Position numbers and translations under genes: made by a program
Notes under the pieces: model-generated
The model's input: the letters and a program-made list of their open reading frames with translations, nothing else
What the model was told of the DNA's origin: nothing
Databases searched by the model: none
Shown: positions 1 through 64,000 of the stretch, piece by piece
Numbering within the stretch: the first letter of the stretch is position 1
Layout of the letters: each line of letters opens with the position of its first letter
NCBI RefSeq assembly: GCF_039905635.1
Contig: NZ_CP157000.1
Coordinates: 3,968,001-4,032,000 of the forward strand
Length of the DNA: 64,000 bases
Direction: 5' to 3'
Source: Microbacterium sp. ProA8
GTDB taxonomy: Bacteria > Actinomycetota > Actinomycetes > Actinomycetales > Microbacteriaceae

Positions 1-716
1 TCGCGCGGATGCAGGCGCGAGGGCCGCGACCAGGTGCGGGGGATGTCGGAGCCGAAGCCGCGCGCCTCCATCGCCATCGCGAGCTTCGTGCCCCGCCGTA
101 CGGCGAACACGAGCAGGACGAACGCCATGGAGAAGAAGCGGCGGATCGCGCCGCTGTCGCCCACGCCGCGCGCGCGGCGCGCGAGACCCATGCTGCGCCA
201 GTCGTCGAGGAAGAGGCCCAGCGTGCGGGTGCCGGCCAGCACCCCGAGCACGAACCGGCTCGGCAGCTTCGCGACCTGCGCGAGGGCGTCGGCGAGCTCG
301 GTGGGATCCGTGCGACCGAACAGCAGGATCGTCGGCAGCGCGAGGGCGAGCACGCGCACGCACACGGCGAGGGCGAGCGCGATCGAATCGTCGCTGATCG
401 TGGCGTACCAGAACGACCAGTACACGGTCCCGCCCGGCTCGGCGTACAGCAGCATGCTGATGCCGGCGATCGGTGCGAAGAAGAGGATGGGCAGCATCCG
501 CTTCAGCACGGTCATGGCGCCGAGGCCCGTCAGCGGGATGCAGGCGAGCTGCAGGATGATCGCCACGACGGCGCTCGTGACGTCGATCGAGGCGAACAGC
601 GGCACCGACAGCAGCAGCGCGAGCACGATCTTGGTGACCGGGTTGACGCCGTCCAGCCACGCCCTCCGCTCGGCCTCGACATCGTTCGCGCCGGTGCGCG
701 GAGCGACGGCGGTCAC
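1..716 (-). CDS. ykoC: ECF transporter transmembrane (T) component, YkoC/EcfT type, partial
   Basis: This is the scaffold membrane subunit that couples the ECF ATPase to the substrate-binding S component. The frame starts with GTG at 716, overlapping the ATPase stop as GTGA, and runs off the left edge after about 238 residues. Several hydrophobic segments are visible. Two Ala-Arg-Gly motifs near the end of the visible part (RRARG and MEARGFG) are the coupling-helix signatures that contact the ATPase in the EcfT/CbiQ family. It is the third gene of the TPP-riboswitch operon, so the likely cargo is thiamine or hydroxymethylpyrimidine. The substrate assignment comes from context and is not visible in this subunit. 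Confidence 0.85.
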   Translation of the reverse strand, partial: MTAVAPRTGANDVEAERRAWLDGVNPVTKIVLALLLSVPLFASIDVTSAVVAIILQLACIPLTGLGAMTVLKRMLPILFFAPIAGISMLLYAEPGGTVYWSFWYATISDDSIALALAVCVRVLALALPTILLFGRTDPTELADALAQVAKLPSRFVLGVLAGTRTLGLFLDDWRSMGLARRARGVGDSGAIRRFFSMAFVLLVFAVRRGTKLAMAMEARGFGSDIPRTWSRPSRLHPR

Positions 717-2218
717 GATCGCACCCCCACCGGCAGCGGCCCCACGCCCCGGTCACGGGCCGACCCCACGCCGCCGAGATCGATGCGGTGGCCGCCGAGG
801 TGGCGCAGCACGTCCTCGTCGTGCGTGACGGCGACGACGGTGGTGCCCGCGTCGATCTCGGACTGCAGCAGCTGCACGAGCTCGATCCAGCCGCGGCGGT
901 CCTGCCCGAACGTCGGCTCGTCGAGCACGATCACCGGCGGCGCGTCGGCGAGCACGGTCGCCACCGAGAGCCGGCGCTTCTGCCCGCCCGACAGCGTGAA
1001 CGGATTCGCGGCCGCGAGCGGCGCGAGGTGCAGGCGCTCGAGCAGCTCGTCGACGATCGCGTCGACCGCCGCCGGGTCGACGCCGCGCGAGCGCGGCCCG
1101 ATCGCGAGCTCGTCGCGCACGGTCGAGGCGAGGAACTGGTGCTCCGGCTCCTGGAACACCGTGCCGATGCGCGTGAGCAGCTCGCGCGACGTCCACCGCG
1201 ACGGCCGGCGGCCCGAGCGCCCGGCGAGCTCGGGCGCGGCGATGACCTCGCCCGCGGCCTCGGGCAGCAGCCCGGCGAGGGTGAGCGCCAGGGTGGACTT
1301 GCCGGCGCCGTTGGGGCCGGTGATCACCGTCGCCGCGCCGCGCGGCACGCGGACGTCGAGCCCGGCGCGGACGACGCTGCGTCCATCGCGCGAGATCGAG
1401 AGAGCGGATGCCTCGACCGCCGCAGCGGCGTCGGCCGAGGCCCCAGCCCGCACCGGCAGCTCGACCGGGCGACCGGGCACCCACACCCCTGCGGCGGCGA
1501 GCGCCTCGCCGTGACGGGCGAAGACGTCGGCCGGCGTGCCGTCGGCGAGCAGTCCGCCGTCGGCGCCTACGACGATGACCCGGTCCATCAGGTCGGCCCA
1601 GACCGCCGTGCGGTGCTCGATCACCACGAGGGTCGCCCCGGTGTCGCCGAGCGCGTGCTCGATGCTCGCGCGCACCTCACGGACGCCGTCGGGATCGAGG
1701 TTCGCCGTCGGCTCGTCGAGCAGCAGCACACCGGGTCGCATCGCGAGCACCCCGGCCAGGGCGAGGCGCTGCTTCTGCCCTCCCGAGAGCGACTTCGTCT
1801 GCCGGGCGAGGGGCACGTCCAGACCGACCGCCTCGAGCGCCTCGGCGACGCGCGCCGGGATGTCGGCCGCCGGCACACCGAGGTTCTCGCAGCCGAAGGC
1901 GACGTCGTCGCCCACCTTCGACAGCACCACGCCGGCGTCGGGGTCTTGCAGCACCAGACCGACGCGGCCGCGGTGCGCTTCCGCCCGCTCGCCGTCGATG
2001 AGGAGCGAACCGGTCTCGTCGCCTTCGTCGGCGCCGCCCAGAAGGCCGGCCATGCCCGCGAGCAGCGTCGACTTTCCGGCGCCCGAGGCGCCGAGGAGCA
2101 GCACACGCTCCCCCGGCTCGATCGTGAACGAGACGTCGCGGACGGCGGGTGCCCGCCGGCCGGCGTAACGCCATCCCCAGCCCGCCGCGGTGAGGCGTGC
2201 GGGGCCGGTCGCCCCCAT
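713..2218 (-). CDS. ykoD: ECF transporter duplicated ATP-binding protein, YkoD type
   Basis: A tandem ABC ATPase of 501 residues that energises ECF-type vitamin uptake at the inner face of the membrane. The first half has Walker A LLGASGAGKST (about residues 41-51), signature LSGGQKQR and Walker B LLLDEP. The second half has GPNGAGKST, LSGGQKRR and VIVLDEP. Two full nucleotide-binding domains in one chain are typical of YkoD. I chose the ATG at 2218, 2 bp after the upstream stop; a longer frame exists but its extra residues are a shadow of ykoE. It overlaps the T component by 4 bp, so the two are probably translationally coupled. Confidence 0.9.
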   Translation of the reverse strand: MGATGPARLTAAGWGWRYAGRRAPAVRDVSFTIEPGERVLLLGASGAGKSTLLAGMAGLLGGADEGDETGSLLIDGERAEAHRGRVGLVLQDPDAGVVLSKVGDDVAFGCENLGVPAADIPARVAEALEAVGLDVPLARQTKSLSGGQKQRLALAGVLAMRPGVLLLDEPTANLDPDGVREVRASIEHALGDTGATLVVIEHRTAVWADLMDRVIVVGADGGLLADGTPADVFARHGEALAAAGVWVPGRPVELPVRAGASADAAAAVEASALSISRDGRSVVRAGLDVRVPRGAATVITGPNGAGKSTLALTLAGLLPEAAGEVIAAPELAGRSGRRPSRWTSRELLTRIGTVFQEPEHQFLASTVRDELAIGPRSRGVDPAAVDAIVDELLERLHLAPLAAANPFTLSGGQKRRLSVATVLADAPPVIVLDEPTFGQDRRGWIELVQLLQSEIDAGTTVVAVTHDEDVLRHLGGHRIDLGGVGSARDRGVGPLPVGVRS

Positions 2219-2220
2219 CG

Positions 2221-2865
2221 TCAGACCTCGCGGCGCGCTTCGCGTCCTGCCGCGAAGCGGTTGAGCGCACCGGTCGCCGCGAGCGCGCGCACCGCGAGCC
2301 AGCCGACGACGCCGGCGAGCAGCGCGCCCGACACGATGAGCGACACCAGGTAGATCGCGTTGAACTCGAGCGTCTTGAGGATGTTGGGCGAGCTGCCGTA
2401 GAACAGCTCGAACACCCAGGCGCCCACTGCGGCGCCGGCACCGGCGAGCATCGCCACGGGAAGCGTGAAGCGGCGATAGAGGAAGAGGGCGAAGATCAGC
2501 TCGGCGCCGAGGCCCTGGACGAGGCCCGACAGCAGGGTCGACACGCCCCACACGTTGCCGATGAGCATGGAGACGATCGCGGCGATCACCTCGACGAGCA
2601 GCGCGGCTCCGGGCTTGCGGATCACCAGGCCGCCGATCACCCCGCCGATCAGCCAGATGCCGACGGCAAGTCCGCCGAGGCCGGGCGTGAGGCCGTCCAT
2701 GGCGGTGAACCAGGCGTAGCCCACCGTGTTCCAGGCCCAGAAGACGAGGCCGATGGCGACGCCGAGAACGGCGGCGACGACGATGTCGACGACCCGCCAG
2801 CGCAGGTTGCGCGCGCTCTGCGGTGTGGCCGCAACGGGAGTGGATGCGGACGTGGACGTGTGCAT
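2221..2865 (-). CDS. ykoE: ECF transporter S component, YkoE family (thiamine/HMP uptake)
   Basis: The substrate-specific membrane subunit, 214 residues with about five or six hydrophobic helices, such as VVAAVLGVAIGLVFWAWNTV and the GIWLIGGVIGGLVI stretch. The start is the ATG at 2865, directly after a GGGAGGAG ribosome-binding site. Longer in-frame starts would lie inside the riboswitch and are rejected. The gene is first in a ykoE-ykoD-ykoC operon. The TPP riboswitch in its leader supports transport of thiamine or its pyrimidine precursor. The family assignment rests on operon order, topology and the riboswitch. Confidence 0.85.
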   Translation of the reverse strand: MHTSTSASTPVAATPQSARNLRWRVVDIVVAAVLGVAIGLVFWAWNTVGYAWFTAMDGLTPGLGGLAVGIWLIGGVIGGLVIRKPGAALLVEVIAAIVSMLIGNVWGVSTLLSGLVQGLGAELIFALFLYRRFTLPVAMLAGAGAAVGAWVFELFYGSSPNILKTLEFNAIYLVSLIVSGALLAGVVGWLAVRALAATGALNRFAAGREARREV

Positions 2866-2871
2866 ATGAGC

Positions 2872-2958
2872 TCCTCCCTGCGCCGGCATGATCCGGATCA
2901 GGTTCGACGGTCGAAGCGTGGGTCGCTTCCTCTCAGCCCGGCTCACCGGACTCCCGTG
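2872..2958 (-). promoter_or_regulatory. TPP riboswitch (THI element)
   Basis: Read on the minus strand, the leader contains CTGAGAGG, then ACC-GTCGAACCTGATC, then CCGGATCATGCCGGCG and CAGGGAGG. These are the conserved THI-box blocks of thiamine pyrophosphate aptamers. The last block runs into the Shine-Dalgarno of ykoE, so TPP binding probably hides the ribosome-binding site and blocks translation. The ends given are approximate. Confidence 0.93.
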
Positions 2959-2993
2959 GTTGTGTGACGTCAGTATACCGCCGCGATCCCGGG

Positions 2994-3005
2994 TATTTTG
3001 GGTGG
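2994..3005 (+). promoter_or_regulatory. -10 box of a probable leaderless promoter
   Basis: TATTTT at 2994-2999 is followed by six bases and then the ATG at 3006. No Shine-Dalgarno lies in between. The same TAnnnT-N6/7-start layout recurs elsewhere in the window. No clear -35 is visible. Confidence 0.5.
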
Positions 3006-4769
3006 ATGACCCTCGACGACGCCCCTGTGCCCACGCGCCGCGCGCGCCGGGCACAGACCGGCGACGTGCCGATCGCTCCCGGGTCCGACCCTTCGGAAAG
3101 CGGCATCCTGACGGTCGCGACCGGTGAGACGGTCGTCACCCCACCCGGCAGCAGCACCGCTCCGGACGACGTGCCGGCCGTCCCCTCGACCATCGCCACT
3201 GTGCCGCTGGGCGATGCCGCTGCGACGAGCCCCACGGTGCCGGTGTTCGAGGGAGCGCCGGCGTTCCAGGCCGCGCCGGAGTTCCAGGCGGCGCCCGTGT
3301 TCCAGCCGGCGCCGCAGACCGCACCGGTGATCCCCGAGCCCACGGCGCCGGTCGCGACCTGGGACCCCACCGGTCACGCCGTCCTCCCCGACGCCGCAGA
3401 TGACCGGGTCGGCGCCACTGCGGCGGGCGGCGGACGCACCGCGCTCGCCTGGGTGGACGAGACGACCATCGGCCGCGGTGCCGCGCCGGGCGACCTGGCC
3501 GCTGCCGCCACCCCCTACGTCACCGTCGACGCGGACCTGCTGTCCCAGGCCCCGCGGCGCTCGCCGCTGCGTGCCGGCGTCATCGTCCCCACGCTCGCAA
3601 TCGCCGCGGTGTTCGGGGCCTACGCGGCGACCACGCTGCTGTGGCCTCTGCACGCCGTCGCCCCCACCGTCATCGCGATGGAGGTCCAGCCGATCGCGGC
3701 ACCCGTCGCCGCGCCGGCGTGGCCGGCGGAGGGCAGTGCTGCCGAAGGGGTCGCCGGCATCACGGGCACCCTCGCGTCCAGCGCCGACCCCGACGCGATC
3801 GCCAGCATCACCAAGGTCGTGACCGCGCTGGTCGTCCTCGAAGAGATGCCGCTGGCGCTGGGCGAGCAGGGACCCGAGTTCCGCTTCACGTCGGCCGACC
3901 GCTCCCGCTATTGGCAGTACCTCGGCAACGGCGAATCGGCCCTCAACGTGCCGGTCAACGGCTCGCTCACCGAGTACCAGATGCTCGAGGGCATCCTCGT
4001 GGGCTCCGCCAACAACTACGCCGACCGCCTGGCGCAGAGCATCTGGCCTTCCGATGCCGTCTTCGCCTCGGCGGCGTCGTCCTGGCTCGCCGCGCACGGC
4101 GTGCCCGGTGTGACCGTCTACGAGCCGACAGGCATGGACCCGCGCAACACCGCCAGCCCCGAGGCGCTCGTGGTGCTCGCGCAGAAGGCCCTCGCGCATC
4201 CGGTGATCGCCGAGATCGTCGCGAAGCAGTCCGTCGACCTGCCCGGCGCCGGCAACGTCAAGAACACGAACGGCCTGCTCGCCGATCCGGGCGTCGTGGG
4301 CATCAAGACCGGAACGCTGGATGACTGGAACCTGCTGTCGGCGAAGGACATCACGGTCGGCGACACGACGGTGCGCCTGTACGCCTCGGTGCTGGGTCAG
4401 CCCGATGACGAGGCCCGGCTGGCCGCCTCCCGCGCGATCTACGCCCAGCTCGAGGCGGAGCTGCAGCTGAAGCCCTCGGTCACGGCGAACACCGTCGCCG
4501 GACAGGTCGAGACCCTGTGGGGCGACGAAGTCGACGTCATCACCGCCGGCGATGCGTCGGTGATCCTGTGGAACGGCGGCAGCGGCACGGTCACCACCAC
4601 CTACGACCTCGACGAGAGCCGCGACGCGGGCGACGTGATCGGCTCCCTCACCGTGACCGGACCGCTCGACGAGACCGCGGTCGACCTGCAGCTCACCGCC
4701 GACATCAGCGACCCGTCGCCGTGGTGGCGGCTCACGCACCCGCTGGACCTGTTCGGCCTGAACGGCTGA
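3006..4769 (+). CDS. Membrane-anchored D-alanyl-D-alanine carboxypeptidase (peptidase S11)
   Basis: A penicillin-binding-type carboxypeptidase that trims stem peptides of peptidoglycan outside the membrane. All three active-site motifs are present: SITK (Ser267-Lys270), SAN (334-336) and KTGT (434-437). Unusually, about 187 Pro/Ala/Thr-rich residues, including FQAAP-type repeats, precede a single membrane helix (about 189-213), so this long N-terminus should be cytoplasmic. The protein has 587 residues, longer than usual for this family because of that extension. The ATG at 3006 is preferred over an upstream GTG at 2964 because it sits 6 bases after a -10-like TATTTT. It is divergent from the thiamine operon. 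Confidence 0.85.
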   Translation: MTLDDAPVPTRRARRAQTGDVPIAPGSDPSESGILTVATGETVVTPPGSSTAPDDVPAVPSTIATVPLGDAAATSPTVPVFEGAPAFQAAPEFQAAPVFQPAPQTAPVIPEPTAPVATWDPTGHAVLPDAADDRVGATAAGGGRTALAWVDETTIGRGAAPGDLAAAATPYVTVDADLLSQAPRRSPLRAGVIVPTLAIAAVFGAYAATTLLWPLHAVAPTVIAMEVQPIAAPVAAPAWPAEGSAAEGVAGITGTLASSADPDAIASITKVVTALVVLEEMPLALGEQGPEFRFTSADRSRYWQYLGNGESALNVPVNGSLTEYQMLEGILVGSANNYADRLAQSIWPSDAVFASAASSWLAAHGVPGVTVYEPTGMDPRNTASPEALVVLAQKALAHPVIAEIVAKQSVDLPGAGNVKNTNGLLADPGVVGIKTGTLDDWNLLSAKDITVGDTTVRLYASVLGQPDDEARLAASRAIYAQLEAELQLKPSVTANTVAGQVETLWGDEVDVITAGDASVILWNGGSGTVTTTYDLDESRDAGDVIGSLTVTGPLDETAVDLQLTADISDPSPWWRLTHPLDLFGLNG

Positions 4770-4858
4770 AGCCGCGCCGCTCGTCAGCCGGCGGACGGGT
4801 GCCCCCCGACGCCCGTGCGCAGCAGTGCGTTGCCGTACGTGGTCGCCCGGTTCCTTCG

Positions 4859-5827
4859 TCAGCGGAGGAGGCCTTGGGCGGCCAGATCGTCCCATAGCGC
4901 GCCGGGGATGTCGACCGCCATGAGCTCCGCGTTGCGGCGCAGCTGCTCGGGGCGGCTCCCACCGACGACGACCGAGCGGACGGCCCAATCCCGCAGCGCG
5001 AACTGCACCGCTGCCGCGGGCAACGGCACGTCGTGCGCGCGGCAGACCGCGACGATGCGCTGCAGGTGCTGCCACAGCGGCTCCGGCATCCGTCCGTATT
5101 CGTAGCGGTCGTCGCGCGTGGGCTCGTCCTTCGCCAGCAAGCCGGAATTGAAGACGGATGCCGCGACCACGCCGGTCTCGTGCTCGTGGCACGCCGGCAG
5201 CACGTCCTCGGCGGCGGGCTGCTCGAGCAGCGTGTACCGGCCCGCGATCATGATGAGGTCGAGATTCGCGCCGCGCACGGCCGCGGCGAGCGCGTCGGCG
5301 GTCATCGAGCCGATGCCGACGGCGTCGACGGCACCCTCCGCGCGGAGCTGCTCGAGAGCGGGGAAGCCCTCCTGCAGCGCGAGGTCGAGGTCGTGACGCT
5401 CGGGGTCGTGCAGGTAGAGGACGTCGACACGGTCGAGCCCGAGGCGCTGGAGCGACTCTTCGAGGCTGGCGCGGATGCCGGCCTCGGAGAAGTCCCATTC
5501 GCGGCGCAGCGTCGTGCGCACGTGGAAGTCGGCGGCGAGGTCGAGCCCGCCGTCGTCGACGGGGTTCGCACGCAGCAGCCGCCCGGCCTTCGTCGAGATC
5601 ACGAACTCGTCGCGGGGCTTCGTCCGCAGGAACGCACCGAGCCGCCGTTCCGAGAGGCCGAGGCCGTAGTGCGGCGCGGTGTCGAAGTAGCGGATGCCGC
5701 TCTCCCAGGCCGCGTCGAGGATGGCCCACGCCTGATCGTCGGTGACCTCGCGGAAGAGGTTGCCGATGTTCGCGGCGCCGTAGCCGAGGCGGGTCAGCGC
5801 GGGCGTGCGCGGCTCAGACGGCGACAC
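4859..5827 (-). CDS. Aldo/keto reductase, probable L-fucose (D-threo-aldose) 1-dehydrogenase
   Basis: A 322-residue aldo/keto reductase that probably oxidises L-fucose to L-fuconolactone with NAD(P). The catalytic tetrad is visible in the family's usual blocks: Asp in YFDTAPHYG, Tyr in the same block, Lys in ISTKAGR and His in LYLHDPER. It starts with GTG at 5827 and overlaps the end of the L-fuconate dehydratase gene by 14 bp, so the two form one transcript. Homologues of this type sit in L-fucose clusters next to FucD. The exact sugar (fucose, galactose or arabinose) cannot be read from the sequence. Confidence 0.8.
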
Positions 5828-7109
5828 GAGCGGCCCTCCACTCGTACTCCGCGCGGCTCGCGGCCTTCATCTCCATGCCGATCCCCGGTGCGAGCGGGGC
5901 GACGTAGACGCCGCCCCGGACATCGGTCGGCACGACGAAGTGCTCGTGCAGGTGGTCGACGTACTCGATCATGCGCCCCTCGCGGCTGCCGCTGACCGCC
6001 ACGAAGTCGAACATCGAGAGGTGCTGCACCGCCTCGCACAGCCCGACGCCGCCCGCGTGGGGGCACACCGGCACACCGAACTTCGCCGCGAGCAGCAGGT
6101 TCGCGATGTTCTCGTTGACGCCGCCGACGCGCGCGGCGTCGATCTGCATCACCGCGATGGCGTCGGCCTGCAGCAGCTGCTTGAAGATCACCCGGTTCTG
6201 GGCATGCTCGCCGGTCGCCACGCGCACCGGGGCGACACCGCGGGCGATCTCGGCATGGCCGAGCACGTCGTCGGGGCTGGTGGGCTCTTCGATCCACGCA
6301 ATGCCGAACTCGGCGAGCGCGTTCACCCACGCGACGGCCTCCGACACCTCCCAGCGCTGGTTCGCGTCGATCGCGATCGGGAAGTCGGGCCCGCACACGT
6401 CGCGGGCGACGCGCAGGCGGCGGATGTCGTCGTCGAGGTCGGCGCCCACCTTGAGCTTGATCTGGCCGAATCCGTCGGCGATCGCCTCGCGGCAGAGCCG
6501 CGCGAGCTTCTCGTCGGAGTAGCCGAGCCAGCCGGGGCTGGTGGTGTAGGCCGGGAAGCCGCTCGCGAGCAGTTCCCGCTCGCGAGCGGCGCGGCCGGGC
6601 TCGGCGTCGCGGAGGATCTCGAGTGCGTCCTCGGGAGTCAGGGCGTTGGTGAGGTAGCGGAAGTCGACGAGCGCCACGATCTCCTCGGGGCTCATGCGCG
6701 AGAGCAGCTGCCAGAGCGGAAGCCCGGCGCGCTTGGCCTTGATGTCCCACAGCGCGTTCACGACCGCGCCGATCGCCATGTGCATGACGCCCTTCTCGGG
6801 GCCCAGCCAGCGCAGCTGCGAGTCGCCGATGAGTTCGCGATTCGTCGCGCCCATGTCGTCCAGGAGCGGCTCCAGCTCACGGCCGACCAGGTGCCCGGCG
6901 AGGGCGTCGAGCGCGGCGACCTGCACGTCGTTGCCCCGGCCGATCGTGAACACGAAGGCGTGGCCGTCGACGCCGTCTGCGGCATCCGTGACGATGCGGA
7001 GGTAGGCGGCGGAGTAGTCGGGATCCGGGTTCATCGCGTCGGAGCCGTCGAGGCTGAGCGACGTCGGGAATCGGATGTCTGTGGTCTCGAACGCGACGAT
7101 GCGGCTCAC
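5814..7109 (-). CDS. fucD: L-fuconate dehydratase (enolase superfamily)
   Basis: Dehydrates L-fuconate to 2-keto-3-deoxy-L-fuconate. The protein has 431 residues. By my count the catalytic residues are Lys218 and Lys220 (KLKVG), Asp248 (IDANQRW), Glu274 (IEEP), Glu301 (ATGEH) and His351 (CPHAGG). To my recollection these match the numbering of the characterised Xanthomonas FucD, which makes a near-full-length orthologue likely. It is first in a two-gene minus-strand operon with the aldo/keto reductase. Its promoter region is shared with the divergent FAH-SDR pair and holds the palindromic operator. Confidence 0.92.
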
Positions 7110-7154
7110 GGGGCGGTCTCCTGCGATTGCGGTTCGCGAGATCGAACCGCTCGC

Positions 7155-7184
7155 AGTGTAAACATCCGATGTCTATACTGTCAA
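7155..7184. promoter_or_regulatory. Divergent promoter region with GntR-type operator ACATCCGATGT
   Basis: The palindrome ACATC-C-GATGT lies at 7162-7172. On the minus strand a TTGACA (7179-7184) and a TACACT (7155-7160), 18 bp apart, form a good promoter for fucD, and the operator fills their spacer. On the plus strand TATACT (7174-7179) directly abuts the operator and can serve the FAH gene. A repressor bound here would block both directions. The same 11-mer recurs before the regulator gene at 9963. Confidence 0.75.
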
Positions 7185-7224
7185 TCACGCCCCGCGGGGT
7201 GCGACGGCATCGACGCCACCCGCA

Positions 7225-7239
7225 TCGAGAATTCAGGAG
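7225..7239 (+). repeat. Dispersed 15-mer TCGAGAATTCAGGAG (ribosome-binding site region)
   Basis: The same 15-mer occurs, with at most one mismatch, as both arms of an inverted repeat inside fbiC (19873-19948). Here it supplies the AGGAG of the FAH gene ribosome-binding site. Confidence 0.6.
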
Positions 7240-7243
7240 AGCA

Positions 7244-8104
7244 ATGAAGTTCGCGCGCCTCGGCGAGTCCGGCAGCGAGATCCCCGTCGTCTTCGACGGC
7301 GATCGTCGCCTCGATCTGCGCCCGCTCACATCGGATGTGGACGGCCGGTTCCTGGCCGACGATCCCGTCGGTCGCACGTCCGCCGCGATCGCCGACGGGC
7401 TTCTGCCCGAGTTGACGGACGCCGGCTCGCTCCGCATCGGCGCCCCCATCGCGCGGCCGAGCGCCCTCATCTGCATCGGCCAGAACTACGCCGCGCACGC
7501 GCGCGAGTCCGGCGCCGAGCCGCCGACCGTGCCCATCATCTTCCTGAAGACGCCGAACACCGTCGTCGGGCCGAACGACGCCGTGACGATCCCGCGCGGC
7601 AGCGAGAAGACCGACTGGGAGGTTGAGCTCGGCGTCGTGATCGGCCGCCGTGCGGCGTACCTCGACAGCGTCGACGAGGTCGACGCGCACATCGCGGGCT
7701 TCGTCGTCGCCAACGACGTCTCGGAGCGCACGTTCCAGATGGAGGTCTCGGGCGGGCAGTGGTCGAAGGGCAAGATCGCGCCCGGCTTCAACCCCACGGG
7801 ACCGTGGCTGGTCACGCCCGACGAGGTCGACGCGCAGAATCTGGAACTGAAGAGCTTCGTCAACGGCGAGCCCCGTCAGCACTCGAACACGAGCGACATG
7901 ATCTTCGACGTGCGCACCATCGTGCACCACCTCTCGCAGTTCGCGACGCTCGAGCCCGGCGACCTCATCCTCACCGGCACCCCGCAGGGCGTGGCGTTCG
8001 GCGGCAAGTTCCCTTATCTCAGGGCCGGCGACGTCGTCGACATCGAGATCGAGGGCCTCGGCGCGCAGCGCCAGGAGTTCGTGGCATGGGAGGCGATGCG
8101 GTGA
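7244..8104 (+). CDS. FAH-family hydrolase, probable 2,4-diketo-3-deoxy-L-fuconate hydrolase
   Basis: A 286-residue fumarylacetoacetate-hydrolase-fold enzyme. It probably cleaves 2,4-diketo-3-deoxy-L-fuconate to pyruvate and L-lactate, the last step of the non-phosphorylating L-fucose route. Family blocks are visible: ICIGQNYAAHARE, then the acidic metal-binding WEVELGVVIG, VANDVSERTFQ, and the C-terminal PGDLILTGTPQGVAFG. The ATG at 7244 follows TTCAGGAGAGCA, whose AGGAG is the ribosome-binding site; that site lies inside a small dispersed repeat (7225-7239). It overlaps the downstream SDR by four bases (GTGA). Confidence 0.85.
   Translation: MKFARLGESGSEIPVVFDGDRRLDLRPLTSDVDGRFLADDPVGRTSAAIADGLLPELTDAGSLRIGAPIARPSALICIGQNYAAHARESGAEPPTVPIIFLKTPNTVVGPNDAVTIPRGSEKTDWEVELGVVIGRRAAYLDSVDEVDAHIAGFVVANDVSERTFQMEVSGGQWSKGKIAPGFNPTGPWLVTPDEVDAQNLELKSFVNGEPRQHSNTSDMIFDVRTIVHHLSQFATLEPGDLILTGTPQGVAFGGKFPYLRAGDVVDIEIEGLGAQRQEFVAWEAMR
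7328..7338. promoter_or_regulatory. Third copy of the fucose-locus operator palindrome, inside the FAH gene
   Basis: ACATCGGATGT is the exact reverse complement of the operator at 7162 and is flanked by C and G, extending the palindrome to 13 bases. It lies 166 bp downstream, inside the coding sequence, where a bound GntR dimer could act as a roadblock or loop with the upstream site. It could be chance, since it also fits the coding frame. Confidence 0.45.
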
Positions 8105-8859
8105 GCGGGCAGCTGGACGGCCTGGTCGCCGTCGTCACGGGCGGCGCCTCGGGCATCGGCGCCGCGATCGCGCGGGCGATGGCCGACGAGGGCGCCGAGG
8201 TCGCCGTGCTCGACCGCGACACGTCGGGCGCCGACCCGCGCTTCGCCGCGTTCGCCGCGGACGTGTCGGACCGCGCCGGCGTCGACGCCGCGATCGCCGC
8301 GGTCGGCGAGCGCTTCGGCCGCATCGACATCCTCGTGAACAACGCCGGCATCGGCGCGCAGGGCGACGTCGCCGCGAACGACGACGACGAATGGGCGCGC
8401 GTGCTGTCGATCAACGTCACCGGCATCGCGCGGGTGAGCGCCGCGGCGCTGCCGTGGCTGCGGCAGTCACCTGCGGCGGCGATCTGCAACACGTCGTCGA
8501 TCGCCGCGACCGCCGGCCTGCCGCAGCGCGCCCTGTACAGCGCGTCGAAGGGTGCGGTGCTGTCGCTCACGAGGGCCATGGCGGCCGACCACCTGCGCGA
8601 GGGCATCCGCGTCAACGCGGTCAACCCGGGCACCGCGGACACCCCGTGGGTCGGGCGCCTGCTCGCCGGCGCGCCCGACCCGGCGGCCGAGCGGGCGGCG
8701 CTCGAGGCACGGCAGCCGCACGGGCGCCTGGTGTCGGCCGACGAGGTCGCCGCAGCGGTGCTCTACCTCGTCAGCCCGCGCGCCGGTTCGACCACGGGCA
8801 CCTACATCGAGGTGGACGGCGGGATGTCGCCCCTCCGCCTCCGCCCCGCCGGCTCCTGA
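8101..8859 (+). CDS. SDR oxidoreductase, probable 2-keto-3-deoxy-L-fuconate dehydrogenase
   Basis: A classical short-chain dehydrogenase of 252 residues with TGGASGIG (cofactor binding), NNAG, the catalytic YSASK block and the C-terminal IEVDGGMSP. In this locus it most likely oxidises the C4 hydroxyl of 2-keto-3-deoxy-L-fuconate before cleavage by the FAH hydrolase. The GTG start at 8101 overlaps the FAH stop, so the two should be co-translated. The substrate is inferred from the pathway, not from binding residues. Confidence 0.82.
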   Translation: MSGQLDGLVAVVTGGASGIGAAIARAMADEGAEVAVLDRDTSGADPRFAAFAADVSDRAGVDAAIAAVGERFGRIDILVNNAGIGAQGDVAANDDDEWARVLSINVTGIARVSAAALPWLRQSPAAAICNTSSIAATAGLPQRALYSASKGAVLSLTRAMAADHLREGIRVNAVNPGTADTPWVGRLLAGAPDPAAERAALEARQPHGRLVSADEVAAAVLYLVSPRAGSTTGTYIEVDGGMSPLRLRPAGS

Positions 8860-8880
8860 CCCTCTCGCCGCCATCCGGGG

Positions 8881-9047
8881 CGTTTCGTCTCAGTCGCCGG
8901 CGCTCCCTCGCTCAACGACCGCACCCCACGAAGTCACCCCGATCTCCGGTCGTTGAGCGAGCGAGGAACGAGCGAGACGAAACGCTTGCAGCCCGGCGCG
9001 CGACGTCGGCCGCCGGCGTCTCGTCTGCTTCGCTCGCTCAGCGACCG
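8881..9047. repeat. Palindromic intergenic repeat (CGTTTCGTCTC ... GAGACGAAACG family)
   Basis: The left arm (8881-8920) begins CGTTTCGTCTC and ends CTCAACGACC. The right arm (8948-8984) is its inverse, GGTCGTTGAG to GACGAAACG. A degenerate half copy follows at 9019-9047. It lies between the convergent SDR and lactonase genes and may act as a bidirectional terminator. Related copies are at 17821 and 49451. Confidence 0.75.
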
Positions 9048-9061
9048 TGACCCTCCGCCGC

Positions 9062-9910
9062 TCAGCCGAGGCGGTAGATCCGCTCGGCGTTCTCGGCGAG
9101 CACGGCCTCACGATCGGGCGGGCCGACGCGGTCGTCGAGCCAGGAGACCACGGTCTCGACCCAGCGGCCATACGGGGCTGAGACCGGCCAGTCGCTGCCG
9201 AACAGCAGGCGATGCGGACCGAAGGCGTCCAGCGCCACGTCGAGGAACGGACGCAGCTGCGCGGAGGTCCACTCCCCCTCCGACTCCGCCGGCAGGCCCG
9301 ACAGCTTGCACACGACGTTGTGGCGTCGGGCCAGCCGGCGCAGCTCCGCCGCCCAGGGCGTGCCGCCGGTCGGGGCCGCGTCGTCCGCCGAACCGACCGG
9401 CGGCTTGCCGAGGTGGTCGAGCACGATCGTGAGCTCGGGCACGGCGTCGGCGAGCTCGACCACGTCGGCCAGCTGCGTCCAGCGCACGCACGCGTCGAAG
9501 GACAGGCCGGCGGATGCCACGGCCCGGGCGGCGTCGCGAAAGCCGGGCTCCGCGGCGAAACCGTCGGGCTCGGACTGCAGCAGCCGGCGCACCCCGACCA
9601 CGAGCGGCCGGCTCGCGAAAGCCTGCAGGTGCGCATCGGTGGCGGCGGGATCCTCGAGCGGCGCGCGCGCGACGATGCCGCGCAACGGCACGTGCGGTGC
9701 GAGCGAGGCGACCCAGTCGACTTCGGCGACCGACTGGTCCGGCGCGCACTCCGCCTGGACGAACACGAAGCCGAAGTCGTCGTCGGGAGCGTCCTGCAAC
9801 GCGAGATCGAGCTCCTCCGGTCCGAAAGATCGGAGCAGCGGTCCTTCCAACCAGTCGTACGTCAGAACCTCTGGATTCCAGAGATGGAGGTGTCCGTCCA
9901 CGACTCGCAT
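9062..9910 (-). CDS. Amidohydrolase family 2, probable L-fuconolactonase
   Basis: A 282-residue TIM-barrel hydrolase of the amidohydrolase-2 family. It probably opens L-fuconolactone, the product of the aldose dehydrogenase, to L-fuconate. It begins MRVVDGHLHLW, with the metal-binding HxH at the end of the first strand, and ends with the family block LLFGSDWPVSAPYG carrying the catalytic Asp. The ATG at 9910 is the first plausible start. It is transcribed away from the regulator gene, and the palindromic operator lies between them. Assignment as lactonase is by family and neighbourhood. Confidence 0.82.
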   Translation of the reverse strand: MRVVDGHLHLWNPEVLTYDWLEGPLLRSFGPEELDLALQDAPDDDFGFVFVQAECAPDQSVAEVDWVASLAPHVPLRGIVARAPLEDPAATDAHLQAFASRPLVVGVRRLLQSEPDGFAAEPGFRDAARAVASAGLSFDACVRWTQLADVVELADAVPELTIVLDHLGKPPVGSADDAAPTGGTPWAAELRRLARRHNVVCKLSGLPAESEGEWTSAQLRPFLDVALDAFGPHRLLFGSDWPVSAPYGRWVETVVSWLDDRVGPPDREAVLAENAERIYRLG

Positions 9911-9962
9911 GGCCTCCATTGTGCCGCGGACGTACGGCGGCCGCAGCATCCGTGCCCGCCTG

Positions 9963-9980
9963 ACATCCGATGTCTAAGAT
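9963..9980. promoter_or_regulatory. GntR operator and leaderless promoter
   Basis: GACATC-C-GATGTC (9962-9974), a perfect 13-base palindrome containing ACATCCGATGT, abuts a -10 box TAAGAT (9975-9980). That box sits 6 bases before the GTG start of the regulator, implying a leaderless and self-regulated transcript. The site can also control the divergent lactonase gene. Confidence 0.75.
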
Positions 9981-9986
9981 GGGCGC

Positions 9987-10667
9987 GTGGCCGTCACCGA
10001 CGAAGCGATCGAGAAGATCAAAGACATGATCGTGCGCGGCGAGCTGGGTCCCGGGTCCCGGCTGCCTCCCGAGAAGGATCTCGCCGAGCGCCTGGGCCTC
10101 TCGCGCAGTTCGATGCGCGAAGCGGTCAAGGCGCTCGAAGTCATCCGGGTGCTGGACGTGCGGCGCGGCGACGGCACGTACGTCACGAGTCTCGAGCCGC
10201 AGCTCCTCCTCGAGGCGATCTCGTTCGTCGTCGACCTGCACGACGACGACTCGCTGCTCGAGATCTTCGCCGTGCGCCGGGTGCTCGAGTCCCACGCGAC
10301 CGGCCTGGCGGCACAGCAGGCGAGCGATGACGAGGTCGCGGCGCTGGATGCCGAGATCAGCGGAGTCGCCCCCGACACCGACATCGAGTCCCTGGTCGAG
10401 CACGACGTGCGCTTCCACAGCGCGATCGCGCTGCTGGCCGGCAATCAGTACCTCGCCAGCCTGCTGGACAGCCTGACCAGTCAGACGGTGCGGGCACGCG
10501 TATGGCGGGGGCTGACGCAGGCGGGCGCCGTCGAACGCACCCTCGCCGAGCACCGGGCGATCCTCGACGCGATCGCCGACCACGACGCCGAGCTCGCCAC
10601 CTCGATCGCCCAGGTCCACATCGCCGGCATCGAACGCTGGCTGCGACAGGCGCGCGATCACGCCTGA
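9987..10667 (+). CDS. GntR-family regulator with FCD domain, probable L-fucose pathway repressor
   Basis: A 226-residue regulator. The N-terminal winged helix has LPPEKDLAERLGLSRSSMRE as the recognition region, then RRGDGTYV. The C-terminal FCD domain shows EIFAVRRVLE, EHDVRFHSAIA and AEHRAILDAI, which carry the usual metal- and ligand-binding acidic and His residues. GTG at 9987 is chosen because the -10 box lies 6 bases upstream. The gene sits at the edge of the L-fucose cluster, and the same palindrome precedes it and the structural genes. It therefore probably represses the pathway and itself, released by a sugar acid. Effector unknown. Confidence 0.85.
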   Translation: MAVTDEAIEKIKDMIVRGELGPGSRLPPEKDLAERLGLSRSSMREAVKALEVIRVLDVRRGDGTYVTSLEPQLLLEAISFVVDLHDDDSLLEIFAVRRVLESHATGLAAQQASDDEVAALDAEISGVAPDTDIESLVEHDVRFHSAIALLAGNQYLASLLDSLTSQTVRARVWRGLTQAGAVERTLAEHRAILDAIADHDAELATSIAQVHIAGIERWLRQARDHA

Positions 10668-10682
10668 GCCCGTCGAGAACAT

Positions 10683-10742
10683 GCGCTCTCACCGAGCGCA
10701 CACGTCACGCACGTGAACGTCGTGTGCTGTCGGCGAGAGCAC
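10683..10742. terminator. Imperfect hairpin between convergent genes
   Basis: GCGCTCTCACCGA at 10683-10695 pairs with TCGGCGAGAGCAC at 10730-10742, with inner complementarity around GCACACG/CGTGTGC. It lies between the GntR gene and the convergent J-domain gene, a position suited to a bidirectional terminator. No U-tract is visible. Confidence 0.5.
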
Positions 10743-10824
10743 ACGATCTCGACGAAGGCACCGCTGAAGCCCGCGCCACCGCGCCTGCGCCCGGGCGACC
10801 GGGCTCGCGATCGGCGCCGCGCGG

Positions 10825-11751
10825 CTACGCGAAGCGGACGGTCTGCTGCAGCCGGGTGCGGATGTCGAAGACCTCGTTGCCGCCGATGTCGCGCGCGCCG
10901 GTGATGCCGCGGCGCAGCACCGTCGCCAGCGCGCTGCGCGACGTGATCGCGACACGCATGCCTCGCACGCGGCCGAGCTCCTGGATCGGCTCGACCACGT
11001 CCTCGTCGGGGAGCACGACGATCGCGCCGCTGAAGCGCACGCCCGCCGCACGTGAGACGACGCGCATGTGCGCGAGCAGCTCGGCCAGGGGCGCGCCGGG
11101 AACGCCGTCGCCGACGAACTCGCCGCGACGCAGGCGCGCCGGACCCCCGAAGTCCTCCGACAGCACGCCGTACAGACCGCTCGGCCCGAGCACGATGTGG
11201 TCGATCTTGGCATCGGGATCGGCGCCGCGTCCGGACGCCGCGACGTCGTGCCACACCGTGTAGCCCATGCCGAGGTCGGCCACGATGCGGGCCGTCGCCT
11301 CTTCGGCGAGCGCGTCGGCGAGGAGGCGTCGCAGCGCCACGGGGGCGGAGCGCACGAGCGCCGGGTCGTACGGGTCTTCCAGAGTCACACCGCGACCGGC
11401 CCACTCGCGGATGAGGGTCAGGTAGCGCTCGCGGCGCCAGCCGCCGGGGTGGCCGTACGAGCGCGCGCGGGGGCGGGTGTCTGTGCGGGCCGCGGGCGGC
11501 CGCCATCCCGACCATTCCGGAGCCGCCGCCTCGCCGAAGCCGTGCCCGCGGTCGTAGGCCGCGCGCGCGTCGGGGGTGCCGACCAGCTCCCAGGCCCGCT
11601 GCACCTGGATGAACACGGCCGCGTCGCCGCCGGTGTCGGGGTGCGTCTGCCGCAGCCGCAGGCGGTAGGCCTTGCGCAGGGTCTCGTCGTCGACACCGGG
11701 GTCGACCGCGAGCACCTCGTAGGCCGACGCCGAGAGCGGACTGTCGAACAC
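10825..11751 (-). CDS. J-domain protein with C-terminal NERD-like region
   Basis: A 308-residue protein with an N-terminal J domain (about residues 1-65) carrying the diagnostic HPD at 37-39, which would stimulate a DnaK partner. No Gly/Phe region or zinc-finger domain follows, so it is not a canonical DnaJ. The C-terminal half contains KIDHIVLGPSGLYGVLS, which resembles the core of the nuclease-related NERD domain, where Asp-x-x-hydrophobic-Val precedes a Gly-rich turn. The GTG at 11751 is preferred over a TTG further upstream because GGGAGG lies 4-5 bases before it. No operon partner overlaps it. The NERD similarity is by eye. Confidence 0.65.
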   Translation of the reverse strand: MFDSPLSASAYEVLAVDPGVDDETLRKAYRLRLRQTHPDTGGDAAVFIQVQRAWELVGTPDARAAYDRGHGFGEAAAPEWSGWRPPAARTDTRPRARSYGHPGGWRRERYLTLIREWAGRGVTLEDPYDPALVRSAPVALRRLLADALAEEATARIVADLGMGYTVWHDVAASGRGADPDAKIDHIVLGPSGLYGVLSEDFGGPARLRRGEFVGDGVPGAPLAELLAHMRVVSRAAGVRFSGAIVVLPDEDVVEPIQELGRVRGMRVAITSRSALATVLRRGITGARDIGGNEVFDIRTRLQQTVRFA

Positions 11752-11839
11752 GAACCCTCCCGGAGGTTTCGGTCCCGCCCGTTCGATCGGGCAGAACAAC
11801 GCAGATCAGGCTACGTCACCCGCGCACCGCGCGGCCGCG

Positions 11840-12367
11840 TCAGCGCCGCTCGTTGCGGCGTGCATAGGCCGCCGCGCTGCGGCTCGACAGCGCGAGCAGC
11901 ACCAGGATGTCGAGCGCGAGCGACACGAACGTCTCATCGACGCGGATCTCCTGGCCCTGCACCCACCATGCGACGAACGTCGTCGAGATCGACAGCACCG
12001 ACACGACCATGACCGCCACCCGCGCCCAGTTGTGGCCGCGCAACACGAAGATCGCGCACACCAGGTCGAAGACGACCGCCGTGCCGCCGACGGCGAGCAC
12101 GACCCACAGCCCCACCTGCGCCGCGAGGTCGACGGAGTCCACCCCGTCGAGGATGAGCACCACGTCGGGATCGGCGATGATCGCCGGCCATCCGACGGCG
12201 AGAGCGCCGAGCAGCAGGACGCCTGCCGCCGCACGCAGCAGCACCAGCACGCCGCCGGCCACCGTGGACCCGGGCCGGCGCATGTCGGGATCGCGGGCGG
12301 GCGGCCGCAGCAGCCGCCCGGCCGGCTCGTACGCGGGCCGCTTCTGCGGGGCGGGCGTCGCGCTCAC
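11840..12367 (-). CDS. Predicted four-helix membrane protein, function unknown
   Basis: 175 residues. After a Pro/Arg-rich N-terminus of about 35 residues there are four hydrophobic segments, including GGVLVLLRAAAGVLLLGALA and ALDILVLLALSS. No recognised catalytic motif. The GTG start at 12367 overlaps the stop of the LssY-C-domain gene (GTGA), so the two are one translational unit and may act together in the membrane. Not recognised beyond that. Confidence 0.65.
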   Translation of the reverse strand: MSATPAPQKRPAYEPAGRLLRPPARDPDMRRPGSTVAGGVLVLLRAAAGVLLLGALAVGWPAIIADPDVVLILDGVDSVDLAAQVGLWVVLAVGGTAVVFDLVCAIFVLRGHNWARVAVMVVSVLSISTTFVAWWVQGQEIRVDETFVSLALDILVLLALSSRSAAAYARRNERR

Positions 12368-13206
12368 GCCGTCACCTCCCCGGAGGCGTCGACCCGGGGT
12401 TCGACCGCGCGGACGTCCACGATCGGCAGGTCGCCGTCGGTGCGGATGCTGTCGCCGCCGCCGTTGCGCGCGTGATACCCGGTGGCGAAATCGGCGATGA
12501 CGTCGACCGCGACGCGGGGGTCGGCATCCGTCACGGTCCTGACGATGTGGTCGCGCTCGACGTCGGTGTCGGCGTCGATGCGATGCGTGACCTGGAGCGT
12601 GAAGAGCGACAGCCCGACGCTGGTGTCGAACGTCCCGGCGGCGAGCCAGTCGACGCGGCGCCCGCCGGGCAGCAGCCAGTCGTCGGGACACCGCCAGAAC
12701 CGCACGTGGTGACGCTGGGCGGGGTTGCCGTCGACCTCCTGCTGGTAGGCGAAGTCCTGCTGACGGCCGAACAGGAACAGCGGGCTCACCGGGGCGTCGT
12801 CGTAGCTGCGCCGCGTCAGCGTCGACGTGATGATGCGCCACGACGAGCCGACCGTCACGGGTTCGGCGCGGGTCCAGCCGGCCGCCTCGAGCGCGGCGCG
12901 GATCTGCTCGCCGGTGCCCTGGAAAGCCAGGTTCACCGGGTCTCCCAGCAGTCCGTCGCTCGTCCGCGTGCGTCCGATGAAGTAGTCGGGCACGTAGACG
13001 GTGGTGAGGATGCGGTGCACCCGCGGCAGCACGAGATACGCGAGCAGTCCCCAGAACGCCACGAAGAACGGGATGCCCCACCAGCCGACGCGGAAGGTCT
13101 CGGTGAAGCTCAGATACGCCAGCCACACCGCCGCGGCCCCCGCGAAGACGAAGAAGAACCAGTCGATCGCGACCCCGATCGAGTAGGCGCGGCGCCGGGT
13201 GCTCAC
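12364..13206 (-). CDS. LssY C-terminal-domain membrane protein
   Basis: 280 residues with two N-terminal membrane helices (about 10-32 and 40-60) followed by a soluble domain. That domain contains the pattern DDWLLPGGRRVDWLAAGTFD, then THRIDADTDVERD, which resembles the LssY C-terminal domain found beside PAP2-type phosphatases and membrane proteins. Its biochemical role is unknown. It is followed by the four-helix membrane protein with a 4-bp overlap. The family call is by memory of the His-Arg-Ile-Asp/Glu-Arg-Asp signature. Confidence 0.6.
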   Translation of the reverse strand: MSTRRRAYSIGVAIDWFFFVFAGAAAVWLAYLSFTETFRVGWWGIPFFVAFWGLLAYLVLPRVHRILTTVYVPDYFIGRTRTSDGLLGDPVNLAFQGTGEQIRAALEAAGWTRAEPVTVGSSWRIITSTLTRRSYDDAPVSPLFLFGRQQDFAYQQEVDGNPAQRHHVRFWRCPDDWLLPGGRRVDWLAAGTFDTSVGLSLFTLQVTHRIDADTDVERDHIVRTVTDADPRVAVDVIADFATGYHARNGGGDSIRTDGDLPIVDVRAVEPRVDASGEVTA

Positions 13207-13231
13207 GGTTCCTCCTCGCCGCCCGCCGCGG

Positions 13232-14305
13232 TCAGCCCCAGAGCGGGACGTCGGGGCGGTGGGCGAGGGCCGTCTCCCCGAGGTCTGCGGGCAGGTCGGC
13301 GAGCGTCGCCGGCTGCCAGCGCGGCGAGCGGTCCTTGTCGATGACCTGCGCGCGGATGCCCTCGGCGAGGTCGGGCTGGGTCGTCGCGAACCACATCACG
13401 AGCCCGTACTCCTGGTCGAGAGCTTCTCGCAGCCCCGGCAGTTCGCGCGCGCGGCGCACGGCGGCGAGGGTGACGGCCAGCCCGGTGGGCGAGAGCTCGC
13501 CGAGCAGATCGGCGGTGGCGGATGCCTCGGGCTCGGGGCGCGCGCGCAGTCGCTCGACGATCTCGGGAACGGTGTCGGCGGCGAACGCGTCGTCGATCCA
13601 CCTGCGTGCCACCTCGAGCTTCGACGGGGCGGGCGTCTCGTCGAACAGCAGCACGAGCTCGGTCGGCGTGGACGGGTCGGCCCGCGTCTCGAGCGCGTCG
13701 CGGACGGCGTCGAGGTTCGCGTGGGGCACGTAGTGGTCGGCGAATCCGGCGTAGATCGCGTCCGAGGCATCCATCACGGCTCCGGTCAGCCCGAGGTACT
13801 CGCCCAGGCGCCCCGGCGCGTGGGCGAGCAGCCACGTGCCGCCGACGTCGGGGGTGAACCCGATGCGCGTCTCGGGCATCGCGAGCTGGGACCGTTCGGT
13901 GACGATGCGGATCGCCGCGTGGCCGGCGACACCGATGCCGCCGCCCATCGTGATGCCGTCGGCGAACGCGATGAAGGGCTTCGGGTACTGGGCGATGCGG
14001 GCGTTGATGGCGTACTCGTCGCGGAAGAACACCCCGGCGTCCTCGGCGCGGCCGCTCGTGACCTGCTCGGCGAGGCCGCGCACGTCTCCGCCGGCGCAGA
14101 GCCCGCGCTCGCCGGCACCGTCGAGCAGCACGACATCGACCTCGGTGTCGTGCTCCCACGCGTCGAGGGTCTCGTGCAGGAGCCGGACCATGCCGAGGTC
14201 GAGGGCGTTGATCGCGCGCGGACGATTGAGGGTGAGCCGCCCGAGCCCGCCGCTCGTGCTCACGAGGACGGTGGGCTCGGCGTTGACGTCGGCGAGGTCG
14301 GTCAC
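13232..14305 (-). CDS. Enoyl-CoA hydratase/isomerase family, probable 3-hydroxyisobutyryl-CoA hydrolase
   Basis: 357 residues, the length of the HIBYL-CoA hydrolase (ECH_2) branch rather than the roughly 260-residue crotonases. Visible blocks: GLCAGGDVRGLAEQ, the oxyanion-hole region FADGITMGGGIGVAGH, and MPETRIGFTPDVGGTWLLA. It would hydrolyse 3-hydroxyisobutyryl-CoA in valine degradation; no other valine genes are nearby. The GTG at 14305 is chosen because TAACGT (14318-14313) lies 7 bases upstream with no ribosome-binding site, a leaderless layout. A longer frame upstream shows poor codon use. Confidence 0.82.
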   Translation of the reverse strand: MTDLADVNAEPTVLVSTSGGLGRLTLNRPRAINALDLGMVRLLHETLDAWEHDTEVDVVLLDGAGERGLCAGGDVRGLAEQVTSGRAEDAGVFFRDEYAINARIAQYPKPFIAFADGITMGGGIGVAGHAAIRIVTERSQLAMPETRIGFTPDVGGTWLLAHAPGRLGEYLGLTGAVMDASDAIYAGFADHYVPHANLDAVRDALETRADPSTPTELVLLFDETPAPSKLEVARRWIDDAFAADTVPEIVERLRARPEPEASATADLLGELSPTGLAVTLAAVRRARELPGLREALDQEYGLVMWFATTQPDLAEGIRAQVIDKDRSPRWQPATLADLPADLGETALAHRPDVPLWG

Positions 14306-14456
14306 GAGCGCAACGTTACCGGGCGGCTGAAGTTCTCCCACGCCGGACCTGGATTTCCGCCAGGATGGAACTCGGTTCCGCAAGGAGCCCGCAATGAAGC
14401 GACCCCGACCACTGCCCCGCGGGGTGTCTCGCTCACGACCACGGGAAGGGTTCGGC

Positions 14457-16988
14457 ATGCCCCACGGCCAGTCGCTGGAGTTCTCAGGTGTCACCAAGCG
14501 CTTCGGCGCCGTCACGGCCGTCGCCGGCCTCACCGCGCGCGTCGAGCCCGGGCAGGTGACCGGATTCCTCGGCCCGAACGGCGCGGGCAAGACCACGACA
14601 CTGCGGATCCTCCTCGGCCTCGTCCGCGCGACGGACGGCCACGCGACGATCGGCGGCCGCCGCTACGCCGAACTCGACCGCCCGCTGCAGACCGTCGGGG
14701 CCGTGCTCGAGGCATCCAGCTTCCATCCCGGCCGCACCGCCGCGGCGCACCTCACCATCTACGCGCAGGCCGCCGGCATCCCCCGCACGCGGGTGGACGA
14801 GGTGCTGGATCTCGTGGGGCTGACGGATGCCGCGAACCGCAAGGTCGGCGGATTCTCACTGGGCATGCGCCAGCGCCTCGGCCTGGCCTACGCGCTGCTG
14901 GGCGACCCGGGCGTGCTGGTGCTCGACGAGCCGGCGAACGGGCTCGACCCCGAGGGCATCCGCTGGATGCGCGGCTTCCTCCGCCGGCTCGCCGCCGAGG
15001 GGCGCACCGTGCTCGTGTCATCGCACCTGCTCGCCGAAGTGCAGCAGACCGTCGACGCGCTGCTGATCATCTCGGGCGGGCGGCTCGTCTTCCAGGGATC
15101 GATCGACGAGCTCACCGACCCCGACGAGCACGCCACCGTCGTCGACGCGCCCGACCGCGCGGCGCTCGCGGCGGCTCTCCAGACCGCGGGCGTACCCTTC
15201 GAAGTCCTCCGCTCGGGCCTCACCGTGCGCGGCCTCGACCCCGTCGCCGTGGGCGCGGCAGCAGCCGCCGGCGGCGTGGCCCTGTCGTCGCTGCACCGGC
15301 GCGGCCCCGCGCTCGAGGAGGTCTTCCTCGATCTCGTCAACGGCGCTCGCGTGCACGCGAGCGCGGCAGGCGGGGTCGGTCCGCTGTCGCATGTGCCCGG
15401 GACGGATGCCGCCGCCGCGGGCCTCGCCGCGGGCGCCACGTCGGCGGGGGCGGCGACGGCGGTGGTGACGGCCGACCCGGAGCCCTCGGAGTCGGAGCCG
15501 CCCGCGGTCGCGGACGGTTCGCCCGAGCAGGAAGACCCGGGATCGCACGAGGCCGAGCAGTCGGCGCTCAGCACGGCGGTCCTCGACGCCGAGGGGACGA
15601 GCGCGCCGGGTGCCGCCGCTGCTCTCGGTGCAGCCGCCGGGGCTGCGTGGGCGAGCGAGGCACGAAACGATGAGCCTGCCGCCGCCACCGAAATGCCGCG
15701 GGCCGCGGAGCAGAGTGGCGATGCGGAAGCCGCGGAGCAGGGTGGGACTGCCGAAGCCGCGGAGACCGCGTCGGTCGACGACCTCCCGCCCACAGCCGAT
15801 TCGGCCCCGACGGAGTCCGCGCCCCCGTGGTACGCGGTCGCGAGCACGGGTGTGATCGACATCGTCCCCGCCGCCGCGCAGGAGCAGCAGGGCGAGGTCG
15901 CGCCGGAGCAGCACGGCGAGGGCCTCCCGGAGCAGCAGGGCGATGTCGCGCCGGAGCAGCACGGCGGGGGCGAACAGGAGCAGCCGGGGCAGGAGTTCGC
16001 CCCCGCGGGGGGCGCGGAGCCCGCGGCCGACTGGGCGTCGGATCCTGCAGCGATCCCGGCGGATGCCGAGGAGCTCGCCCCCGACGACCCCTGGGCGCCC
16101 GAAGACTCAGACCCCGACGTCGATGCTCTGGGTGAGATCGACGACGAGCTCTCCGCTCGCGAACCGGCCGATGCAGACGACGACCGCCCGTGGGAGCACT
16201 ACGTCAAGACGGACTCCGACATGGAGGCCGATGCCTTCTTCGCGGCGTTCGACGCCGACGGCAACCCCCGCGTCGCGCCCGCTCCGGACGTGGAACCGGA
16301 ATCACAGCCCGAACCGGAATCCGAGCCCGCGGCCGAGGCCGATGCTCCCGGCGCACCAGACCAAGAGCCCGTTCTTCAGCCCGAGCCGGAGTCCGAGCCC
16401 GCACCGGCGGCCGACGACTCCGACGAATCAGACACCTCCCGCGCTGTCGAGCCCGACGCTGAATCGGAACCGGCACCCGAGTCCGACGCCGAATCAGAAC
16501 CGGCACCCGAGTCCGAGGGGTGGGCTGCAGAACCCGGCATCACACCAGACCTCGCGGCTGCCCCACCCGGCGATGAACCCAAGCCCTCGTCCGTGGCCGA
16601 ACCCGAACCCGAATCCGAACCCGAACCCGCAGCCGAATCCGAGGATCGGGCTGCCGACCTCGGCTTCGCGCCCGAAGCCGCTCCCGGGCACGAACCCGCG
16701 CCGGCTCCCGAGCCCGAACCCGCGTCCGAGGAGCGGGCTCCGGAACCGGAACCCGCCCCCGAGCCAGAGGTCGACGCCCCGGAAGAGCCGGCGACCGCGC
16801 CCACCGCCGACGCCGCGCCCGAAGAGTCGGCATCCCAGCCGGCGGCTGCAGACTCCGCCGACGAAGCGTCGCCCGAGCCTGCCGCACCGGCGCCGGACGC
16901 GGCATCCGTCCCCCCGCCGACCGACCACGACGATACCGACACCGCCCGCTCGGCGGATGCCCGCCACGAGGAAGGGGGCGACCGATGA
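14457..16988 (+). CDS. ABC transporter ATP-binding protein with giant acidic disordered tail
   Basis: The first 300 or so residues are a standard exporter-type ABC ATPase: Walker A GPNGAGKTT, signature FSLGMRQRLGLA and Walker B VLVLDEPANGLDP. The remaining 540 or so residues have no fold I recognise. They begin Ala/Gly-rich, pass through EQQGE/EQHGE-type repeats (about residues 478-520) and end in long Glu-Pro-Ala-Ser-rich runs. The tail frame stays open up to an ATGA overlap with the permease, so it is genuinely translated. An ATG at 14394 has a good AGGAG, but the 21 codons it adds have atypically AT-rich third positions, so I prefer 14457. Confidence 0.85.
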   Translation: MPHGQSLEFSGVTKRFGAVTAVAGLTARVEPGQVTGFLGPNGAGKTTTLRILLGLVRATDGHATIGGRRYAELDRPLQTVGAVLEASSFHPGRTAAAHLTIYAQAAGIPRTRVDEVLDLVGLTDAANRKVGGFSLGMRQRLGLAYALLGDPGVLVLDEPANGLDPEGIRWMRGFLRRLAAEGRTVLVSSHLLAEVQQTVDALLIISGGRLVFQGSIDELTDPDEHATVVDAPDRAALAAALQTAGVPFEVLRSGLTVRGLDPVAVGAAAAAGGVALSSLHRRGPALEEVFLDLVNGARVHASAAGGVGPLSHVPGTDAAAAGLAAGATSAGAATAVVTADPEPSESEPPAVADGSPEQEDPGSHEAEQSALSTAVLDAEGTSAPGAAAALGAAAGAAWASEARNDEPAAATEMPRAAEQSGDAEAAEQGGTAEAAETASVDDLPPTADSAPTESAPPWYAVASTGVIDIVPAAAQEQQGEVAPEQHGEGLPEQQGDVAPEQHGGGEQEQPGQEFAPAGGAEPAADWASDPAAIPADAEELAPDDPWAPEDSDPDVDALGEIDDELSAREPADADDDRPWEHYVKTDSDMEADAFFAAFDADGNPRVAPAPDVEPESQPEPESEPAAEADAPGAPDQEPVLQPEPESEPAPAADDSDESDTSRAVEPDAESEPAPESDAESEPAPESEGWAAEPGITPDLAAAPPGDEPKPSSVAEPEPESEPEPAAESEDRAADLGFAPEAAPGHEPAPAPEPEPASEERAPEPEPAPEPEVDAPEEPATAPTADAAPEESASQPAAADSADEASPEPAAPAPDAASVPPPTDHDDTDTARSADARHEEGGDR

Positions 16989-17803
16989 GCCTCACCGCCG
17001 CGACACGCTCCGAGACCACGAAGCTGTTCTCGACCAGCATCTGGTGGATCCTCGCCATCGTCCTCTTCGTCTACGTCGCGTTCACCGCGGCGGCGCTCGG
17101 CTTCGTCTTCGCCGCGGCGGCCACGGGCTCGCTTCCGGGCGACGCACCCCCGCTCCCCGAGGAGGGCCTCGCGGCGACGCTCTACAGCACGGCGACCGCC
17201 GTCGGCTACGTCTTCCCGCTCCTCGTCGGCACGCTCATGGTGACCGCCGAGTTCCGCCACAAGACGCTGACGCCGACGTTCCTCGCGACGCCGCGGCGCG
17301 GCCGGGTGCTCGCCGCGAAGCTCGCGGTCGGCGTGCTCATCGGCGTGGTGCTCGGCGTGATCGGCATCGCCGCGGCCGTCGGCACGTCGGCGGCGTTCCT
17401 CGCCGGCTTCGGTCTCGGCACCGAGATCACCTCGATCGACACCTGGACGATGCTCGGACGGATGCTGCTCGCCTACGTCCTCTGGACGCTCATCGGCGTC
17501 GGAGTCGGCGCCTTGGTGCGCAACCAGGTCGGCGCGATCGTCGGCGTGCTGGTCTTCACCCAGTTCGTGGAGCCGATCGGGCGCACGGCGGCCGCGTTCG
17601 TCGAGGGACTCTCGGACTTCACGCGCTTCCTGCCCGGCGCCGCGAGCGATGCGCTCGTCGGCGCGAGCGTGCTCGCGGCGAGCATGCCGCAGGGCTCGTC
17701 GGAAGCGCTCGAGTGGTGGGTGGGCGGCCTCGTGCTGCTCGGCTACGCCGTCGTGTTCGTCGTGCTCGGCCACTTGGTGAGCTGGCGCCGCGACGTCAGC
17801 TGA
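16985..17803 (+). CDS. ABC-2 type transporter permease
   Basis: A 272-residue integral membrane protein with about six hydrophobic segments, including ILAIVLFVYVAFTAAALGFV, a run containing VGVLIGVVLGVIGIAAAVG, and LVLLGYAVVFVVLGHLV. The block TAEFRHKTLTPTFLATPRR just after the second membrane segment is typical of the ABC-2 permease family. It starts at ATG 16985 within the stop of the ATPase gene, so the pair forms one ABC exporter. The exported substrate is unknown. Confidence 0.85.
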   Translation: MSLTAATRSETTKLFSTSIWWILAIVLFVYVAFTAAALGFVFAAAATGSLPGDAPPLPEEGLAATLYSTATAVGYVFPLLVGTLMVTAEFRHKTLTPTFLATPRRGRVLAAKLAVGVLIGVVLGVIGIAAAVGTSAAFLAGFGLGTEITSIDTWTMLGRMLLAYVLWTLIGVGVGALVRNQVGAIVGVLVFTQFVEPIGRTAAAFVEGLSDFTRFLPGAASDALVGASVLAASMPQGSSEALEWWVGGLVLLGYAVVFVVLGHLVSWRRDVS

Positions 17804-17820
17804 GTGCCGTTCGCTCGGGA

Positions 17821-17913
17821 CGTTTCGTCTGCGGGCGCCAGAGCGCCCTCCGCTCAACGACCGGGCTCTCCACGCCGGTCCCCGGTCGTTGAGCGAGCTT
17901 GCGAGTCGAAACG
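17821..17913. repeat. Palindromic repeat, same family as 8881-9047
   Basis: CGTTTCGTCTG ... CGCTCAACGACC (17821-17862) faces CGGTCGTTGAGCGAGC ... GTCGAAACG (17883-17913). It sits between convergent genes (ABC permease and the gene ending at 17955), where it can form a large hairpin. Confidence 0.7.
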
Positions 17914-17954
17914 CCCCGTACCCGGCGCACGACTCCGCACCCGGATCCGGCTGG

Positions 17955-18419
17955 TCAGACGGCGGGCGCCGGCGCCGGGGCCTTCTTCTTGCGGGGCTTC
18001 TTCTCGGGCACGACGGGGATGGTGCCCGTCTCGGCCGCGATCTCGACGACGTCCGCGGGCTCCTCGGCCACCTCGACGCGCAGCGCCTGCATGAGGGCCA
18101 GGCCGTGGCGGGTCGTGAGGATGATCCGCTGGAACTCGGGATGGCCCTCGAGGTCGATCACGGCGCTCGGGCGGCGGCGGCGGATCAGGGCGAAGTCCTC
18201 GCCGCCCGCGGAGCGCCACGTGCCCATCGCGATGACGCCGCGCACGTGCGTGCCCGGATTCGGGATGCCGCGCAGCCAGGTCCACGCGTCGTCCGTGAGC
18301 TGCACCCGGGTGATCGTCGACCGTTCGATGACGACATTCCCCTTGTGGAATGACAGTGCGCGCTCGGTGCCCGACAGCACGACCTCGAGCCGCGTGGAGT
18401 CGAGCAGCAGCGTCACCAT
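17955..18419 (-). CDS. Conserved hypothetical protein, beta-rich with Lys/Pro tail
   Basis: 154 residues, not recognised as a named family. The N-terminal 115 or so residues alternate short hydrophobic strands (LLLDSTRLEVVLS, ALSFHKGNVVIERSTI, RGVIAMGTW), suggesting a compact beta domain with a PH-like flavour. The C-terminus is a charged low-complexity tail with EKKPRKKK followed by alternating Ala-Pro. It is monocistronic and divergent from fbiC. The ATG at 18419 is the only good start. Confidence 0.55.
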   Translation of the reverse strand: MVTLLLDSTRLEVVLSGTERALSFHKGNVVIERSTITRVQLTDDAWTWLRGIPNPGTHVRGVIAMGTWRSAGGEDFALIRRRRPSAVIDLEGHPEFQRIILTTRHGLALMQALRVEVAEEPADVVEIAAETGTIPVVPEKKPRKKKAPAPAPAV

Positions 18420-18522
18420 GCGACCAGTCTGCCAGCGGGTCGCCCCGGAACCGGTCTCATTTGCTCACGGGAGGGCAACGATCCGCGACCCCGAGTCTCC
18501 TGCTCGGTGCGAGACTGGATCG

Positions 18523-21024
18523 GTGACAGTCGTGTCCCCCTCCGTCACCGCGCCTTCCGCAGCGGCCCCGTCCGCCGCCGTCGACGCAGCCCTCGCGCGC
18601 GCCGCAGCGGGCGAACGGCTCGACACGGCCGACGCCGAGGCGCTGCTCGCCGCAACGGGCGAACGGTTCGAACGCATGCTCACGATCGCCGGGGAGGTGC
18701 GGGATGCGGGGCTCGCGACATCCGGTCGTCCCGGCGTGATCACGTACTCGCGCAAGGTCTTCGTGCCCTTAACGACCCTCTGCCGCGACCGCTGCCACTA
18801 CTGCGTGTTCGTCGACACCCCCGGGCAGCTGCTCAAGAAGCACAAGCCTGCGTACATGTCGCCCGAGCAGGTGCTCGCCGTGGTGCGGCAGGGGCAGGCG
18901 ATGGGCTGCAAAGAGGTGCTGCTGACGCTCGGCGACCGGCCCGAGGAGCGCTGGCCCGAGGCGCGGGCCTGGCTCGACGAGCACGGATTCGCATCGACGA
19001 TCGAGTACGTCGCGCACATCGCACGCCTGGTGACCGCCGAGACCGGGCTGCTCGCGCACGCCAACCCCGGCGTCATGACCGAGGACGAGCTGCGGATGCT
19101 GCGTCCCGTCGCACCCTCGATGGGCATGATGCTCGAGACGACCTCCCGCCGGCTGTTCGAGGAGCCGGGCCAGGTGCACTTCGGCTCGCCCGACAAGGAT
19201 CCGGCCGTACGGCTCGAGGTGATCGACGCCGCCGGGCGCGAGCGCGTGCCCTTCACCACCGGCATCCTGGTCGGGATCGGCGAGAGCGTGCACGACCGCG
19301 CCGAGTCGCTCGTCGCGATCCGCGACGCGCACGAGCGGCACATGGTCGAGGGCCAGGGCCACGTGCAGGAGGTGATCGTGCAGAACTTCCGCGCGAAGCC
19401 TCGCACCGCGATGCAGGGTGCGCCCGACGCCGACCTGCTCGAGTACGTCGCTGCGGTGGCGGTGGCGCGGCTCGTCATGGGACCCCGCATGCGGATCCAG
19501 GTGCCGCCGAACCTCTCCGACGCCACGGAGTTCGGCCTGCTCGTGCGCGCCGGCGCGGACGACTGGGGCGGCGTCTCGCCCCTCACCGCCGACCACGTCA
19601 ACCCCGAGCGCCCGTGGCCGCACCTCGACGACCTCGCCCGCATGACGGCGGAGCTCGGCTTCGAGCTGCGCGAGCGCCTGACCGCTCAGCCCGAGTTCGT
19701 CGTCGCCGCGGAGACGTGGATCGATCCGGAGCTGCGCCCCGCCGTCTCCGCGCTCGCCGACCCGTCGACCGGCCTCGCCGCGATGGACGTCGAGAATCCG
19801 GGCGAGATCGCCGCTTTCCCTCCCCGCGGCGCCGGTTCCGACCGATTCGGCCCGGGTCCTTCACACGGTGCGGTCAAGAATTCAGGAGACGCGCCGGTGG
19901 ACTCCGGCGCCGCGGGCTCGTCGCGGTCCGAACTCCTGAATTCTCGACGCGACCCGGCCGACCTCCGCCGCCTGGCCGAGACCGCCGCCGCCGACCCGCT
20001 CGCGCTCGACGACGCCGAGTGGGTCGCGCTCCTGGAGGCGACGGGCGACGACCTCGACGTCCTCGCGGCCACCGCCGACGACGTCCGCCGCTACACCGTG
20101 GGCGAGGCCGTCACGCTCGTCGTCAACCGCAACCTCACGTCCTCCGGACTCCGCGCCGTCGCCACCGACGACCCCGCGACCTTCACGCTCGACGACGTCC
20201 GCGCGATCGCCGCCGACGCCTGGGACCTCGGGGCCACCGAGCTCTGCGTGCAGGGGCTGCTGCCGCCGGAGCAGGACGCCTCTGGGTATCTCGACATCGC
20301 GCGTGCCGTGAAGGCCGCGGCTCCCGGCATCCATCTCCACGCCTACCGTCCGCAGGATGTCCGCGATCTCGCCGACCGCTCCGGGATGGGGCTCGACGCC
20401 GCCTTGGCCGCACTGCGCGACGCCGGCGTCGACACCGTGCCCGGCACGGGCGTCAAGGTGCTGAGCGAGCGCGTTCGCGCCCTGGTCGCACCCGGCGACC
20501 TCGAGATCGACCGTTGGATCGAGGGCATCACGGCCGCCCACCGCGCCGGCTTCCGCTCGACGAGCGTGCTCTTCTACGGGCACGTCGAGACCTCCGCCGA
20601 GCGCATCGCTCACCTGCGGCGGCTGCGCGAGATCCAGGGCGCTGCGGCGCACGCAGGTGCCGGAGGCGGCTTCAGCGAGTTCGTGCCCATCCCGCTGCCG
20701 GGTCCCGCCGGCGGCGTGCCGCTCGTCGACGGCCGGGCGCCGCTCGACGAGCACCGGGCGATGGTGGCGGTCTCGCGACTGCTGCTGTCGGGCAGCATCC
20801 CGCACGTGCAGATCCCGTGGACGCGCGTCGGGCGCGAGGCATCCGTCGTCCTGCTGCAGTCCGGGGGCGACGACCTGGGCGGCACGCTGCTCGACGGCCG
20901 CGTCAAGCCCGGGGCGGGCATCGAGCACGGTCTCGAACTGCCGCTGACGGATGCCGCGGCCATGGCCGCCCGCATGTTCCGGCCGTTCCGGCAGCGCACC
21001 ACGACGTACGGCCAGGCGCGATGA
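18523..21024 (+). CDS. fbiC: F420 precursor (FO) synthase FbiC with degenerate CofH half
   Basis: Joins tyrosine and a ribityl-diaminouracil to make the deazaflavin FO, using two fused radical-SAM domains. The N-terminal CofG half is intact: CRDRCHYC gives Cys87, Cys91 and Cys94. The C-terminal CofH half aligns well (VNRN, ATELCVQG, HLHAYRPQ, GVDTVPGTG, YGHVETS, GFSEFVP, DDLGGTLL). At residues 538-550, however, where NxxxCxxxCxxC is expected, there is no cysteine in any frame. A linker (about 427-478) carries an inverted repeat. 833 residues. The GTG at 18523 is a leaderless-like start. Overlaps the next gene (ATGA). Confidence 0.85.
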   Translation: MTVVSPSVTAPSAAAPSAAVDAALARAAAGERLDTADAEALLAATGERFERMLTIAGEVRDAGLATSGRPGVITYSRKVFVPLTTLCRDRCHYCVFVDTPGQLLKKHKPAYMSPEQVLAVVRQGQAMGCKEVLLTLGDRPEERWPEARAWLDEHGFASTIEYVAHIARLVTAETGLLAHANPGVMTEDELRMLRPVAPSMGMMLETTSRRLFEEPGQVHFGSPDKDPAVRLEVIDAAGRERVPFTTGILVGIGESVHDRAESLVAIRDAHERHMVEGQGHVQEVIVQNFRAKPRTAMQGAPDADLLEYVAAVAVARLVMGPRMRIQVPPNLSDATEFGLLVRAGADDWGGVSPLTADHVNPERPWPHLDDLARMTAELGFELRERLTAQPEFVVAAETWIDPELRPAVSALADPSTGLAAMDVENPGEIAAFPPRGAGSDRFGPGPSHGAVKNSGDAPVDSGAAGSSRSELLNSRRDPADLRRLAETAAADPLALDDAEWVALLEATGDDLDVLAATADDVRRYTVGEAVTLVVNRNLTSSGLRAVATDDPATFTLDDVRAIAADAWDLGATELCVQGLLPPEQDASGYLDIARAVKAAAPGIHLHAYRPQDVRDLADRSGMGLDAALAALRDAGVDTVPGTGVKVLSERVRALVAPGDLEIDRWIEGITAAHRAGFRSTSVLFYGHVETSAERIAHLRRLREIQGAAAHAGAGGGFSEFVPIPLPGPAGGVPLVDGRAPLDEHRAMVAVSRLLLSGSIPHVQIPWTRVGREASVVLLQSGGDDLGGTLLDGRVKPGAGIEHGLELPLTDAAAMAARMFRPFRQRTTTYGQAR
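19873..19948. repeat. Inverted repeat inside the fbiC interdomain linker
   Basis: GTCAAGAATTCAGGAG (19873-19888) and its inverse CTCCTGAATTCTCGAC (19933-19948) match over 16 bases with one mismatch. The element is in frame and encodes part of the low-complexity linker between the CofG and CofH halves. It resembles a small palindromic element tolerated in a linker. Confidence 0.7.
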
Positions 21025-22484
21025 CCCGCGTCGAGGTCGCGATCGTCGGCGCCGGCTTCGCGGGCATCGGCATGGCCATGGCGCTGCGTCGAGCCGGCCG
21101 CGAGGACTTCGTCGTGCTCGAGCGCGGCGCCTCCGTCGGCGGAACGTGGCGCGACAACACCTACCCGGGCGTGGCGTGCGATGTGCCGTCGCACCTGTAC
21201 GGCTTCGCCGCCCACCCGAACCCGTCGTGGTCGGGAACCTATGCGCGGGGCGACGAGATCCGCGCGTACCTCGAGCGGGTCGTCGACGCCGAGGGCCTCG
21301 ACGACCGGCTGCGCCTGCGTACGGCGATGCAGCGGGCGGACTGGGATGCCGAGCACGAGGTGTGGCACATCGGAACGTCGTCGGGTGTCATCGTGGCGGA
21401 CGCGATGGTGCTCGCCTGCGGGCGGCTCACCGAGCCGTCGATCCCCGAGGTCACGGGCCTCGAGACCTTCACCGGCCCCCTGTTCCACTCGGCGCGGTGG
21501 GATCACTCTTCCGACCTCGCGGGCCTGCGGGTCGGTGTCGTCGGCACCGGCGCCAGCGCCATCCAGCTGGTGCCCGAGCTCGCCCGGACGGCCGCGCACG
21601 TCACGCTGTTCCAGCGCAGCCCCGCCTGGATCGTGCCGCGCGGCGGCACGGCGTACTCCGAGGCCGACCGCGCACGGTTCGCCGAGGCCCCCGAAGAGCT
21701 CGCCGCGCTCCGGGCCGACCTCTACGCCGAGGGCGAGCTGCGCTTCGCCTCGCGGTCCGGGGATGCCGCCGCCTCCACCCGGGCGCAGGCCGAGGCGCTC
21801 GCGCATCTCGAGGCGCAGGTCGCCGACCCCGCCCTGCGCGCCGCGCTCACGCCGGACTACGCGTTCGGCTGCAAGCGCGTGCTGCTGTCGGACGAGTTCT
21901 ATCCCGCGGTCGCGTCGGACGCAGTGACCCTCGTGCCGGCCGCGCTGGAGCGCGTCGACGGCACGACGCTCGTCGCCGCCGACGGCACCCGCCACGAGGT
22001 CGACGCCCTGGTGCTCGCGACGGGCTTCGCCTCGACCCAGCAGCCCTACGCCGAGCTCGTCGTCGGCGAGCACGGCGACACGCTCGCCGCCCACTGGTCC
22101 GGCGGCATGACCTCCTTCGCCTCGACGGTGGTCGCCGGCTTCCCGAACCTCTTCGTGCTGAACGGCCCCAACGCCTCGCTCGGCCACTCGTCGTCGGTGC
22201 TCATGATCGAGGAGCAGGCGGCGTACACCGCGCGCGTGCTCGACGGCCGCGCCGGCGGCGTGCTGCGCGTCGACCCGGGCGCTGAAGACGCCTACACCGA
22301 CGAGATCGCGGCGGCCGCGGCATCCACCCCCTGGATGACGGGCGGATGCCGCAACTGGTACGTCGACGAGCGCTCAGGCCGCCTCACCCTGCTGTGGCCC
22401 GGCACCGTCGACGCGTTCCGTGCGCGGCTCGCCCGCGCCGACGGCTCCGAGTTCCTGCCCGAGCCCGCACCCCTGCCCCGCTGA
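21021..22484 (+). CDS. Flavin-containing (Baeyer-Villiger type) monooxygenase
   Basis: 487 residues with FAD-binding VGAGFAGIG near the N-terminus, SVGGTWRDNTYPG, the Baeyer-Villiger fingerprint FTGPLFHSARWD (FxGxxxHxxxW) and an NADPH-binding VGTGASAIQ. Together these mark a class B flavoprotein monooxygenase that inserts oxygen next to a ketone or oxidises a heteroatom. It starts within the fbiC stop and is followed 10 bp later by fgd. It is therefore embedded in the F420 operon, although the enzyme itself uses FAD and NADPH. Its substrate is unknown. Confidence 0.85.
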   Translation: MTRVEVAIVGAGFAGIGMAMALRRAGREDFVVLERGASVGGTWRDNTYPGVACDVPSHLYGFAAHPNPSWSGTYARGDEIRAYLERVVDAEGLDDRLRLRTAMQRADWDAEHEVWHIGTSSGVIVADAMVLACGRLTEPSIPEVTGLETFTGPLFHSARWDHSSDLAGLRVGVVGTGASAIQLVPELARTAAHVTLFQRSPAWIVPRGGTAYSEADRARFAEAPEELAALRADLYAEGELRFASRSGDAAASTRAQAEALAHLEAQVADPALRAALTPDYAFGCKRVLLSDEFYPAVASDAVTLVPAALERVDGTTLVAADGTRHEVDALVLATGFASTQQPYAELVVGEHGDTLAAHWSGGMTSFASTVVAGFPNLFVLNGPNASLGHSSSVLMIEEQAAYTARVLDGRAGGVLRVDPGAEDAYTDEIAAAAASTPWMTGGCRNWYVDERSGRLTLLWPGTVDAFRARLARADGSEFLPEPAPLPR

Positions 22485-22494
22485 GAGGAATCGC

Positions 22495-23508
22495 ATGACC
22501 GTTCCGCTGCGCTTCGGATACAAGGCGTCCGCCGAGCAGTTCGGCCCCGCCGAGCTGCTCGACTACGCCGTACAGGCCGAGGAGGCCGGGTTCGACTCGG
22601 TCTTCATCTCGGACCACCTGCAGCCCTGGCTGCACGAGGGCGGCCATGCTCCGGCATCCGTTCCGTGGCTCGGCGCACTCGGCGCGAAGACCTCGCGGGT
22701 GCTCATCGGCACGTCGGTGCTGACACCGACGTTCCGGTACAACCCGACCGTCGTCGCGCAGGACTTCGCGACGCTCGGCGTGATGTACCCGGGACGCGTG
22801 ATCCTCGGCGTCGGCACCGGCGAGGCGCTCAACGAGGCGAACCTGGGCATCGTGTGGCCCGACCCGCCCGAGCGGTTCCAGCGGCTGAAAGAGGCGATCG
22901 GCCTCATCCGCCGGCTGTGGTCGGAAGACCGCGTCAACTTCGACGGCACCTACTACCACGCCCGCAACATCACGATCTACGACAAGCTGCCGGAGCCCGT
23001 GCCGATCTACATCGGCGCCGCCGGACCCGCGGCGACGCGCCTCGCCGGCCGCATCGCGGACGGTTTCATCACGACGTCGGGTAAGAAGCGCGAGCTGTAC
23101 ACCGACACGCTGCTGCCCGCGCTCGACGAGGGGCTGTCGAAGGCCGGGCGCACGCGCGACGACCTCGACACGCTCATCGAGGTGAAGGTGTCGCTCGACG
23201 CGACGCTCGAGGCCGCGCAGGAGAAGACCCGGTTCTGGGCGCCGCTCGCGCTGACGCCCGAGGAGAAGATGGGCATCGACGACCCGATCGAGATGCAGCG
23301 GCTCGGCGAGCAGCTGCCGATCGAGCGCGCCGCCTCGCGGTTCATCGTGTCGGACGACCCCGACGAGCACGTCGAGCGCATCGCCTGGTACATCGAGCTC
23401 GGCTTCCGCCACCTCGTCTTCCACGACCCGGGCCACGACCAGAGTGCGTTCCTGGGGCTGTACGGCGAGGAGATCCTGCCGCGCCTGCGCGCGCGGTTCG
23501 GCGCGTGA
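22495..23508 (+). CDS. fgd: F420-dependent glucose-6-phosphate dehydrogenase (LLM family)
   Basis: 337 residues. Reduces F420 with glucose 6-phosphate and so supplies F420H2. The block ISDHLQPWLHEGGHAP holds Asp40, His41 and Trp45, and GVGTGEALNE holds Glu110. These correspond, with an offset of one, to the active-site residues known in mycobacterial FGD1. That close match argues for Fgd itself rather than a generic luciferase-like oxidoreductase. The ATG at 22495 follows GAGAGGAA. It overlaps cofC by four bases, so enzyme and cofactor genes are co-expressed. Confidence 0.85.
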   Translation: MTVPLRFGYKASAEQFGPAELLDYAVQAEEAGFDSVFISDHLQPWLHEGGHAPASVPWLGALGAKTSRVLIGTSVLTPTFRYNPTVVAQDFATLGVMYPGRVILGVGTGEALNEANLGIVWPDPPERFQRLKEAIGLIRRLWSEDRVNFDGTYYHARNITIYDKLPEPVPIYIGAAGPAATRLAGRIADGFITTSGKKRELYTDTLLPALDEGLSKAGRTRDDLDTLIEVKVSLDATLEAAQEKTRFWAPLALTPEEKMGIDDPIEMQRLGEQLPIERAASRFIVSDDPDEHVERIAWYIELGFRHLVFHDPGHDQSAFLGLYGEEILPRLRARFGA

Positions 23509-24230
23509 GCCCGCTGTTCGGGCGACGCCGCCGGCAGAACTCCACGGATCCGGTGTCGCCGTCGTCGCGCCCGGACCCTCTCGCCGATACGAATACCGAA
23601 TCCGTGGAGTTTCGCCACGCCCGCTGGGTCGTCGTGGTGCCGGTCAAGCCGTCGGCGCGCGCCAAGTCCCGGCTCGATGTGCCGGGGGTCGGCCGCGCAG
23701 ACCTCGCGCGTGCCATCGCTCTCGACACCCTCGCGGCGGCGACGGCGTCCGAGCTCGTCGCGCAGGTGGTGGTCGTGACCGACGACGCCGCGCTCGCCCG
23801 CGAGGCGGCGATGATCCCGGCGCTGCGGTTCGTCCCCGAGGGCGACGCGGACGGACTCGATGCCGCGGTGGCGGCGGGTGTGGCGGCCATCGACCCGCAG
23901 GGACGGATGCCGCGCGCCGCCCTGCTCGGCGACCTCCCGGCCCTGCGTCCCGCCGATCTCGCCGACGCACTGCGGGCCGCGGCATCCGTCGATCGCGCCG
24001 TCGTCGCCGACGCCGAAGGCACCGGATCCACCCTCGTCACCGCGGCGGCGGGTGTGGGGTGGACGTCGTCGTTCGGCGACGGCTCGTTCGCTCGGCACGT
24101 CGCTCTGGGGTGCGCGGCGCTCGAGATTCCGGATGCCTCCACCCTGCGCCGCGACGTCGACACCGCCGCTCAGCTCGAAGCGGCACGCGCGCTGGGCCTG
24201 GGTCCGCGCACGGCCGCGCTGCTCGCCTGA
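23505..24230 (+). CDS. cofC: 2-phospholactate/phosphoenolpyruvate guanylyltransferase CofC (FbiD)
   Basis: Activates a phospho-three-carbon acid with GTP for transfer to FO in F420 synthesis. Family blocks: VVVPVKPSARAKSRL (nucleotide binding), VVVTDD, LLGDLPALRPADL and SFGDGSFARHV near the end. From the GTG at 23505 (overlapping the fgd stop) the protein has 241 residues, but the first 40 or so are unlike the family. They are encoded largely by a palindromic element (23538-23611), so an internal start near the GTG at about 23604 is possible. The core is a normal length. Confidence 0.85.
   Translation: MSPLFGRRRRQNSTDPVSPSSRPDPLADTNTESVEFRHARWVVVVPVKPSARAKSRLDVPGVGRADLARAIALDTLAAATASELVAQVVVVTDDAALAREAAMIPALRFVPEGDADGLDAAVAAGVAAIDPQGRMPRAALLGDLPALRPADLADALRAAASVDRAVVADAEGTGSTLVTAAAGVGWTSSFGDGSFARHVALGCAALEIPDASTLRRDVDTAAQLEAARALGLGPRTAALLA
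23538..23611. repeat. Inverted repeat within the 5' end of cofC
   Basis: AACTCCACGGATCCGG (23538-23553) faces CCGAATCCGTGGAGTT (23596-23611), 16 bases with one mismatch. It is in frame and encodes most of the atypical N-terminal extension of CofC. I see no second copy in this window. Confidence 0.65.
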
Positions 24231-24255
24231 CCCCCGCCCGCCCCGCGGGCCTCGG

Positions 24256-24267
24256 TAGCCTGGGCGG
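24256..24267 (+). promoter_or_regulatory. -10 box of a probable leaderless promoter
   Basis: TAGCCT at 24256-24261 lies exactly 6 bases before the ATG of the cupin gene. The identical TAGCCT-N6-ATG occurs before the MFS gene at 50471. Confidence 0.5.
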
Positions 24268-24699
24268 ATGAGCGACTACGAGGTGCTGGAGCTGGGCGGG
24301 CTCGACGAGTGGCGGGCGCACTACGGCGGGTTCCGGCCCGACAGCTCCCGCGCCGGGCGCCGCGTGGTCGACCACGAGCTGACCATGCAGTACATCGGCA
24401 TGACGGCGAACGCGTACGAGCCGGGTGAGGAAGCGGGCTACTGGCACGTGCACTCGCGCGTCGAGGAGGTCTACGTGTTCCTCGCCGGCCGCGGGCAGAT
24501 GGCACTCGACGACGACATCGTCGACGTCGGCCCGGGCACCGCGGTGCGCGTCGGCCAGGGCGTGCTGCGCACCTGGCGCGCGCTGCCCGACAGCCCCGAG
24601 CAGCTGCGGTGGCTGTGCATCCGCGCGGGCGGAACCGAGCTGCCGCATCTGCCCGACGACAGCCGGCGCGCCCCCGAGCGCCCCTCGCCCTGGACGTGA
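24268..24699 (+). CDS. Cupin-domain protein
   Basis: A 143-residue small cupin. The first metal motif reads YWHVHSRVEEVYVFLAGRG, giving two His and a Glu. The second motif is degenerate (GPGTAVRVGQGVLRTWRA) and lacks the usual His. A metal may therefore be bound incompletely, or the protein may be a non-catalytic sensor or sugar binder. It probably has its own leaderless promoter, so it may be independent of the F420 operon that ends 37 bp upstream. It overlaps the methyltransferase gene by four bases (GTGA). Confidence 0.75.
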   Translation: MSDYEVLELGGLDEWRAHYGGFRPDSSRAGRRVVDHELTMQYIGMTANAYEPGEEAGYWHVHSRVEEVYVFLAGRGQMALDDDIVDVGPGTAVRVGQGVLRTWRALPDSPEQLRWLCIRAGGTELPHLPDDSRRAPERPSPWT

Positions 24700-25337
24700 A
24701 CCCGAACGGCGCGAACCCGCAGGACGCGACGCTCGCCGCCTACGAGCGGGGTGCCGCGCGATATGCCGAGCGCACGTCGGCCGATCCATCGCCGCTCGCC
24801 GACGACCTGGTCGCGCTGGTGTCGCCCGGCGCTCACGTGCTCGAGCTGGGCAGTGCCACCGGACGGGATGCCGCAGCGCTCGAATCCGCCGGCCTCGTGG
24901 TCGATCGCACGGACGGCGCGGTCGCGTTCGTGGCGGCGCTGCGGGCGGGCGGCCATGCCGCGCGCGTGCTCGACGTGCGCGCCGACGACTTCGGCGGCCT
25001 CTACGATGCCGTCTTCGCGAACGCCGTCCTCCTGCATGTGCCGCGCCCCGACCTTCCCGGCGTGCTCGCGACAGCACGCCGCGCATGCCGTCCGGGCGGG
25101 GTGCTCGTCGCGAGCGTCAAGAAGGGATCGGGCGCCGGCTGGTCGGACGCGAAGCTCGACGATCCACGCCATTTCACCTACTGGGCCGAGGACGAGCTGC
25201 GCGACGCACTGAGCGCCGCCGGGTGGAGTCCCGAGCGCGTCTTCGAGTCCACCCGCTCCGGTGCGATCGAGCGGTGGATCACTGTGATCGCGCGGAACGC
25301 GGCATCCGTCACCTCGCCAGTTGCCCAGAACAGGTGA
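24696..25337 (+). CDS. Class I SAM-dependent methyltransferase
   Basis: 213 residues. The SAM-binding motif I is VLELGSATGRDAAAL; later blocks are DAVFANAVLLHVPR (motif III/IV region) and PGGVLVASVKKG. The GTG at 24696 overlaps the cupin stop, so the two are translated together. The last codons and the stop (25335-25337) lie inside the left arm of a palindromic repeat, so the C-terminal tail has probably been changed by insertion of the element. Substrate unknown. Confidence 0.8.
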   Translation: MNPNGANPQDATLAAYERGAARYAERTSADPSPLADDLVALVSPGAHVLELGSATGRDAAALESAGLVVDRTDGAVAFVAALRAGGHAARVLDVRADDFGGLYDAVFANAVLLHVPRPDLPGVLATARRACRPGGVLVASVKKGSGAGWSDAKLDDPRHFTYWAEDELRDALSAAGWSPERVFESTRSGAIERWITVIARNAASVTSPVAQNR

Positions 25338-25400
25338 TCTGGTCAGAACAGGACGATCGCGCGCGGATCCACCTGTGCTCGCCAGATCACCTGTTCTGGG
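25324..25400. repeat. 77-bp palindromic repeat (copy 1), perfect 19-bp arms
   Basis: CCCAGAACAGGTGATCTGG (25324-25342) and its exact inverse (25382-25400) surround GAACAGGACGATC and CCTGTGCTCGCC segments. A second copy is at 37241-37310. It sits between convergent genes and supplies the stop codon of the methyltransferase. Confidence 0.8.
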
Positions 25401-25430
25401 GAGCACAGCGGGGCACTGCGGCACGGCGGG

Positions 25431-26174
25431 TCAGCCGACGAGCAGGTAGACCGCGCCGACGATCGTGAAGGTGATCACGAGCTTCTCGAACACGGACTGC
25501 GGCATGCGGTCGGCGATCCAGCGGCCGAGGAAGGCGGACGCCACCACGAGGGGCACGAGCACGAGGTCGATGAGCAGCCCGGGCACCGTGATGATGCCGA
25601 TGCCGACCGAGAACGGCACCTTGAACAGGTTGACGATCGCGAAGAACCACGCCGCCGTGCCGAGGAACGCCTTCACCTCGAAGCGCGCGGCGAGGAAGTA
25701 CATCGACATCACCGGGCCGGCGGCGTTGGCGACCATCGTGGTGAAGCCGCCGAGCGAGCCGTAGGTCGCGGCGGCGATGCGGTGCGGTCCGCCGGTGTCG
25801 ACCTGCGACACGAACCGGCGGCGCAGGAGGGTGATCGCGATCACGGCGAGCAGGATCACGCCGATCGACTTCTTCACCCAGAAGTCGTCGGCGAACCAGA
25901 GGAACACCACGCCGAGCAGCACGCCGACCACCACGGCGGGCGCGAGTCGCAGGAGCGTCCGCCAGTCCGCGTGCCGGCGGTACATCGTGACGGCGAAGAT
26001 GTCGGCGACGATCAGGAGCAGCAGCAGAACCCCGGTCGACTGCTTGGCCGGGAGCACGGCCGCGAAGATCGCGACGGCGATGGTGCCGGCGCCGGGGACG
26101 GCGGTCTTCGACAGCCCCACCACGACGGCGCCCAGGGCGAGCAGCGCCCACGCCCACCAGGCGAGGTCGGGCAC
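25431..26174 (-). CDS. TauE/SafE-family sulfite/anion permease
   Basis: 247 residues, about eight hydrophobic helices, with the family's LALGAVVVGLSKTAVPGAGT near the N-terminus and GSLGGFTTMVANAAGPVMSM in the middle. The two Gly/Asn-rich loops are characteristic of TauE/SafE transporters, which move small oxidised sulfur or carboxylate anions. The GTG at 26174 begins 2 bp after the cofD stop, so it is co-transcribed with cofD and hemD. A link to F420 is not obvious from the sequence. The longer upstream frame is a shadow of cofD. Confidence 0.8.
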   Translation of the reverse strand: MPDLAWWAWALLALGAVVVGLSKTAVPGAGTIAVAIFAAVLPAKQSTGVLLLLLIVADIFAVTMYRRHADWRTLLRLAPAVVVGVLLGVVFLWFADDFWVKKSIGVILLAVIAITLLRRRFVSQVDTGGPHRIAAATYGSLGGFTTMVANAAGPVMSMYFLAARFEVKAFLGTAAWFFAIVNLFKVPFSVGIGIITVPGLLIDLVLVPLVVASAFLGRWIADRMPQSVFEKLVITFTIVGAVYLLVG

Positions 26175-26175
26175 G

Positions 26176-27204
26176 TCAGCGCACTCGATCGTCGGGCAGC
26201 GCGGCGGCGAGCGCGGCCTGCGCGAGCGCGGTCTGGCGTGCGGCACTTGCACTGGGCGACGAAGGAGCCGAAGCGTCCGTCATCCACAGCGGACGGACGA
26301 GCGGACGGATGCCGAGCCCGGCCACCTCGCCGGCTGCGGCCTCGTCCTCCTCGGCGATGAGCCAGGCGTCGAGCAGCCCGCCGTCGGAGCGGGCACCGTA
26401 GAGCCCGGCGACTGCCGCGGCGGAGGTCTCGACCCCGATCGCGGTGAGGCACACGTCGGCCATGCCGCGCACGACCTTGCCGCCGATGATGGGCGAGACG
26501 CCGACGATCGGCGCGGCCGTCTGTCGGAGCGCCTCCCGCACGCCGGGAACCGCGAGGATCGGGCCGATCGAGACGACGGGGTTGGAGGGGGCGAGGAGCA
26601 CCACATCCGCTCCCGCGATCGCCTCGGCGACGCCCGGAGCGGGTGCGGCGGCAGCGATGCCGGGGTTCTCGAAGCGCGCGGGGGTGAGCGTGGCGCGGTG
26701 CCGCGTCCACCACTCCTGGAAGTGCAGTCGCGCGCCGTCCTCGAGCACCACCACGGTGTCGACTTCGGCGTCGGTCATCGGCAGCAGCCGTGCGCCCAGG
26801 TCCCAGCGGTGCGACATCCGCTCCAGCACCTGCGTCGGCGTGAGGCCGTCGCGCAGCCAGCCGGTGCGGGCGAGATGGGTGCCGAGGTCGAGGTCGCCGA
26901 GGGTGAACCACGGCCACCCGGCGCCCCACTCCTGCAGCTCGTGGTTGACGCGCTCGCTGTCGCCCTGACGGCCCCAGCCCCGCTCGGCGTCGTTCACGCC
27001 GGCGAGGGCGTAGGTGATCGAGTCCACGTCCGGCTGGAGGCGGACGCCCGACAGCCAGAGGTCGTCGCCCGTGTTGACGATCACGGTGAGCGCGGCGGCG
27101 GTGTCGTCGAGGCCCTGCGCGCGCAGCGCCCCGCGGACGCCCAGCACGAAGCGCGACCCGCCGACGCCGCCCGCGAGCACGACGATGCGGGGTGTGCCGG
27201 TCAT
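26176..27204 (-). CDS. cofD: 2-phospho-L-lactate transferase CofD (FbiA)
   Basis: 342 residues. Transfers the activated phospho-three-carbon moiety made by CofC onto FO to give F420-0 (or its dehydro form). It begins IVVLAGGVGGSRFVLGVRGAL and carries VIVNTGDD, FTLGDLDLGTHLARTGWL, LLAPSNPVVSIGPIL and SPIIGGKVVRGMAD, the standard CofD blocks. It sits opposite the fbiC-fgd-cofC operon, 7 bp after hemD. The gamma-glutamyl ligase (FbiB/CofE) needed to finish F420 is not in the window. Confidence 0.92.
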   Translation of the reverse strand: MTGTPRIVVLAGGVGGSRFVLGVRGALRAQGLDDTAAALTVIVNTGDDLWLSGVRLQPDVDSITYALAGVNDAERGWGRQGDSERVNHELQEWGAGWPWFTLGDLDLGTHLARTGWLRDGLTPTQVLERMSHRWDLGARLLPMTDAEVDTVVVLEDGARLHFQEWWTRHRATLTPARFENPGIAAAAPAPGVAEAIAGADVVLLAPSNPVVSIGPILAVPGVREALRQTAAPIVGVSPIIGGKVVRGMADVCLTAIGVETSAAAVAGLYGARSDGGLLDAWLIAEEDEAAAGEVAGLGIRPLVRPLWMTDASAPSSPSASAARQTALAQAALAAALPDDRVR

Positions 27205-27211
27205 GCGGGGG

Positions 27212-28057
27212 TCAGCCCCGGGTGTCGCGGCCGAGCTGCGGGAGCGCCCCGGTGCGCGGTGCGAACTCGTCGGCCGCGTGTGGCAGCGAGAACTTGGCGA
27301 CGGCGTCGATGAGGGCGTCGACGGTCTGGGCGTCGGCGACGACGTCGACGTCGAGGCCCGCCCGGCGCGCGTCCTTGGCTGTGCGAGGACCGATCGCGGC
27401 GATCAGGGTGGTCGCAGGGATGTGCGGGAACTGCTCGTGCACCTGCTCGGCAACCGAGCCGCTGGTGACGAGGATCGCGTTGATGCGCCCGGATCGGACA
27501 TCCTCGGCGATGCGATCCGTCACCGGCACCCCGACGGTGCGGTAGGCGACGACGCTGCGCACCCGGTGCCCGGCATCGGTCAGCATGCGCGTGAGCACCG
27601 GCTTCGCGATCTCGCTGCGGAGGGTGAGGATGTCGCGGGCCTGCGGCTCGAGGCCGATCAGCTGCTCCGCCATGCCGGCGGCCGAGTTGTCGCGCTCGGG
27701 CACCAGATCGACGCGATAGCCGACGGCGAGGAGCGCTGCCGCGGTCGTCTCGCCCACGGCCGCCACCTTCGTGGTCGGCGGGACGACGGCCCGATAGGCG
27801 TAGAGCACGTCGACGGTGGTGGCACTGGTGACGGTGAGCCAGTCGAACCTGCCGGCCGCCAGGTCGGCGAGCGCCTGGTCCAGCGCGGCCTGGTCGTTGG
27901 TGGGCGCGAAGTTGATGAGGGGGGCGATGACCGGCGTCGCACCCTGACGGCGCAGGGTGGCCGCGACGCCGTCGCCCCACGGACCGCCCCGGGGGACGAG
28001 GACGCGCCAGCCGGTCAAGGGTTTGACGGACTGGTGCTGTGCTGCGGCGGTGTTCAT
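27212..28057 (-). CDS. hemD: Uroporphyrinogen-III synthase
   Basis: 281 residues. Cyclises hydroxymethylbilane to uroporphyrinogen III for haem or sirohaem. The HemD pattern is visible: WRVLVPRGGPWGDGVAATLR at the start, FDWLTVTSATTVDVLY, AAVGETTAAAL, ILVTSGSVAEQ and AAIGPRTAKDARRAGL. It heads a minus-strand operon with cofD and the TauE permease, an unusual mix of tetrapyrrole and F420 genes. The hemG/hemY-type gene lies about 1.3 kb away, but the other haem genes are absent. Confidence 0.88.
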   Translation of the reverse strand: MNTAAAQHQSVKPLTGWRVLVPRGGPWGDGVAATLRRQGATPVIAPLINFAPTNDQAALDQALADLAAGRFDWLTVTSATTVDVLYAYRAVVPPTTKVAAVGETTAAALLAVGYRVDLVPERDNSAAGMAEQLIGLEPQARDILTLRSEIAKPVLTRMLTDAGHRVRSVVAYRTVGVPVTDRIAEDVRSGRINAILVTSGSVAEQVHEQFPHIPATTLIAAIGPRTAKDARRAGLDVDVVADAQTVDALIDAVAKFSLPHAADEFAPRTGALPQLGRDTRG

Positions 28058-28238
28058 AAGGGGGTCGACTCTCGATGGTGCTCAGTCGGCCGCCCGAGAC
28101 GCCGAGCAACCGATGCGCGATTCGAATCGGGTTCGCGCGATCGGCAGCATACGCACCTTTGCACTGCCTGCATCCCGAGCATACCCCCGATCTCGGAAGC
28201 CGCGACCCCTGCCTGTGGAGGAAGCGGAATCAGGCAGG
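28058..28238. terminator. Intergenic region with hairpin after the three-gene envelope operon
   Basis: CCTGCCTG (28208-28215) pairs with CAGGCAGG (28231-28238) across a 15-base loop, directly downstream (on the minus strand) of the DUF3618-type gene ending at 28240. The remaining bases up to 28057 should hold the hemD promoter; I see no convincing box. Confidence 0.45.
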
Positions 28239-28239
28239 C

Positions 28240-28524
28240 TCAGCGGGTGTATAGACGGACGAATCCCCAGACGGCGGCGCCGATCGCGGCGGCCCCCACG
28301 ATCACGGCGACCGCGGTGAGCGCGGGGTTGCGCCGCTGAAAGGCGCGCGCCTGCTCCACGCCCTCGTCGACCGCACGGCCGACTCGGCGGGGCACGTTGG
28401 CCTTCTCTTCGATCGCGGCGAGCGCGGCCTTCAGCTCGGTACGCGCCTGCACGACCGGGTCGCCGACGCCGAGCGGAACGGCGGTGCGGGGCACGGGCAC
28501 GGGCACGGCGGCGTCAGAGCTCAT
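28240..28524 (-). CDS. DUF3618-type small membrane protein
   Basis: 94 residues. A soluble N-terminal part contains ARTELKAALAAIEEKANVPRRV, the amphipathic helix typical of DUF3618 proteins, and a single membrane helix near the C-terminus (ALTAVAVIVGAAAIGAAVWG). The start at 28524 overlaps the preceding holin-family gene by 11 bp. It is the last of three small genes that are often found together in actinobacteria and probably act at the envelope. Biochemical role unknown. Confidence 0.72.
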   Translation of the reverse strand: MSSDAAVPVPVPRTAVPLGVGDPVVQARTELKAALAAIEEKANVPRRVGRAVDEGVEQARAFQRRNPALTAVAVIVGAAAIGAAVWGFVRLYTR

Positions 28525-28915
28525 CGCGCACCTCCTTCACATCCAGGGCGATCGACTGCACGGGGTTCTGCCGCTCGCCGATCTTCTTGAAGCGGAGGAT
28601 GCCGAGCCAGGCCAGAATGGCCGTGATCACCAGCATCGCGAAGAACACGACCAGAGCCGACAGCCACACCGGCCACCATGACGACAGCCCGGCGATCACG
28701 AAGGTGCCGAGGACCGGCACCGACCAGAACAGCACGAACAGGGCGGCGAACGCCCACAGCGCACCCCACCCGCCGTCCTTCGCGGTGCGCGAGAGCCACG
28801 CCTTTGCGGCGTCGACCTCCGCGATGACGAGGTTGCGGACGAGCTCCGGGATCTCCCCGACGAGGGTGAGCAGGCTGTCGTCCGCGCGGTCGCGGAAGCC
28901 ACGCGGAGTGGTCAT
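28514..28915 (-). CDS. Phage-holin-superfamily membrane protein (actinobacterial, non-phage)
   Basis: 133 residues. The N-terminal amphipathic part has SLLTLVGEIPELVRNLVIAE, followed by AKAWLSRTAKDGGWGALWAF and two membrane helices of about 20 residues each. This resembles the Phage_holin_3_6/DUF1469 group, which is chromosomal and not a lysis holin. The ATG at 28915 lies 4 bp after the stop of the YtxH-like gene. It is an operon partner of the flanking small genes. Confidence 0.7.
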   Translation of the reverse strand: MTTPRGFRDRADDSLLTLVGEIPELVRNLVIAEVDAAKAWLSRTAKDGGWGALWAFAALFVLFWSVPVLGTFVIAGLSSWWPVWLSALVVFFAMLVITAILAWLGILRFKKIGERQNPVQSIALDVKEVRDEL

Positions 28916-28919
28916 CACG

Positions 28920-29309
28920 TCAAGCCCCGCCGCGGCCGTTCTCGGGCAGATCGTCGGTGGCGTCGTCGACGGCATCCTTCACCGCCTGCGTGGAGGTCTG
29001 CGCGGCCCTGCCGACGTCGTCGGCGGAGTCCTTGCTGACCTTGAGCGCGGCGTCGAGCTTCTGCCCGGCGCTGCCCTTCGAGCCGGCGGCCTGCACGACC
29101 TTGACGGCCGAGTCCCACAGGGTCGACGGCAGTGCCATCGCCTGGGACTTCGTGAAGTCCTTCACCTTGGTCACCTGCGTCTGCACTGCCTCGGTGTCCC
29201 ACACCTTCAGCCACTGCGTCTTGATCTGCTCGTACCGCTCGCGTCCCGCCCGCGTACCGAGGACGTATCCCACCGCAAGTCCGATGACGAGTCCAGCCTT
29301 GCCCCTCAT
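28920..29309 (-). CDS. YtxH-like small membrane protein
   Basis: 129 residues. It begins MRGKAGLVIGLAVGYVLGTRAG, a short glycine-rich membrane segment ending in an AGRERYEQI motif, as in YtxH-like general-stress proteins. A hydrophilic helical region follows with regularly spaced Lys, Ala and Asp residues, probably amphipathic or coiled. First gene of the three-gene operon; upstream lies AGGAG about 5 bases before the ATG. Confidence 0.72.
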   Translation of the reverse strand: MRGKAGLVIGLAVGYVLGTRAGRERYEQIKTQWLKVWDTEAVQTQVTKVKDFTKSQAMALPSTLWDSAVKVVQAAGSKGSAGQKLDAALKVSKDSADDVGRAAQTSTQAVKDAVDDATDDLPENGRGGA

Positions 29310-29408
29310 GAGGTCTCCTCACGCTTGGTGTGCACCTGACGACCCTCTCAGAGTAGCCCCGTATGCCGATTCCGGCATCCACCCTTGACAGGGGTCGTGG
29401 CCGCGTGC

Positions 29409-31031
29409 TCAGTCCGTCGCTGCCGTACCCCAGAGCACCTGGCGACGCAGGCGGTCGGTTTCGTCCCGGGCATCGGCGACGACCAGGGCGAGGCCGCTTC
29501 CCGACAGCCAGGCGCCGACCGCCGCGATGCCGGGCCCGCGTCCGACCGTGGCACGCGCCGTGGCGGCGCGGTCGCGCTGTCCGAGGGCCGAGGCCGGCGG
29601 CACGAGGGTGAAGGCGTCGCGGTGCGCGCCGAGCAGTGCGTGGTCGTCGAGATGCACGCCGAGCAGAGCGGATGCCTCCGCCAGCGCCACTCCGGTGGCC
29701 TCGGCGTCGGAGAGCGTCGCGGTGGCGGGAGCGACCCCCGGCCCGCCGAAGGCGACGCGCAGCACGTGGCGACCGGGACCGGCTTCGCGCGCGAGCCACT
29801 CCCACCGCGCGGTCTCGTGCACGAGCCCCGTGGCGCGCAGCGCGCCGGGAACGGCGTGCACGTGCGCGCCGCGGGGTGCGGAGTCGAGCTCCGGGGCGTC
29901 GACGACGAGCGTCACGACTTCTCGGGCGATGCCCGCCGCCCTCACGTCGGCGAACGATGGGACGCCGAGCGCCGGGGCGAGCAGGGCACGCGCGGCGTCC
30001 TCGTCCGTCGCGACGATGACGGCGTCGGCGGGCAGCTCTCGGGGGAGGTCGGCCACCGAGCCGGCGGACCCCGGCTCCGCGGTGGCCGGCGAGGCGGTGG
30101 CGGCCGGCGAGGCGGCGGTGGCCGCGGTGGCCTCGGCGGCCGGCGTCGGGGCTGCGAGACTCACGGCCCACTCCTCACCGGCACGCACGAGACCGGTCAC
30201 GCGGGCGCCGGTGTGGAGAGCGGCCCCGCGTTCGGCCAGGCGCTGCGCCAGCGCGGCCACGAGCTGCGGCATCCCGCCGTCCAGTCCTTCGATCGCCGAC
30301 CCGGTGGCGCCGACGCGCACATCGGCGACGGCGCCGCCCAGCCAGCCCGTGCGGGTCAGCGCGTTGCTCAGCCCGGGCGCCGCGACCTCGACGTCCACGT
30401 CGTCGGGGTCGAGGCCGAAGCGGTCGACGGTCAGCGGTGCGACGAGGCGGTCGTGCACCTTGGCTCCCATGCGACTGCGCACGAGGCGGCCGGCGCTGCG
30501 CTGCGTGCCGATCGTCAGCGGCGGTCGCAGGCGATCGAGATAGGCGCGCCAGGTGCCGCCCCAGCCGATCACGCGGCGCACGCTCTCGTCCCACGGATTC
30601 GCCGGGATGCCGAGCACCTGCTCGACCGGGACCGGCGCCGCCGCCCCCTTCGCGAGGCCGGCGATCCACTCCCGGTCGTCGCGGGGAGACACGATGGCGG
30701 CCCCGGGGAGCACCTCGGCGACGAGCCGCCGCACGGCGCCGCCGCGGGTCGACCAGCAGGTGACGCCGGTCTCGAGGTCGATGCCAGCGAGGCGCGTCGA
30801 CCCGATCGTGCCCCCGAGGCGATCGGATGCCTCGACGAGCGTGACGCTCATGCCGACCTTGACGCACTCCCACGCCGCCACGAGGCCGGCGATGCCCCCG
30901 CCGATCACGACGACGCGTGTGCGCCGGGCATGGTCGACGAGTTCCTGGAACGGTTCGGCGGCTGTGCCGGCACGCGCGGAGTCCCTCGGGGAAGCGCCGG
31001 CGGCGTCGGGATGAGGCGTCGGGTCGGTCAC
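29409..31031 (-). CDS. Protoporphyrinogen/coproporphyrinogen oxidase-like FAD protein (HemG/HemY type)
   Basis: 540 residues. The N-terminal FAD fold is clear: VVVIGGGIAGLVAAWE and EASDRLGGTIGST. GTQRSAGRLVRSRMG and GLDGGMPQLVAALA follow the HemY pattern, and the C-terminal GPGIAAVGAWLSGSGLALVV is the usual FAD-closing block. In actinobacteria such enzymes normally oxidise coproporphyrinogen III. A low-complexity Ala/Thr/Pro stretch of about 37 residues (encoded at 30045-30165) interrupts the middle. GTG at 31031 is preferred because GGGAGG lies 9 bases before it; an ATG at 31040 touches that GGGAGG. Confidence 0.75.
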   Translation of the reverse strand: MTDPTPHPDAAGASPRDSARAGTAAEPFQELVDHARRTRVVVIGGGIAGLVAAWECVKVGMSVTLVEASDRLGGTIGSTRLAGIDLETGVTCWSTRGGAVRRLVAEVLPGAAIVSPRDDREWIAGLAKGAAAPVPVEQVLGIPANPWDESVRRVIGWGGTWRAYLDRLRPPLTIGTQRSAGRLVRSRMGAKVHDRLVAPLTVDRFGLDPDDVDVEVAAPGLSNALTRTGWLGGAVADVRVGATGSAIEGLDGGMPQLVAALAQRLAERGAALHTGARVTGLVRAGEEWAVSLAAPTPAAEATAATAASPAATASPATAEPGSAGSVADLPRELPADAVIVATDEDAARALLAPALGVPSFADVRAAGIAREVVTLVVDAPELDSAPRGAHVHAVPGALRATGLVHETARWEWLAREAGPGRHVLRVAFGGPGVAPATATLSDAEATGVALAEASALLGVHLDDHALLGAHRDAFTLVPPASALGQRDRAATARATVGRGPGIAAVGAWLSGSGLALVVADARDETDRLRRQVLWGTAATD

Positions 31032-31109
31032 GGCATCCATCCTCCCATTCGCGATCCGGCCCCCGCTCAGCCTGTTCGGGCGTCGGTCCGGGGTGGGAGA
31101 CTGGGGGCC

Positions 31110-31691
31110 ATGACGCTCCACATCACGGGTGACGACGAGGCCGATCGCCTGCTGACCGAAGATCCGCTCGCGCTGCTCATCGGCATGCTGCTCGACCAGC
31201 AGGTGGCGATGGAGACCGCATTCGCCGGTCCGCTCAAGATCTCGGAACGCGCGGGGACGCTGGATGCCGCCGCCCTCGCGAGCTTCGATCCGGAGGCGTT
31301 CGCGGGGCTGTTCTCGGCCACCCCCGCAGTCCACCGGTTCCCGGGGTCGATGGCCGCTCGCGTGCAGGCACTCTGCGCGGCGATCGGCCAGGAGTGGGAC
31401 GACGACGCCGCGGCGATCTGGACGCGCGACGAGCCGGACGGCGTGACCGTGCTGAAGCGTCTCAAGGGCTTGCCGGGGTTCGGCGAGCAGAAGGCCAAGA
31501 TCTTCCTCGCGCTCCTCGGCAAGCAGTACGGGTTCACCGGCGACGGATGGCGCGAGGCATCCGCGCCCTACGGCGAGGACGGCTCGTTCCGCAGCGTCGC
31601 CGACATCGTCTCGCCGGAGTCGCTGACGAAGGTGCGCGAGCACAAGCGCGCGATGAAGGCCGCCGCGAAATCCGGCGGCGGAGGCGTCTGA
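31110..31691 (+). CDS. HhH-GPD-type base-excision repair-like protein
   Basis: 193 residues. The centre has the helix-hairpin-helix LKGLPGFGEQKAKIFLALLG. The N-terminal half (DPLALLIGMLLDQQVAMETAF) resembles the first helices of HhH-GPD DNA glycosylases. No FeS cluster Cys motif is present. It fits the small uncharacterised HhH-GPD family known from actinobacteria. The ATG at 31110 has no ribosome-binding site; GAGACT 7 bases upstream may be a -10. It shares TGATG with the next gene, so the two are coupled. Confidence 0.78.
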   Translation: MTLHITGDDEADRLLTEDPLALLIGMLLDQQVAMETAFAGPLKISERAGTLDAAALASFDPEAFAGLFSATPAVHRFPGSMAARVQALCAAIGQEWDDDAAAIWTRDEPDGVTVLKRLKGLPGFGEQKAKIFLALLGKQYGFTGDGWREASAPYGEDGSFRSVADIVSPESLTKVREHKRAMKAAAKSGGGGV

Positions 31692-32113
31692 TGAAGAAGA
31701 CCGGAGTGGACGTCGGCGAGTTCGTCGCCGGCGTGAGTCCCGCCAAGCGGCAGCGGGATGCCGCGACGATGGTCGAGCTGCTGCGTGAGGTCACGGGGCG
31801 CGAACCCGAGATGTGGGGCACGATCGTCGGCTTCGGCTCGTGCCACTACCGCTACCCCACCGGCACCGAGGGCGACGTTCCGATCGCCGCATTCTCGCCG
31901 CGTCGCCAGGCCACCACGGTGTACCTCCTCGACACCGGCGCCCACGCCGAGCGGCTCGGCACGCTCGGACCCCACGAGACGGGTGTCGGCTGCCTCTACA
32001 TCAAGGACCTCGAGGCGATCGATGCCGATGTCCTGCGAGAGATCGTGGCCGAGGACTACCGCCGCGTGATCGAGGGCGACACCGGCTCCACGGTGTTCAC
32101 CGTCACCGACTGA
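31691..32113 (+). CDS. DUF1801-domain protein
   Basis: 140 residues. The core matches DUF1801 (YdhG-like): VGEFVAGVSPAKRQRDAATM, then EPEMWGTIVGFGSCHYRY, AFSPRRQATTVYLL and IKDLEAIDADVLREIV. The family is small and soluble with no established chemistry. The ATG at 31691 overlaps the HhH-GPD stop by one base. The gene ends before a strong hairpin at 32140. Confidence 0.8.
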   Translation: MKKTGVDVGEFVAGVSPAKRQRDAATMVELLREVTGREPEMWGTIVGFGSCHYRYPTGTEGDVPIAAFSPRRQATTVYLLDTGAHAERLGTLGPHETGVGCLYIKDLEAIDADVLREIVAEDYRRVIEGDTGSTVFTVTD

Positions 32114-32139
32114 CCTCCGGACATACGCCGCCGCAGGCT

Positions 32140-32169
32140 CGGGGCCCCGCGCGTTTGCGCGAGGCCCCG
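32140..32169. terminator. Bidirectional GC hairpin
   Basis: CGGGGCCCCGCGCG, a TTTG loop, then CGCGAGGCCCCG, with one bulge. It sits between the convergent DUF1801 gene and the subtilase gene, so it can stop transcription from both sides. Confidence 0.65.
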
Positions 32170-32218
32170 GGTCGTGCTGCTTCCTGCCCTCACCGGTACG
32201 CGGTGCGGGTGCGACGGA

Positions 32219-35200
32219 TCACTTGAGGGCGATCGCGTCCAGGACCGTCTCCTTGAAGGTGCTGCCGGCCGCATCCCACGCCTCGGACTTGAGCGAGATC
32301 TTCGTCGTGCCCTTCGGCGGGGTGATGCTGGCCGCGTAGGAGCCGGCCGAGCCCGTGACGGCGATCGTGGTCCAGGTGCGCCCGCCGTCGTACGACGCCC
32401 ACAGCTTGAGGCCGCTGATCGCCGCACCCGTCGAGCCGTCCTGGTGCGACACGGTCGGGGTGAGGCTGATCCGCTTTCCTGCGGCGACGTTGAGCGCGTC
32501 GAGGCCCTGCACGCCGTAGTCGAGCTGCAGCAGCGGGAGCACCGTGAGCGCATCGGTGGTGCTGCTCGTGAAGGACCACTCGGTGCTGACCTCGGTGGAC
32601 TGCGTCCACCACCGCTCGTACCGGTCGGAGTCGAGGAGCACGCGATAGGTGCGCGCCTCGGCCGGCACCTCGCCGGAGCCGTTCGCATACTCGCCAGTCA
32701 CGTACAGCTCGTCGTCCACCCACAGCTGGAACCGGCTGTCGGTTCCGCCGTCCGGGCCGGCGATGTTCGGGTTGCCGTCGCCGTCCACGCGGTACGGCAG
32801 GTCGATCATCAGGGTGTCACCCTCCCGTCGCACCGACGACTGGGCCGGCGAGGCCGGGTTCGGAAGAAGCCCGCCGTGCACCACCTGACCGAGCAGCGTC
32901 TCGCTCGCCGTCTCGCCGGGCTGGTATGAGCGCAACGCGCCGACGAACGCCGTCGGGAACACCTCGCCCGGGTTCGCGCCGCCCGCGTACGCCTCCGCGG
33001 AGTGCTGATACCTCGCCGCCGGATCGGCGTAGTAGTGGATGGTGCGCTCGGCGATCGGCTCGTCCAGCCACCGGTTGAAGCCGATGTAGCTCTGGTCGGT
33101 GACCATCATGTGCCACTCCTGCAGCGAGGTGCCCGCGGTCTGCGCCTTCACCGGACTGTGCACGGATGCCGTGTTCGATCCGTCCAGGGTGTAGCTGAGG
33201 CTCGAAGGGATGCCGTGCTCCACCTTGGTGAACGCGTAGTCGTACGGCGGGTACCCGTACCCGGTGCCGGTCACCTTCGCGCCCTTCTTCGCCGACGCGA
33301 GGGCGAGCAGCTCGAGTCCCTTCTCACGCGAGAGCGTCAGCGTCGGAAGCGATTTGTCGGGGAACTCCCCCATCGCGCGGAAGTCGACATCCTCCCAGTA
33401 CGGTCCGTCGTGGGCGCCATAGGCGATCACCGCGATCGCACCGGCGTCCTTCGCCGCCTGCGCCTGGGCGTTGAGCAGCATGACCCGCCCCACCGCCTCG
33501 GGGCGCGCCTCGACCAGGGCGATCTTGCCCGCCACTGCCGCCTTCTGCAGCTCGGCAGGAGACCCGGTGCCCGCATCGACGATGGTGGCACTCACCTTGC
33601 CCTTGAGCTCGGGAGACGTGACGGCGTAGCGCAGGTCCTCGGCCAGATCGAGGGTCGTCGACGCGGAGACCGCCTGGACGTCGAGCTTCGGCGCGCCGAG
33701 CAGCCAGCTCTCGGTGAGGGTCTCCTCGCCTGCCAGCTCGCCTTCGGCCAGCACGTAGAGCTGCTCCGGCAGCCCCGGCCGCGTCACGATCGTGCTGAAG
33801 CTCGTCGCCTGCTGCACCGGCCAGCCCCAGCCGGGCAGGGTGCGCTTGAGCACCTGCTCGATGTTGGTCACCTGCGCCTTCTTCTCGGTGTCGACGGTGA
33901 CGGGCAGGGCCTTGGTCGCATCGAAGACCACCGTCTGGTCGCCCACCTCCGTCACCTCGAGGTCGCGCGTGAAGAGCGTCGCACCGCTGATGAGCTCCGC
34001 GTCCGGCTTGCTGTTGTCGAGCACGCCGAGGATGGCGTAACGCCCGAGCGGCAGGCGCACGTCGGCCTTGCCCTCCACGAACGTCACGGAGTGGACCATC
34101 GACGGGTCGTCGAGGTTGTACAGGGTCGCGGAGCTCGCCGAGATGACCGGCGTGCCGTCGGGCTGGAGGGCTTCGAAGTGCAGGTGCGCGAGGTTCTGCT
34201 CGACCTGCCAGCCCATCACCGTGCGCACGGGCGCGAAGCCGGGTCCGGCGGCGGTCACCGTGCCCGTGTAGAAGCCGGGGTCGTCGACGCGCGGGTCGAT
34301 GGTGACGTCGACGGATGCCGTGCCGAAGGCCGGGACCGTCACCACATCGCTCGAGAGCGTCACGGTTCCCTCCGCTGCCGGAGCGCCGTCCGAGCCCGAA
34401 GCCGCGGTCGAGAGGTAGAGCGTGAACGGCGTGGCCGACGTGTTGGTGTAGTCGACGGTCGTCGTACGCGGACTCTGCGTGGAACGCGGCGAGGCGAACA
34501 CTCCGACCGACAGCGAGGCCGGTTCGGCGTACAGCGGCTCGGCGATGGCGGAGGGGATGATGACCTTGCCTGCGCCCTCCTGCCAGATGCTGCCCACCGT
34601 GGGCTGAGCGGTGCCCATGAGCAGCGCCTTCAGCGCCTCGCCGTCGAGGTCGGGGCGAGCCGCCTTCACGATCGCCGCGGCACCGGCGACGTGCGGCGCC
34701 GCCATCGACGTGCCCCCGTCGTGGAGGTACATGTCGCCGGCAGGCAGGTCTGGCCGCGTTCCCGCCGCACGCGCGGCCAGGATCCACGCGCCGGGAGCCG
34801 TGACGTCGGGCTTGACGCCCGCATCGCCGAAGCGGGGGCCGGTCGATGAGAAGGCCGCGAGCCGGTCCCACTCGTCGACCGCACCGACCGTCAGGGCACT
34901 GTTCGCGGTGCCGGGGGTCGTGACGGTCGTGGCGCCTCGAGTCCCCTCGTTGCCGGCCGCGACGACGACCAGGGTGTCGTAGCGCTGCGAGAGCGAGTCG
35001 ATCGCCAGCGCCCCGGGGTCCTTGCCGTCGGTGTACTCGCCCCGGACGCCGAGGCTCATGTTGATGACGTCGGCGCCCTCCGCGGCCGCCCACTCCATCG
35101 CGTCGATGATCCAGGAGGTCTCGCCGAAGCCGGCGGCGTTGAGCACGCGCCCGTTCAGCAGCTTGGCACCGTACGCCACGCCGCGATTCGCGCCGCCCGA

Positions 35201-36007
35201 GGCCTCCCCGGTGCCGGCCACGATGGACGCCACATGCGTGCCGTGGCCGGCGGCATCCTTCGCCGTCCCGCTTCCGGTGAAGTCGCGCTCGCCGATCACG
35301 ACACCCTCGTCGAGGTCGGGGTGAGTGGTGTCGATGCCCGTGTCGAGCACGGCGACGACGGCCCCCGTGCCGTCGAGGCCCGCCTCCCATGCCGCGGGGG
35401 CGCCGATCTGCGGCGCCGAGATCGCGTCGAGCGCCTCGGTCGGGGCGTCCAGCCACACCTTCTCGACAGCGGTTCCCTCGGATGCCGCCTCGATGAGCTC
35501 AGGGGCGCCCTCGGCGGGCACGTCGCCGGAGATCGCGTCGATCGACTCGAGCGTGCGGTCGGGGTCGACCGAGAGCGCCTCCCAGTCGGCGGCGTCGGCC
35601 TTGGCGTCCGTCGGCTCGGTCGACTGCACGATGACCGGCAGGCGGTCGTCGGATGCGACCTCGGCGAGGGCCTTGACGTCGAACAGGCTCAGGTCGAGCT
35701 CCGTGGGGACGAGCTCCGCCACATCCGACGGGATGACGTAGTAGTGCTCCTCGTCGCCGTAGCTCGCGTAGCTGACCGGCGCGCCGGAATCGCGCTGCGC
35801 GGGGGCGAACTCGACGACCGGCCCGTGGGGGCCATCGTGCAGCGTCACCCGGTCGCCGGTGATGAGGGTCACCGCCTGCGCCTGCTCGGGCGGCGTCAGC
35901 TGAAAGCCCCCGCCCCCTGCGGCCGCCGTCGCGGGCAGCGCCGCTCCGACGAGCGCCGCGCATCCCACGCCCACGAGGAGCGCCTTGCCGATGGTGCTGA
36001 ATCTCAC
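32219..36007 (-). CDS. Secreted subtilisin-like serine protease (S8), large
   Basis: 1262 residues. A signal peptide (about 1-30, ending ATAAAG) and a long pro-region precede the protease domain. The catalytic residues are Asp222 (VLDTGID), His255 (GHGTHVA), the oxyanion Asn353 (AAGNEG) and Ser434 (GGTSMAAPH). A PA-like insert sits around residues 800-880 (AVAGKIALVEARP, DAGAIAVIAYG), and the C-terminus is beta-rich and adhesin-like. It should be exported and degrade extracellular protein. It is monocistronic with a long upstream region. A candidate CebR-type operator lies 127-140 bp upstream. Convergent with DUF1801. Confidence 0.88.
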   Translation of the reverse strand: MRFSTIGKALLVGVGCAALVGAALPATAAAGGGGFQLTPPEQAQAVTLITGDRVTLHDGPHGPVVEFAPAQRDSGAPVSYASYGDEEHYYVIPSDVAELVPTELDLSLFDVKALAEVASDDRLPVIVQSTEPTDAKADAADWEALSVDPDRTLESIDAISGDVPAEGAPELIEAASEGTAVEKVWLDAPTEALDAISAPQIGAPAAWEAGLDGTGAVVAVLDTGIDTTHPDLDEGVVIGERDFTGSGTAKDAAGHGTHVASIVAGTGEASGGANRGVAYGAKLLNGRVLNAAGFGETSWIIDAMEWAAAEGADVINMSLGVRGEYTDGKDPGALAIDSLSQRYDTLVVVAAGNEGTRGATTVTTPGTANSALTVGAVDEWDRLAAFSSTGPRFGDAGVKPDVTAPGAWILAARAAGTRPDLPAGDMYLHDGGTSMAAPHVAGAAAIVKAARPDLDGEALKALLMGTAQPTVGSIWQEGAGKVIIPSAIAEPLYAEPASLSVGVFASPRSTQSPRTTTVDYTNTSATPFTLYLSTAASGSDGAPAAEGTVTLSSDVVTVPAFGTASVDVTIDPRVDDPGFYTGTVTAAGPGFAPVRTVMGWQVEQNLAHLHFEALQPDGTPVISASSATLYNLDDPSMVHSVTFVEGKADVRLPLGRYAILGVLDNSKPDAELISGATLFTRDLEVTEVGDQTVVFDATKALPVTVDTEKKAQVTNIEQVLKRTLPGWGWPVQQATSFSTIVTRPGLPEQLYVLAEGELAGEETLTESWLLGAPKLDVQAVSASTTLDLAEDLRYAVTSPELKGKVSATIVDAGTGSPAELQKAAVAGKIALVEARPEAVGRVMLLNAQAQAAKDAGAIAVIAYGAHDGPYWEDVDFRAMGEFPDKSLPTLTLSREKGLELLALASAKKGAKVTGTGYGYPPYDYAFTKVEHGIPSSLSYTLDGSNTASVHSPVKAQTAGTSLQEWHMMVTDQSYIGFNRWLDEPIAERTIHYYADPAARYQHSAEAYAGGANPGEVFPTAFVGALRSYQPGETASETLLGQVVHGGLLPNPASPAQSSVRREGDTLMIDLPYRVDGDGNPNIAGPDGGTDSRFQLWVDDELYVTGEYANGSGEVPAEARTYRVLLDSDRYERWWTQSTEVSTEWSFTSSTTDALTVLPLLQLDYGVQGLDALNVAAGKRISLTPTVSHQDGSTGAAISGLKLWASYDGGRTWTTIAVTGSAGSYAASITPPKGTTKISLKSEAWDAAGSTFKETVLDAIALK

Positions 36008-36343
36008 GCCGAAACTCCTGAAGTCGCGGACGAGACGGACGCGCGGCGGCTGTTCTCTCGGCAGGGGAGGTCACCGGATGCTGCGGCGCACCGTCAGCGT
36101 CCATGCCGATCGATGGGTCGACTCAAGCAGGGCTGGGAGCGCTCCCGCAAGCGTTCCGGCAGGAATTTACAATCGTTGTAGATCCGCCCTGGCACCACCC
36201 CGTACCGATATATGTTGTGATCAGCCCCTTATCCGGCGAGACCGTATACGATCCCGCGACGGCGACACAGACTTGTAACACGAGCGACTCGGCCAGCCGA
36301 CGACGCGACAGTCCGGCGGGCCCTCACCCGTGCCCCGCGGAAG
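36008..36343. promoter_or_regulatory. Upstream region of the subtilase with LacI/CebR-like operator
   Basis: This 336-bp gene-free stretch is more AT-rich than its surroundings. TGGGAGCGCTCCCG at 36134-36147 contains a perfect 12-bp palindrome and differs by one base from the CebR consensus TGGGAGCGCTCCCA, known for cello-oligosaccharide control in actinomycetes. TACAATCGTTGTA (36168-36180) is a second near-palindrome. Several TATA-like words on the minus strand could be -10 boxes, but none stands out. Confidence 0.5.
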
Positions 36344-37126
36344 TCAGCGCAACACGCGGCCACTGACGCCCAGCGCGAGTCGCCGCGGCAGGAGGCCGGC
36401 GAGCTTCGCAGCCACGGCGTTGACCCATCCCGACACGACGCTCGCGCGACGTCCGCGATCGAGCTCGCGCACCGCCAGCCCGACGACCTGCGCCGGCGTC
36501 TGGAAGCGTCCCACCGCGGCATCCTCGGTGCCGACAACGTCGAAGAACTCGGTGCGGGTCGCCCCCGGGCTGAGCGCCAGCACCCGCAGTCCGCTTTCGC
36601 GGGTCTCGTACGCGAGCGCCTCGGTGAAGCTGAGGACGAACGCCTTCGTCGCGCCGTACACCGCCATGTTCGGACACGGCTGATAGGCGGCCGTGCTCGC
36701 GACGTTCACCAGCGAGCCGCGGCCGTCGGCGACCAGCTCCGGCAGGAGTTCGCGCGTCACCGCGACGAGGTTGGCGACATTGACCTGCACCATCTCGGCG
36801 ATCCGGCCGGCTTCGGCCTCGACGAACGCCCCCTTCATGCCGAACCCGGCGTTGTTGACGAGGGTCTGGACGCGGATGCCGCGCTCGTCGAGTGCGGCGC
36901 GGAGCGTGGCGGCGGCATCCGCCCGTGAGAGGTCGAGCGGGATCACCGTCGCCCGGATGCCGTGCGCTGCTTCGAGCCGCTCCGCGAGCTCGCGCAGACG
37001 CTCTTCGCGCCGTGCGACGAGCACGAGATCGGCGCCGCGTGCGGCGAGCTGCTCGGCGAACTCGGTGCCGAGCCCGGCACTGGCACCGGTGATGAGAGCG
37101 GTCGTGCCGCGGTAGATGACGGTCAT
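36344..37126 (-). CDS. SDR family oxidoreductase (DltE-like/short-chain dehydrogenase)
   Basis: 260 residues of a classical SDR: ALITGASAGLGTEFA, then LVNNAGFG, the catalytic Ser in VNVASTAAYQ and YGATK. Unlike most SDRs in this window, the C-terminus (RRASVVSGWVNAVAAKLAGLLPRR) is basic and partly hydrophobic, as in SDRs annotated DltE or YqjQ-like. The ATG at 37126 sits 6 bases after TACATT, a leaderless layout. Substrate unknown; the gene stands alone. Confidence 0.78.
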   Translation of the reverse strand: MTVIYRGTTALITGASAGLGTEFAEQLAARGADLVLVARREERLRELAERLEAAHGIRATVIPLDLSRADAAATLRAALDERGIRVQTLVNNAGFGMKGAFVEAEAGRIAEMVQVNVANLVAVTRELLPELVADGRGSLVNVASTAAYQPCPNMAVYGATKAFVLSFTEALAYETRESGLRVLALSPGATRTEFFDVVGTEDAAVGRFQTPAQVVGLAVRELDRGRRASVVSGWVNAVAAKLAGLLPRRLALGVSGRVLR

Positions 37127-37173
37127 GTCGCAAATGTAGACACTGACAGCATTGTTTGGGGCCGCCCGCCCGA

Positions 37174-37205
37174 GGGCTCGCCCACCTGAGGGCTCGCCCA
37201 CCTGA
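37174..37205. repeat. Tandem direct repeat of 16 bp
   Basis: GGGCTCGCCCACCTGA occurs twice in direct succession (37174-37189, 37190-37205) between the SDR promoter and the palindromic repeat that follows. No coding role. Confidence 0.6.
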
Positions 37206-37240
37206 GGACTGCCGCCGGGGCCACATCCAGCGGCCGAGAT

Positions 37241-37310
37241 CAGGTGATCCGGCGAGAACAGGACGATCCGGGCGGGATCGGCCTGCGCACGCCAGAACAC
37301 CTGTTCCGGG
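37241..37310. repeat. Palindromic repeat, copy 2 of the element at 25324
   Basis: It shares with 25324-25400 the order AGGTGATCyGG, AGAACAGGACGATC, CCTGyGC, CGCCAGA and CACCTGTTCyGGG. Its arms match less perfectly than in copy 1. It lies in the gene-free stretch between the SDR and glyS. Confidence 0.7.
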
Positions 37311-37348
37311 CAAACTCCCCAGGACGCCGGACGCCCACAGCCGGAAGC

Positions 37349-37386
37349 GACGGATGCCGCGACCCGGTCGGGTCGCGGCATCCGTC
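37349..37386 (-). terminator. glyS terminator hairpin
   Basis: A perfect 17-bp stem (37349-37365 with 37370-37386) around a 4-base loop, beginning 11 bp after the glyS stop on the minus strand. The stem word GACGGATGCCGCG is the same word that is over-abundant in coding DNA here. Confidence 0.75.
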
Positions 37387-37396
37387 GTCTTGCGGG

Positions 37397-38782
37397 TCAG
37401 GCGCCCTGGAGGCGCTCCGCGAGGTAGGCGTGCAGGCCCTCGAGCGGCACGCGCTCCTGGCCCATCGTGTCGCGGTCGCGCACGGTGACGGCGCGGTCGT
37501 CGAGCGAGTCGAAGTCGACCGTGACGCAGAACGGCGTGCCGATCTCGTCCTGGCGGCGGTAGCGGCGACCGATGGCGCCGGCGTCGTCGAAGTCGATGTT
37601 CCACTCGCCGCGGAGGTCCGCCGCCACTTCGCGGGCGATGGGCGACAGCTGCTCGTTGCGCGACAGCGGCAGCACCGCCGCCTTGACCGGCGCGAGGCGC
37701 GGGTCGAGCTTGAGCACGGTGCGGGTGTCGGTGCCGCCCTTCGCGTTCGGCGCCTCCTCCTCGTGGTAGGCGTCGACGAGGAACGCCATCATTGCGCGCG
37801 TCAGGCCGAACGAGGGCTCGATGACGTACGGGATGTACTTCTCGCCCGACGCCTGGTCGAAGTACGACAGCGACTGGCCCGAGGCCTCGGAGTGCGAGCC
37901 GAGGTCGTAGTCGGTGCGGTTGGCGACGCCCATGAGCTCGCCCCACTCCTTGCCGGCGAAGCCGAAGCGGTACTCGACGTCGATGGTGCCGGCCGAGTAG
38001 TGGGCGCGGTCCTCTTCGGGCACGTCGAACCGGCGCAGGTTGGCGGGCTCGATGCCGAGGTCGATGAACCAGTTCCAGCAGGCCTCGACCCAGTGGTCGA
38101 ACCACTCGCCGGCTTCGGCCGGAGGCGTGAAGAACTCGATCTCCATCTGCTCGAACTCGCGCGTGCGGAAGATGAAGTTTCCCGGCGTGATCTCGTTGCG
38201 GAACGCCTTGCCGACCTGGCCGATGCCGAACGGCGGCTTCTTACGGCTCGCGGTGAGCACGTTCGCGAAGTTCACGAAGATGCCCTGCGCCGTCTCGGGG
38301 CGCAGGTAGTGCAGGCCCGACTCGTCGTCGACGACACCGAGGTAGGCCTTCACGAGGCCCGAGAACGCCTTGGGCTCGGTGTACTGGCCCTTCGTGCCGC
38401 AGTTCGGGCACGGCACGTCGGCGAGGCCGTTCTCGGCCTTGCGGCCCTTGCGCGCCTCGAAGTCCTCGATGAGGTTGTCGGCGCGGAAGCGCTTGTGGCA
38501 CTGCAGGCACTCGACCAGCGGGTCGGTGAAAGTCGCGACGTGACCGGATGCCTCCCACACGCGCTTGGGCAGGATGATCGAGGAGTCGAGGCCGACCATG
38601 TCGCCCCGGCCGCGCACGAAGGTCTGCCACCACTGCCGGCGGATGTTCTCCTTGAGCTCCGTACCCAGGGGGCCGTAGTCCCACGCCGACCGGGATCCGC
38701 CGTAGATCTCACCGGCCTGGAACACGAACCCGCGATGACGGGCGAGGGCGATGACTTTGTCGAGGCGAGACTGCTCGGCCAC
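37397..38782 (-). CDS. glyS: Glycyl-tRNA synthetase (single-chain, alpha2 type)
   Basis: 461 residues, the length of the bacterial/eukaryote-like one-chain GlyRS. Class II motifs are clear: [19 protein letters not shown] and [19 protein letters not shown] (motif 1 region), [12 protein letters not shown] and [14 protein letters not shown] (motif 2), and [13 protein letters not shown] (motif 3). A CLQCHKRF ... CPNCG pair gives four Cys for a structural zinc. The GTG at 38782 follows TTGGAGCCACC. Essential for translation. It stands alone with its own terminator. Confidence 0.95.
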
Positions 38783-38821
38783 GGTGGCTCCAATGGTCGG
38801 GTGGGGGGATGCACGAGGGTG

Positions 38822-38846
38822 CGGATGCCACGGATCGCGGCATCCG
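38822..38846 (-). terminator. Short hairpin after the gene ending at 38853
   Basis: CGGATGCC (38822-38829) pairs with GGCATCCG (38839-38846). It lies 7 bp downstream of the stop of the minus-strand membrane-protein gene. Confidence 0.45.
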
Positions 38847-38852
38847 TCGATT

Positions 38853-39893
38853 CTAGTCGCCGTGCGGCACGGGGCCGGCGTCGCCGTCGGCCCGCTCGAA
38901 CGCGCGGTCCCAGTCCTGCAGCTCTTTGCGCCGGCCCATCAGCCCGTCCAGCGACACCTGGAAGTGCAGGCCGCGGCGAGCGTTGACCTGCTTGATGTTC
39001 TCGACCAGCTCGGTCGAGAACGACGAGAGCGCGGTGCGGACTTCGCGGACGCGCTCGACGGGGTCGTCCCACAGGTCGGGATGGGTCAGGATGTCGAGCA
39101 GGTAGTCGCGGTCGAGCGCGCCGGTCAGCTTGCGCAACGTCTCGCCGTACTCCACCGCCGCGATGGGGCGCTGACCCTCTTCGCCCTTTCGATCCAGGCG
39201 TTCGAACAGCTCCGTCGTGTTCTGGGCGATGAGTCCGACCTGCGCGGCGACCTCGCCCGCCTGGGCGACGCCGGCCGCGCCGGCGCGCGCGTACTCGGCG
39301 GTCAGCGCCTGCAGCGTCTGCACGTGGGTGCGCACCGGCTCGGGCAGCGGCGCGTGGCCGGCGGCGGGCCGGTTGCGGCGGCGGGCGCGGGACCGCGCGA
39401 TGCCGAAGACGGCCCCGCCTGCCGCGAGGAGCACGGCCACGCCGAGGGCGATGCCGATGAACGGGCCGGCGTCGCTCGGGCCCGCCGGGGAATCCGGCGT
39501 CGTCGCGACCACGCCCTGGATCGTCTCGATGAGTGCGGTCTCGACGTCGCCGGCCTGTCCCTCCGCCTCGTTGGCGATGCGCATCGCCTCGCCCTGCTCG
39601 AGCACGCGCGAGCCCGCCGACAGATTGTCGCCGACGGCCACGATGATCGTCTGGCATTCGGGATGGGCCGCGGCGAGCTGCGCCACGATCTCTGGACCGG
39701 ATGCCTCGATCCCGGCGTTGTCGGAGAACACCGCGATGCCGATCGACTCATCGCCGATCTGCGCCTCCAGCTGGTCTTCCAACGCCGCCGCATCCGGCAC
39801 CTCGGACGAGACGTAGACGCCGTCCTCGCCGATGCCCTCGACGGCATCGTCCACGTACCCCTGCCCGTCGGCTGCCACGATCATCCGGGTCAC
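38853..39893 (-). CDS. Single-pass membrane protein of unknown function, partner of VWA lipoprotein
   Basis: 346 residues. The N-terminal 130 or so residues ([35 protein letters not shown]) look like a small alpha/beta extracytoplasmic domain, perhaps TPM-like. One membrane helix follows (about 150-172, [20 protein letters not shown]), then a helical, charged cytoplasmic domain. No catalytic motif recognised. The GTG at 39893 begins 2 bp after the VWA gene stop, so the two are co-translated and may form a membrane-surface pair. Confidence 0.6.
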
Positions 39894-39895
39894 GC

Positions 39896-41770
39896 CTAGA
39901 AGTTGTTGATCACGGACGCGAACACGAGGTCGATCTTCGCGGCGTCCGACGCGTCGAACCACTGGCCGCCGGTCGCCTCGGCGATGCGCTGCAGCGCGGC
40001 GGTGTCGGCGCCCTCGCCGTACGCGATCGGGAAGATCCGCACCGGCGCTTCGTCGCCGCCCTCGCGCGCGGACGCGCCGATCCGGGCGACGAGCGAGTCG
40101 AGCGAGATCGTCGAGTCGGTGTCCTGGCCGTCCGACAGCAGCACGATGGCGTTGATGCGGCCGGGCTCGGCGCGCGCCATCATCTCGTCGTACGCCGCGG
40201 CGACGGCGTCGTAGAGCGGGGTGCCGTCGCGGTGGGCGAACCGCAGGTCGTCGAGCGAGGCATCCACCGATTCACGGTCGGAGGCGAGCGGCTCGACCCC
40301 GCGCAGCACGACGATGTTCTGGCCGGCCTCGGACTCGACACCCGTCGTGAAGGCCCAGACGCCGACCTCGTCGGAGGAGCGGAAGTGCCCGAGGGTGGAC
40401 TGCGCGCCCTCGATGGCGCCGTCGAGCTTGGAGCGGCCGTCGCCGATCGCCTCGTCCATCGAGCCGGAGATGTCGATCACCTCGAGCACCGACGACGGCT
40501 TGCGGATCTGCGTCCACTGGTCGATCGCCGCGGAGACGACATCCACGGCGGGCTTGGGCAGGGTGACCGCGGGGCCGGCCGGGTCGACGCCGTACTCGGC
40601 GGTGAACAGCTCGCCGAGCGGCGCGTCGGCGTCCAGCGGCCGGAACCCGTACTCGGGCAGGATCTCCTGCGCGGCATCCGTCTGCAGGAAGGCGGCGAAG
40701 GCCGCACCCGCCGTGGCCTGCACGTCCGTCACCCAGTCGGCGCCGAGCACCGTGATGGGGTTGTCCGACCACATCGAGCCGCCCGAGGGGTAGACCGCGA
40801 CCAGCTTCTCTTTCGGCGGTGTCAGCGTCTCGCCCGGCTGCACGGTGTGCGAGTCGGGGTTGCCCTGGTTGTAGTTGAGCAGCGACGTCTCTTCGAGCGC
40901 CACGGCTGAGACGTACCCCGAGCCGCCGGCGCCGTTCTGGGTCTCGTCGTACAGCCGCGTCAGCACCTTGCCGGTGGTGTCGCCGTAGTGGATCACGCAC
41001 TCCTCGAAGACGCGGGAGAACTCCGCCGCGGCCGCGACGTCCTCCGCCGTGAGATCGGACGACTTGCCGGATGCCTCGTACGACTGCATCAGGATCGCCG
41101 AGAGCCCCGTCGTCGAGGTGTTCGGATTCGTCTTCGAGATCTTGAACGAGCCCCAGAGCGGCTTGCCGACGCTGGCCCAGCCCTGCGGGTCCTGGCAGAG
41201 CGCCTCGAAGTCGGCGATGCCGATCTCGGTGCCGGGCCAGCCGAGCGCCTTGGCCATCGTCTCGGGCACCCCGAACACGACGGGCGTGTGGGTGAAGGAC
41301 TCGGGCTCGCCGACGAGGGAGGCGGATGCCGCGGCCGCGACCCGGTCGGTCCAGACCGTCGATGCGGGCGACCACATGGTGGGCCAGCGGCGCGGGTTCT
41401 CGTCGGGCCAGTCTCCGCCCGAGGTGAGGAACCGCGTCGCGTCGCCCGACGAGACGTTGATCGGGTGCACGGTGGCGCATTCGTCGAGCTCCTCGTGCTG
41501 CGGCGACTCCTTGAAGGCGTCGGCGAGCGCGTCGAGCATGTTGACCTTCTCGGACGAGGTGGCGACCACCACGCTCGTGCAGCCGTCGTCGGCGAAGTCG
41601 CCGTCGCCGAGGCCGCCGCCATCGGGCCCGTCGCCCGTGCACGCGGCGAGCGCGAGCGCGGCCACCACCAGCACGGCTCCCACGGCTGTCGCGCGGGCGG
41701 CACGGCGACTGCTCGGCGTCGGCGTCGACGGGGCGGAAGGGACGGACGGTCGCGGCTGGCGAGGGACCAT
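39896..41770 (-). CDS. Lipoprotein with substrate-binding-like and von Willebrand A domains
   Basis: 624 residues. A basic N-terminus and hydrophobic stretch end in the lipobox LALAAC (Cys44), so it should be a lipoprotein facing outward. The middle resembles an extracellular solute-binding protein (SBP type: VFGVPETMAKALGWPG, GSGYVSAVALEETSLLNYN). The C-terminus is a VWA domain with an intact MIDAS (Asp433, Ser435, Ser437 in DISGSMD, Thr about 517 in DGTPLYD, Asp in LLSDGQD). It may sense or hold a ligand and bind metal-dependent partners. Upstream of, and coupled to, the single-pass membrane protein gene. Confidence 0.75.
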   Translation of the reverse strand: MVPRQPRPSVPSAPSTPTPSSRRAARATAVGAVLVVAALALAACTGDGPDGGGLGDGDFADDGCTSVVVATSSEKVNMLDALADAFKESPQHEELDECATVHPINVSSGDATRFLTSGGDWPDENPRRWPTMWSPASTVWTDRVAAAASASLVGEPESFTHTPVVFGVPETMAKALGWPGTEIGIADFEALCQDPQGWASVGKPLWGSFKISKTNPNTSTTGLSAILMQSYEASGKSSDLTAEDVAAAAEFSRVFEECVIHYGDTTGKVLTRLYDETQNGAGGSGYVSAVALEETSLLNYNQGNPDSHTVQPGETLTPPKEKLVAVYPSGGSMWSDNPITVLGADWVTDVQATAGAAFAAFLQTDAAQEILPEYGFRPLDADAPLGELFTAEYGVDPAGPAVTLPKPAVDVVSAAIDQWTQIRKPSSVLEVIDISGSMDEAIGDGRSKLDGAIEGAQSTLGHFRSSDEVGVWAFTTGVESEAGQNIVVLRGVEPLASDRESVDASLDDLRFAHRDGTPLYDAVAAAYDEMMARAEPGRINAIVLLSDGQDTDSTISLDSLVARIGASAREGGDEAPVRIFPIAYGEGADTAALQRIAEATGGQWFDASDAAKIDLVFASVINNF

Positions 41771-41823
41771 GGGTACAGAGTAAGTCCCGCGCCGACACGA
41801 CGCACCACGCCGACGGCGGGCGC

Positions 41824-43188
41824 TCACACCTCGCGCAGCGCGTGGCGGTCGAGTTCGGTGACGGACGTGTTCCCGGACAGCCCCAGCGTGATGTCGAGCT
41901 CGGCGAGGACGTTGCGCACCACCTCGCGCACGCCTGCCTCGCCGGCGATCCCGAGGCCGTACGCGTACGGCCTGCCGAGGGCCACGGCAGTGGCCCCGAG
42001 GGCGAGCGCGATGAAGACGTCGGAGCCCTGGCGCACGCCGGAGTCGAAGACGATCGGCACGCGGCCCGCGACCCGTTCGACGATGGTGGGCAGCACCTCC
42101 AGCGTGGGCACGGACTGGTCGATCTGGCGGCCGCCGTGATTGGAGATCCAGATGCCGTCCATCCCGGCATCGAGGGCGCGGATCGCGTCGTCGGGATGCA
42201 CGATGCCCTTCAGGATGATCGGCAGCGACGTCCACTGCCGGGCCTTGGCGAGATCGTCCCAGGTCAGCGCGGGCGTCGAGAAGACGTCGAGGAAGGTCTC
42301 GACCGCGGCGCGCGGCAGCGGCGAGCGCAGGTTGTCGCGCATGCTGGTCGAGCCCGTCAGCACGGCGCCCTTGCGGGCGATGCGCACCCCGGCGGCCACC
42401 GCCTTCGGGGTGAGCCTGACCGGCGGCGCGGGCGGGGCCGCGGCATCCGTCCCCCCGTTCGCGGCAGCGGCCGACGACCGCGACCGCTCGCGCACCAGCT
42501 GCTGGAAGACGGGGTCGCTCGTGTACTGGGCGATGCCCATGGCTCGGGTGAACGGCAGGTAGGCGAGGTCGAGGTCGCGCGAGCGCCAGCCGAGCAGGTG
42601 GGTGTCGAGCGTCACCACGATCGCTTCGCAGCCGGATGCCTCGGCTCGCCGCAGCAGCGAGGCGTTCAGCTCGTCGGAGGCCGACCAGTAGAGCTGGAAC
42701 AGCCGCGATCCGGTCGGTGCCGCGTCGCGCACCTTCTCCATCGGGACGGATGCCTGATTCGAGAGCGTGCACGGGACCCCGAGGGCTGCCGCCGCCCGCG
42801 CCACGGCGAGGTCGGCCGCGGGGTGGGCCAGCTCCATGACGCCCAGCGGCGCGAGCAGCAGCGGCGTCGGGCGTCGCACCCCGAGGAAGTCGATCGACAG
42901 GTCGCGCGACGACACGTCCCGGAGCGGCCGGGGCCACACCTGCCACCGCTCGAACGCGGCCCGGTTGGCGGCGACGGTGCGCTCGGCGCCCGCTCCCCCG
43001 GCGATGTAGGCGTAGGCCTCGGCGCTGAGCGCCTTGCGGGCGGCGGCTTCGAGGGCGTCGGCGTCGACGGGCACGCGAGGGCGCGTGCCGCTGATGCCGG
43101 CGCGGTAGATCTCGGACTGTGCCCGGCGCGAGACGCCGCGCGATGCGGCGACGGGGTCGTCGGGAGGGGCGGCGCTGCCTTGAGCCAT
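41824..43188 (-). CDS. FMN-dependent alpha-hydroxy-acid oxidase (lactate 2-monooxygenase-like)
   Basis: 454 residues of the FMN 2-hydroxyacid dehydrogenase family. Blocks: YAYIAGGAGAERTVAANRAAF, PLLLAPLGVMELAHP, LFQLYWSA, LTWDDLAKARQWTSLPIILKG and the catalytic WISNHGGRQID with its His. A DSGVRQGSDVFIALALGA segment completes the FMN site. The length and a small insert around residues 235-250 (Ala/Pro-rich) suit lactate 2-monooxygenase or a related oxidase more than the short LldD. It oxidises L-lactate or a similar acid. Monocistronic, ending just after the VWA gene start. Confidence 0.78.
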   Translation of the reverse strand: MAQGSAAPPDDPVAASRGVSRRAQSEIYRAGISGTRPRVPVDADALEAAARKALSAEAYAYIAGGAGAERTVAANRAAFERWQVWPRPLRDVSSRDLSIDFLGVRRPTPLLLAPLGVMELAHPAADLAVARAAAALGVPCTLSNQASVPMEKVRDAAPTGSRLFQLYWSASDELNASLLRRAEASGCEAIVVTLDTHLLGWRSRDLDLAYLPFTRAMGIAQYTSDPVFQQLVRERSRSSAAAANGGTDAAAPPAPPVRLTPKAVAAGVRIARKGAVLTGSTSMRDNLRSPLPRAAVETFLDVFSTPALTWDDLAKARQWTSLPIILKGIVHPDDAIRALDAGMDGIWISNHGGRQIDQSVPTLEVLPTIVERVAGRVPIVFDSGVRQGSDVFIALALGATAVALGRPYAYGLGIAGEAGVREVVRNVLAELDITLGLSGNTSVTELDRHALREV

Positions 43189-43220
43189 GCGGTCAGCCTA
43201 CGCAGGGCAGGCCGAGCCGG

Positions 43221-44189
43221 TCAGCTGCCGAAGCCGCACCAGTCGCCGACCCAGGTGAGGATGCGGCCGCGCATCTCGTCACCGACGAAGAGCGTGAACT
43301 CGCCGGACTCACCCCCGTGCTCCACACGCACATCGAAGATGGTGCCGCGCTTGTCCTCCAGCACCGCGTGCGGGTCGCAGCGGAACGGCAGCAGCGGGAT
43401 CTGCACGACGACCGGCTCCGTGTCCGTGGCGAGGACGGTCAGGCCGAGCGGGTGCAGCTCTTCCTGCGCGGACGAGCCCGCGAACTCCAGCAGGTTCGTA
43501 CGCTCCAGCCCGACGACGGTGGCCTCGCCGGCGCCGGTGGGGGTCACGGTCAGCTCGAGCGCGGCGGGTTCGCCGGGCGGCGAGGGCTGGAAGCCGGTGA
43601 ATGCCAGGGTCGCGGCATCCGCCATCCGCTCCTGAAGGCACTCGCGGGCGTGCAGCGGCGCGAGGAAGCCGAGTGCGTCGGGAGCCGGCACCGTGACCTC
43701 GGCAGACGACGACTCCCCGACGAGCTCGAGCACCACTTCCGCCTCTGCGTCGTCGGGCGCAGTGCAGTCGACGGACGGCAGCTGCACGCGGATGTCGACC
43801 ATCCCGCCGGGGCGGACGGTGCTCGCCCGATCGGCGATCACCCGCGTGGCCGGGCCGTCGAACCGCGGGTCGTCGACCCGCACGTCTCTCACCATGATCG
43901 GCGTATCCGACCCGTTCAGGACGCGCACCTGCGCCTGCCGCGGCGCCACGTCGGCGCGCAGCTGCGCGATCTCGACCGTCACGCCCTCCGGCAGGGTGGG
44001 CGTGGGGTCGGGAGTCGCCGCGGGCGGTCCGGCGCATCCCGAGACCACGAGTCCGGTGGCCACCACCGCTGCCGCCACGGCCCGCCGGGCACGCACCGTT
44101 CTCAGCACCGCCGCGAGACGCGCGCCCGGCGAGGCGGCCGGGGGCGGCATCCGTTCCGCCTTCCTGAGAACGGCACGTGCGGCGGACAT
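43221..44189 (-). CDS. Predicted lipoprotein of unknown function
   Basis: 322 residues. A long basic N-region precedes a hydrophobic stretch and a lipobox (VVSGCAG), so the mature protein begins about Cys52 and is anchored outside. Mature domains appear beta-rich with paired Cys (VDCTAP, ARECLQ, FRCDPH, WCGFGS) that may form disulfides. No recognised family. ATG 44189 is taken; an ATG at 44150 would give a shorter N-region. It lies 16 bp downstream of menC, perhaps co-transcribed. Confidence 0.6.
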   Translation of the reverse strand: MSAARAVLRKAERMPPPAASPGARLAAVLRTVRARRAVAAAVVATGLVVSGCAGPPAATPDPTPTLPEGVTVEIAQLRADVAPRQAQVRVLNGSDTPIMVRDVRVDDPRFDGPATRVIADRASTVRPGGMVDIRVQLPSVDCTAPDDAEAEVVLELVGESSSAEVTVPAPDALGFLAPLHARECLQERMADAATLAFTGFQPSPPGEPAALELTVTPTGAGEATVVGLERTNLLEFAGSSAQEELHPLGLTVLATDTEPVVVQIPLLPFRCDPHAVLEDKRGTIFDVRVEHGGESGEFTLFVGDEMRGRILTWVGDWCGFGS

Positions 44190-44205
44190 CCTGGGGACTC
44201 CGCGG

Positions 44206-45369
44206 CTACCGCGTCAGCGTTTCGCGGACGACGGTGAAATCGTCGAGCGCGACCGGATCGATCTCGACGCCGAGGCCGTGGCCGGTCGGCACGCGCACGT
44301 GCCCGTCCTCGAGCACCGCGGGCTCGGTCACGATGTCGCGCGTGTAGAACCGGCTCGACGCCGAGACGTCGCCCGGCAGCGTGAAGCCCGGGAGGGCGGC
44401 GAGCGCGGCGTTGGCGGCCCGCCCGATGCCGGTCTCGAGCATGCCGCCGCACCACACCGGCACCCCGGCGGCGAGGCAGCGGTCGTGGATGCGGACCGCT
44501 TCGAGGTAGCCGCCCACCCTTCCCGCCTTGATGTTGACGACGGATGCCGAGCCCAGCGCCAGCGCGTCGGCCGCGGCCTTGTCGGACACGATGGACTCGT
44601 CCAGGCACACCGGCGTACGGAGGCGCCGGGCCAGCGACGCGTGGTCGACGAGGTCGTCCTCCTGCAGCGGCTGCTCGATCAGCAGCAGGTCGAAGAGGTC
44701 GAGCTCGGCCAGGGTGTCGGCATCCGCCAGCGTGTAGGCCGAATTCGCGTCGACCTGCAGCGGGATCGTGCCGAACGCGTCGCGCACCGCGGCCGTGTCG
44801 CCGACGTCGCGGCCGGGCTTGATCTTGATCTTGATGCGCACGTAGCCCTCGTCGAGGTACCCGCGCACCGTGTCGACCAGGGCGGCGGGGTCGCGCTGGA
44901 TGCCGACCGAGACCCCGCTCGGCACGCGGTCGCGCGCGGCGCCGACGTATTCGCCGAAACTGCGCCCCTCGGCGCGGAGCGCGGCATCGAGCACCGCCAG
45001 CTCGAGCCCGGCCTTCGCCATGCGGTGGCCCTTGAAGGGCTCGAGCACGTCCGCGACCTCGTCGGGCGCGAGCCGGCCGGGCTCGCGGACGGCACGGTCG
45101 CCCGCGGCACCGTCGAGCAGCGCCGGCACCAGGAAGCGCAGCGCCACATCCCACGCGCCCTGCGTGTACTCGCTGGAGTACAGCGGATCGGCCTGTGTGA
45201 CGATCTCGCCCCATCCGTCGCCGCCGGATGTCAGCGCGCGCACGACGATGACCTCGCGCACCGTCTCGGTGCCGAACGACGTCGTGAACGGGGCGACGAG
45301 CGGCAGGTGCAGCACCCGCAGCTCGAATCCTTCGAGGGCGACGGATGCCGCGGGTCGGGCGATGGGCAT
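44206..45369 (-). CDS. menC: o-Succinylbenzoate synthase / N-succinylamino-acid racemase (enolase superfamily)
   Basis: 387 residues. The acid/base Lys pair in KIKIK (Lys182/Lys184), metal ligands Asp207 (VDAN), Glu232 (IEQPL) and Asp257 (LDESI), and Lys281 (NIKAGRVGG) are those of the OSBS/NSAR branch. It would make o-succinylbenzoate for menaquinone or racemise N-succinyl amino acids. No other men genes are visible, so racemase activity cannot be excluded. The ATG at 45369 is the first sensible start. The longer frame upstream is a shadow of the phytase gene. Confidence 0.8.
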   Translation of the reverse strand: MPIARPAASVALEGFELRVLHLPLVAPFTTSFGTETVREVIVVRALTSGGDGWGEIVTQADPLYSSEYTQGAWDVALRFLVPALLDGAAGDRAVREPGRLAPDEVADVLEPFKGHRMAKAGLELAVLDAALRAEGRSFGEYVGAARDRVPSGVSVGIQRDPAALVDTVRGYLDEGYVRIKIKIKPGRDVGDTAAVRDAFGTIPLQVDANSAYTLADADTLAELDLFDLLLIEQPLQEDDLVDHASLARRLRTPVCLDESIVSDKAAADALALGSASVVNIKAGRVGGYLEAVRIHDRCLAAGVPVWCGGMLETGIGRAANAALAALPGFTLPGDVSASSRFYTRDIVTEPAVLEDGHVRVPTGHGLGVEIDPVALDDFTVVRETLTR

Positions 45370-45381
45370 GCGCTCAGCGTA

Positions 45382-45413
45382 CGCCCGGCCGCCGCCCCCA
45401 CGGCGGCCGGGCG
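45382..45413 (-). terminator. Phytase terminator
   Basis: A perfect 13-bp stem (45382-45394 with 45401-45413) around CCCCCA. It sits 7 bp beyond the stop of the minus-strand phytase gene and 13 bp before the menC start. Confidence 0.7.
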
Positions 45414-45419
45414 GAGGCC

Positions 45420-46760
45420 TCAGCGGAAGCGCGGGTCGTTGCGCGGAGCGGTGTCGACCTTCAGTCCGAGCGCATCGGCGACCTCGCCCCACGAGACGTA
45501 CGAGAAGTTGGTCGCGTCGCGCTCGTCGTCGACCTCGGGGCCGGTGTCGGGCTCGTCGTGCGTGACGAGCAGGCCCTCGCGGTAGTCGCCGACGGGCCGG
45601 TTGGTGACGGCGAGGCCGTCGGAGCCGTGCACGTCGTCGACGCCGCCGACGCCCGCGATGCGGAAGGTGCCGACGAGGTCGTTCCGGCCCTGCGTCCGGT
45701 AGACGGCGTAGGTGTCGTCGCCCTGGCTCGACACGATGACGTAGCCGGTGGAGCCGGGGCCGTAGTAGAGGTCGACGCCCTCCGCGTCGGCCTCGAGGGC
45801 CGTGCCGCCGAAGCCCGGTGCCGCGGCATCCACCGGCTCGCACTCCTCGGACTCGGGGTCGAAGGCGTCATGGATGCCGAAGTCGCGGACGCGGTCGATG
45901 AGCGTCGGCTCACCCGACCCGAGGGGCAACTGCAGGCGCCAGAGGCCCACGTCCTCCTGTGCGGCGTACAGCACGCCGGACCGCTGGTCGACGCTCAGCC
46001 CCTCGAGCTGCGGCAGGATGCCGGGCTCTTCGCACGGCTGCCAGGTCATGCCGTCGGGGAGCGGGAAGGATGCCGGGAAGTCGACCGTCTCGACCGCGGT
46101 GTAGCCGACGCGTCCGCCCTCGACGGTGAGCTCGGCGGTCGCCACGGTCGTCGTGCCCTCACGGGTGACGACGGCCACGGGTGCGCTGCCCGCCGGCTGC
46201 CAGACGGCGAGCCCGTACGCGGTGTGCTCGTCGTCGACCTCCGCGCGATCCGCGCTGAAGAGGAACGGCTGCTCGGCGGCGGTGATCTCGTGCACCGGGG
46301 TCGCCGCCTGCGCCCCCGCCGGGTCGATCGCGAAGAAGCGCAGCTGGTCGTTGTAGCGGTCCGAGACGACGGCGACATCCACGGGGCCGGCGCCGAGGTC
46401 GATCCCGTAGGCGATGTCGACGTTGTTGTAGCGGCCCGCGACGCCGTCGGCGCGCGGGGCGGGTTCGGCCGTCAGGGACTGCAGCTCTGCGCCGTCGAGG
46501 TCGTAGACGCGGAGTCCGCCTTCCTTGGCGGTGGCGATGACGATCGAGTCCTGCGCGTCGCCGGGGGCGACCCAGATGGCGGGGTCGTCGCCCGAGGCGC
46601 TGCCGCCTTCGTCGTCGTCATAGAGCACGGGCGTCTCGGTGGCGGTGGTGACGACCGCCGGCGGGGCCGGCTCGTCGACCGGCCGGGCCGTGGCGGAAAG
46701 CGGAAGGGAGGTGATGAGCACCGCGGCGAGCGGGGCCGCGAGCAGCAGACGGGGAGACAT
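45420..46760 (-). CDS. Secreted beta-propeller phytase (3-phytase family)
   Basis: 446 residues with a cleavable signal peptide (LLLAAPLAAVLITSLPLSATA). The beta-propeller phytase pattern is strong: GDDPAIWVAPGD, DGVAGRYNNVDIAYG, EGLSVDQRSGVLYAAQEDVG, YVIVSSQGDDTYAVYRTQG and SDGLAVTNRP. The acidic residues in these loops bind calcium and phosphate in characterised members. It should release phosphate from phytate outside the cell. Monocistronic with its own terminator. No phosphate transport genes are close. Confidence 0.88.
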   Translation of the reverse strand: MSPRLLLAAPLAAVLITSLPLSATARPVDEPAPPAVVTTATETPVLYDDDEGGSASGDDPAIWVAPGDAQDSIVIATAKEGGLRVYDLDGAELQSLTAEPAPRADGVAGRYNNVDIAYGIDLGAGPVDVAVVSDRYNDQLRFFAIDPAGAQAATPVHEITAAEQPFLFSADRAEVDDEHTAYGLAVWQPAGSAPVAVVTREGTTTVATAELTVEGGRVGYTAVETVDFPASFPLPDGMTWQPCEEPGILPQLEGLSVDQRSGVLYAAQEDVGLWRLQLPLGSGEPTLIDRVRDFGIHDAFDPESEECEPVDAAAPGFGGTALEADAEGVDLYYGPGSTGYVIVSSQGDDTYAVYRTQGRNDLVGTFRIAGVGGVDDVHGSDGLAVTNRPVGDYREGLLVTHDEPDTGPEVDDERDATNFSYVSWGEVADALGLKVDTAPRNDPRFR

Positions 46761-46933
46761 GCGTCGAGCGTGACCCGCCGGGGAGAACGGCGCGTGACGT
46801 GCGGGTGAACGCCCCCGGCCTGCGGGTGGCCCGCGCCCCCGTCTCGGGGTCCGCCTGTGGGGGCTCGCCCGGTCGGATCGGCGTCCGCGAGTTCACGCGC
46901 TCGTCGCGCGGCGCGGCCGCCGTGGTCAGCCGG

Positions 46934-47098
46934 TCAGTGGGCGAAGCGCGCGTCGACGACGTCGCGCCGGACCGGGATGTAGGTCGACCGTGCGATGCGG
47001 GGCCGACGGCGTCGGGGCTCCCGCGGTGCGGTGCGGTGCTCCGTGTGCCGCCACCCGTCGCTCAGGGCGATGATCAGTGTCTCGATGTGCTCGCGCAT
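46934..47098 (-). CDS. Small hypothetical protein (54 aa)
   Basis: A short frame with a strong GAGGAGAAGAG ribosome-binding site before the ATG at 47098. The product is basic, Arg-rich in the middle (REPRRRRPRIARS), and begins with an amphipathic segment (REHIETLIIALSDGW). A longer start at 47167 exists, but its upstream codons are less biased and its Shine-Dalgarno is weaker. Not recognised. Could regulate or be spurious; the ribosome-binding site is the main support. Confidence 0.4.
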   Translation of the reverse strand: MREHIETLIIALSDGWRHTEHRTAPREPRRRRPRIARSTYIPVRRDVVDARFAH

Positions 47099-47234
47099 CT
47101 CTTCTCCTCGTTCCCACGAGAAGAGGCCCGCATGCCGGGGCTGATACGTCGCGCGTACCGCGTCCATGTCTTCACGGTACGAGGGGGTTCCGACATCCGA
47201 ACCGGCCCATCGGCCACCGAGGAGCGGCGCGCGC

Positions 47235-48185
47235 TCAGGCGGGAAGCTCGGCGAAGGCGCGCACCGGGAACGTGCCGAAGCCCTCGACCGCGGGCGGGGC
47301 CGCGGTGAACCGGGCGCCGCGCGGCGGCAGCGCGGCGAGGTTCGTGAGGTGCTCCACGACGTGCACGCCGGCGCCGAGCAGCAGGCTGTGCGCGGGTCGC
47401 TCGCCGCCCCCTGAGCCTGTCGAAGGGTCGGCGTCGTCGATGTTGACCGAGTCGATGCCCACGAGCGCCGCACCGGCCTCGACGAGCCACTGCGCGGCCT
47501 CGCCGGTGAGGAACGGCGCGCCCGTCCCGTACTCCGGCTGCCCGAACCACCGGTCCCAGCCGGTGTGCAGCAGCACGGCGGCGCCGCGCACGTCACGATC
47601 GGCGAGAGTGGACGAACGGATGCCGCGGCTCTCGGCATCCCACGCGTCCTGAAGGTGGAACACCTCGGCGCGAAGGCCGACGAGCGACGACAGGTCGAGT
47701 CCCGCCAGGTCGGTGCCCGCGGCGTAGCGGTGGAACGGCGAATCCAGGTACGTGCCGGTGTTGCCGATCATGTGGATGACGTCCATCGCGAACTCGGTGC
47801 CCGGCGCGTAGCGGGCACGCGAGTCCTCACGGGTGAGGTGGGGCGTGATGGTCGGCGCGGGAAGGCCCGGGTACGTCACGAGACCCGCCCGGATCGGATG
47901 GCTGAGATCCACGATCCGGGTCGGCGAGCCGGGCGCTGCGGCATCCGGAGCCGTCTCGACGCCACGGCTGCCGCGGTGCGGCTCCTCGACGACCCGGAGG
48001 CCGCGCAGCTCCACCACGTCGACGAGCGCGAGTCCGAGGTGCACGATCAGCAGGCGCGAGACCTCGTCCTGAGTGAGGTCGGGCGAGGGCAGGTCGAGCC
48101 GGAAACCCGTGCCCGAGAGGCCGCCCCCGTTGGCGAAGCGGATGTCGAAGTCGAAGTGCGCGCGGTACTCGGGTGCGGGAGGCAT
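47235..48185 (-). CDS. Cyclase-family (kynurenine-formamidase-like) hydrolase with extra N-terminal domain
   Basis: 316 residues. Residues 1-60 or so (YRAHFDFDIRFANGGGLSGT) form an extra N-terminal domain. The rest is a cyclase/metal-hydrolase fold starting IVDLSHPIRAGLVTYPGLP. The family's HxGTHxDxPxH signature is altered here to GNTGTYLDSPFHRY, so the first two His ligands are Asn and Tyr, as in a known subgroup with unclear activity. Near the end the frame runs through a CCCTGAGCCTGTCGAAGGG element (47409-47427) encoding PSTGSG. Divergent from an SDR gene. Confidence 0.75.
   Translation of the reverse strand: MPPAPEYRAHFDFDIRFANGGGLSGTGFRLDLPSPDLTQDEVSRLLIVHLGLALVDVVELRGLRVVEEPHRGSRGVETAPDAAAPGSPTRIVDLSHPIRAGLVTYPGLPAPTITPHLTREDSRARYAPGTEFAMDVIHMIGNTGTYLDSPFHRYAAGTDLAGLDLSSLVGLRAEVFHLQDAWDAESRGIRSSTLADRDVRGAAVLLHTGWDRWFGQPEYGTGAPFLTGEAAQWLVEAGAALVGIDSVNIDDADPSTGSGGGERPAHSLLLGAGVHVVEHLTNLAALPPRGARFTAAPPAVEGFGTFPVRAFAELPA
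47409..47427. repeat. CCCTGAGCCTGTCGAAGGG element within the cyclase gene
   Basis: This 19-mer is identical to the one at 57057-57075. Both copies lie inside coding sequences and both are read to give PSTGSG. Related words are widespread dispersed repeats in some bacteria. Confidence 0.7.
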
Positions 48186-48211
48186 GGCGAGAGCATAGGA
48201 CTGCACGGGTT

Positions 48212-48270
48212 CTTCCACAGGTGCTCGACGCTTCCGCGGGACGAAGTGGGCAGGATTCCTCCTGTGGAAG
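48212..48270. repeat. Inverted repeat in a divergent intergenic region
   Basis: CTTCCACAGG (48212-48221) and CCTGTGGAAG (48261-48270) are exact inverses about 40 bp apart. The region between the cyclase and SDR genes is 250 bp and otherwise holds only the SDR promoter (TAGCGT at 48423-48428). Confidence 0.6.
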
Positions 48271-48422
48271 GGCAGTTCTCCTGCGATGCGCCGGGCGGCG
48301 CCACCCGGGCACACGCGCTGGCCCCACGCCGGGGATGTGCGAACCGCCCGCAGGCGGGCCGGCGACCGGTAGCCGGTCGTCGTCCCGATGGCAACCCCGT
48401 GCGCGCCGTCCGAGCGGGCTCG

Positions 48423-48435
48423 TAGCGTCGGGCTC
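48423..48435 (+). promoter_or_regulatory. -10 box of a probable leaderless promoter
   Basis: TAGCGT (48423-48428), then 7 bases, then the ATG at 48436. No ribosome-binding site lies between them. Confidence 0.45.
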
Positions 48436-49242
48436 ATGGACACCTTCGACTTCTCACCACGCCGCGCGATCGTGACCGCCTCGGACTCGGGCATCGGACA
48501 GGCGACCGCGCTGGCACTGGCCGACGCGGGGCTCGACGTCGGCATCACGTGGCACAGCGACGAGGAAGGCGCCGAGCGCACCGCCGCCGCCGTGCGCGAG
48601 CGCGGCCGCACCGCCGAGGTGGTGCAGTTCGACGCCACCAGACTCGACGACGTCGCCGGCACCATCGACGGGCTCGTCGAGCGGCTCGGCGGGCTCGACG
48701 TCTTCGTGAACAACGCCGGCGGCGGTTCGGGCGGACCCTTCCTCGAGGTGTCGATCGAGGACTGGCGCCAGGTCGTCGCGCTCAACCTCGACGGCGCCTT
48801 CGCCGGACTGCAGGCGGCCGCCCGGCACATGGTGCGGGCGGGCACCGGCGGGCGGCTCGTCGCGATCACGAGCGTGCACGAGACGCAGCCGCGCGTGGGG
48901 TCGGCGGCGTACGTCGCCGCCAAGCACGGCCTCGGCGGCCTGATCAAGACGATGGCCCAGGAGCTGGCCGAGCACGACATCACCGTGAACGCCGTCGCTC
49001 CGGGCGAGATCGCGACGCCGTTGACCGACCAGGAGCCGGAGGACGCCGAGCGCACCCATCGCCCCGGCATCCCGCTCGGGCGCCCGGGAAAGCCCGAGGA
49101 GATCGCCGCGGTCGTCGCGTTCCTCGCGTCTCCGGCGGCCAGTTACGTCACGGGTGCGAGCTGGAGCGTCGACGGCGGGATGCTGCAGATGGGCCCGCAG
49201 GCCGGTTCGCACCTGAAGAGCGACGAGTGGCGGAAAGGATGA
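48436..49242 (+). CDS. SDR family oxidoreductase
   Basis: 268 residues. AIVTASDSGIGQATALALA replaces the usual TGxxxGIG with a Ser/Asp-containing variant, VFVNNAGGGSGG and ITSVHETQPRVGSAAYVAAK carry the active-site Ser, Tyr and Lys, and WSVDGGMLQMG closes the fold. The substitution in the glycine loop (ASDSGIG) is known in several SDRs and does not rule out activity. The gene overlaps the small acidic protein gene by four bases (ATGA). Substrate unknown. Confidence 0.82.
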   Translation: MDTFDFSPRRAIVTASDSGIGQATALALADAGLDVGITWHSDEEGAERTAAAVRERGRTAEVVQFDATRLDDVAGTIDGLVERLGGLDVFVNNAGGGSGGPFLEVSIEDWRQVVALNLDGAFAGLQAAARHMVRAGTGGRLVAITSVHETQPRVGSAAYVAAKHGLGGLIKTMAQELAEHDITVNAVAPGEIATPLTDQEPEDAERTHRPGIPLGRPGKPEEIAAVVAFLASPAASYVTGASWSVDGGMLQMGPQAGSHLKSDEWRKG

Positions 49243-49460
49243 CCATGAACGCCCCCGACAACACCGATGACACCGACGGCACCGGGATGACCGACGAGGA
49301 GAAGCGCCGCGACCAGCTCACGTCGGCGCCGGACGCCGTGGAGTCCGACGCCGACCCGCGCATCGACGTCACCCATCGCGAGGGCGTCACGCGCATCGAC
49401 ATCCGGGACGACGCCGACGTGCGCCCCGGCGACCCCACGAAGGAGCCACCCGGTCGTTGA
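49239..49460 (+). CDS. Small acidic protein (73 aa), unknown
   Basis: The ATG at 49239 overlaps the SDR stop (ATGA). The product is hydrophilic and strongly acidic (NTDDTDGTGMTDEEKRRDQL near the start) with no hydrophobic core, so it is probably disordered. Its stop codon (49458-49460) lies within the first arm of a palindromic repeat, so the C-terminus was probably reshaped by that repeat. Not recognised. Expression is supported only by the overlap. Confidence 0.5.
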   Translation: MTMNAPDNTDDTDGTGMTDEEKRRDQLTSAPDAVESDADPRIDVTHREGVTRIDIRDDADVRPGDPTKEPPGR

Positions 49461-49671
49461 GCGAGCGAAGCGAGACGAAACGTCTTCGGCGTGCTCGAGG
49501 CGTTTCGTCTCACTCGCTGGCGCTCGCTCGCTCAACGACCGGAGATCGGAGTCCGCGTGCGCTCGCTCAACGACCCGAGATCGGAGTCCGCGCGCACTCG
49601 CTCACGACCGGAGATCGCAGTCCGCGCGCACTCGCTCAACGACCGGGGATCGGAGTCCGCGCTCCTCGCTC
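49451..49671. repeat. Everted palindrome followed by a 35-bp tandem array
   Basis: GGTCGTTGAGCGAG ... GACGAAACG (49452-49482) is followed by its inverse CGTTTCGTCTC ... CTCAACGACC (49501-49540). Then CTCGCTCAACGACCG units recur at 49527, 49562, 49597, 49631 and (partly) 49665, each with GATCGGAGTCCGCG or a near variant. The last partial unit runs into the stop codon of the GNAT gene. Confidence 0.75.
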
Positions 49672-50383
49672 AGGCCCGCACCAGAAGGTACCCGCGCGCG
49701 TCGTCGAAGCCGCCGATCACCAGGCCCTGGGCCAGGTGCGCGGTGAGCTCTTCGCGCACGCGAAGGCGCCAGGCTGCGGCATCCGTCGGCGCTTCGCGCC
49801 TCATCGCCTCGATGTCGTGCGGGATCTCGACCGACGCGACCACCCGATCATCGTTCGGCGTCGCCACGGGCGGGGCGGCGAGCGCCCACGACACCATGAT
49901 GCGGTCGGTCTCGTCGCCGCGGTTGACGCCGTCGTCCATCGGGCCGTAGTGGTTCACGAGGTACTCGGTGACGCGCGTGCCGAGCACCCGGAGGTTGAAG
50001 TGGGCGTTGCGGGCGACGAGCGGGTCGAAGGTCCAGGTGATGTGCCCCACCTCGCGGGCGAGCGCCCACTCCCGCTGGTGCTGCTTCAGCACGCGCCCGA
50101 GCCCCTGCGCCTGGTGGTCGGTCAGCACGCCGGTGATGTGGCTGTGCATCGAGCGCGCCGAGGGCACGGCGAAGAAGGCGACGGATGCCCCGACCATGCG
50201 ATCCCCGTCGTACAGGCCGACCGCGTAGTTGCCGGAGTGCGCGAGGGCGCGCAGCAGGTTCGGCGGCATGCCGCCGCGGTCGCCGCCCCACACCTCGGCG
50301 AGCACCTCCGAGGCGCGGTGGACCTCGTCGACGGTGTCGAGCGGGCGGATGTCGATGCCGGGCGGCGTCACGGTCTCGGCCAT
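49670..50383 (-). CDS. GNAT-family acetyltransferase-like protein
   Basis: 237 residues. The centre has the acetyl-CoA region: SHITGVLTDHQAQGLGRVLKQH (the Q/RxxGxG/A motif as QGLGR), with VGLYDGDRMVGASVAFF before it and WTFDPLVARNAHFNLRVLG after. It resembles the 'predicted GNAT superfamily' group rather than classic rimI/argA types. The ATG at 50383 is the first plausible start. The stop overlaps a tandem repeat unit. Substrate unknown. Confidence 0.75.
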   Translation of the reverse strand: MAETVTPPGIDIRPLDTVDEVHRASEVLAEVWGGDRGGMPPNLLRALAHSGNYAVGLYDGDRMVGASVAFFAVPSARSMHSHITGVLTDHQAQGLGRVLKQHQREWALAREVGHITWTFDPLVARNAHFNLRVLGTRVTEYLVNHYGPMDDGVNRGDETDRIMVSWALAAPPVATPNDDRVVASVEIPHDIEAMRREAPTDAAAWRLRVREELTAHLAQGLVIGGFDDARGYLLVRA

Positions 50384-50458
50384 GCGCCCACGGTACTCCC
50401 GTGCGATCAGACGGTCGTCGAGCGAGCGGGCAGCGGAGCCCGCACCGCGGAGCGCCGA

Positions 50459-50470
50459 TAGCCTGAAGCG
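50459..50470 (+). promoter_or_regulatory. -10 box of a probable leaderless promoter
   Basis: TAGCCT (50459-50464) and six bases before the ATG at 50471. The hexamer and spacing are the same as before the cupin gene. Confidence 0.45.
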
Positions 50471-51916
50471 ATGGGCACGGGTGACGAGGACGCGAGAAGA
50501 CGACTCACCCGGATGCCGCGGCAGGGCGCCATCGTTGCCGTTCTGGCGGTCGCGGGCCTCTGCTCGTCGTTCATGTTCACCCTCATGGTGCCCATCCAGT
50601 CCAAGCTGCCGGAGCTGCTGAACTCCAGCCGCGAGGACACCGCGTGGGTTGTCACGTCGACGCTGCTGGCGGCGGCCGTGATCACCCCGATCTCGGGGCG
50701 ACTCGGCGACATGTACGGCAAGCGCCGCATCGTGCTCGTGCTCGTCGCGGTGATGGTCGCCGGCTCCGTCGTCGCGGCGCTGTCGCCCGGCATCGTCGGC
50801 ATCATCGTCGGGCGCACGCTGCAGGGCGCGATCGTCGGGGTCGTGCCGCTCGGCATCTCGATCATGCGCGACGTGCTGCATGAGGACCGCGTCGACTCCG
50901 CGATCGCATTCATGAGTGCCACGCTCGGCGTCGGCGGCGCGCTGGGCCTGCCGATCAGCGCGCTCATCACCGAGCGCAGCGACTGGCACCTGCTGTTCTG
51001 GATGGCGGCCGGCCTCGGCATCGTCGTGTTCGCCCTCGTCCTCTGGATCGTGCCGGTCAGCGTGCTGCGCACGGCCGGCCGGTTCGACTACGTCGGCGCC
51101 GCGGGCCTCGCCGTCGGCCTCATCGGCATCCTGCTGGCGATCTCGCGCGGCAACGAATGGGGCTGGGCGTCCCCGCCGGTGCTGGTGTGCGGGCTCGGCG
51201 GGCTGCTCGTGCTGCTGCTCTGGGGATGGTTCGAGCTGCGCATCGACGAGCCGCTGCTCGACCTGCGGGTCGCCGCCCGCCCGGCCGTGCTGCTGACCAA
51301 CATCGCCTCCGTGGCGATGGGGTTCTCCCTCTTCGCCTCGAACGTCGTCTACCCGCAGATGCTCGAGCTGCCGGTCGCCACCGGCGCCGGATTCGGGCTC
51401 TCGCTGCTGGTCGCGAGCCTGATCGTCATGCCCTCCGGGCTCGTCATGATGCTGCTGTCGCCGATCGCCGGGCGCATCGCCTTCCGCACCGGTCCGAAGC
51501 TCCTGCTGCTCCTCGGCGCGTTCTCGCTGATCGCCGCGTACGGCTTCACGCTGCTGTTCTCCTCCGAGGTGTGGCACATCCTCGTCTCCAACATCCTCAT
51601 CGGCGCCGGTATCGGCTTCGGGTACGCCTCGATGCCGATGCTCATCATGCGCTCCGTCCCGCAGAGCGAGACCGGCGCCTCGAACGGGCTCAACGCGCTG
51701 TTCCGCTCCCTCGGCACCAGCACCGCCGCGGCGGTCATCGGCGCGGTGCTGGCCACCTACACCGTCGACTTCGAGGGCGTCCCGGTCCCGACGACGACCG
51801 GATTCACTCTGTCGCTGATCCTCGGCGGTGCCGCCGCGATCGTCGCGCTCGTGGTCGCGCTCTTCATCCCGCGCCATCACGCGCCCGAGGAGCGGCATCC
51901 GTCCCTCCGAGAGTGA
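50471..51916 (+). CDS. MFS drug-exporter-like transporter (14 TM, DHA2-like)
   Basis: 481 residues with about 14 hydrophobic helices. Motif A is present as SGRLGDMYGKRRIV after helix 2, and the motif C-like GVGGALGLPIS is in helix 5, as in drug:H+ antiporters. The later half includes SPIAGRIAFRTGPK. TAGCCT lies 6 bases before the ATG (50459-50464), so a leaderless transcript is likely. Convergent with the FAD oxidoreductase; a hairpin sits between them. Substrate unknown. Confidence 0.82.
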   Translation: MGTGDEDARRRLTRMPRQGAIVAVLAVAGLCSSFMFTLMVPIQSKLPELLNSSREDTAWVVTSTLLAAAVITPISGRLGDMYGKRRIVLVLVAVMVAGSVVAALSPGIVGIIVGRTLQGAIVGVVPLGISIMRDVLHEDRVDSAIAFMSATLGVGGALGLPISALITERSDWHLLFWMAAGLGIVVFALVLWIVPVSVLRTAGRFDYVGAAGLAVGLIGILLAISRGNEWGWASPPVLVCGLGGLLVLLLWGWFELRIDEPLLDLRVAARPAVLLTNIASVAMGFSLFASNVVYPQMLELPVATGAGFGLSLLVASLIVMPSGLVMMLLSPIAGRIAFRTGPKLLLLLGAFSLIAAYGFTLLFSSEVWHILVSNILIGAGIGFGYASMPMLIMRSVPQSETGASNGLNALFRSLGTSTAAAVIGAVLATYTVDFEGVPVPTTTGFTLSLILGGAAAIVALVVALFIPRHHAPEERHPSLRE

Positions 51917-51922
51917 CCCGAC

Positions 51923-51951
51923 CGACGCGGCCGGCTGACCCGGCCGCGTCG
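51923..51951. terminator. Bidirectional hairpin between convergent genes
   Basis: A perfect 12-bp stem CGACGCGGCCGG/CCGGCCGCGTCG with a CTGAC loop, just after the MFS stop and before the FAD oxidoreductase stop. Confidence 0.65.
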
Positions 51952-51984
51952 CGTGAGGCCTGAGCGCGTCGCGACGTAGCCGGG

Positions 51985-53238
51985 TCAGCCGCGCAGGCTC
52001 GCGAGACGTCGCGAGCCGGGCGCGAGGCGCTCGGCGACGGCCACCGCGGACAGGATGGCGCTCTCGTGCGAGTCGGCGTCGGCGGTGTAGAGCCCGGCGA
52101 GCGAGATCCCGTGGCGCCCCTGGAGGGGGCGCAGCCGCCGCTGCGCGTCGAAGTAGGCGGTGTCGATCAGGCCGTGCTCGTAGGTCGCGGTGGCATGGAG
52201 GGGCTCCGGGAGGACCTCGTCGTACGTGACCCAGCTCTTGAAGACCGGGAGCCCGCGCGCCGGATCCCAGATCGACAGCGAGCTGTGCGCGGCGTCCGCG
52301 CGGATGTTCACCACCGACCACGCCGCCTCGTCCCGCGGCATCAGCCGCCGATCGCCGTGGATGGCGATCGTCGTCGAGAAGTAGTCGAACCTCGCGAGCT
52401 GCCGCGTCAGCTCGTCCAGTTCGGGATGGTGCGCAAGCAGCAGATGGGCGTGGCGGGCGCTGCACGCGAACACGAGATGGTCGAACGGATGCCGCACCCC
52501 GCCCGCCTCGATCTCCAGAGTGCCGTCGCCGTCCTTCGTGACCGACTCGACCGGCGAACCGGCGTGCAGCGTCGCCCGCTCGAGGGAGCCGATGAGGGCG
52601 TCGACATAGACGCGCAGTCCGCCCGGGATCTGGCTCTGCACCGGCGGCCGAAGACCCCTCGGGAGGTTGGCCCCGAGGTAGTAGAGCGCGTTGTAGGCCG
52701 AGAAGCGGCGGAAGTCGGCGAGGTCGACGCACCAGAACGCGAGGAGCAGCGGGAGCAGGAACCCGTCGACGAACGACCGAGGCAGCCGCTTGCGCTCGAG
52801 GTACTCCGCGATGGTGACGGTGGTGTCGTGCTCGGCGAGGAACGCCGGGATCTCCGCCAGGAACGACCGGAAGCGCAGCAGCCGGCCGATCGCGTCGGGA
52901 CCGAGCGACGACCACACGGGACGCCCCGCGCGGAACGGCGGCATCGCGGTCGGCCCGGTGCCGTCGCCGCCGACCACGGTGAGGGTCGCCGGGTACGACT
53001 CGCGGCAGACCCCGAGCGCATCGAGCAGCCGGTTGAAGGTCGCGTAGGCCGCGCTCGGCGCGAAGAACTGGAAGCCGGCGTCGACGGCGAACCGCTGCCC
53101 GTCGACCTCGATGTCGACCGTGTGCGCATGCCCGCCGAAGCGGTCGTCCCTCTCGAACAGCGTCACCTCGTGATCGCGCTCCAGCAGCCACGCGGTCGCG
53201 AGTCCCGCCGCTCCCCCGCCGATGATCCCGATCCGCAT
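51985..53238 (-). CDS. FAD-dependent NAD(P)-binding oxidoreductase (amine-oxidase-like)
   Basis: 417 residues with an N-terminal FAD fold: IGIIGGGAAGLATAWLLE, FERDDRFGGHAHTV. Then comes a block (AFWCVDLADFRRFSAYNAL, IPGGLRVYVDALI) typical of the COG2907 group of predicted NAD/FAD-binding proteins, often next to cyclopropane-fatty-acid or carotenoid genes. No such neighbours here. The ATG at 53238 is divergent from the POT transporter. Substrate unknown. Confidence 0.78.
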   Translation of the reverse strand: MRIGIIGGGAAGLATAWLLERDHEVTLFERDDRFGGHAHTVDIEVDGQRFAVDAGFQFFAPSAAYATFNRLLDALGVCRESYPATLTVVGGDGTGPTAMPPFRAGRPVWSSLGPDAIGRLLRFRSFLAEIPAFLAEHDTTVTIAEYLERKRLPRSFVDGFLLPLLLAFWCVDLADFRRFSAYNALYYLGANLPRGLRPPVQSQIPGGLRVYVDALIGSLERATLHAGSPVESVTKDGDGTLEIEAGGVRHPFDHLVFACSARHAHLLLAHHPELDELTRQLARFDYFSTTIAIHGDRRLMPRDEAAWSVVNIRADAAHSSLSIWDPARGLPVFKSWVTYDEVLPEPLHATATYEHGLIDTAYFDAQRRLRPLQGRHGISLAGLYTADADSHESAILSAVAVAERLAPGSRRLASLRG

Positions 53239-53349
53239 GTGGCAGCCGTCCTGTGAGGGGTCGTCCTCAGACTAGGGCCCCGAGGTGGGTCTATCGGCTC
53301 GTGCGCCCGGTCGCTAGCCTGACGTGAACCGGGGCGACGGGAGCGGGCG

Positions 53350-54972
53350 ATGAGCGGGCGTGATCAGGGCTTTCAGGACGACGACAGGACTCGACCGGGC
53401 CGTGGCGAGCCCGAGCAGGTGCCCGTAGGGCCGCCGGACGGCGCGACGGCGGCGGGCGACGCCACGCGGACCGGCACCGTCGCCGCGGCGAGCGGCACGG
53501 ACGCGGCGGGAACCACGGCGGCAGACGACGGTGCCGACCACGATGCCCGGTTCTTCGGACAGCCCTGGGCGCTCGCGCACATCTTCGGCGTCGAGATGTG
53601 GGAGCGGTTCAGCTTCTATGGCATGCAGGGCATCCTGCTCATCTACATGTACTACTCCGTCGCGGACGGCGGGCTCGGCATTCCCGAGGCGACGGCCACC
53701 GGCATCGTCGGCGCCTACGGCGGCACGGTCTACCTGTCGACGATCCTGGGCGCGTGGGTCGCCGACCGCCTGCTCGGCTCGGAGCGGGTCCTGTTCTTCA
53801 GCGCCTGGGTGATCATGGCCGGTCACATCGCGCTCGCGCTGCTCCCGAGCGTGTGGGGGCTCGGCGTCGGCCTCATCCTCGTCGCCGTCGGATCGGGCGG
53901 CCTGAAGGCGAACGCGACCGCGGTCGTGGGCACGCTCTACTCCGAGAAGGACCCGCGCCGCGATGCGGGCTTCTCGCTGTTCTACCTCGGCATCAACCTG
54001 GGTGCGTTCCTCGGGCCGATCGTCACCGGCTTCCTGCAGAGCAACGTCGGGTTCCACTGGGGCTTCGGCGCCGCCGCGGTCGGCATGGCGATCGGCCTCC
54101 TCCAGTACTCGTTCGGGCGCAAGCAGCTGCCGGCCTCATCGCGCGTCGTGGCGAACCCGCTGCCCGCCAACCGCCGCGGCGTGATGATCGGCATCGGCGT
54201 CGCCGGACTGCTGCTCATCGTGGTGCTCGTGCTGACGGGCGTGATCCGTGCCGACAACCTCGCCGGCATCGTGATCCTCGTCACGCTCGTCGCGGCGATC
54301 GCCTACTTCTCCGTCATCATCTCCTCGCGCGCCATCACCGCCGACGATCGTTCGCGTGTCATCGGCTTCATCCCGCTGTTCATCGTGAACGTCGGATTCT
54401 GGTCGCTGTACCAGCAGCAGTTCACGGTGCTGACGATCTACTCCGACAAGCAGCTCGACCGGACGATCCTCGGCTGGGAGATGCCGGTGTCGTGGGTGAA
54501 CTCGATCAACCCGATCTTCGTCATCATCCTCTCCGGCGTCTTCGCGGCGATCTGGACGAAGCTCGGCACACGCGCCCCCTCGGCCCCGGTGAAGTTCTCG
54601 CTCGGCGCGATGATCATGGGCGTCGCCTTCCTGCTGTTCCTGCCGTGGGCGAACGGTGCGCCGAACTCCACGCCGCTCCTGGCGATCGTCCTGATCCTCC
54701 TGGTGTTCACGATCGCCGAGCTGTTCATCTCGCCCCCGGGGCTGTCGGTGACCACGAAGCTCGCGCCTCAGCGGTTCCACACCCAGATGGTCGCGCTGTA
54801 CTTCCTCTCGATCGCCCTCGGCACCGCGATCGCCGGCTGGCTCGCGCAGTTCTACGACCCCGAGAACGAGGTGCCGTACTTCACGATCCTCGGCGGCATC
54901 GCCATCGTGCTCGGCCTCGCGCTCCTCGCCGCCGCCAAGCCGGTGCTGAAGATGATGCGCGGCGTGCGATAG
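53350..54972 (+). CDS. POT/PTR2-family proton-coupled oligopeptide transporter
   Basis: 540 residues. After about 65 low-complexity, Thr/Ala/Gly-rich residues comes the transporter core. It has the ExxER motif (Glu82, Glu85, Arg86 in EMWERFSFYGM) that couples proton and peptide in this family. LSTILGAWVADRLLG, GSGGLKANATAVVG and FSLFYLGINLGAFLGPIV follow as PTR2 signatures. About 14 helices. It takes up di- and tripeptides. The ATG at 53350 is used; the long N-terminal tail is unusual for DtpT-type proteins. Confidence 0.88.
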   Translation: MSGRDQGFQDDDRTRPGRGEPEQVPVGPPDGATAAGDATRTGTVAAASGTDAAGTTAADDGADHDARFFGQPWALAHIFGVEMWERFSFYGMQGILLIYMYYSVADGGLGIPEATATGIVGAYGGTVYLSTILGAWVADRLLGSERVLFFSAWVIMAGHIALALLPSVWGLGVGLILVAVGSGGLKANATAVVGTLYSEKDPRRDAGFSLFYLGINLGAFLGPIVTGFLQSNVGFHWGFGAAAVGMAIGLLQYSFGRKQLPASSRVVANPLPANRRGVMIGIGVAGLLLIVVLVLTGVIRADNLAGIVILVTLVAAIAYFSVIISSRAITADDRSRVIGFIPLFIVNVGFWSLYQQQFTVLTIYSDKQLDRTILGWEMPVSWVNSINPIFVIILSGVFAAIWTKLGTRAPSAPVKFSLGAMIMGVAFLLFLPWANGAPNSTPLLAIVLILLVFTIAELFISPPGLSVTTKLAPQRFHTQMVALYFLSIALGTAIAGWLAQFYDPENEVPYFTILGGIAIVLGLALLAAAKPVLKMMRGVR

Positions 54973-55074
54973 TCACCGCACCGGTATCAATGCCATCGAT
55001 GCCCTGGATAACCGCATCGCTCTTCGCTGATCTCCCCGCTCGGCCTTCAATGAAGGTGAGTCAAAGGAGATTCA

Positions 55075-56307
55075 ATGACGAAGCCCAACCTCGAGGTCGC
55101 CCCGACGCCGACCCGACGCGCCGGAGCCTGGCAGGCCGCCCTCCTGCTGGCCGGCAGCTGCATGCCCGTGATGGGGTCGGTCCTCATCACTCCTGTCCTG
55201 CCCCAGCTCTCGGCCCACTTCGCCGACGAGCCGGGTGCGGACGTGCTGGTGCCGATGATCGTCGCCATCCCGGCGCTGATGATCGCGCTGTTCGCACCGT
55301 TCGCCGGGCAGATCATCGACCGCACCGGCCGCAAGACGCTGCTGGTCGTGGCGATGTTCGCCTACGCCGTGGCCGGCACCGTGCCGGCATGGCTCGACAA
55401 CCTGACCGGCATCCTCATCAGCCGCGCTTTCGTGGGGCTCTTCGAGGCGGCCATCATGACGGTCTGCACGACGCTCATCGTGGACTACTTCCACGAGGAG
55501 AACCGCCGCAACCGGTACCTCAGCCTGCAGACGGTCGCCACGACCCTCGGTGCGACGGTGTTCATCGCGGTCGGCGGTGCGGTCGGCTCGGCCGGCTGGC
55601 ACGCGCCGTTCTGGATCTACGCGATCGCGATCCCGATCGCCGTGGCCATGGTGTTCTCGCTGTGGGAGCCGGGTCGAGGCGACTCGACCGACCTCCATGT
55701 GCCGACCGGCGAGAAGGCGCGCGTGCCGTGGCGCATCCTCGGACTGCCGCTCGTGGTCACGCTCTTCGGCGGCTTCACGTTCTACGTCATGATCATCGAG
55801 GTCAGCTACCTCGTCGTGGGCACGGGCGTCGCCGCCGATGACACCGCCACGATCGGCCTGGTCGCGGCGATCGCATCGCTCGCCACCGCCGCCGGCGCCT
55901 TCACGTTCCCCCGCATCGCGAAGGCGGGCACGCGGCTCCAGCTGCCGCTGGCGTTCGGGCTCCAGGCCGCCGGCATGATCATCGTGTGGCTGTTCGGCGG
56001 CTTCGCCGGGGTGCTGATCGGCGCGATCGTCGCGGGCTACGGCTCCGGCATCCTGCTGCCCTCGCTCGTCACGTGGGTCGTCTCGCGCACCCGGTTCGAG
56101 GAGCGCGGTCGCGCGACCGGCTGGTGGACCGCCGCGTTCTTCTTCGGGCAGTTCGTCACGCCGCTCGTGATGGGCGCGCTCACCGCCGGCACCGGTGCGC
56201 CCCTGCCCGTCGCCGTGGGCATCGTCGGCATCTCCGCGGCGGTCGTCGCGGCGATCCTCGCGTTCGTCCTCCGCCGGCAGCAGCCGGCCCGGGTCGCAGC
56301 CGCCTGA
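55075..56307 (+). CDS. MFS transporter (12 TM)
   Basis: 410 residues, about 12 helices, with motif A-like GQIIDRTGRKTLLV after helix 2 and ISRAFVGLFEAAIMTV in helix 4. The second half has GAIVAGYGSGILLPSLVTW. AAAGGAGATTCA precedes the ATG at 55075, a strong ribosome-binding site. Follows the POT transporter by about 100 bp, so its own promoter or readthrough is possible. It ends at a strong terminator. Substrate unknown. Confidence 0.82.
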   Translation: MTKPNLEVAPTPTRRAGAWQAALLLAGSCMPVMGSVLITPVLPQLSAHFADEPGADVLVPMIVAIPALMIALFAPFAGQIIDRTGRKTLLVVAMFAYAVAGTVPAWLDNLTGILISRAFVGLFEAAIMTVCTTLIVDYFHEENRRNRYLSLQTVATTLGATVFIAVGGAVGSAGWHAPFWIYAIAIPIAVAMVFSLWEPGRGDSTDLHVPTGEKARVPWRILGLPLVVTLFGGFTFYVMIIEVSYLVVGTGVAADDTATIGLVAAIASLATAAGAFTFPRIAKAGTRLQLPLAFGLQAAGMIIVWLFGGFAGVLIGAIVAGYGSGILLPSLVTWVVSRTRFEERGRATGWWTAAFFFGQFVTPLVMGALTAGTGAPLPVAVGIVGISAAVVAAILAFVLRRQQPARVAAA

Positions 56308-56313
56308 TCGACG

Positions 56314-56353
56314 CGAAAGGGCCGGATCGTCCGTGGACGATCCGGCCCTTTCG
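56314..56353. terminator. Strong bidirectional terminator
   Basis: A perfect 19-bp stem (56314-56332 with 56335-56353), ending CCCTTTCG. It separates the MFS gene from the convergent aromatic-catabolism operon. Confidence 0.85.
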
Positions 56354-56411
56354 TTCGTGCTCCGAGGGGAGTTCGCCGTCGGCAGCGGAGACCGCGCCGA
56401 CGGCAAACGGC

Positions 56412-57491
56412 TCAGGCGGAGCCGGATTCCCGGTGCCGCAGACGCGGACGCGGGCGTGCGGGCGGCACGTCCGGCGCCGGCACCGCAGCGCCGACGGTGC
56501 CGACGAGCTCGCCGATGCCCTCGACGACCATGCGCACCTCGTCGCCCTCCTGCAGCGGCGGCGGCACGAGGCCGCCGTTGCGGCCCCACAGCTCGCCGAG
56601 GCATCCGCCGTTGCCGACGGTGCCACTGCCCAGCACATCGCCCGGCACGACGCGCGAATTGCGCGACGCGTAGGCGACGAACTCGGGGAACGGCCAGCCG
56701 GCGTTCGACACCAGGTCCTCGCCGATGAGCTCGCCGTTGACGTAGACCTCGGCGCGGATCGCGATGAAGCCGTCGGCGTCGAGGTACGGCTCGAGCTCGT
56801 CGGCGGTGACGATCCACGGGCCGAGCGCCGTGCCGAAGTCCTTGCCCTTCGCGGGCCCGAGACGCACCTTCATCTCGCGGCCCTGCAGGTCGCGGGCCGA
56901 CCAGTCGTTCATGATCGTGTACCCGAAGACGACGGATGCCGCGTCCTCGACGGTCAGGTTGCTCCAGCCGGTCTCCGAGCCCGGTCCCCCGGTCCCTGAG
57001 CCCCGTCCGCCGGTCCCTGAGCCCGCTCCGTCGGTCCCTGAGCCCGCTCCGCCGGTCCCTGAGCCTGTCGAAGGGCCCCCGATGACCACCGCGACCTCCA
57101 GCTCGAAGTCGAGCCGCTGGGTCACCGGAGGATGCAGCACGTCGCCGGGGCCGAGGATCGTGTGCGGGTTCGTGAAGTAGAACGTGGGGGCCTGGTACCA
57201 CTCGTCGGCGACGTGGCTCTTGCCCTCGACACCGGCGCTCACGCCTTCGACGTGCTCCTCGAAGGCGACGAAGTCGCGGACCGATGCCGGCACCAGCGGC
57301 GCGAGCAGCCGCACCTCGGCGAGCGGGGCGCCGAGGTCGCCCTGCACGCTCGCGAAGGCCGCGTGCGCGGCATCCGCTCCTCCGGCGAGGATCTCGGCGA
57401 CGGTGAGTCCGTCACGAAAGGCGACGACGCGATCGTCCACGACGAACCCCTCGCCGACGGTGCCGTCGTGACTCCAGCGGGCGATTCTCAT
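56412..57491 (-). CDS. FAH-family hydrolase/decarboxylase with 7-residue repeat insertion
   Basis: 359 residues. Fumarylacetoacetate-hydrolase fold: TFYFTNPHTILGPGDVL, the metal-binding DFELEVAVVIG, YTIMNDWSARDLQGREM, LGPAKGKDFGTALGPWIV and SGTVGNGGCLGELWGR. Immediately after the DFELEVAVVIG strand a roughly 40-residue Gly/Ser/Thr stretch built of GSGTGGx units has been inserted, encoded by a 21-bp minisatellite. It probably forms a floppy surface loop and may leave activity intact. Last gene of the operon. It may hydrolyse or decarboxylate a ring-cleavage product such as a 2-oxo-diacid. Confidence 0.85.
   Translation of the reverse strand: MRIARWSHDGTVGEGFVVDDRVVAFRDGLTVAEILAGGADAAHAAFASVQGDLGAPLAEVRLLAPLVPASVRDFVAFEEHVEGVSAGVEGKSHVADEWYQAPTFYFTNPHTILGPGDVLHPPVTQRLDFELEVAVVIGGPSTGSGTGGAGSGTDGAGSGTGGRGSGTGGPGSETGWSNLTVEDAASVVFGYTIMNDWSARDLQGREMKVRLGPAKGKDFGTALGPWIVTADELEPYLDADGFIAIRAEVYVNGELIGEDLVSNAGWPFPEFVAYASRNSRVVPGDVLGSGTVGNGGCLGELWGRNGGLVPPPLQEGDEVRMVVEGIGELVGTVGAAVPAPDVPPARPRPRLRHRESGSA
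56970..57075. repeat. 21-bp coding minisatellite plus CCCTGAGCCTGTCGAAGGG element
   Basis: GGTCCCTGAGCC-type units start at 56970 (degenerate), 56991, 57012, 57033 and 57054, a period of 21. The last joins CCCTGAGCCTGTCGAAGGG (57057-57075). The period is a multiple of three, so copy number can change without frameshift. Confidence 0.85.
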
Positions 57492-57521
57492 TCGGGCGGT
57501 TCCTCTCCTGCGATGAAGGGA

Positions 57522-58418
57522 TCAGGCATGGCAGTCCAGCGGCTGTGCGCCGTTGTACTCGTACATGTCCTGCCAGGCGGCGGGGATGTCGGGCTGCCCG
57601 CCCTCCGCCTCGGCGATCGCGCGATGGAGGTTTCCCACGATCCGCTCCTTCTCTGCGAGCCCGGCGAACCGGCCCAGGTCGAGCGTGCGCGCCGTCTCCA
57701 GCGGCGACAGCCCGCGAGCGCGGGCATCGGCCGCGGCGTCGATCAGGAACCGGAGGTAGTCCGCGACCGGAGCGAACAGCTCCGGTCCGCCGACCGGCCC
57801 GTGGCCGGGCACGACGATCTCGGCTTCCAGCGATGCCATCTGCTCGAGGGCGCGCAGCCAGCCGACGGGCGATCCAGACAGCGCAAATGGGGTGCCGCCG
57901 TGGAAGACGAGGTCTCCGGTGAAGAGCACCCGCTCGGCGGGAAGCCAGACGTACGAATCCCCCGTCGTGTGCGCGGGCGTGCCCGGATGACGCACCTCGA
58001 TCCGGCGCCCCTCGGGCGCGATCGTCAGCGCGTCGTCGAACACGAGCGTCGGGATCCGCGGCGCGACATCGCCCTGCACGAACGGGGTGAAGATGTGCGG
58101 AGCCAGCCGGTGGGGCGCGCGCAGATCGTCGGCGACCCGGCGATGCGCGATGATCTCGGCGTCGGGCAGCAGGGAGGCGCCGTTGCAGTGATCGGGGTGG
58201 GAGTGCGTGAGGATGACCCGTCGGACGGGCGACGACGCGACCTCCTCGGCCGCCCCGAGGTACGCGCGCGTCCTCGCGGCCGTCGAGGTGACGTCGATGC
58301 TCGTCGCACCGCTCGCGTCGTCGACCAGCCCGGTGTTGTTGATCATCCACCCGCCGTCGGGCTGGACGTACGCCCAGACTCCCTCGGCGAGCCGCTGCAG
58401 CTGCGGGGCATCGGTCAT
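57522..58418 (-). CDS. Metallo-beta-lactamase-fold hydrolase
   Basis: 298 residues. The metal-binding motif is THSHPDHCNG (HxHxDH). Later ligands are in HTTGDSYVW and TGDLVFHGG (Asp) and VPGHGPVGG (His). The N-terminus carries WMINNTGLVDD. Such enzymes hydrolyse thioesters, lactones or esters. The ATG at 58418 overlaps the MFS stop (ATGA). In this operon it may open a lactone or ester made from the aromatic substrate; the substrate is not visible. Confidence 0.82.
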   Translation of the reverse strand: MTDAPQLQRLAEGVWAYVQPDGGWMINNTGLVDDASGATSIDVTSTAARTRAYLGAAEEVASSPVRRVILTHSHPDHCNGASLLPDAEIIAHRRVADDLRAPHRLAPHIFTPFVQGDVAPRIPTLVFDDALTIAPEGRRIEVRHPGTPAHTTGDSYVWLPAERVLFTGDLVFHGGTPFALSGSPVGWLRALEQMASLEAEIVVPGHGPVGGPELFAPVADYLRFLIDAAADARARGLSPLETARTLDLGRFAGLAEKERIVGNLHRAIAEAEGGQPDIPAAWQDMYEYNGAQPLDCHA

Positions 58419-59650
58419 GCGTCGGTCTCCTCGGCGAAGCGGGGCAGCGTGAGCAGGATGACGGTGGCGACCACCATCATGCTCGCCGCCGTGATGAGCG
58501 GGATGTCGTAGCTGCCCGTGGCATCGAACGCGAAGCCGGCGGTGACGGGACCGAAGGCGCTGCCGATCATGAAGACGCTGTACACGATGCTGTACAGGAT
58601 GCCGAAGGCCCGGGGACCGAAGTACCGCGAGCTCAGGTACCCCATGAGGTCGATCTCGGCGCCGAATCCGATGCCGATGAGGAGGGCGGTCAGCGGGGCG
58701 AAGCTCGGGCCGGCCCACAGCAGGAGGAGGCAGCCGAACGCGGCGGCGAGGAAGAGGGGGACGGCGACATACGTGACGTAGAACCGGTCGAAGAGCCAGC
58801 CGATCAGAGGCCGGGCGATGACGGTCCCGACGCCGACCAGCGATGACAGGAACGCCGCCTGCACCGGGTCGACACCCGAGTCGATCAGCAGCGGCACGAA
58901 GTGCGGCACCATCGTGAGCAGCGCCCAGCCGAGCAGGAAGAACACCACGCAGAGGCTCCAGAACGCGCGGTTGCGCAGCGCGCCGGCGACGGTGAGCCCC
59001 GGCAGGGTGGAGCGATCGATCGCGGCGACGGCTGCCGGCGCACTCAGACGGGCGAAGAAGACGAGCACGAAGGGCAGCGCGCCGAGCACCGCCATCGTGA
59101 GGTAGGCCGCGCGCCAGCCGCTGTCGGCGATCACGATGCCCATGAGCGGCGGCAGGAACAGACCGGCCGCTCCGAGGCCGCCGGCGACGATGCCGAGCGC
59201 GATGCCGCGACGCCGGTCGAACTTCTCGACCACCGCCTTGGAGTACGTGACGGCCGACGTGCCGGCGCCCAGGACTCCGGCGAGCGCGTAGAACGCGAGG
59301 AACGTCGCGAGATTCGAGGTGAACAGGCCGATCATGACCAGCATGAGCACGAAGAGCGGAATCGAGACGAGGGCGACGCGCTTGACGCCGAGCCGATCCA
59401 GGAATCGCCCCACGAAGGGAAGGGCTGCCGCGAGTCCGAGCGAGCTCACCAGCGAGGCGAGGTTGATCTCGCCGCGTCCCCAGCCGAATTCGGCCTGCAG
59501 CGGCACCACCATGGTGCCCAGGATGTAGCCGAGCGAGCTGAGTCCCACGCCGGCGCCGATCGTGCTGAACACGAGGGTCGGCCACGCGCGGCGGAACTCG
59601 CCGGACGGCGCCGTGGGGGCGGCGGTGCGCGAGGTGGTGGTGTCGGCCAT
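58415..59650 (-). CDS. MFS transporter, probable carboxylate/aromatic acid uptake
   Basis: 411 residues, about 12 helices. It begins with a Thr/Ala-rich cytoplasmic tail, then VFSTIGAGVGLSSLGYILG. GRFLDRLGVKRVAL is motif A, and GFGAEIDLMGYLSSRYFGPRAFG belongs to the OFA/MCT-like branch that moves monocarboxylates. In the operon it most likely imports the compound to be degraded. The ATG at 59650 is the start. It overlaps the MBL-fold gene by four bases. Confidence 0.83.
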   Translation of the reverse strand: MADTTTSRTAAPTAPSGEFRRAWPTLVFSTIGAGVGLSSLGYILGTMVVPLQAEFGWGRGEINLASLVSSLGLAAALPFVGRFLDRLGVKRVALVSIPLFVLMLVMIGLFTSNLATFLAFYALAGVLGAGTSAVTYSKAVVEKFDRRRGIALGIVAGGLGAAGLFLPPLMGIVIADSGWRAAYLTMAVLGALPFVLVFFARLSAPAAVAAIDRSTLPGLTVAGALRNRAFWSLCVVFFLLGWALLTMVPHFVPLLIDSGVDPVQAAFLSSLVGVGTVIARPLIGWLFDRFYVTYVAVPLFLAAAFGCLLLLWAGPSFAPLTALLIGIGFGAEIDLMGYLSSRYFGPRAFGILYSIVYSVFMIGSAFGPVTAGFAFDATGSYDIPLITAASMMVVATVILLTLPRFAEETDA

Positions 59651-59729
59651 GAGTGTGTTGCTTCCTTCCAGGTGATGTCGGATGCCGCCGCGCGGGGATC
59701 GCGGCGATCCACTGTCTGCAGGGGTTCGG

Positions 59730-60758
59730 TTACGCGGGTACGCGTGCGGCCAGCAGCGCCGCGGCGTTGCCGGCGAGGATGCGGTCGGCGACCTCGGACG
59801 GCAGGCCGGCGTCGCGGACGAAGGCGACCGGATCGTCGAGGCCCATGTCGAACGGGAAGTCGCTGCCGAGCAGCACCCGCTCGGCGCCGGCGACGTCGAT
59901 GAGGTGCCGCAGCGCCGCCGGGTCGTGCACGACGGTGTCGAACCAGAGCTTCTTGAGGTAGCTCGACGGCTCGTGCGCGCAGCGCTGCGCCTCGGGCCGC
60001 ACGCGCCACGCACGGTCGGAGCGGCCGATCGCGAAGGGCAGGTAGCCGCCGCCGTGCGCGGCGACCAGCGTGAGCCCGGGGTGCCGGTCGAGCACGCCCG
60101 CGAAGATCAGGTGCGAGAGGGCGACGGCGTTCTCGGTGGGCTGACCCACCGTGTTGGACAGGTAGAACCGGTCGAGCCGTTCGTCGAGCGAGCAGCCGAA
60201 CGGGTGCAGGAAGACGATCGCGCCCAGCTCCGCGGCGCGGGCCCAGAACGGCTCGAGCCGCTCGTCCGACAGCTCGACGTCTCCCGCGAAAGACGAGATC
60301 TCGACGCCCGCGAGGCCCCGACCGAGCACCGCGTCGTCGAGGCACTCGACGATGCGCTCCGGGTGCTGCAGCGGCACGAGCCCGAGCCCGGTGAGGCGGT
60401 CGGGTGCCTGTGCGACGTGCGCGGCGACCAGCCGGTTCGCCTCGTTGGCCGCCCAGACCGCGAGGCCCTCCGGCGCCCACGGGTAGAAGTGGTTCGGCGA
60501 GGCGCTCACCCACTGCCGGCCCACGCCCTGGGCGTCCATCGCGGCCAGCCGCTCGGACACCTGCGTCAGCTTGGGCACGCGCGACCCCACCATCGGGCCC
60601 GACACCGCCAGGCTCTCGGCGCCGTTGCGGACGAGCTCGAGTGCGGCCGCCTCCTTCACGAGCTCGGGCACCCGCGCCTCGACCTCGGCGTGGAGCGACG
60701 GCAGCAGCAGGTGCGCGTGCACGTCGGTCACGGCATCCTCGTTGACTCCCCCGCTCAT
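59730..60758 (-). CDS. Amidohydrolase family 2 (ACMSD/resorcylate-decarboxylase-like)
   Basis: 342 residues. DVHAHLLLPS gives the HxH metal pair, FLHPFG the next His, LVAAHGGGYLPF another, and VLLGSDFPFDMG the catalytic Asp. This is the layout of the ACMSD/gamma-resorcylate decarboxylase group, which decarboxylates aromatic or muconate-semialdehyde acids without a redox cofactor; hydrolysis is also possible. The ATG at 60758 overlaps the monooxygenase stop. In the operon it may remove a carboxyl from a ring or a ring-cleavage product. Confidence 0.8.
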   Translation of the reverse strand: MSGGVNEDAVTDVHAHLLLPSLHAEVEARVPELVKEAAALELVRNGAESLAVSGPMVGSRVPKLTQVSERLAAMDAQGVGRQWVSASPNHFYPWAPEGLAVWAANEANRLVAAHVAQAPDRLTGLGLVPLQHPERIVECLDDAVLGRGLAGVEISSFAGDVELSDERLEPFWARAAELGAIVFLHPFGCSLDERLDRFYLSNTVGQPTENAVALSHLIFAGVLDRHPGLTLVAAHGGGYLPFAIGRSDRAWRVRPEAQRCAHEPSSYLKKLWFDTVVHDPAALRHLIDVAGAERVLLGSDFPFDMGLDDPVAFVRDAGLPSEVADRILAGNAAALLAARVPA

Positions 60759-61888
60759 GCCGGCTGGGCCATCTGCTGCGCGATGCCGAAGATGAGTCCG
60801 CCGGCGTCCGCATCCCGGTTGTGGTCGAGCTGCCACTGGCCGAGCTGGACGGATGCCTCGACCACCGCGGTCGCACGCGGAATGCGACGGGCATGGAACT
60901 CGGCCCACAGCGCCTCGTCGACGGCATCCTTCGTCGTGAGCAGCTCGGTCAGCACGTGGGCGTCTTCGAGCCCCTGCGCCGCCCCCTGCGCGATCGTCGG
61001 CGGGCACGAGTGGGCGGCGTCGCCGATGATGACGACCCTGCCGCGGTTCCACGGCGCGGGCACCACGTGCTGCGTGAACCACGTGTAGTGCGCGCGGGCG
61101 CCGCCTTCGAGGTCGGCGCGGATGTCGTTCCACGGCCCGTCGTACGCGCGGGACTCCTCGAGCATGATGCGCGTGGCCTCCTCATCCGACACGCCGAAGC
61201 GGTCCTGGGCGTCCTCGACGAGGAACGCGTACATGGTGTCCTCGCCGGTCGGCGTGTAGCCGGCGATGTACACCGGCCCGCCGTAGTACAGCTCGGTGCG
61301 CACCACCTCCGCCGGGCGCGACACGAACGCCCGCCAGATGCCCATGCCGGTCGGCTGCGGCTTCGTCTCGATCCCGACGAGCTCGCGCACCGCCGAGTGC
61401 AGACCGTCGGCGCCGACGAGCAGGTCGTAGGTCCCGACCGACTCGTCGTTCACGAACACCTCGACCCCCTCGGGCCGCTGCTCGAGGCCGGTGAGCGGGG
61501 CGCCGAAGCGCAGGTGCGCACCGGCGGCGCTCGCGTGCTCCAGCAGGATGCGGGTCAGCTCGCGCCGCGGCATCCCCATCGCCGCCGGGTAGTCCGGCCC
61601 GCCGGTCTTGACGTCGGGGAGCTCGGCGACGACCGGCGCGCCCGGCCCGGGCGCGCGCAGGTGCAGACCCTCGAAGGGGTAGCCGGCGTGCTGGATGTCG
61701 TCCCACGCGCCGAGTGCGTCGAACACGCGCAGGGCGTTGCCCTGCAGCGAGATGCCCGACCCGAGCGCCGACGGCTCGGGCTTGGCCTCGAAGACGTCGA
61801 CCTCGACGCCGGCCTTCGCGAGCTGGATGGCGGTGGCCAGACCCGCGACGCCGGTGCCGGCGATCGCGACCTTGCGGACTGCGGTCAT
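60755..61888 (-). CDS. Class A flavoprotein monooxygenase (aromatic hydroxylase-like)
   Basis: 377 residues with the PHBH/salicylate-hydroxylase signatures: GTGVAGLATAIQLA (FAD, GxGxxG), GADGLHSAVRELVG (DG motif) and IIGDAAHSCPPTIAQGAAQG (GD motif). It uses NAD(P)H and O2 to hydroxylate an aromatic, often with loss of a carboxyl. The ATG at 61888 follows AGGGAGGTTC. With the extradiol dioxygenase upstream it probably makes the diol that is then cleaved. The specific ring compound is unknown. Confidence 0.85.
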   Translation of the reverse strand: MTAVRKVAIAGTGVAGLATAIQLAKAGVEVDVFEAKPEPSALGSGISLQGNALRVFDALGAWDDIQHAGYPFEGLHLRAPGPGAPVVAELPDVKTGGPDYPAAMGMPRRELTRILLEHASAAGAHLRFGAPLTGLEQRPEGVEVFVNDESVGTYDLLVGADGLHSAVRELVGIETKPQPTGMGIWRAFVSRPAEVVRTELYYGGPVYIAGYTPTGEDTMYAFLVEDAQDRFGVSDEEATRIMLEESRAYDGPWNDIRADLEGGARAHYTWFTQHVVPAPWNRGRVVIIGDAAHSCPPTIAQGAAQGLEDAHVLTELLTTKDAVDEALWAEFHARRIPRATAVVEASVQLGQWQLDHNRDADAGGLIFGIAQQMAQPA

Positions 61889-61932
61889 TTTCAGAACCTC
61901 CCTGTTCTGTGAGCTGAGATGGTGGCGGATGC

Positions 61933-62910
61933 CTAGCTGACGGCGACGGGATCCGCGACGCAGCGGACCACCTGGGCGCCCAGGCCCGCGATGGTTCCCG
62001 TCATGACGTCGCCGTCGCGGAGGAATCGCTTCCAGTGCTGGCCGTTGCCCGCCGGGCTGCCGGTGAGCAGGATGTCGCCCGGCAGCAGGGGCATGGTCTG
62101 CGAGGCGCCGGAGACGAGCGCCGGGATGTCGAACAGCAGGTCGCTGGTCGAGGCATCCTGCATGACATCGCCGTTGAGCTCCAGCCGCACGGCGAGGTCG
62201 GAGCCGTCGATGAAGGCCGCGGGCACCAGGAACGGCCCCGTGGGCAGGAAGCCGGGGGCGTTCTTCGCGCGGTACCAGTCGGTGCCGATCTCCTTCATGT
62301 CCTTGCGGAACACCAGGTCCCGCGTGGTGATGTCGTTGGCGATCGTGTACCCCGCGACGTGGCCGAGAGCGTCCTCGCGCGAGACGCGGAACGCCTCGCG
62401 GCCGATCACGACGGCGAGTTCGAGCTCCCAGTCGTGCACGTCGCTGTAGGCGGGGAGCGCGAGCGGCACGTCGTCGCCGACCACGCACGCGGGCAGGCCG
62501 ATGAAGAAGTACGGCTCGCCGTTCGCGGCACGGTCGTCCATCATCTTCGCCGCGGACTCCCGCGCCTCCTCGGGCGTGCGATCGGAGTTGTTCGTGAGCC
62601 CCGCCGCCACCAGCTCGATCACGTGCTGCCGGTAGTTGGCGCCCGTCTGCAGCACCTGGCGCGGCTCGACCGGCGCCGTCAGCGTGACGTCGGCCAGCGG
62701 CATCCACCCGCCGTCGGCGTTCTTCGCGAGCGTCGCCAGCCGGTCCCAGTCGGGAGCGGCGAGGAAGGCGTTGAGGCCCGGCGCACCGAGGTCGTCGGAG
62801 GTGAGCGGGCGGATGCGGTCGCCGGCCACGAGGCCCAGGCGCACGCCACCCTCCTCCCGGTAGCGGGCGAGGGCGAAGGGGGCTTCGGGTCCGGTCGACG
62901 TCGTCGTCAT
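61933..62910 (-). CDS. FAH-family hydrolase
   Basis: 325 residues. VLQTGANYRQHVIEL, the metal-binding WELELAVVIGREAF, YTIANDITTRDLVF and PGDILLTGSPAGNGQHW are the family blocks. It is of normal length, with no repeat insertion, unlike the FAH-family gene at the operon's end. It probably hydrolyses a C-C bond or decarboxylates a ring-cleavage product (acylpyruvate-like). Lies 44 bp from the monooxygenase gene and 70 bp from the dioxygenase gene. Confidence 0.84.
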   Translation of the reverse strand: MTTTSTGPEAPFALARYREEGGVRLGLVAGDRIRPLTSDDLGAPGLNAFLAAPDWDRLATLAKNADGGWMPLADVTLTAPVEPRQVLQTGANYRQHVIELVAAGLTNNSDRTPEEARESAAKMMDDRAANGEPYFFIGLPACVVGDDVPLALPAYSDVHDWELELAVVIGREAFRVSREDALGHVAGYTIANDITTRDLVFRKDMKEIGTDWYRAKNAPGFLPTGPFLVPAAFIDGSDLAVRLELNGDVMQDASTSDLLFDIPALVSGASQTMPLLPGDILLTGSPAGNGQHWKRFLRDGDVMTGTIAGLGAQVVRCVADPVAVS

Positions 62911-62979
62911 GTCTGCTTCCTGGTGGATCGAATGGTGCGGCCGGGGCGGCGCGATCGGCCGCGCCGCCCCGGCCGGGTC

Positions 62980-64000
62980 TCAGCCCTGGCCGTGCTTGGC
63001 GTAGGGATTGAGCAGTGCGTCCTTGATCTCGTCGGGGACGCCCTCCTCGGTGGCCGACGGGCCGTCTGCGGACGGGAACGACTCCGTCATCGACATCGGC
63101 ATCGTGCTGTTGCGGTAGAAGTTGTTGGAGCCCTGCGACGGCCGCCAGGTGTTGGGCTCCCAGTCCGGCACGTAGTTGCGGTAGCCGCCGGTGTTCAGCT
63201 CGATGCGCAGGCTCGAGGGCTCCCGGTAGTACAGGAAGTTCTGCTCGCCGATGCCGTGGATCGACGGGCCGTACTCGATCGGGTAGCCGTTCTCGCCCAG
63301 CACGTCGGCCGCGATGAGCAGTTCCTCACGGGTGTCTACCCAGAAGGCGTAGTGGTTGATGCGTCCGGCGCGGCTCGAGCCGTCGAGCACGACGCCGAGG
63401 TCGTGCGACTTCTCGTTCGTGGTGAGCACCGAGAACACCGAGATCGGGGCCTCGTCGAGGACGGTGCGGGCCATGATGCGGAAGCCGAGCACGTCGTTGT
63501 ACCAGGCCGCGAACGCGTCGACGTCGCTGCACGCGATGGTGACGTGGTCGAGCTGGCGCGGCGCGCCGGCGACCTTGCTGCGCCGTGACGGACGGTCGGG
63601 GTAGATCGAGGCGGACTCGCCCTCGAGCGCGTTCGCGTCGGTGGCGTGGTGGCGCGTGACGTCCCAGTGGAGCGTCATCGAGTGACCCCACGGGCCCCTG
63701 AAGCGGTACGCGCGGCCGATCTGCGGCACGTCGTCGAGCCACTCGCCTGCGACGCCCGCGGCCTCGATCCGGCGGGCGGCCTCGTCGAGCGCCTCGGCGC
63801 TCGAGGTGCGCCAGGCCATCGTGTCGAGGGCCGGCTCGTCGCCGGGCACGACCACCACCGAGTAGGCGTAGTAGTCACCCCAGCAGCGCAGGTAGACGGC
63901 GCCGTCGATGCGGTCGACCTCGACGAGACCGACCTGGTTCTTGTAGAACTCGACGGATGCCTCGACGTCCGGCGACGTGATCGCCACATACGACAGGTGA
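62980..64000 (-). CDS. Type I extradiol ring-cleavage dioxygenase (VOC fold), partial
   Basis: The N-terminus is cut by the right edge. In the last bases the frame reads HLSYVAITSPDVE, a typical extradiol start, so the GTG at 63987 is not the true start. A first VOC domain is followed by a second with the three metal ligands: His in LDHVTIACSD, His in GRINHYAFWVD and Glu in LRIELNTGGY. It would cleave a catechol-type diol next to a hydroxyl with Fe(II) or Mn(II). As the first visible gene of the operon it defines the pathway as meta-cleavage. Confidence 0.87.
   Translation of the reverse strand, partial: HLSYVAITSPDVEASVEFYKNQVGLVEVDRIDGAVYLRCWGDYYAYSVVVVPGDEPALDTMAWRTSSAEALDEAARRIEAAGVAGEWLDDVPQIGRAYRFRGPWGHSMTLHWDVTRHHATDANALEGESASIYPDRPSRRSKVAGAPRQLDHVTIACSDVDAFAAWYNDVLGFRIMARTVLDEAPISVFSVLTTNEKSHDLGVVLDGSSRAGRINHYAFWVDTREELLIAADVLGENGYPIEYGPSIHGIGEQNFLYYREPSSLRIELNTGGYRNYVPDWEPNTWRPSQGSNNFYRNSTMPMSMTESFPSADGPSATEEGVPDEIKDALLNPYAKHGQG

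Follow-up and report, generated by a model that had tools for sequence, protein, structure and literature searches.

The window, that is, the whole stretch of 64,000 nucleotides of Microbacterium sp. ProA8 DNA that was analysed, carries an fbiC gene in which the CofH half has no radical SAM cluster motif (hereafter clusterless CofH, or CofH*), a BVMO-like gene that overlaps its end, and further genes of the F420 pathway. The features are arranged as follows.

18523..21024, forward strand: fbiC, a fused CofG half and clusterless CofH half, 833 aa (bifunctional FbiC model PRK09234 of NCBIfam, 939.5 bits, under the curated cut-off of 1018)
18742..19746, forward strand: CofG half, an intact radical SAM domain with CRDRCHYC (TIGR03550, 458.6 bits against a cut-off of 213.35)
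20008..21012, forward strand: clusterless CofH half (TIGR03551 below cut-off; AF2 model with pLDDT 93.9; fold match to MqnE 6xig, TM 0.82)
20134..20181, forward strand: Cys-free stretch in place of INFTNxCYTGCRFCAFAQR (from sequence and alignment)
20347..20349, forward strand: codon of R609 (R at 1.00 in 166 clusterless rows; invariant S at 1.00 in 96 canonical rows)
21021..22484, forward strand: BVMO-like FAD monooxygenase, 487 aa (fingerprint FTGPLFHSARWD; fold matches; start overlapping the fbiC stop)
22495..23508, forward strand: fgd (TIGR03554, 448.2 bits against a cut-off of 420)
23553..24230, forward strand: cofC/fbiD (TIGR03552, 121.9 bits against a cut-off of 105)
26176..27204, reverse strand: cofD/fbiA (TIGR01819, 298.8 bits against a cut-off of 257.45)

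The CofG half combines CxxxCxxC with a score above the CofG cut-off, in agreement with the initial annotation, which had noted that CRDRCHYC is retained there. The CofH half, for which the same annotation had reported the loss of CxxxCxxC, reads LTSSGLRAVATDDPATFTLDDV after VNRN (residues 534-537) and is free of Cys in this stretch, and in most clusterless rows gaps take up the roughly twelve columns where canonical proteins have CYTGCRFCAFAQR. The CofH model TIGR03551 (NCBIfam) gives 294.9 bits for the full protein and 264.3 bits for the half alone, both short of its cut-off of 374.1. A hidden Cys or a simple frameshift, the latter already doubted at the outset, is rejected as the cause, because neither TGC nor TGT occurs on either strand of 20134-20172 and the two other forward frames around this stretch do not encode CxxxCxxC. 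Because the cluster ligands are absent, it is, judging from the sequence, very unlikely that the clusterless half performs the SAM- and radical-dependent joining of tyrosine and diaminouracil.

To define how widely this form occurs, 279 FbiC/CofH loci were classified, drawn from the Microbacteriaceae (Microbacterium and other genera), from further families of the order and from named actinobacteria. Some of them are duplicates for which the same DNA was fetched twice (e.g., L030/L031); two fragments with no CofH match (L189 and L208) had been dropped before counting. Clusterless loci, counted where the downstream DNA was readable, number 176, and 99 loci carry CYxGCRFC. The four exceptions are a canonical locus with CTFKCRFC that was missed by the search pattern (L235), a broken gene that lacks the motif region and otherwise looks canonical (L212), and two contig ends (L185 and L281). 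As distinct CofH sequences, these loci represent 168 clusterless forms with a BVMO, 97 canonical forms without one, and the four exceptions. CxxxCxxC is absent from the whole CofH part of all 176 clusterless loci, and CxxC is absent from the 35 residues following the NRN anchor in all 153 clusterless loci in which this anchor was matched. The loss is therefore not a sequencing or assembly error, which had been considered as a possible refutation.

Named records with the clusterless form include Microbacterium, Cryobacterium, Humibacter, Herbiconiux and Promicromonospora, and those with the canonical form include Galbitalea, Geodermatophilus, Streptomyces, Nonomuraea, Rhodococcus and Mycolicibacterium. 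Both forms are found within each of four genera (g12, g17, g77 and g195), the last of which belongs to another part of the class and has clusterless CofH in one genome (G1245) and canonical FbiC in another (G1235). Comparison with relatives, which the initial annotation had proposed, thus rejects loss in a single strain and makes the missing cluster a property of a clade, at 176 of 279 loci. That annotation had allowed that the family might normally lack the motif; this is the case for the clade carrying the clusterless form, so that an apparent oddity of one strain becomes a clade-wide pathway variant and its interest is not removed.

The clusterless form is accompanied by a second gene. A downstream BVMO homologue on the same strand is present at 176 of 176 clusterless loci, as compared with 0 of 99 canonical loci within the fetched flanks, which cover at least 1.5 kb downstream in 95 and at least 4 kb in 81 of these 99. 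The BVMO start overlaps the fbiC stop by four bases (ATGA) in the window; across the clusterless loci, the distance between the ends of the CofH and BVMO matches ranges from -1 to 1243 bp (median 62) and is within 300 bp at 143 loci. At one of the contig ends (L185), a BVMO homologue starts another contig of the same genome. FbiC is encoded in 103 of 198 Microbacterium genomes, and 102 of these 103 have a BVMO that is at least 54% identical and that adjoins fbiC, as judged by fetched DNA in 82 genomes and, with the motif unread, by coordinates alone in 20 (G105, G175, G028, G160, G017, G122, G024, G135, G020, G035, G174, G071, G099, G057, G027, G072, G062, G054, G166 and G090). The BVMO of G044 is split over a contig end, and its start lies beside fbiC in L253; in G170, the sole FbiC-positive Microbacterium genome with no BVMO homologue at that level of identity, the contig ends before that stretch. 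The possibility that the BVMO is a general Microbacterium gene is rejected, because none of the 95 FbiC-less genomes has a copy of more than 40% identity at E <= 1e-60.

Outside Microbacterium, whole-genome searches of 80 of the 89 FbiC-positive genomes of the family detected a BVMO match in all 56 clusterless genomes; 20 of the 24 canonical genomes have no match, and the other four have only copies of 39-46% identity away from fbiC. The linkage follows the form of CofH across the switches within the four genera. It is also kept at 16 loci of two families (f8 and f15) in which cofG is a separate gene and clusterless CofH and the BVMO are still adjacent, and the gene order in G1245 is CofH*-BVMO-cofG. 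At L234, cofG lies on a different contig from the CofH*-BVMO pair. In a phylum-wide sample, 33 genomes outside the order have BVMO-like matches (best per genome 42-50% identical), of which only that of G1245 is, by coordinates, beside CofH; the CofH halves that were read in 13 of these 33 genomes are canonical in 12 and clusterless in G1245. Many Streptomyces-like genomes of the sample have a BVMO-like gene some 70-130 kb from a canonical fbiC. Much of the co-occurrence of CofH* and the BVMO is shared ancestry; there are only four clear within-genus switches, and that in g195 is one genome pair.

The clusterless half retains a considerable part of the CofH sequence. Conservation at a level of 97% or more among 96 canonical rows defines 147 columns, and 53 of these persist in 90% or more of 166 clusterless rows, including R536, N537, E573, C575, Q577, H606, P610, P640-T642, R652, W665, H673, E719, R752, Q763, W766, D784, R825, T827 and Y829, and C575 is the sole Cys among them. 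Another 53 are retained in at most 20% of clusterless rows; among these are the cluster loop and, in the QGG motif, the second Gly. Residues specific to the clusterless form are R609, which replaces Ser in all rows, and E689 for Asp, G792 for Glu and P796 for Arg, each in 96-99% of rows. For the CofG half, by contrast, 163 clusterless rows were compared at 160 canonical-conserved columns, of which 131 persist in 90% or more of the rows and four are lost. Median dN/dS values, computed on 16 of 35 disjoint pairs, are 0.08 (CofG), 0.14 (CofH half) and 0.13 (BVMO), and the clusterless half is under purifying selection.

The predicted model of the clusterless half has the CofH/MqnE barrel fold, and its closest solved structure is the aminofutalosine synthase MqnE (PDB 6xi9/6xig), at 21% identity; MqnE is a working radical SAM enzyme, whereas the clusterless half has no cluster motif. 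With canonical FbiC and CofG-CofH proteins (PRK09234, TIGR03550 and TIGR03551), the window protein shares the domain order, the intact CofG half, the F420 gene neighbourhood, the CofH-like TIM barrel and the 53 conserved columns. It differs from them in lacking CxxxCxxC, in scoring below the CofH and FbiC cut-offs, in its clade-specific residues, and in the BVMO neighbour found at every readable locus. Because it combines purifying selection with retained columns and conserved residues of its own, the clusterless half is probably still a working active site, one that is non-radical.

In the trees, for which 99 rows were kept (L185, L212, L235, L281, L245, near-identical rows and rows without both halves were left out), a branch marked 100* with a length of 0.55 sets the clusterless CofH rows apart, and another, marked 99*, separates the linked BVMOs from 20 unlinked paralogues. 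A quick CofG tree gave three changes, which suggested independent recruitment of different CofG halves, an idea that was dropped because it gains no support from the AU test, in which a single clade is not rejected (p 0.566) and the constrained tree is even better. The CofG tree does not distinguish between a single origin and multiple ones.

The product of the linked gene resembles the type I BVMOs, whose fingerprint is FxGxxxHxxxW[PD]. The window protein has two Rossmann (dinucleotide-binding) motifs together with FTGPLFHSARWD, and the strict fingerprint is found in 72 of 101 distinct linked BVMOs, most of the other 29 deviating at the last position. All of the 50 listed PDB fold matches of its model (pLDDT 84.9) are BVMOs and include cyclohexanone (CHMO), phenylacetone and steroid monooxygenases, with whole-length TM values of 0.79-0.87. 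Although it has the Rossmann motifs, the FxGxxxHxxxW core and the fold of type I BVMOs, the window protein is only 23-30% identical to them in the listed fold matches, is shorter and is tied to an F420 locus. The unlinked paralogues of related genomes (L297-L316), which are 42-48% identical to the window protein, form a separate clade and lie away from fbiC in genomes with clusterless, canonical or no FbiC. The gene at 21021-22484 thus encodes a predicted BVMO-type enzyme, the activity of which is putative.

The remainder of the F420 pathway is retained. The neighbouring fgd, cofC and cofD, described as intact from the beginning, all pass their curated cut-offs, and a search for fbiB located its ligase part, cofE, outside the window at G000:C1:3910322 (TIGR01916, 224.8 against a cut-off of 180.65). 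The genome that holds the window consists of one contig with a completeness rating of 100%, and a review of its radical SAM proteins found no separate cofH elsewhere, for which the initial annotation had proposed a search, and no second CofH, MqnE or ThiH among those identified. Besides FbiC, the set comprises MoaA, MiaB, HemW, LipA, an intein-containing Rv2578c-type protein, RlmN and an NrdG-like protein. The last scores below its cut-off, and two further weak Radical_SAM matches (L122 and L123) fall under the Pfam cut-off. Because CofG, CofC, CofD, CofE and Fgd are all kept, above curated cut-offs, the earlier suggestion that FO is not made at all is unlikely. Its counterpart, a different way of making FO, agrees with the data, and the overlapping BVMO gene is the partner that the initial annotation had missed.

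These observations can be explained if the BVMO and the clusterless CofH barrel together replace the radical CofH step, which is probably the case. According to passages of a 2021 review, canonical CofH cleaves tyrosine by a radical mechanism, the p-hydroxybenzyl radical adds to the double bond of ribityldiaminouracil, and the adduct is oxidised (PMC8498797). By our own reasoning, this sequence delivers overall a hydroxybenzyl cation equivalent, chemically a p-quinone methide. A specific polar route to the same end, namely O2-dependent FO synthesis in which the BVMO feeds a 4-hydroxybenzyl electrophile to the clusterless condensing barrel, has in our estimation an even chance of being correct. 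By resemblance to its family, the BVMO would be an FAD enzyme that consumes NADPH and O2; acting on a carbonyl compound derived from tyrosine, possibly 4-hydroxyphenylpyruvate or 4-hydroxyphenylacetaldehyde, it would place an oxygen atom between the carbonyl and the benzylic CH2 and so give a 4-hydroxybenzyl ester. Phenylacetone monooxygenase, which converts phenylacetone to benzyl acetate, performs the same bond insertion as the one proposed here. The ester would then lose its carboxylate to form the p-quinone methide, a two-electron species that is the polar counterpart of the hydroxybenzyl radical taken together with one oxidation. The role of the clusterless barrel would be to bind 5-amino-6-ribitylaminouracil and steer its C5 onto this electrophile, so that the 5-(4-hydroxybenzyl) adduct would be identical to the product of radical CofH. 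Ring closure by the intact CofG half would give FO, from which CofC, CofD and CofE would complete F420, the substrate reduced by Fgd.

If an ester is involved, a hydrolase-like gene between CofH* and the BVMO would be expected, and an alpha/beta-hydrolase-related gene is indeed located there in 26 of 180 non-canonical rows (ten of these 26 being the queries and one locus having been fetched twice), as compared with 0 of 99 canonical loci. Of ten such genes tested, seven pass the Pfam cut-off, one falls below it and two have no match. The argument for an ester is weakened, however, because the gene is missing from the window locus and most other clusterless loci and because some copies (e.g., L127, L163 and L194) have no GxSxG nucleophile motif.

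The same replacement might proceed through a different oxidation, in which N-hydroxylation of L-tyrosine by the monooxygenase, or oxidation at another nitrogen, is followed by heterolytic breakage of the C-alpha/C-beta bond, so that the hydroxybenzyl unit arises without a Baeyer-Villiger ester. BVMOs have a broad substrate range and also oxidise N and S, and FMO-fold enzymes include amino-acid N-hydroxylases. The natural substrate of CofH is tyrosine, and the window protein weakly matches the Pfam family of lysine/ornithine oxygenases (5.1e-7). This variant is nevertheless unlikely, since the sequence and fold matches are mainly to BVMOs, the BVMO fingerprint is mostly retained, and the hydrolase-like partners at some loci fit an ester better. 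It is rather improbable that the CofH*-BVMO pair yields a modified deazaflavin or another hydroxybenzyl-uracil product, a variant that CofC, CofD, CofE and Fgd would then use; the new, invariant or nearly invariant residues R609, E689, G792 and P796 could mean an altered substrate, but CofG keeps most of its canonical-conserved columns and the four later enzymes exceed cut-offs set for standard F420 enzymes.

The initial annotation had offered the view that the CofH half is now structural and that another protein supplies the reaction. Its second part agrees with a partner BVMO, whereas "structural" is too weak a term for a half that is under selection and keeps 53 columns and residues of its own. 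A stronger form, in which CofH is a dead scaffold, FO or the CofH product is taken up or an unlinked radical SAM enzyme acts, and the BVMO is an unrelated operon neighbour, is distinctly improbable. Decay would first affect the cluster and some of the conserved core, as seen here, and the CofH half evolves somewhat faster than CofG; a dead scaffold is, however, difficult to reconcile with purifying selection, with a single old origin marked by invariant residues, and with a tie to one BVMO clade that persists after the genes are split, and the radical SAM proteins identified are only of the kinds listed above and CofG. An assembly error or chance has a negligible probability, having been refuted already by the relatives with their 168 distinct clusterless sequences and by a complete single-contig genome with no hidden Cys codons in the stretch.

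Replacement of the radical CofH step by the BVMO and the clusterless barrel would stand apart from what has been described. The literature searched, with most subscription papers and all preprints outside its coverage, reports neither a BVMO nor a clusterless FbiC in FO synthesis. Passages of two papers mention F420 enzymes in Microbacterium, and neither passage gives F420 as measured (PMC5408115; PMC6279831); those of a third just cite F420 work and contain no measurement of F420 (PMC9415550). The switch would easily be missed in routine annotation, because the curated CofH and FbiC models simply score the protein below cut-off. The passages of the 2021 review describe the mechanism of FO formation, which involves two radical SAM domains, as universal among all F420 producers studied (PMC8498797), and this rule would no longer hold if actinobacteria such as Microbacterium include a clade-wide exception. 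Passages of a further paper name low titres and the sensitivity of FO synthase to oxygen as problems of F420 production (PMC11917521), and production might become easier if an oxygen-dependent step substitutes for one of the two radical SAM steps. If true, the clusterless form would be a clear example from nature of a radical SAM fold adapted to catalysis without radicals, in which flavin-oxygen chemistry naturally replaces radical chemistry while fold and product are conserved. The linkage of clusterless CofH to the BVMO suggests a hitherto undescribed, oxygen-dependent way to the deazaflavin core of F420.

The codons of the inter-domain linker of FbiC contain an inverted repeat, GTCAAGAATTCAGGAG/CTCCTGAATTCTCGAC, the core of which is matched three times, against 0.06 matches expected. 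The core was not found in the loci of the five relatives that were checked, and the inverted repeat is possibly an in-frame insertion of a small dispersed repeat. The features concerned, together with two others, are as follows.

Window 19873-19948: inverted repeat GTCAAGAATTCAGGAG/CTCCTGAATTCTCGAC, 16-nt arms, 94% complementary
Window 7228-7239: second site of the repeat core, flanked by two predicted genes
Window 14457-16988: predicted ORF of 843 aa, upstream of fbiC
G000:C1:236434-237990 (the same genome, outside the window): Rv2578c-family radical SAM protein with an intein (L116, L121); NF038136, 777.6 bits

Within the region of the 843-aa ORF, at approximately 16000-16900, overlapping frames give repetitive sequence rich in Pro, Ser, Gly and Arg.

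In families f8 and f15 (L220-L234, L237), cofG is a gene of its own, and the clusterless CofH adjoins the Baeyer-Villiger-type monooxygenase (BVMO). In several large actinobacterial genomes (G1079, G1132, G1279, G1058, G1121 and similar ones), canonical fbiC lies about 70-130 kb from a BVMO-like gene, and these distant genes share 46-49% identity with the BVMO of the window. The hydrolase-like genes located between the clusterless CofH and the BVMO in L127, L163 and L194 lack the GxSxG motif, which looks as if the hydrolase were also undergoing remodelling.
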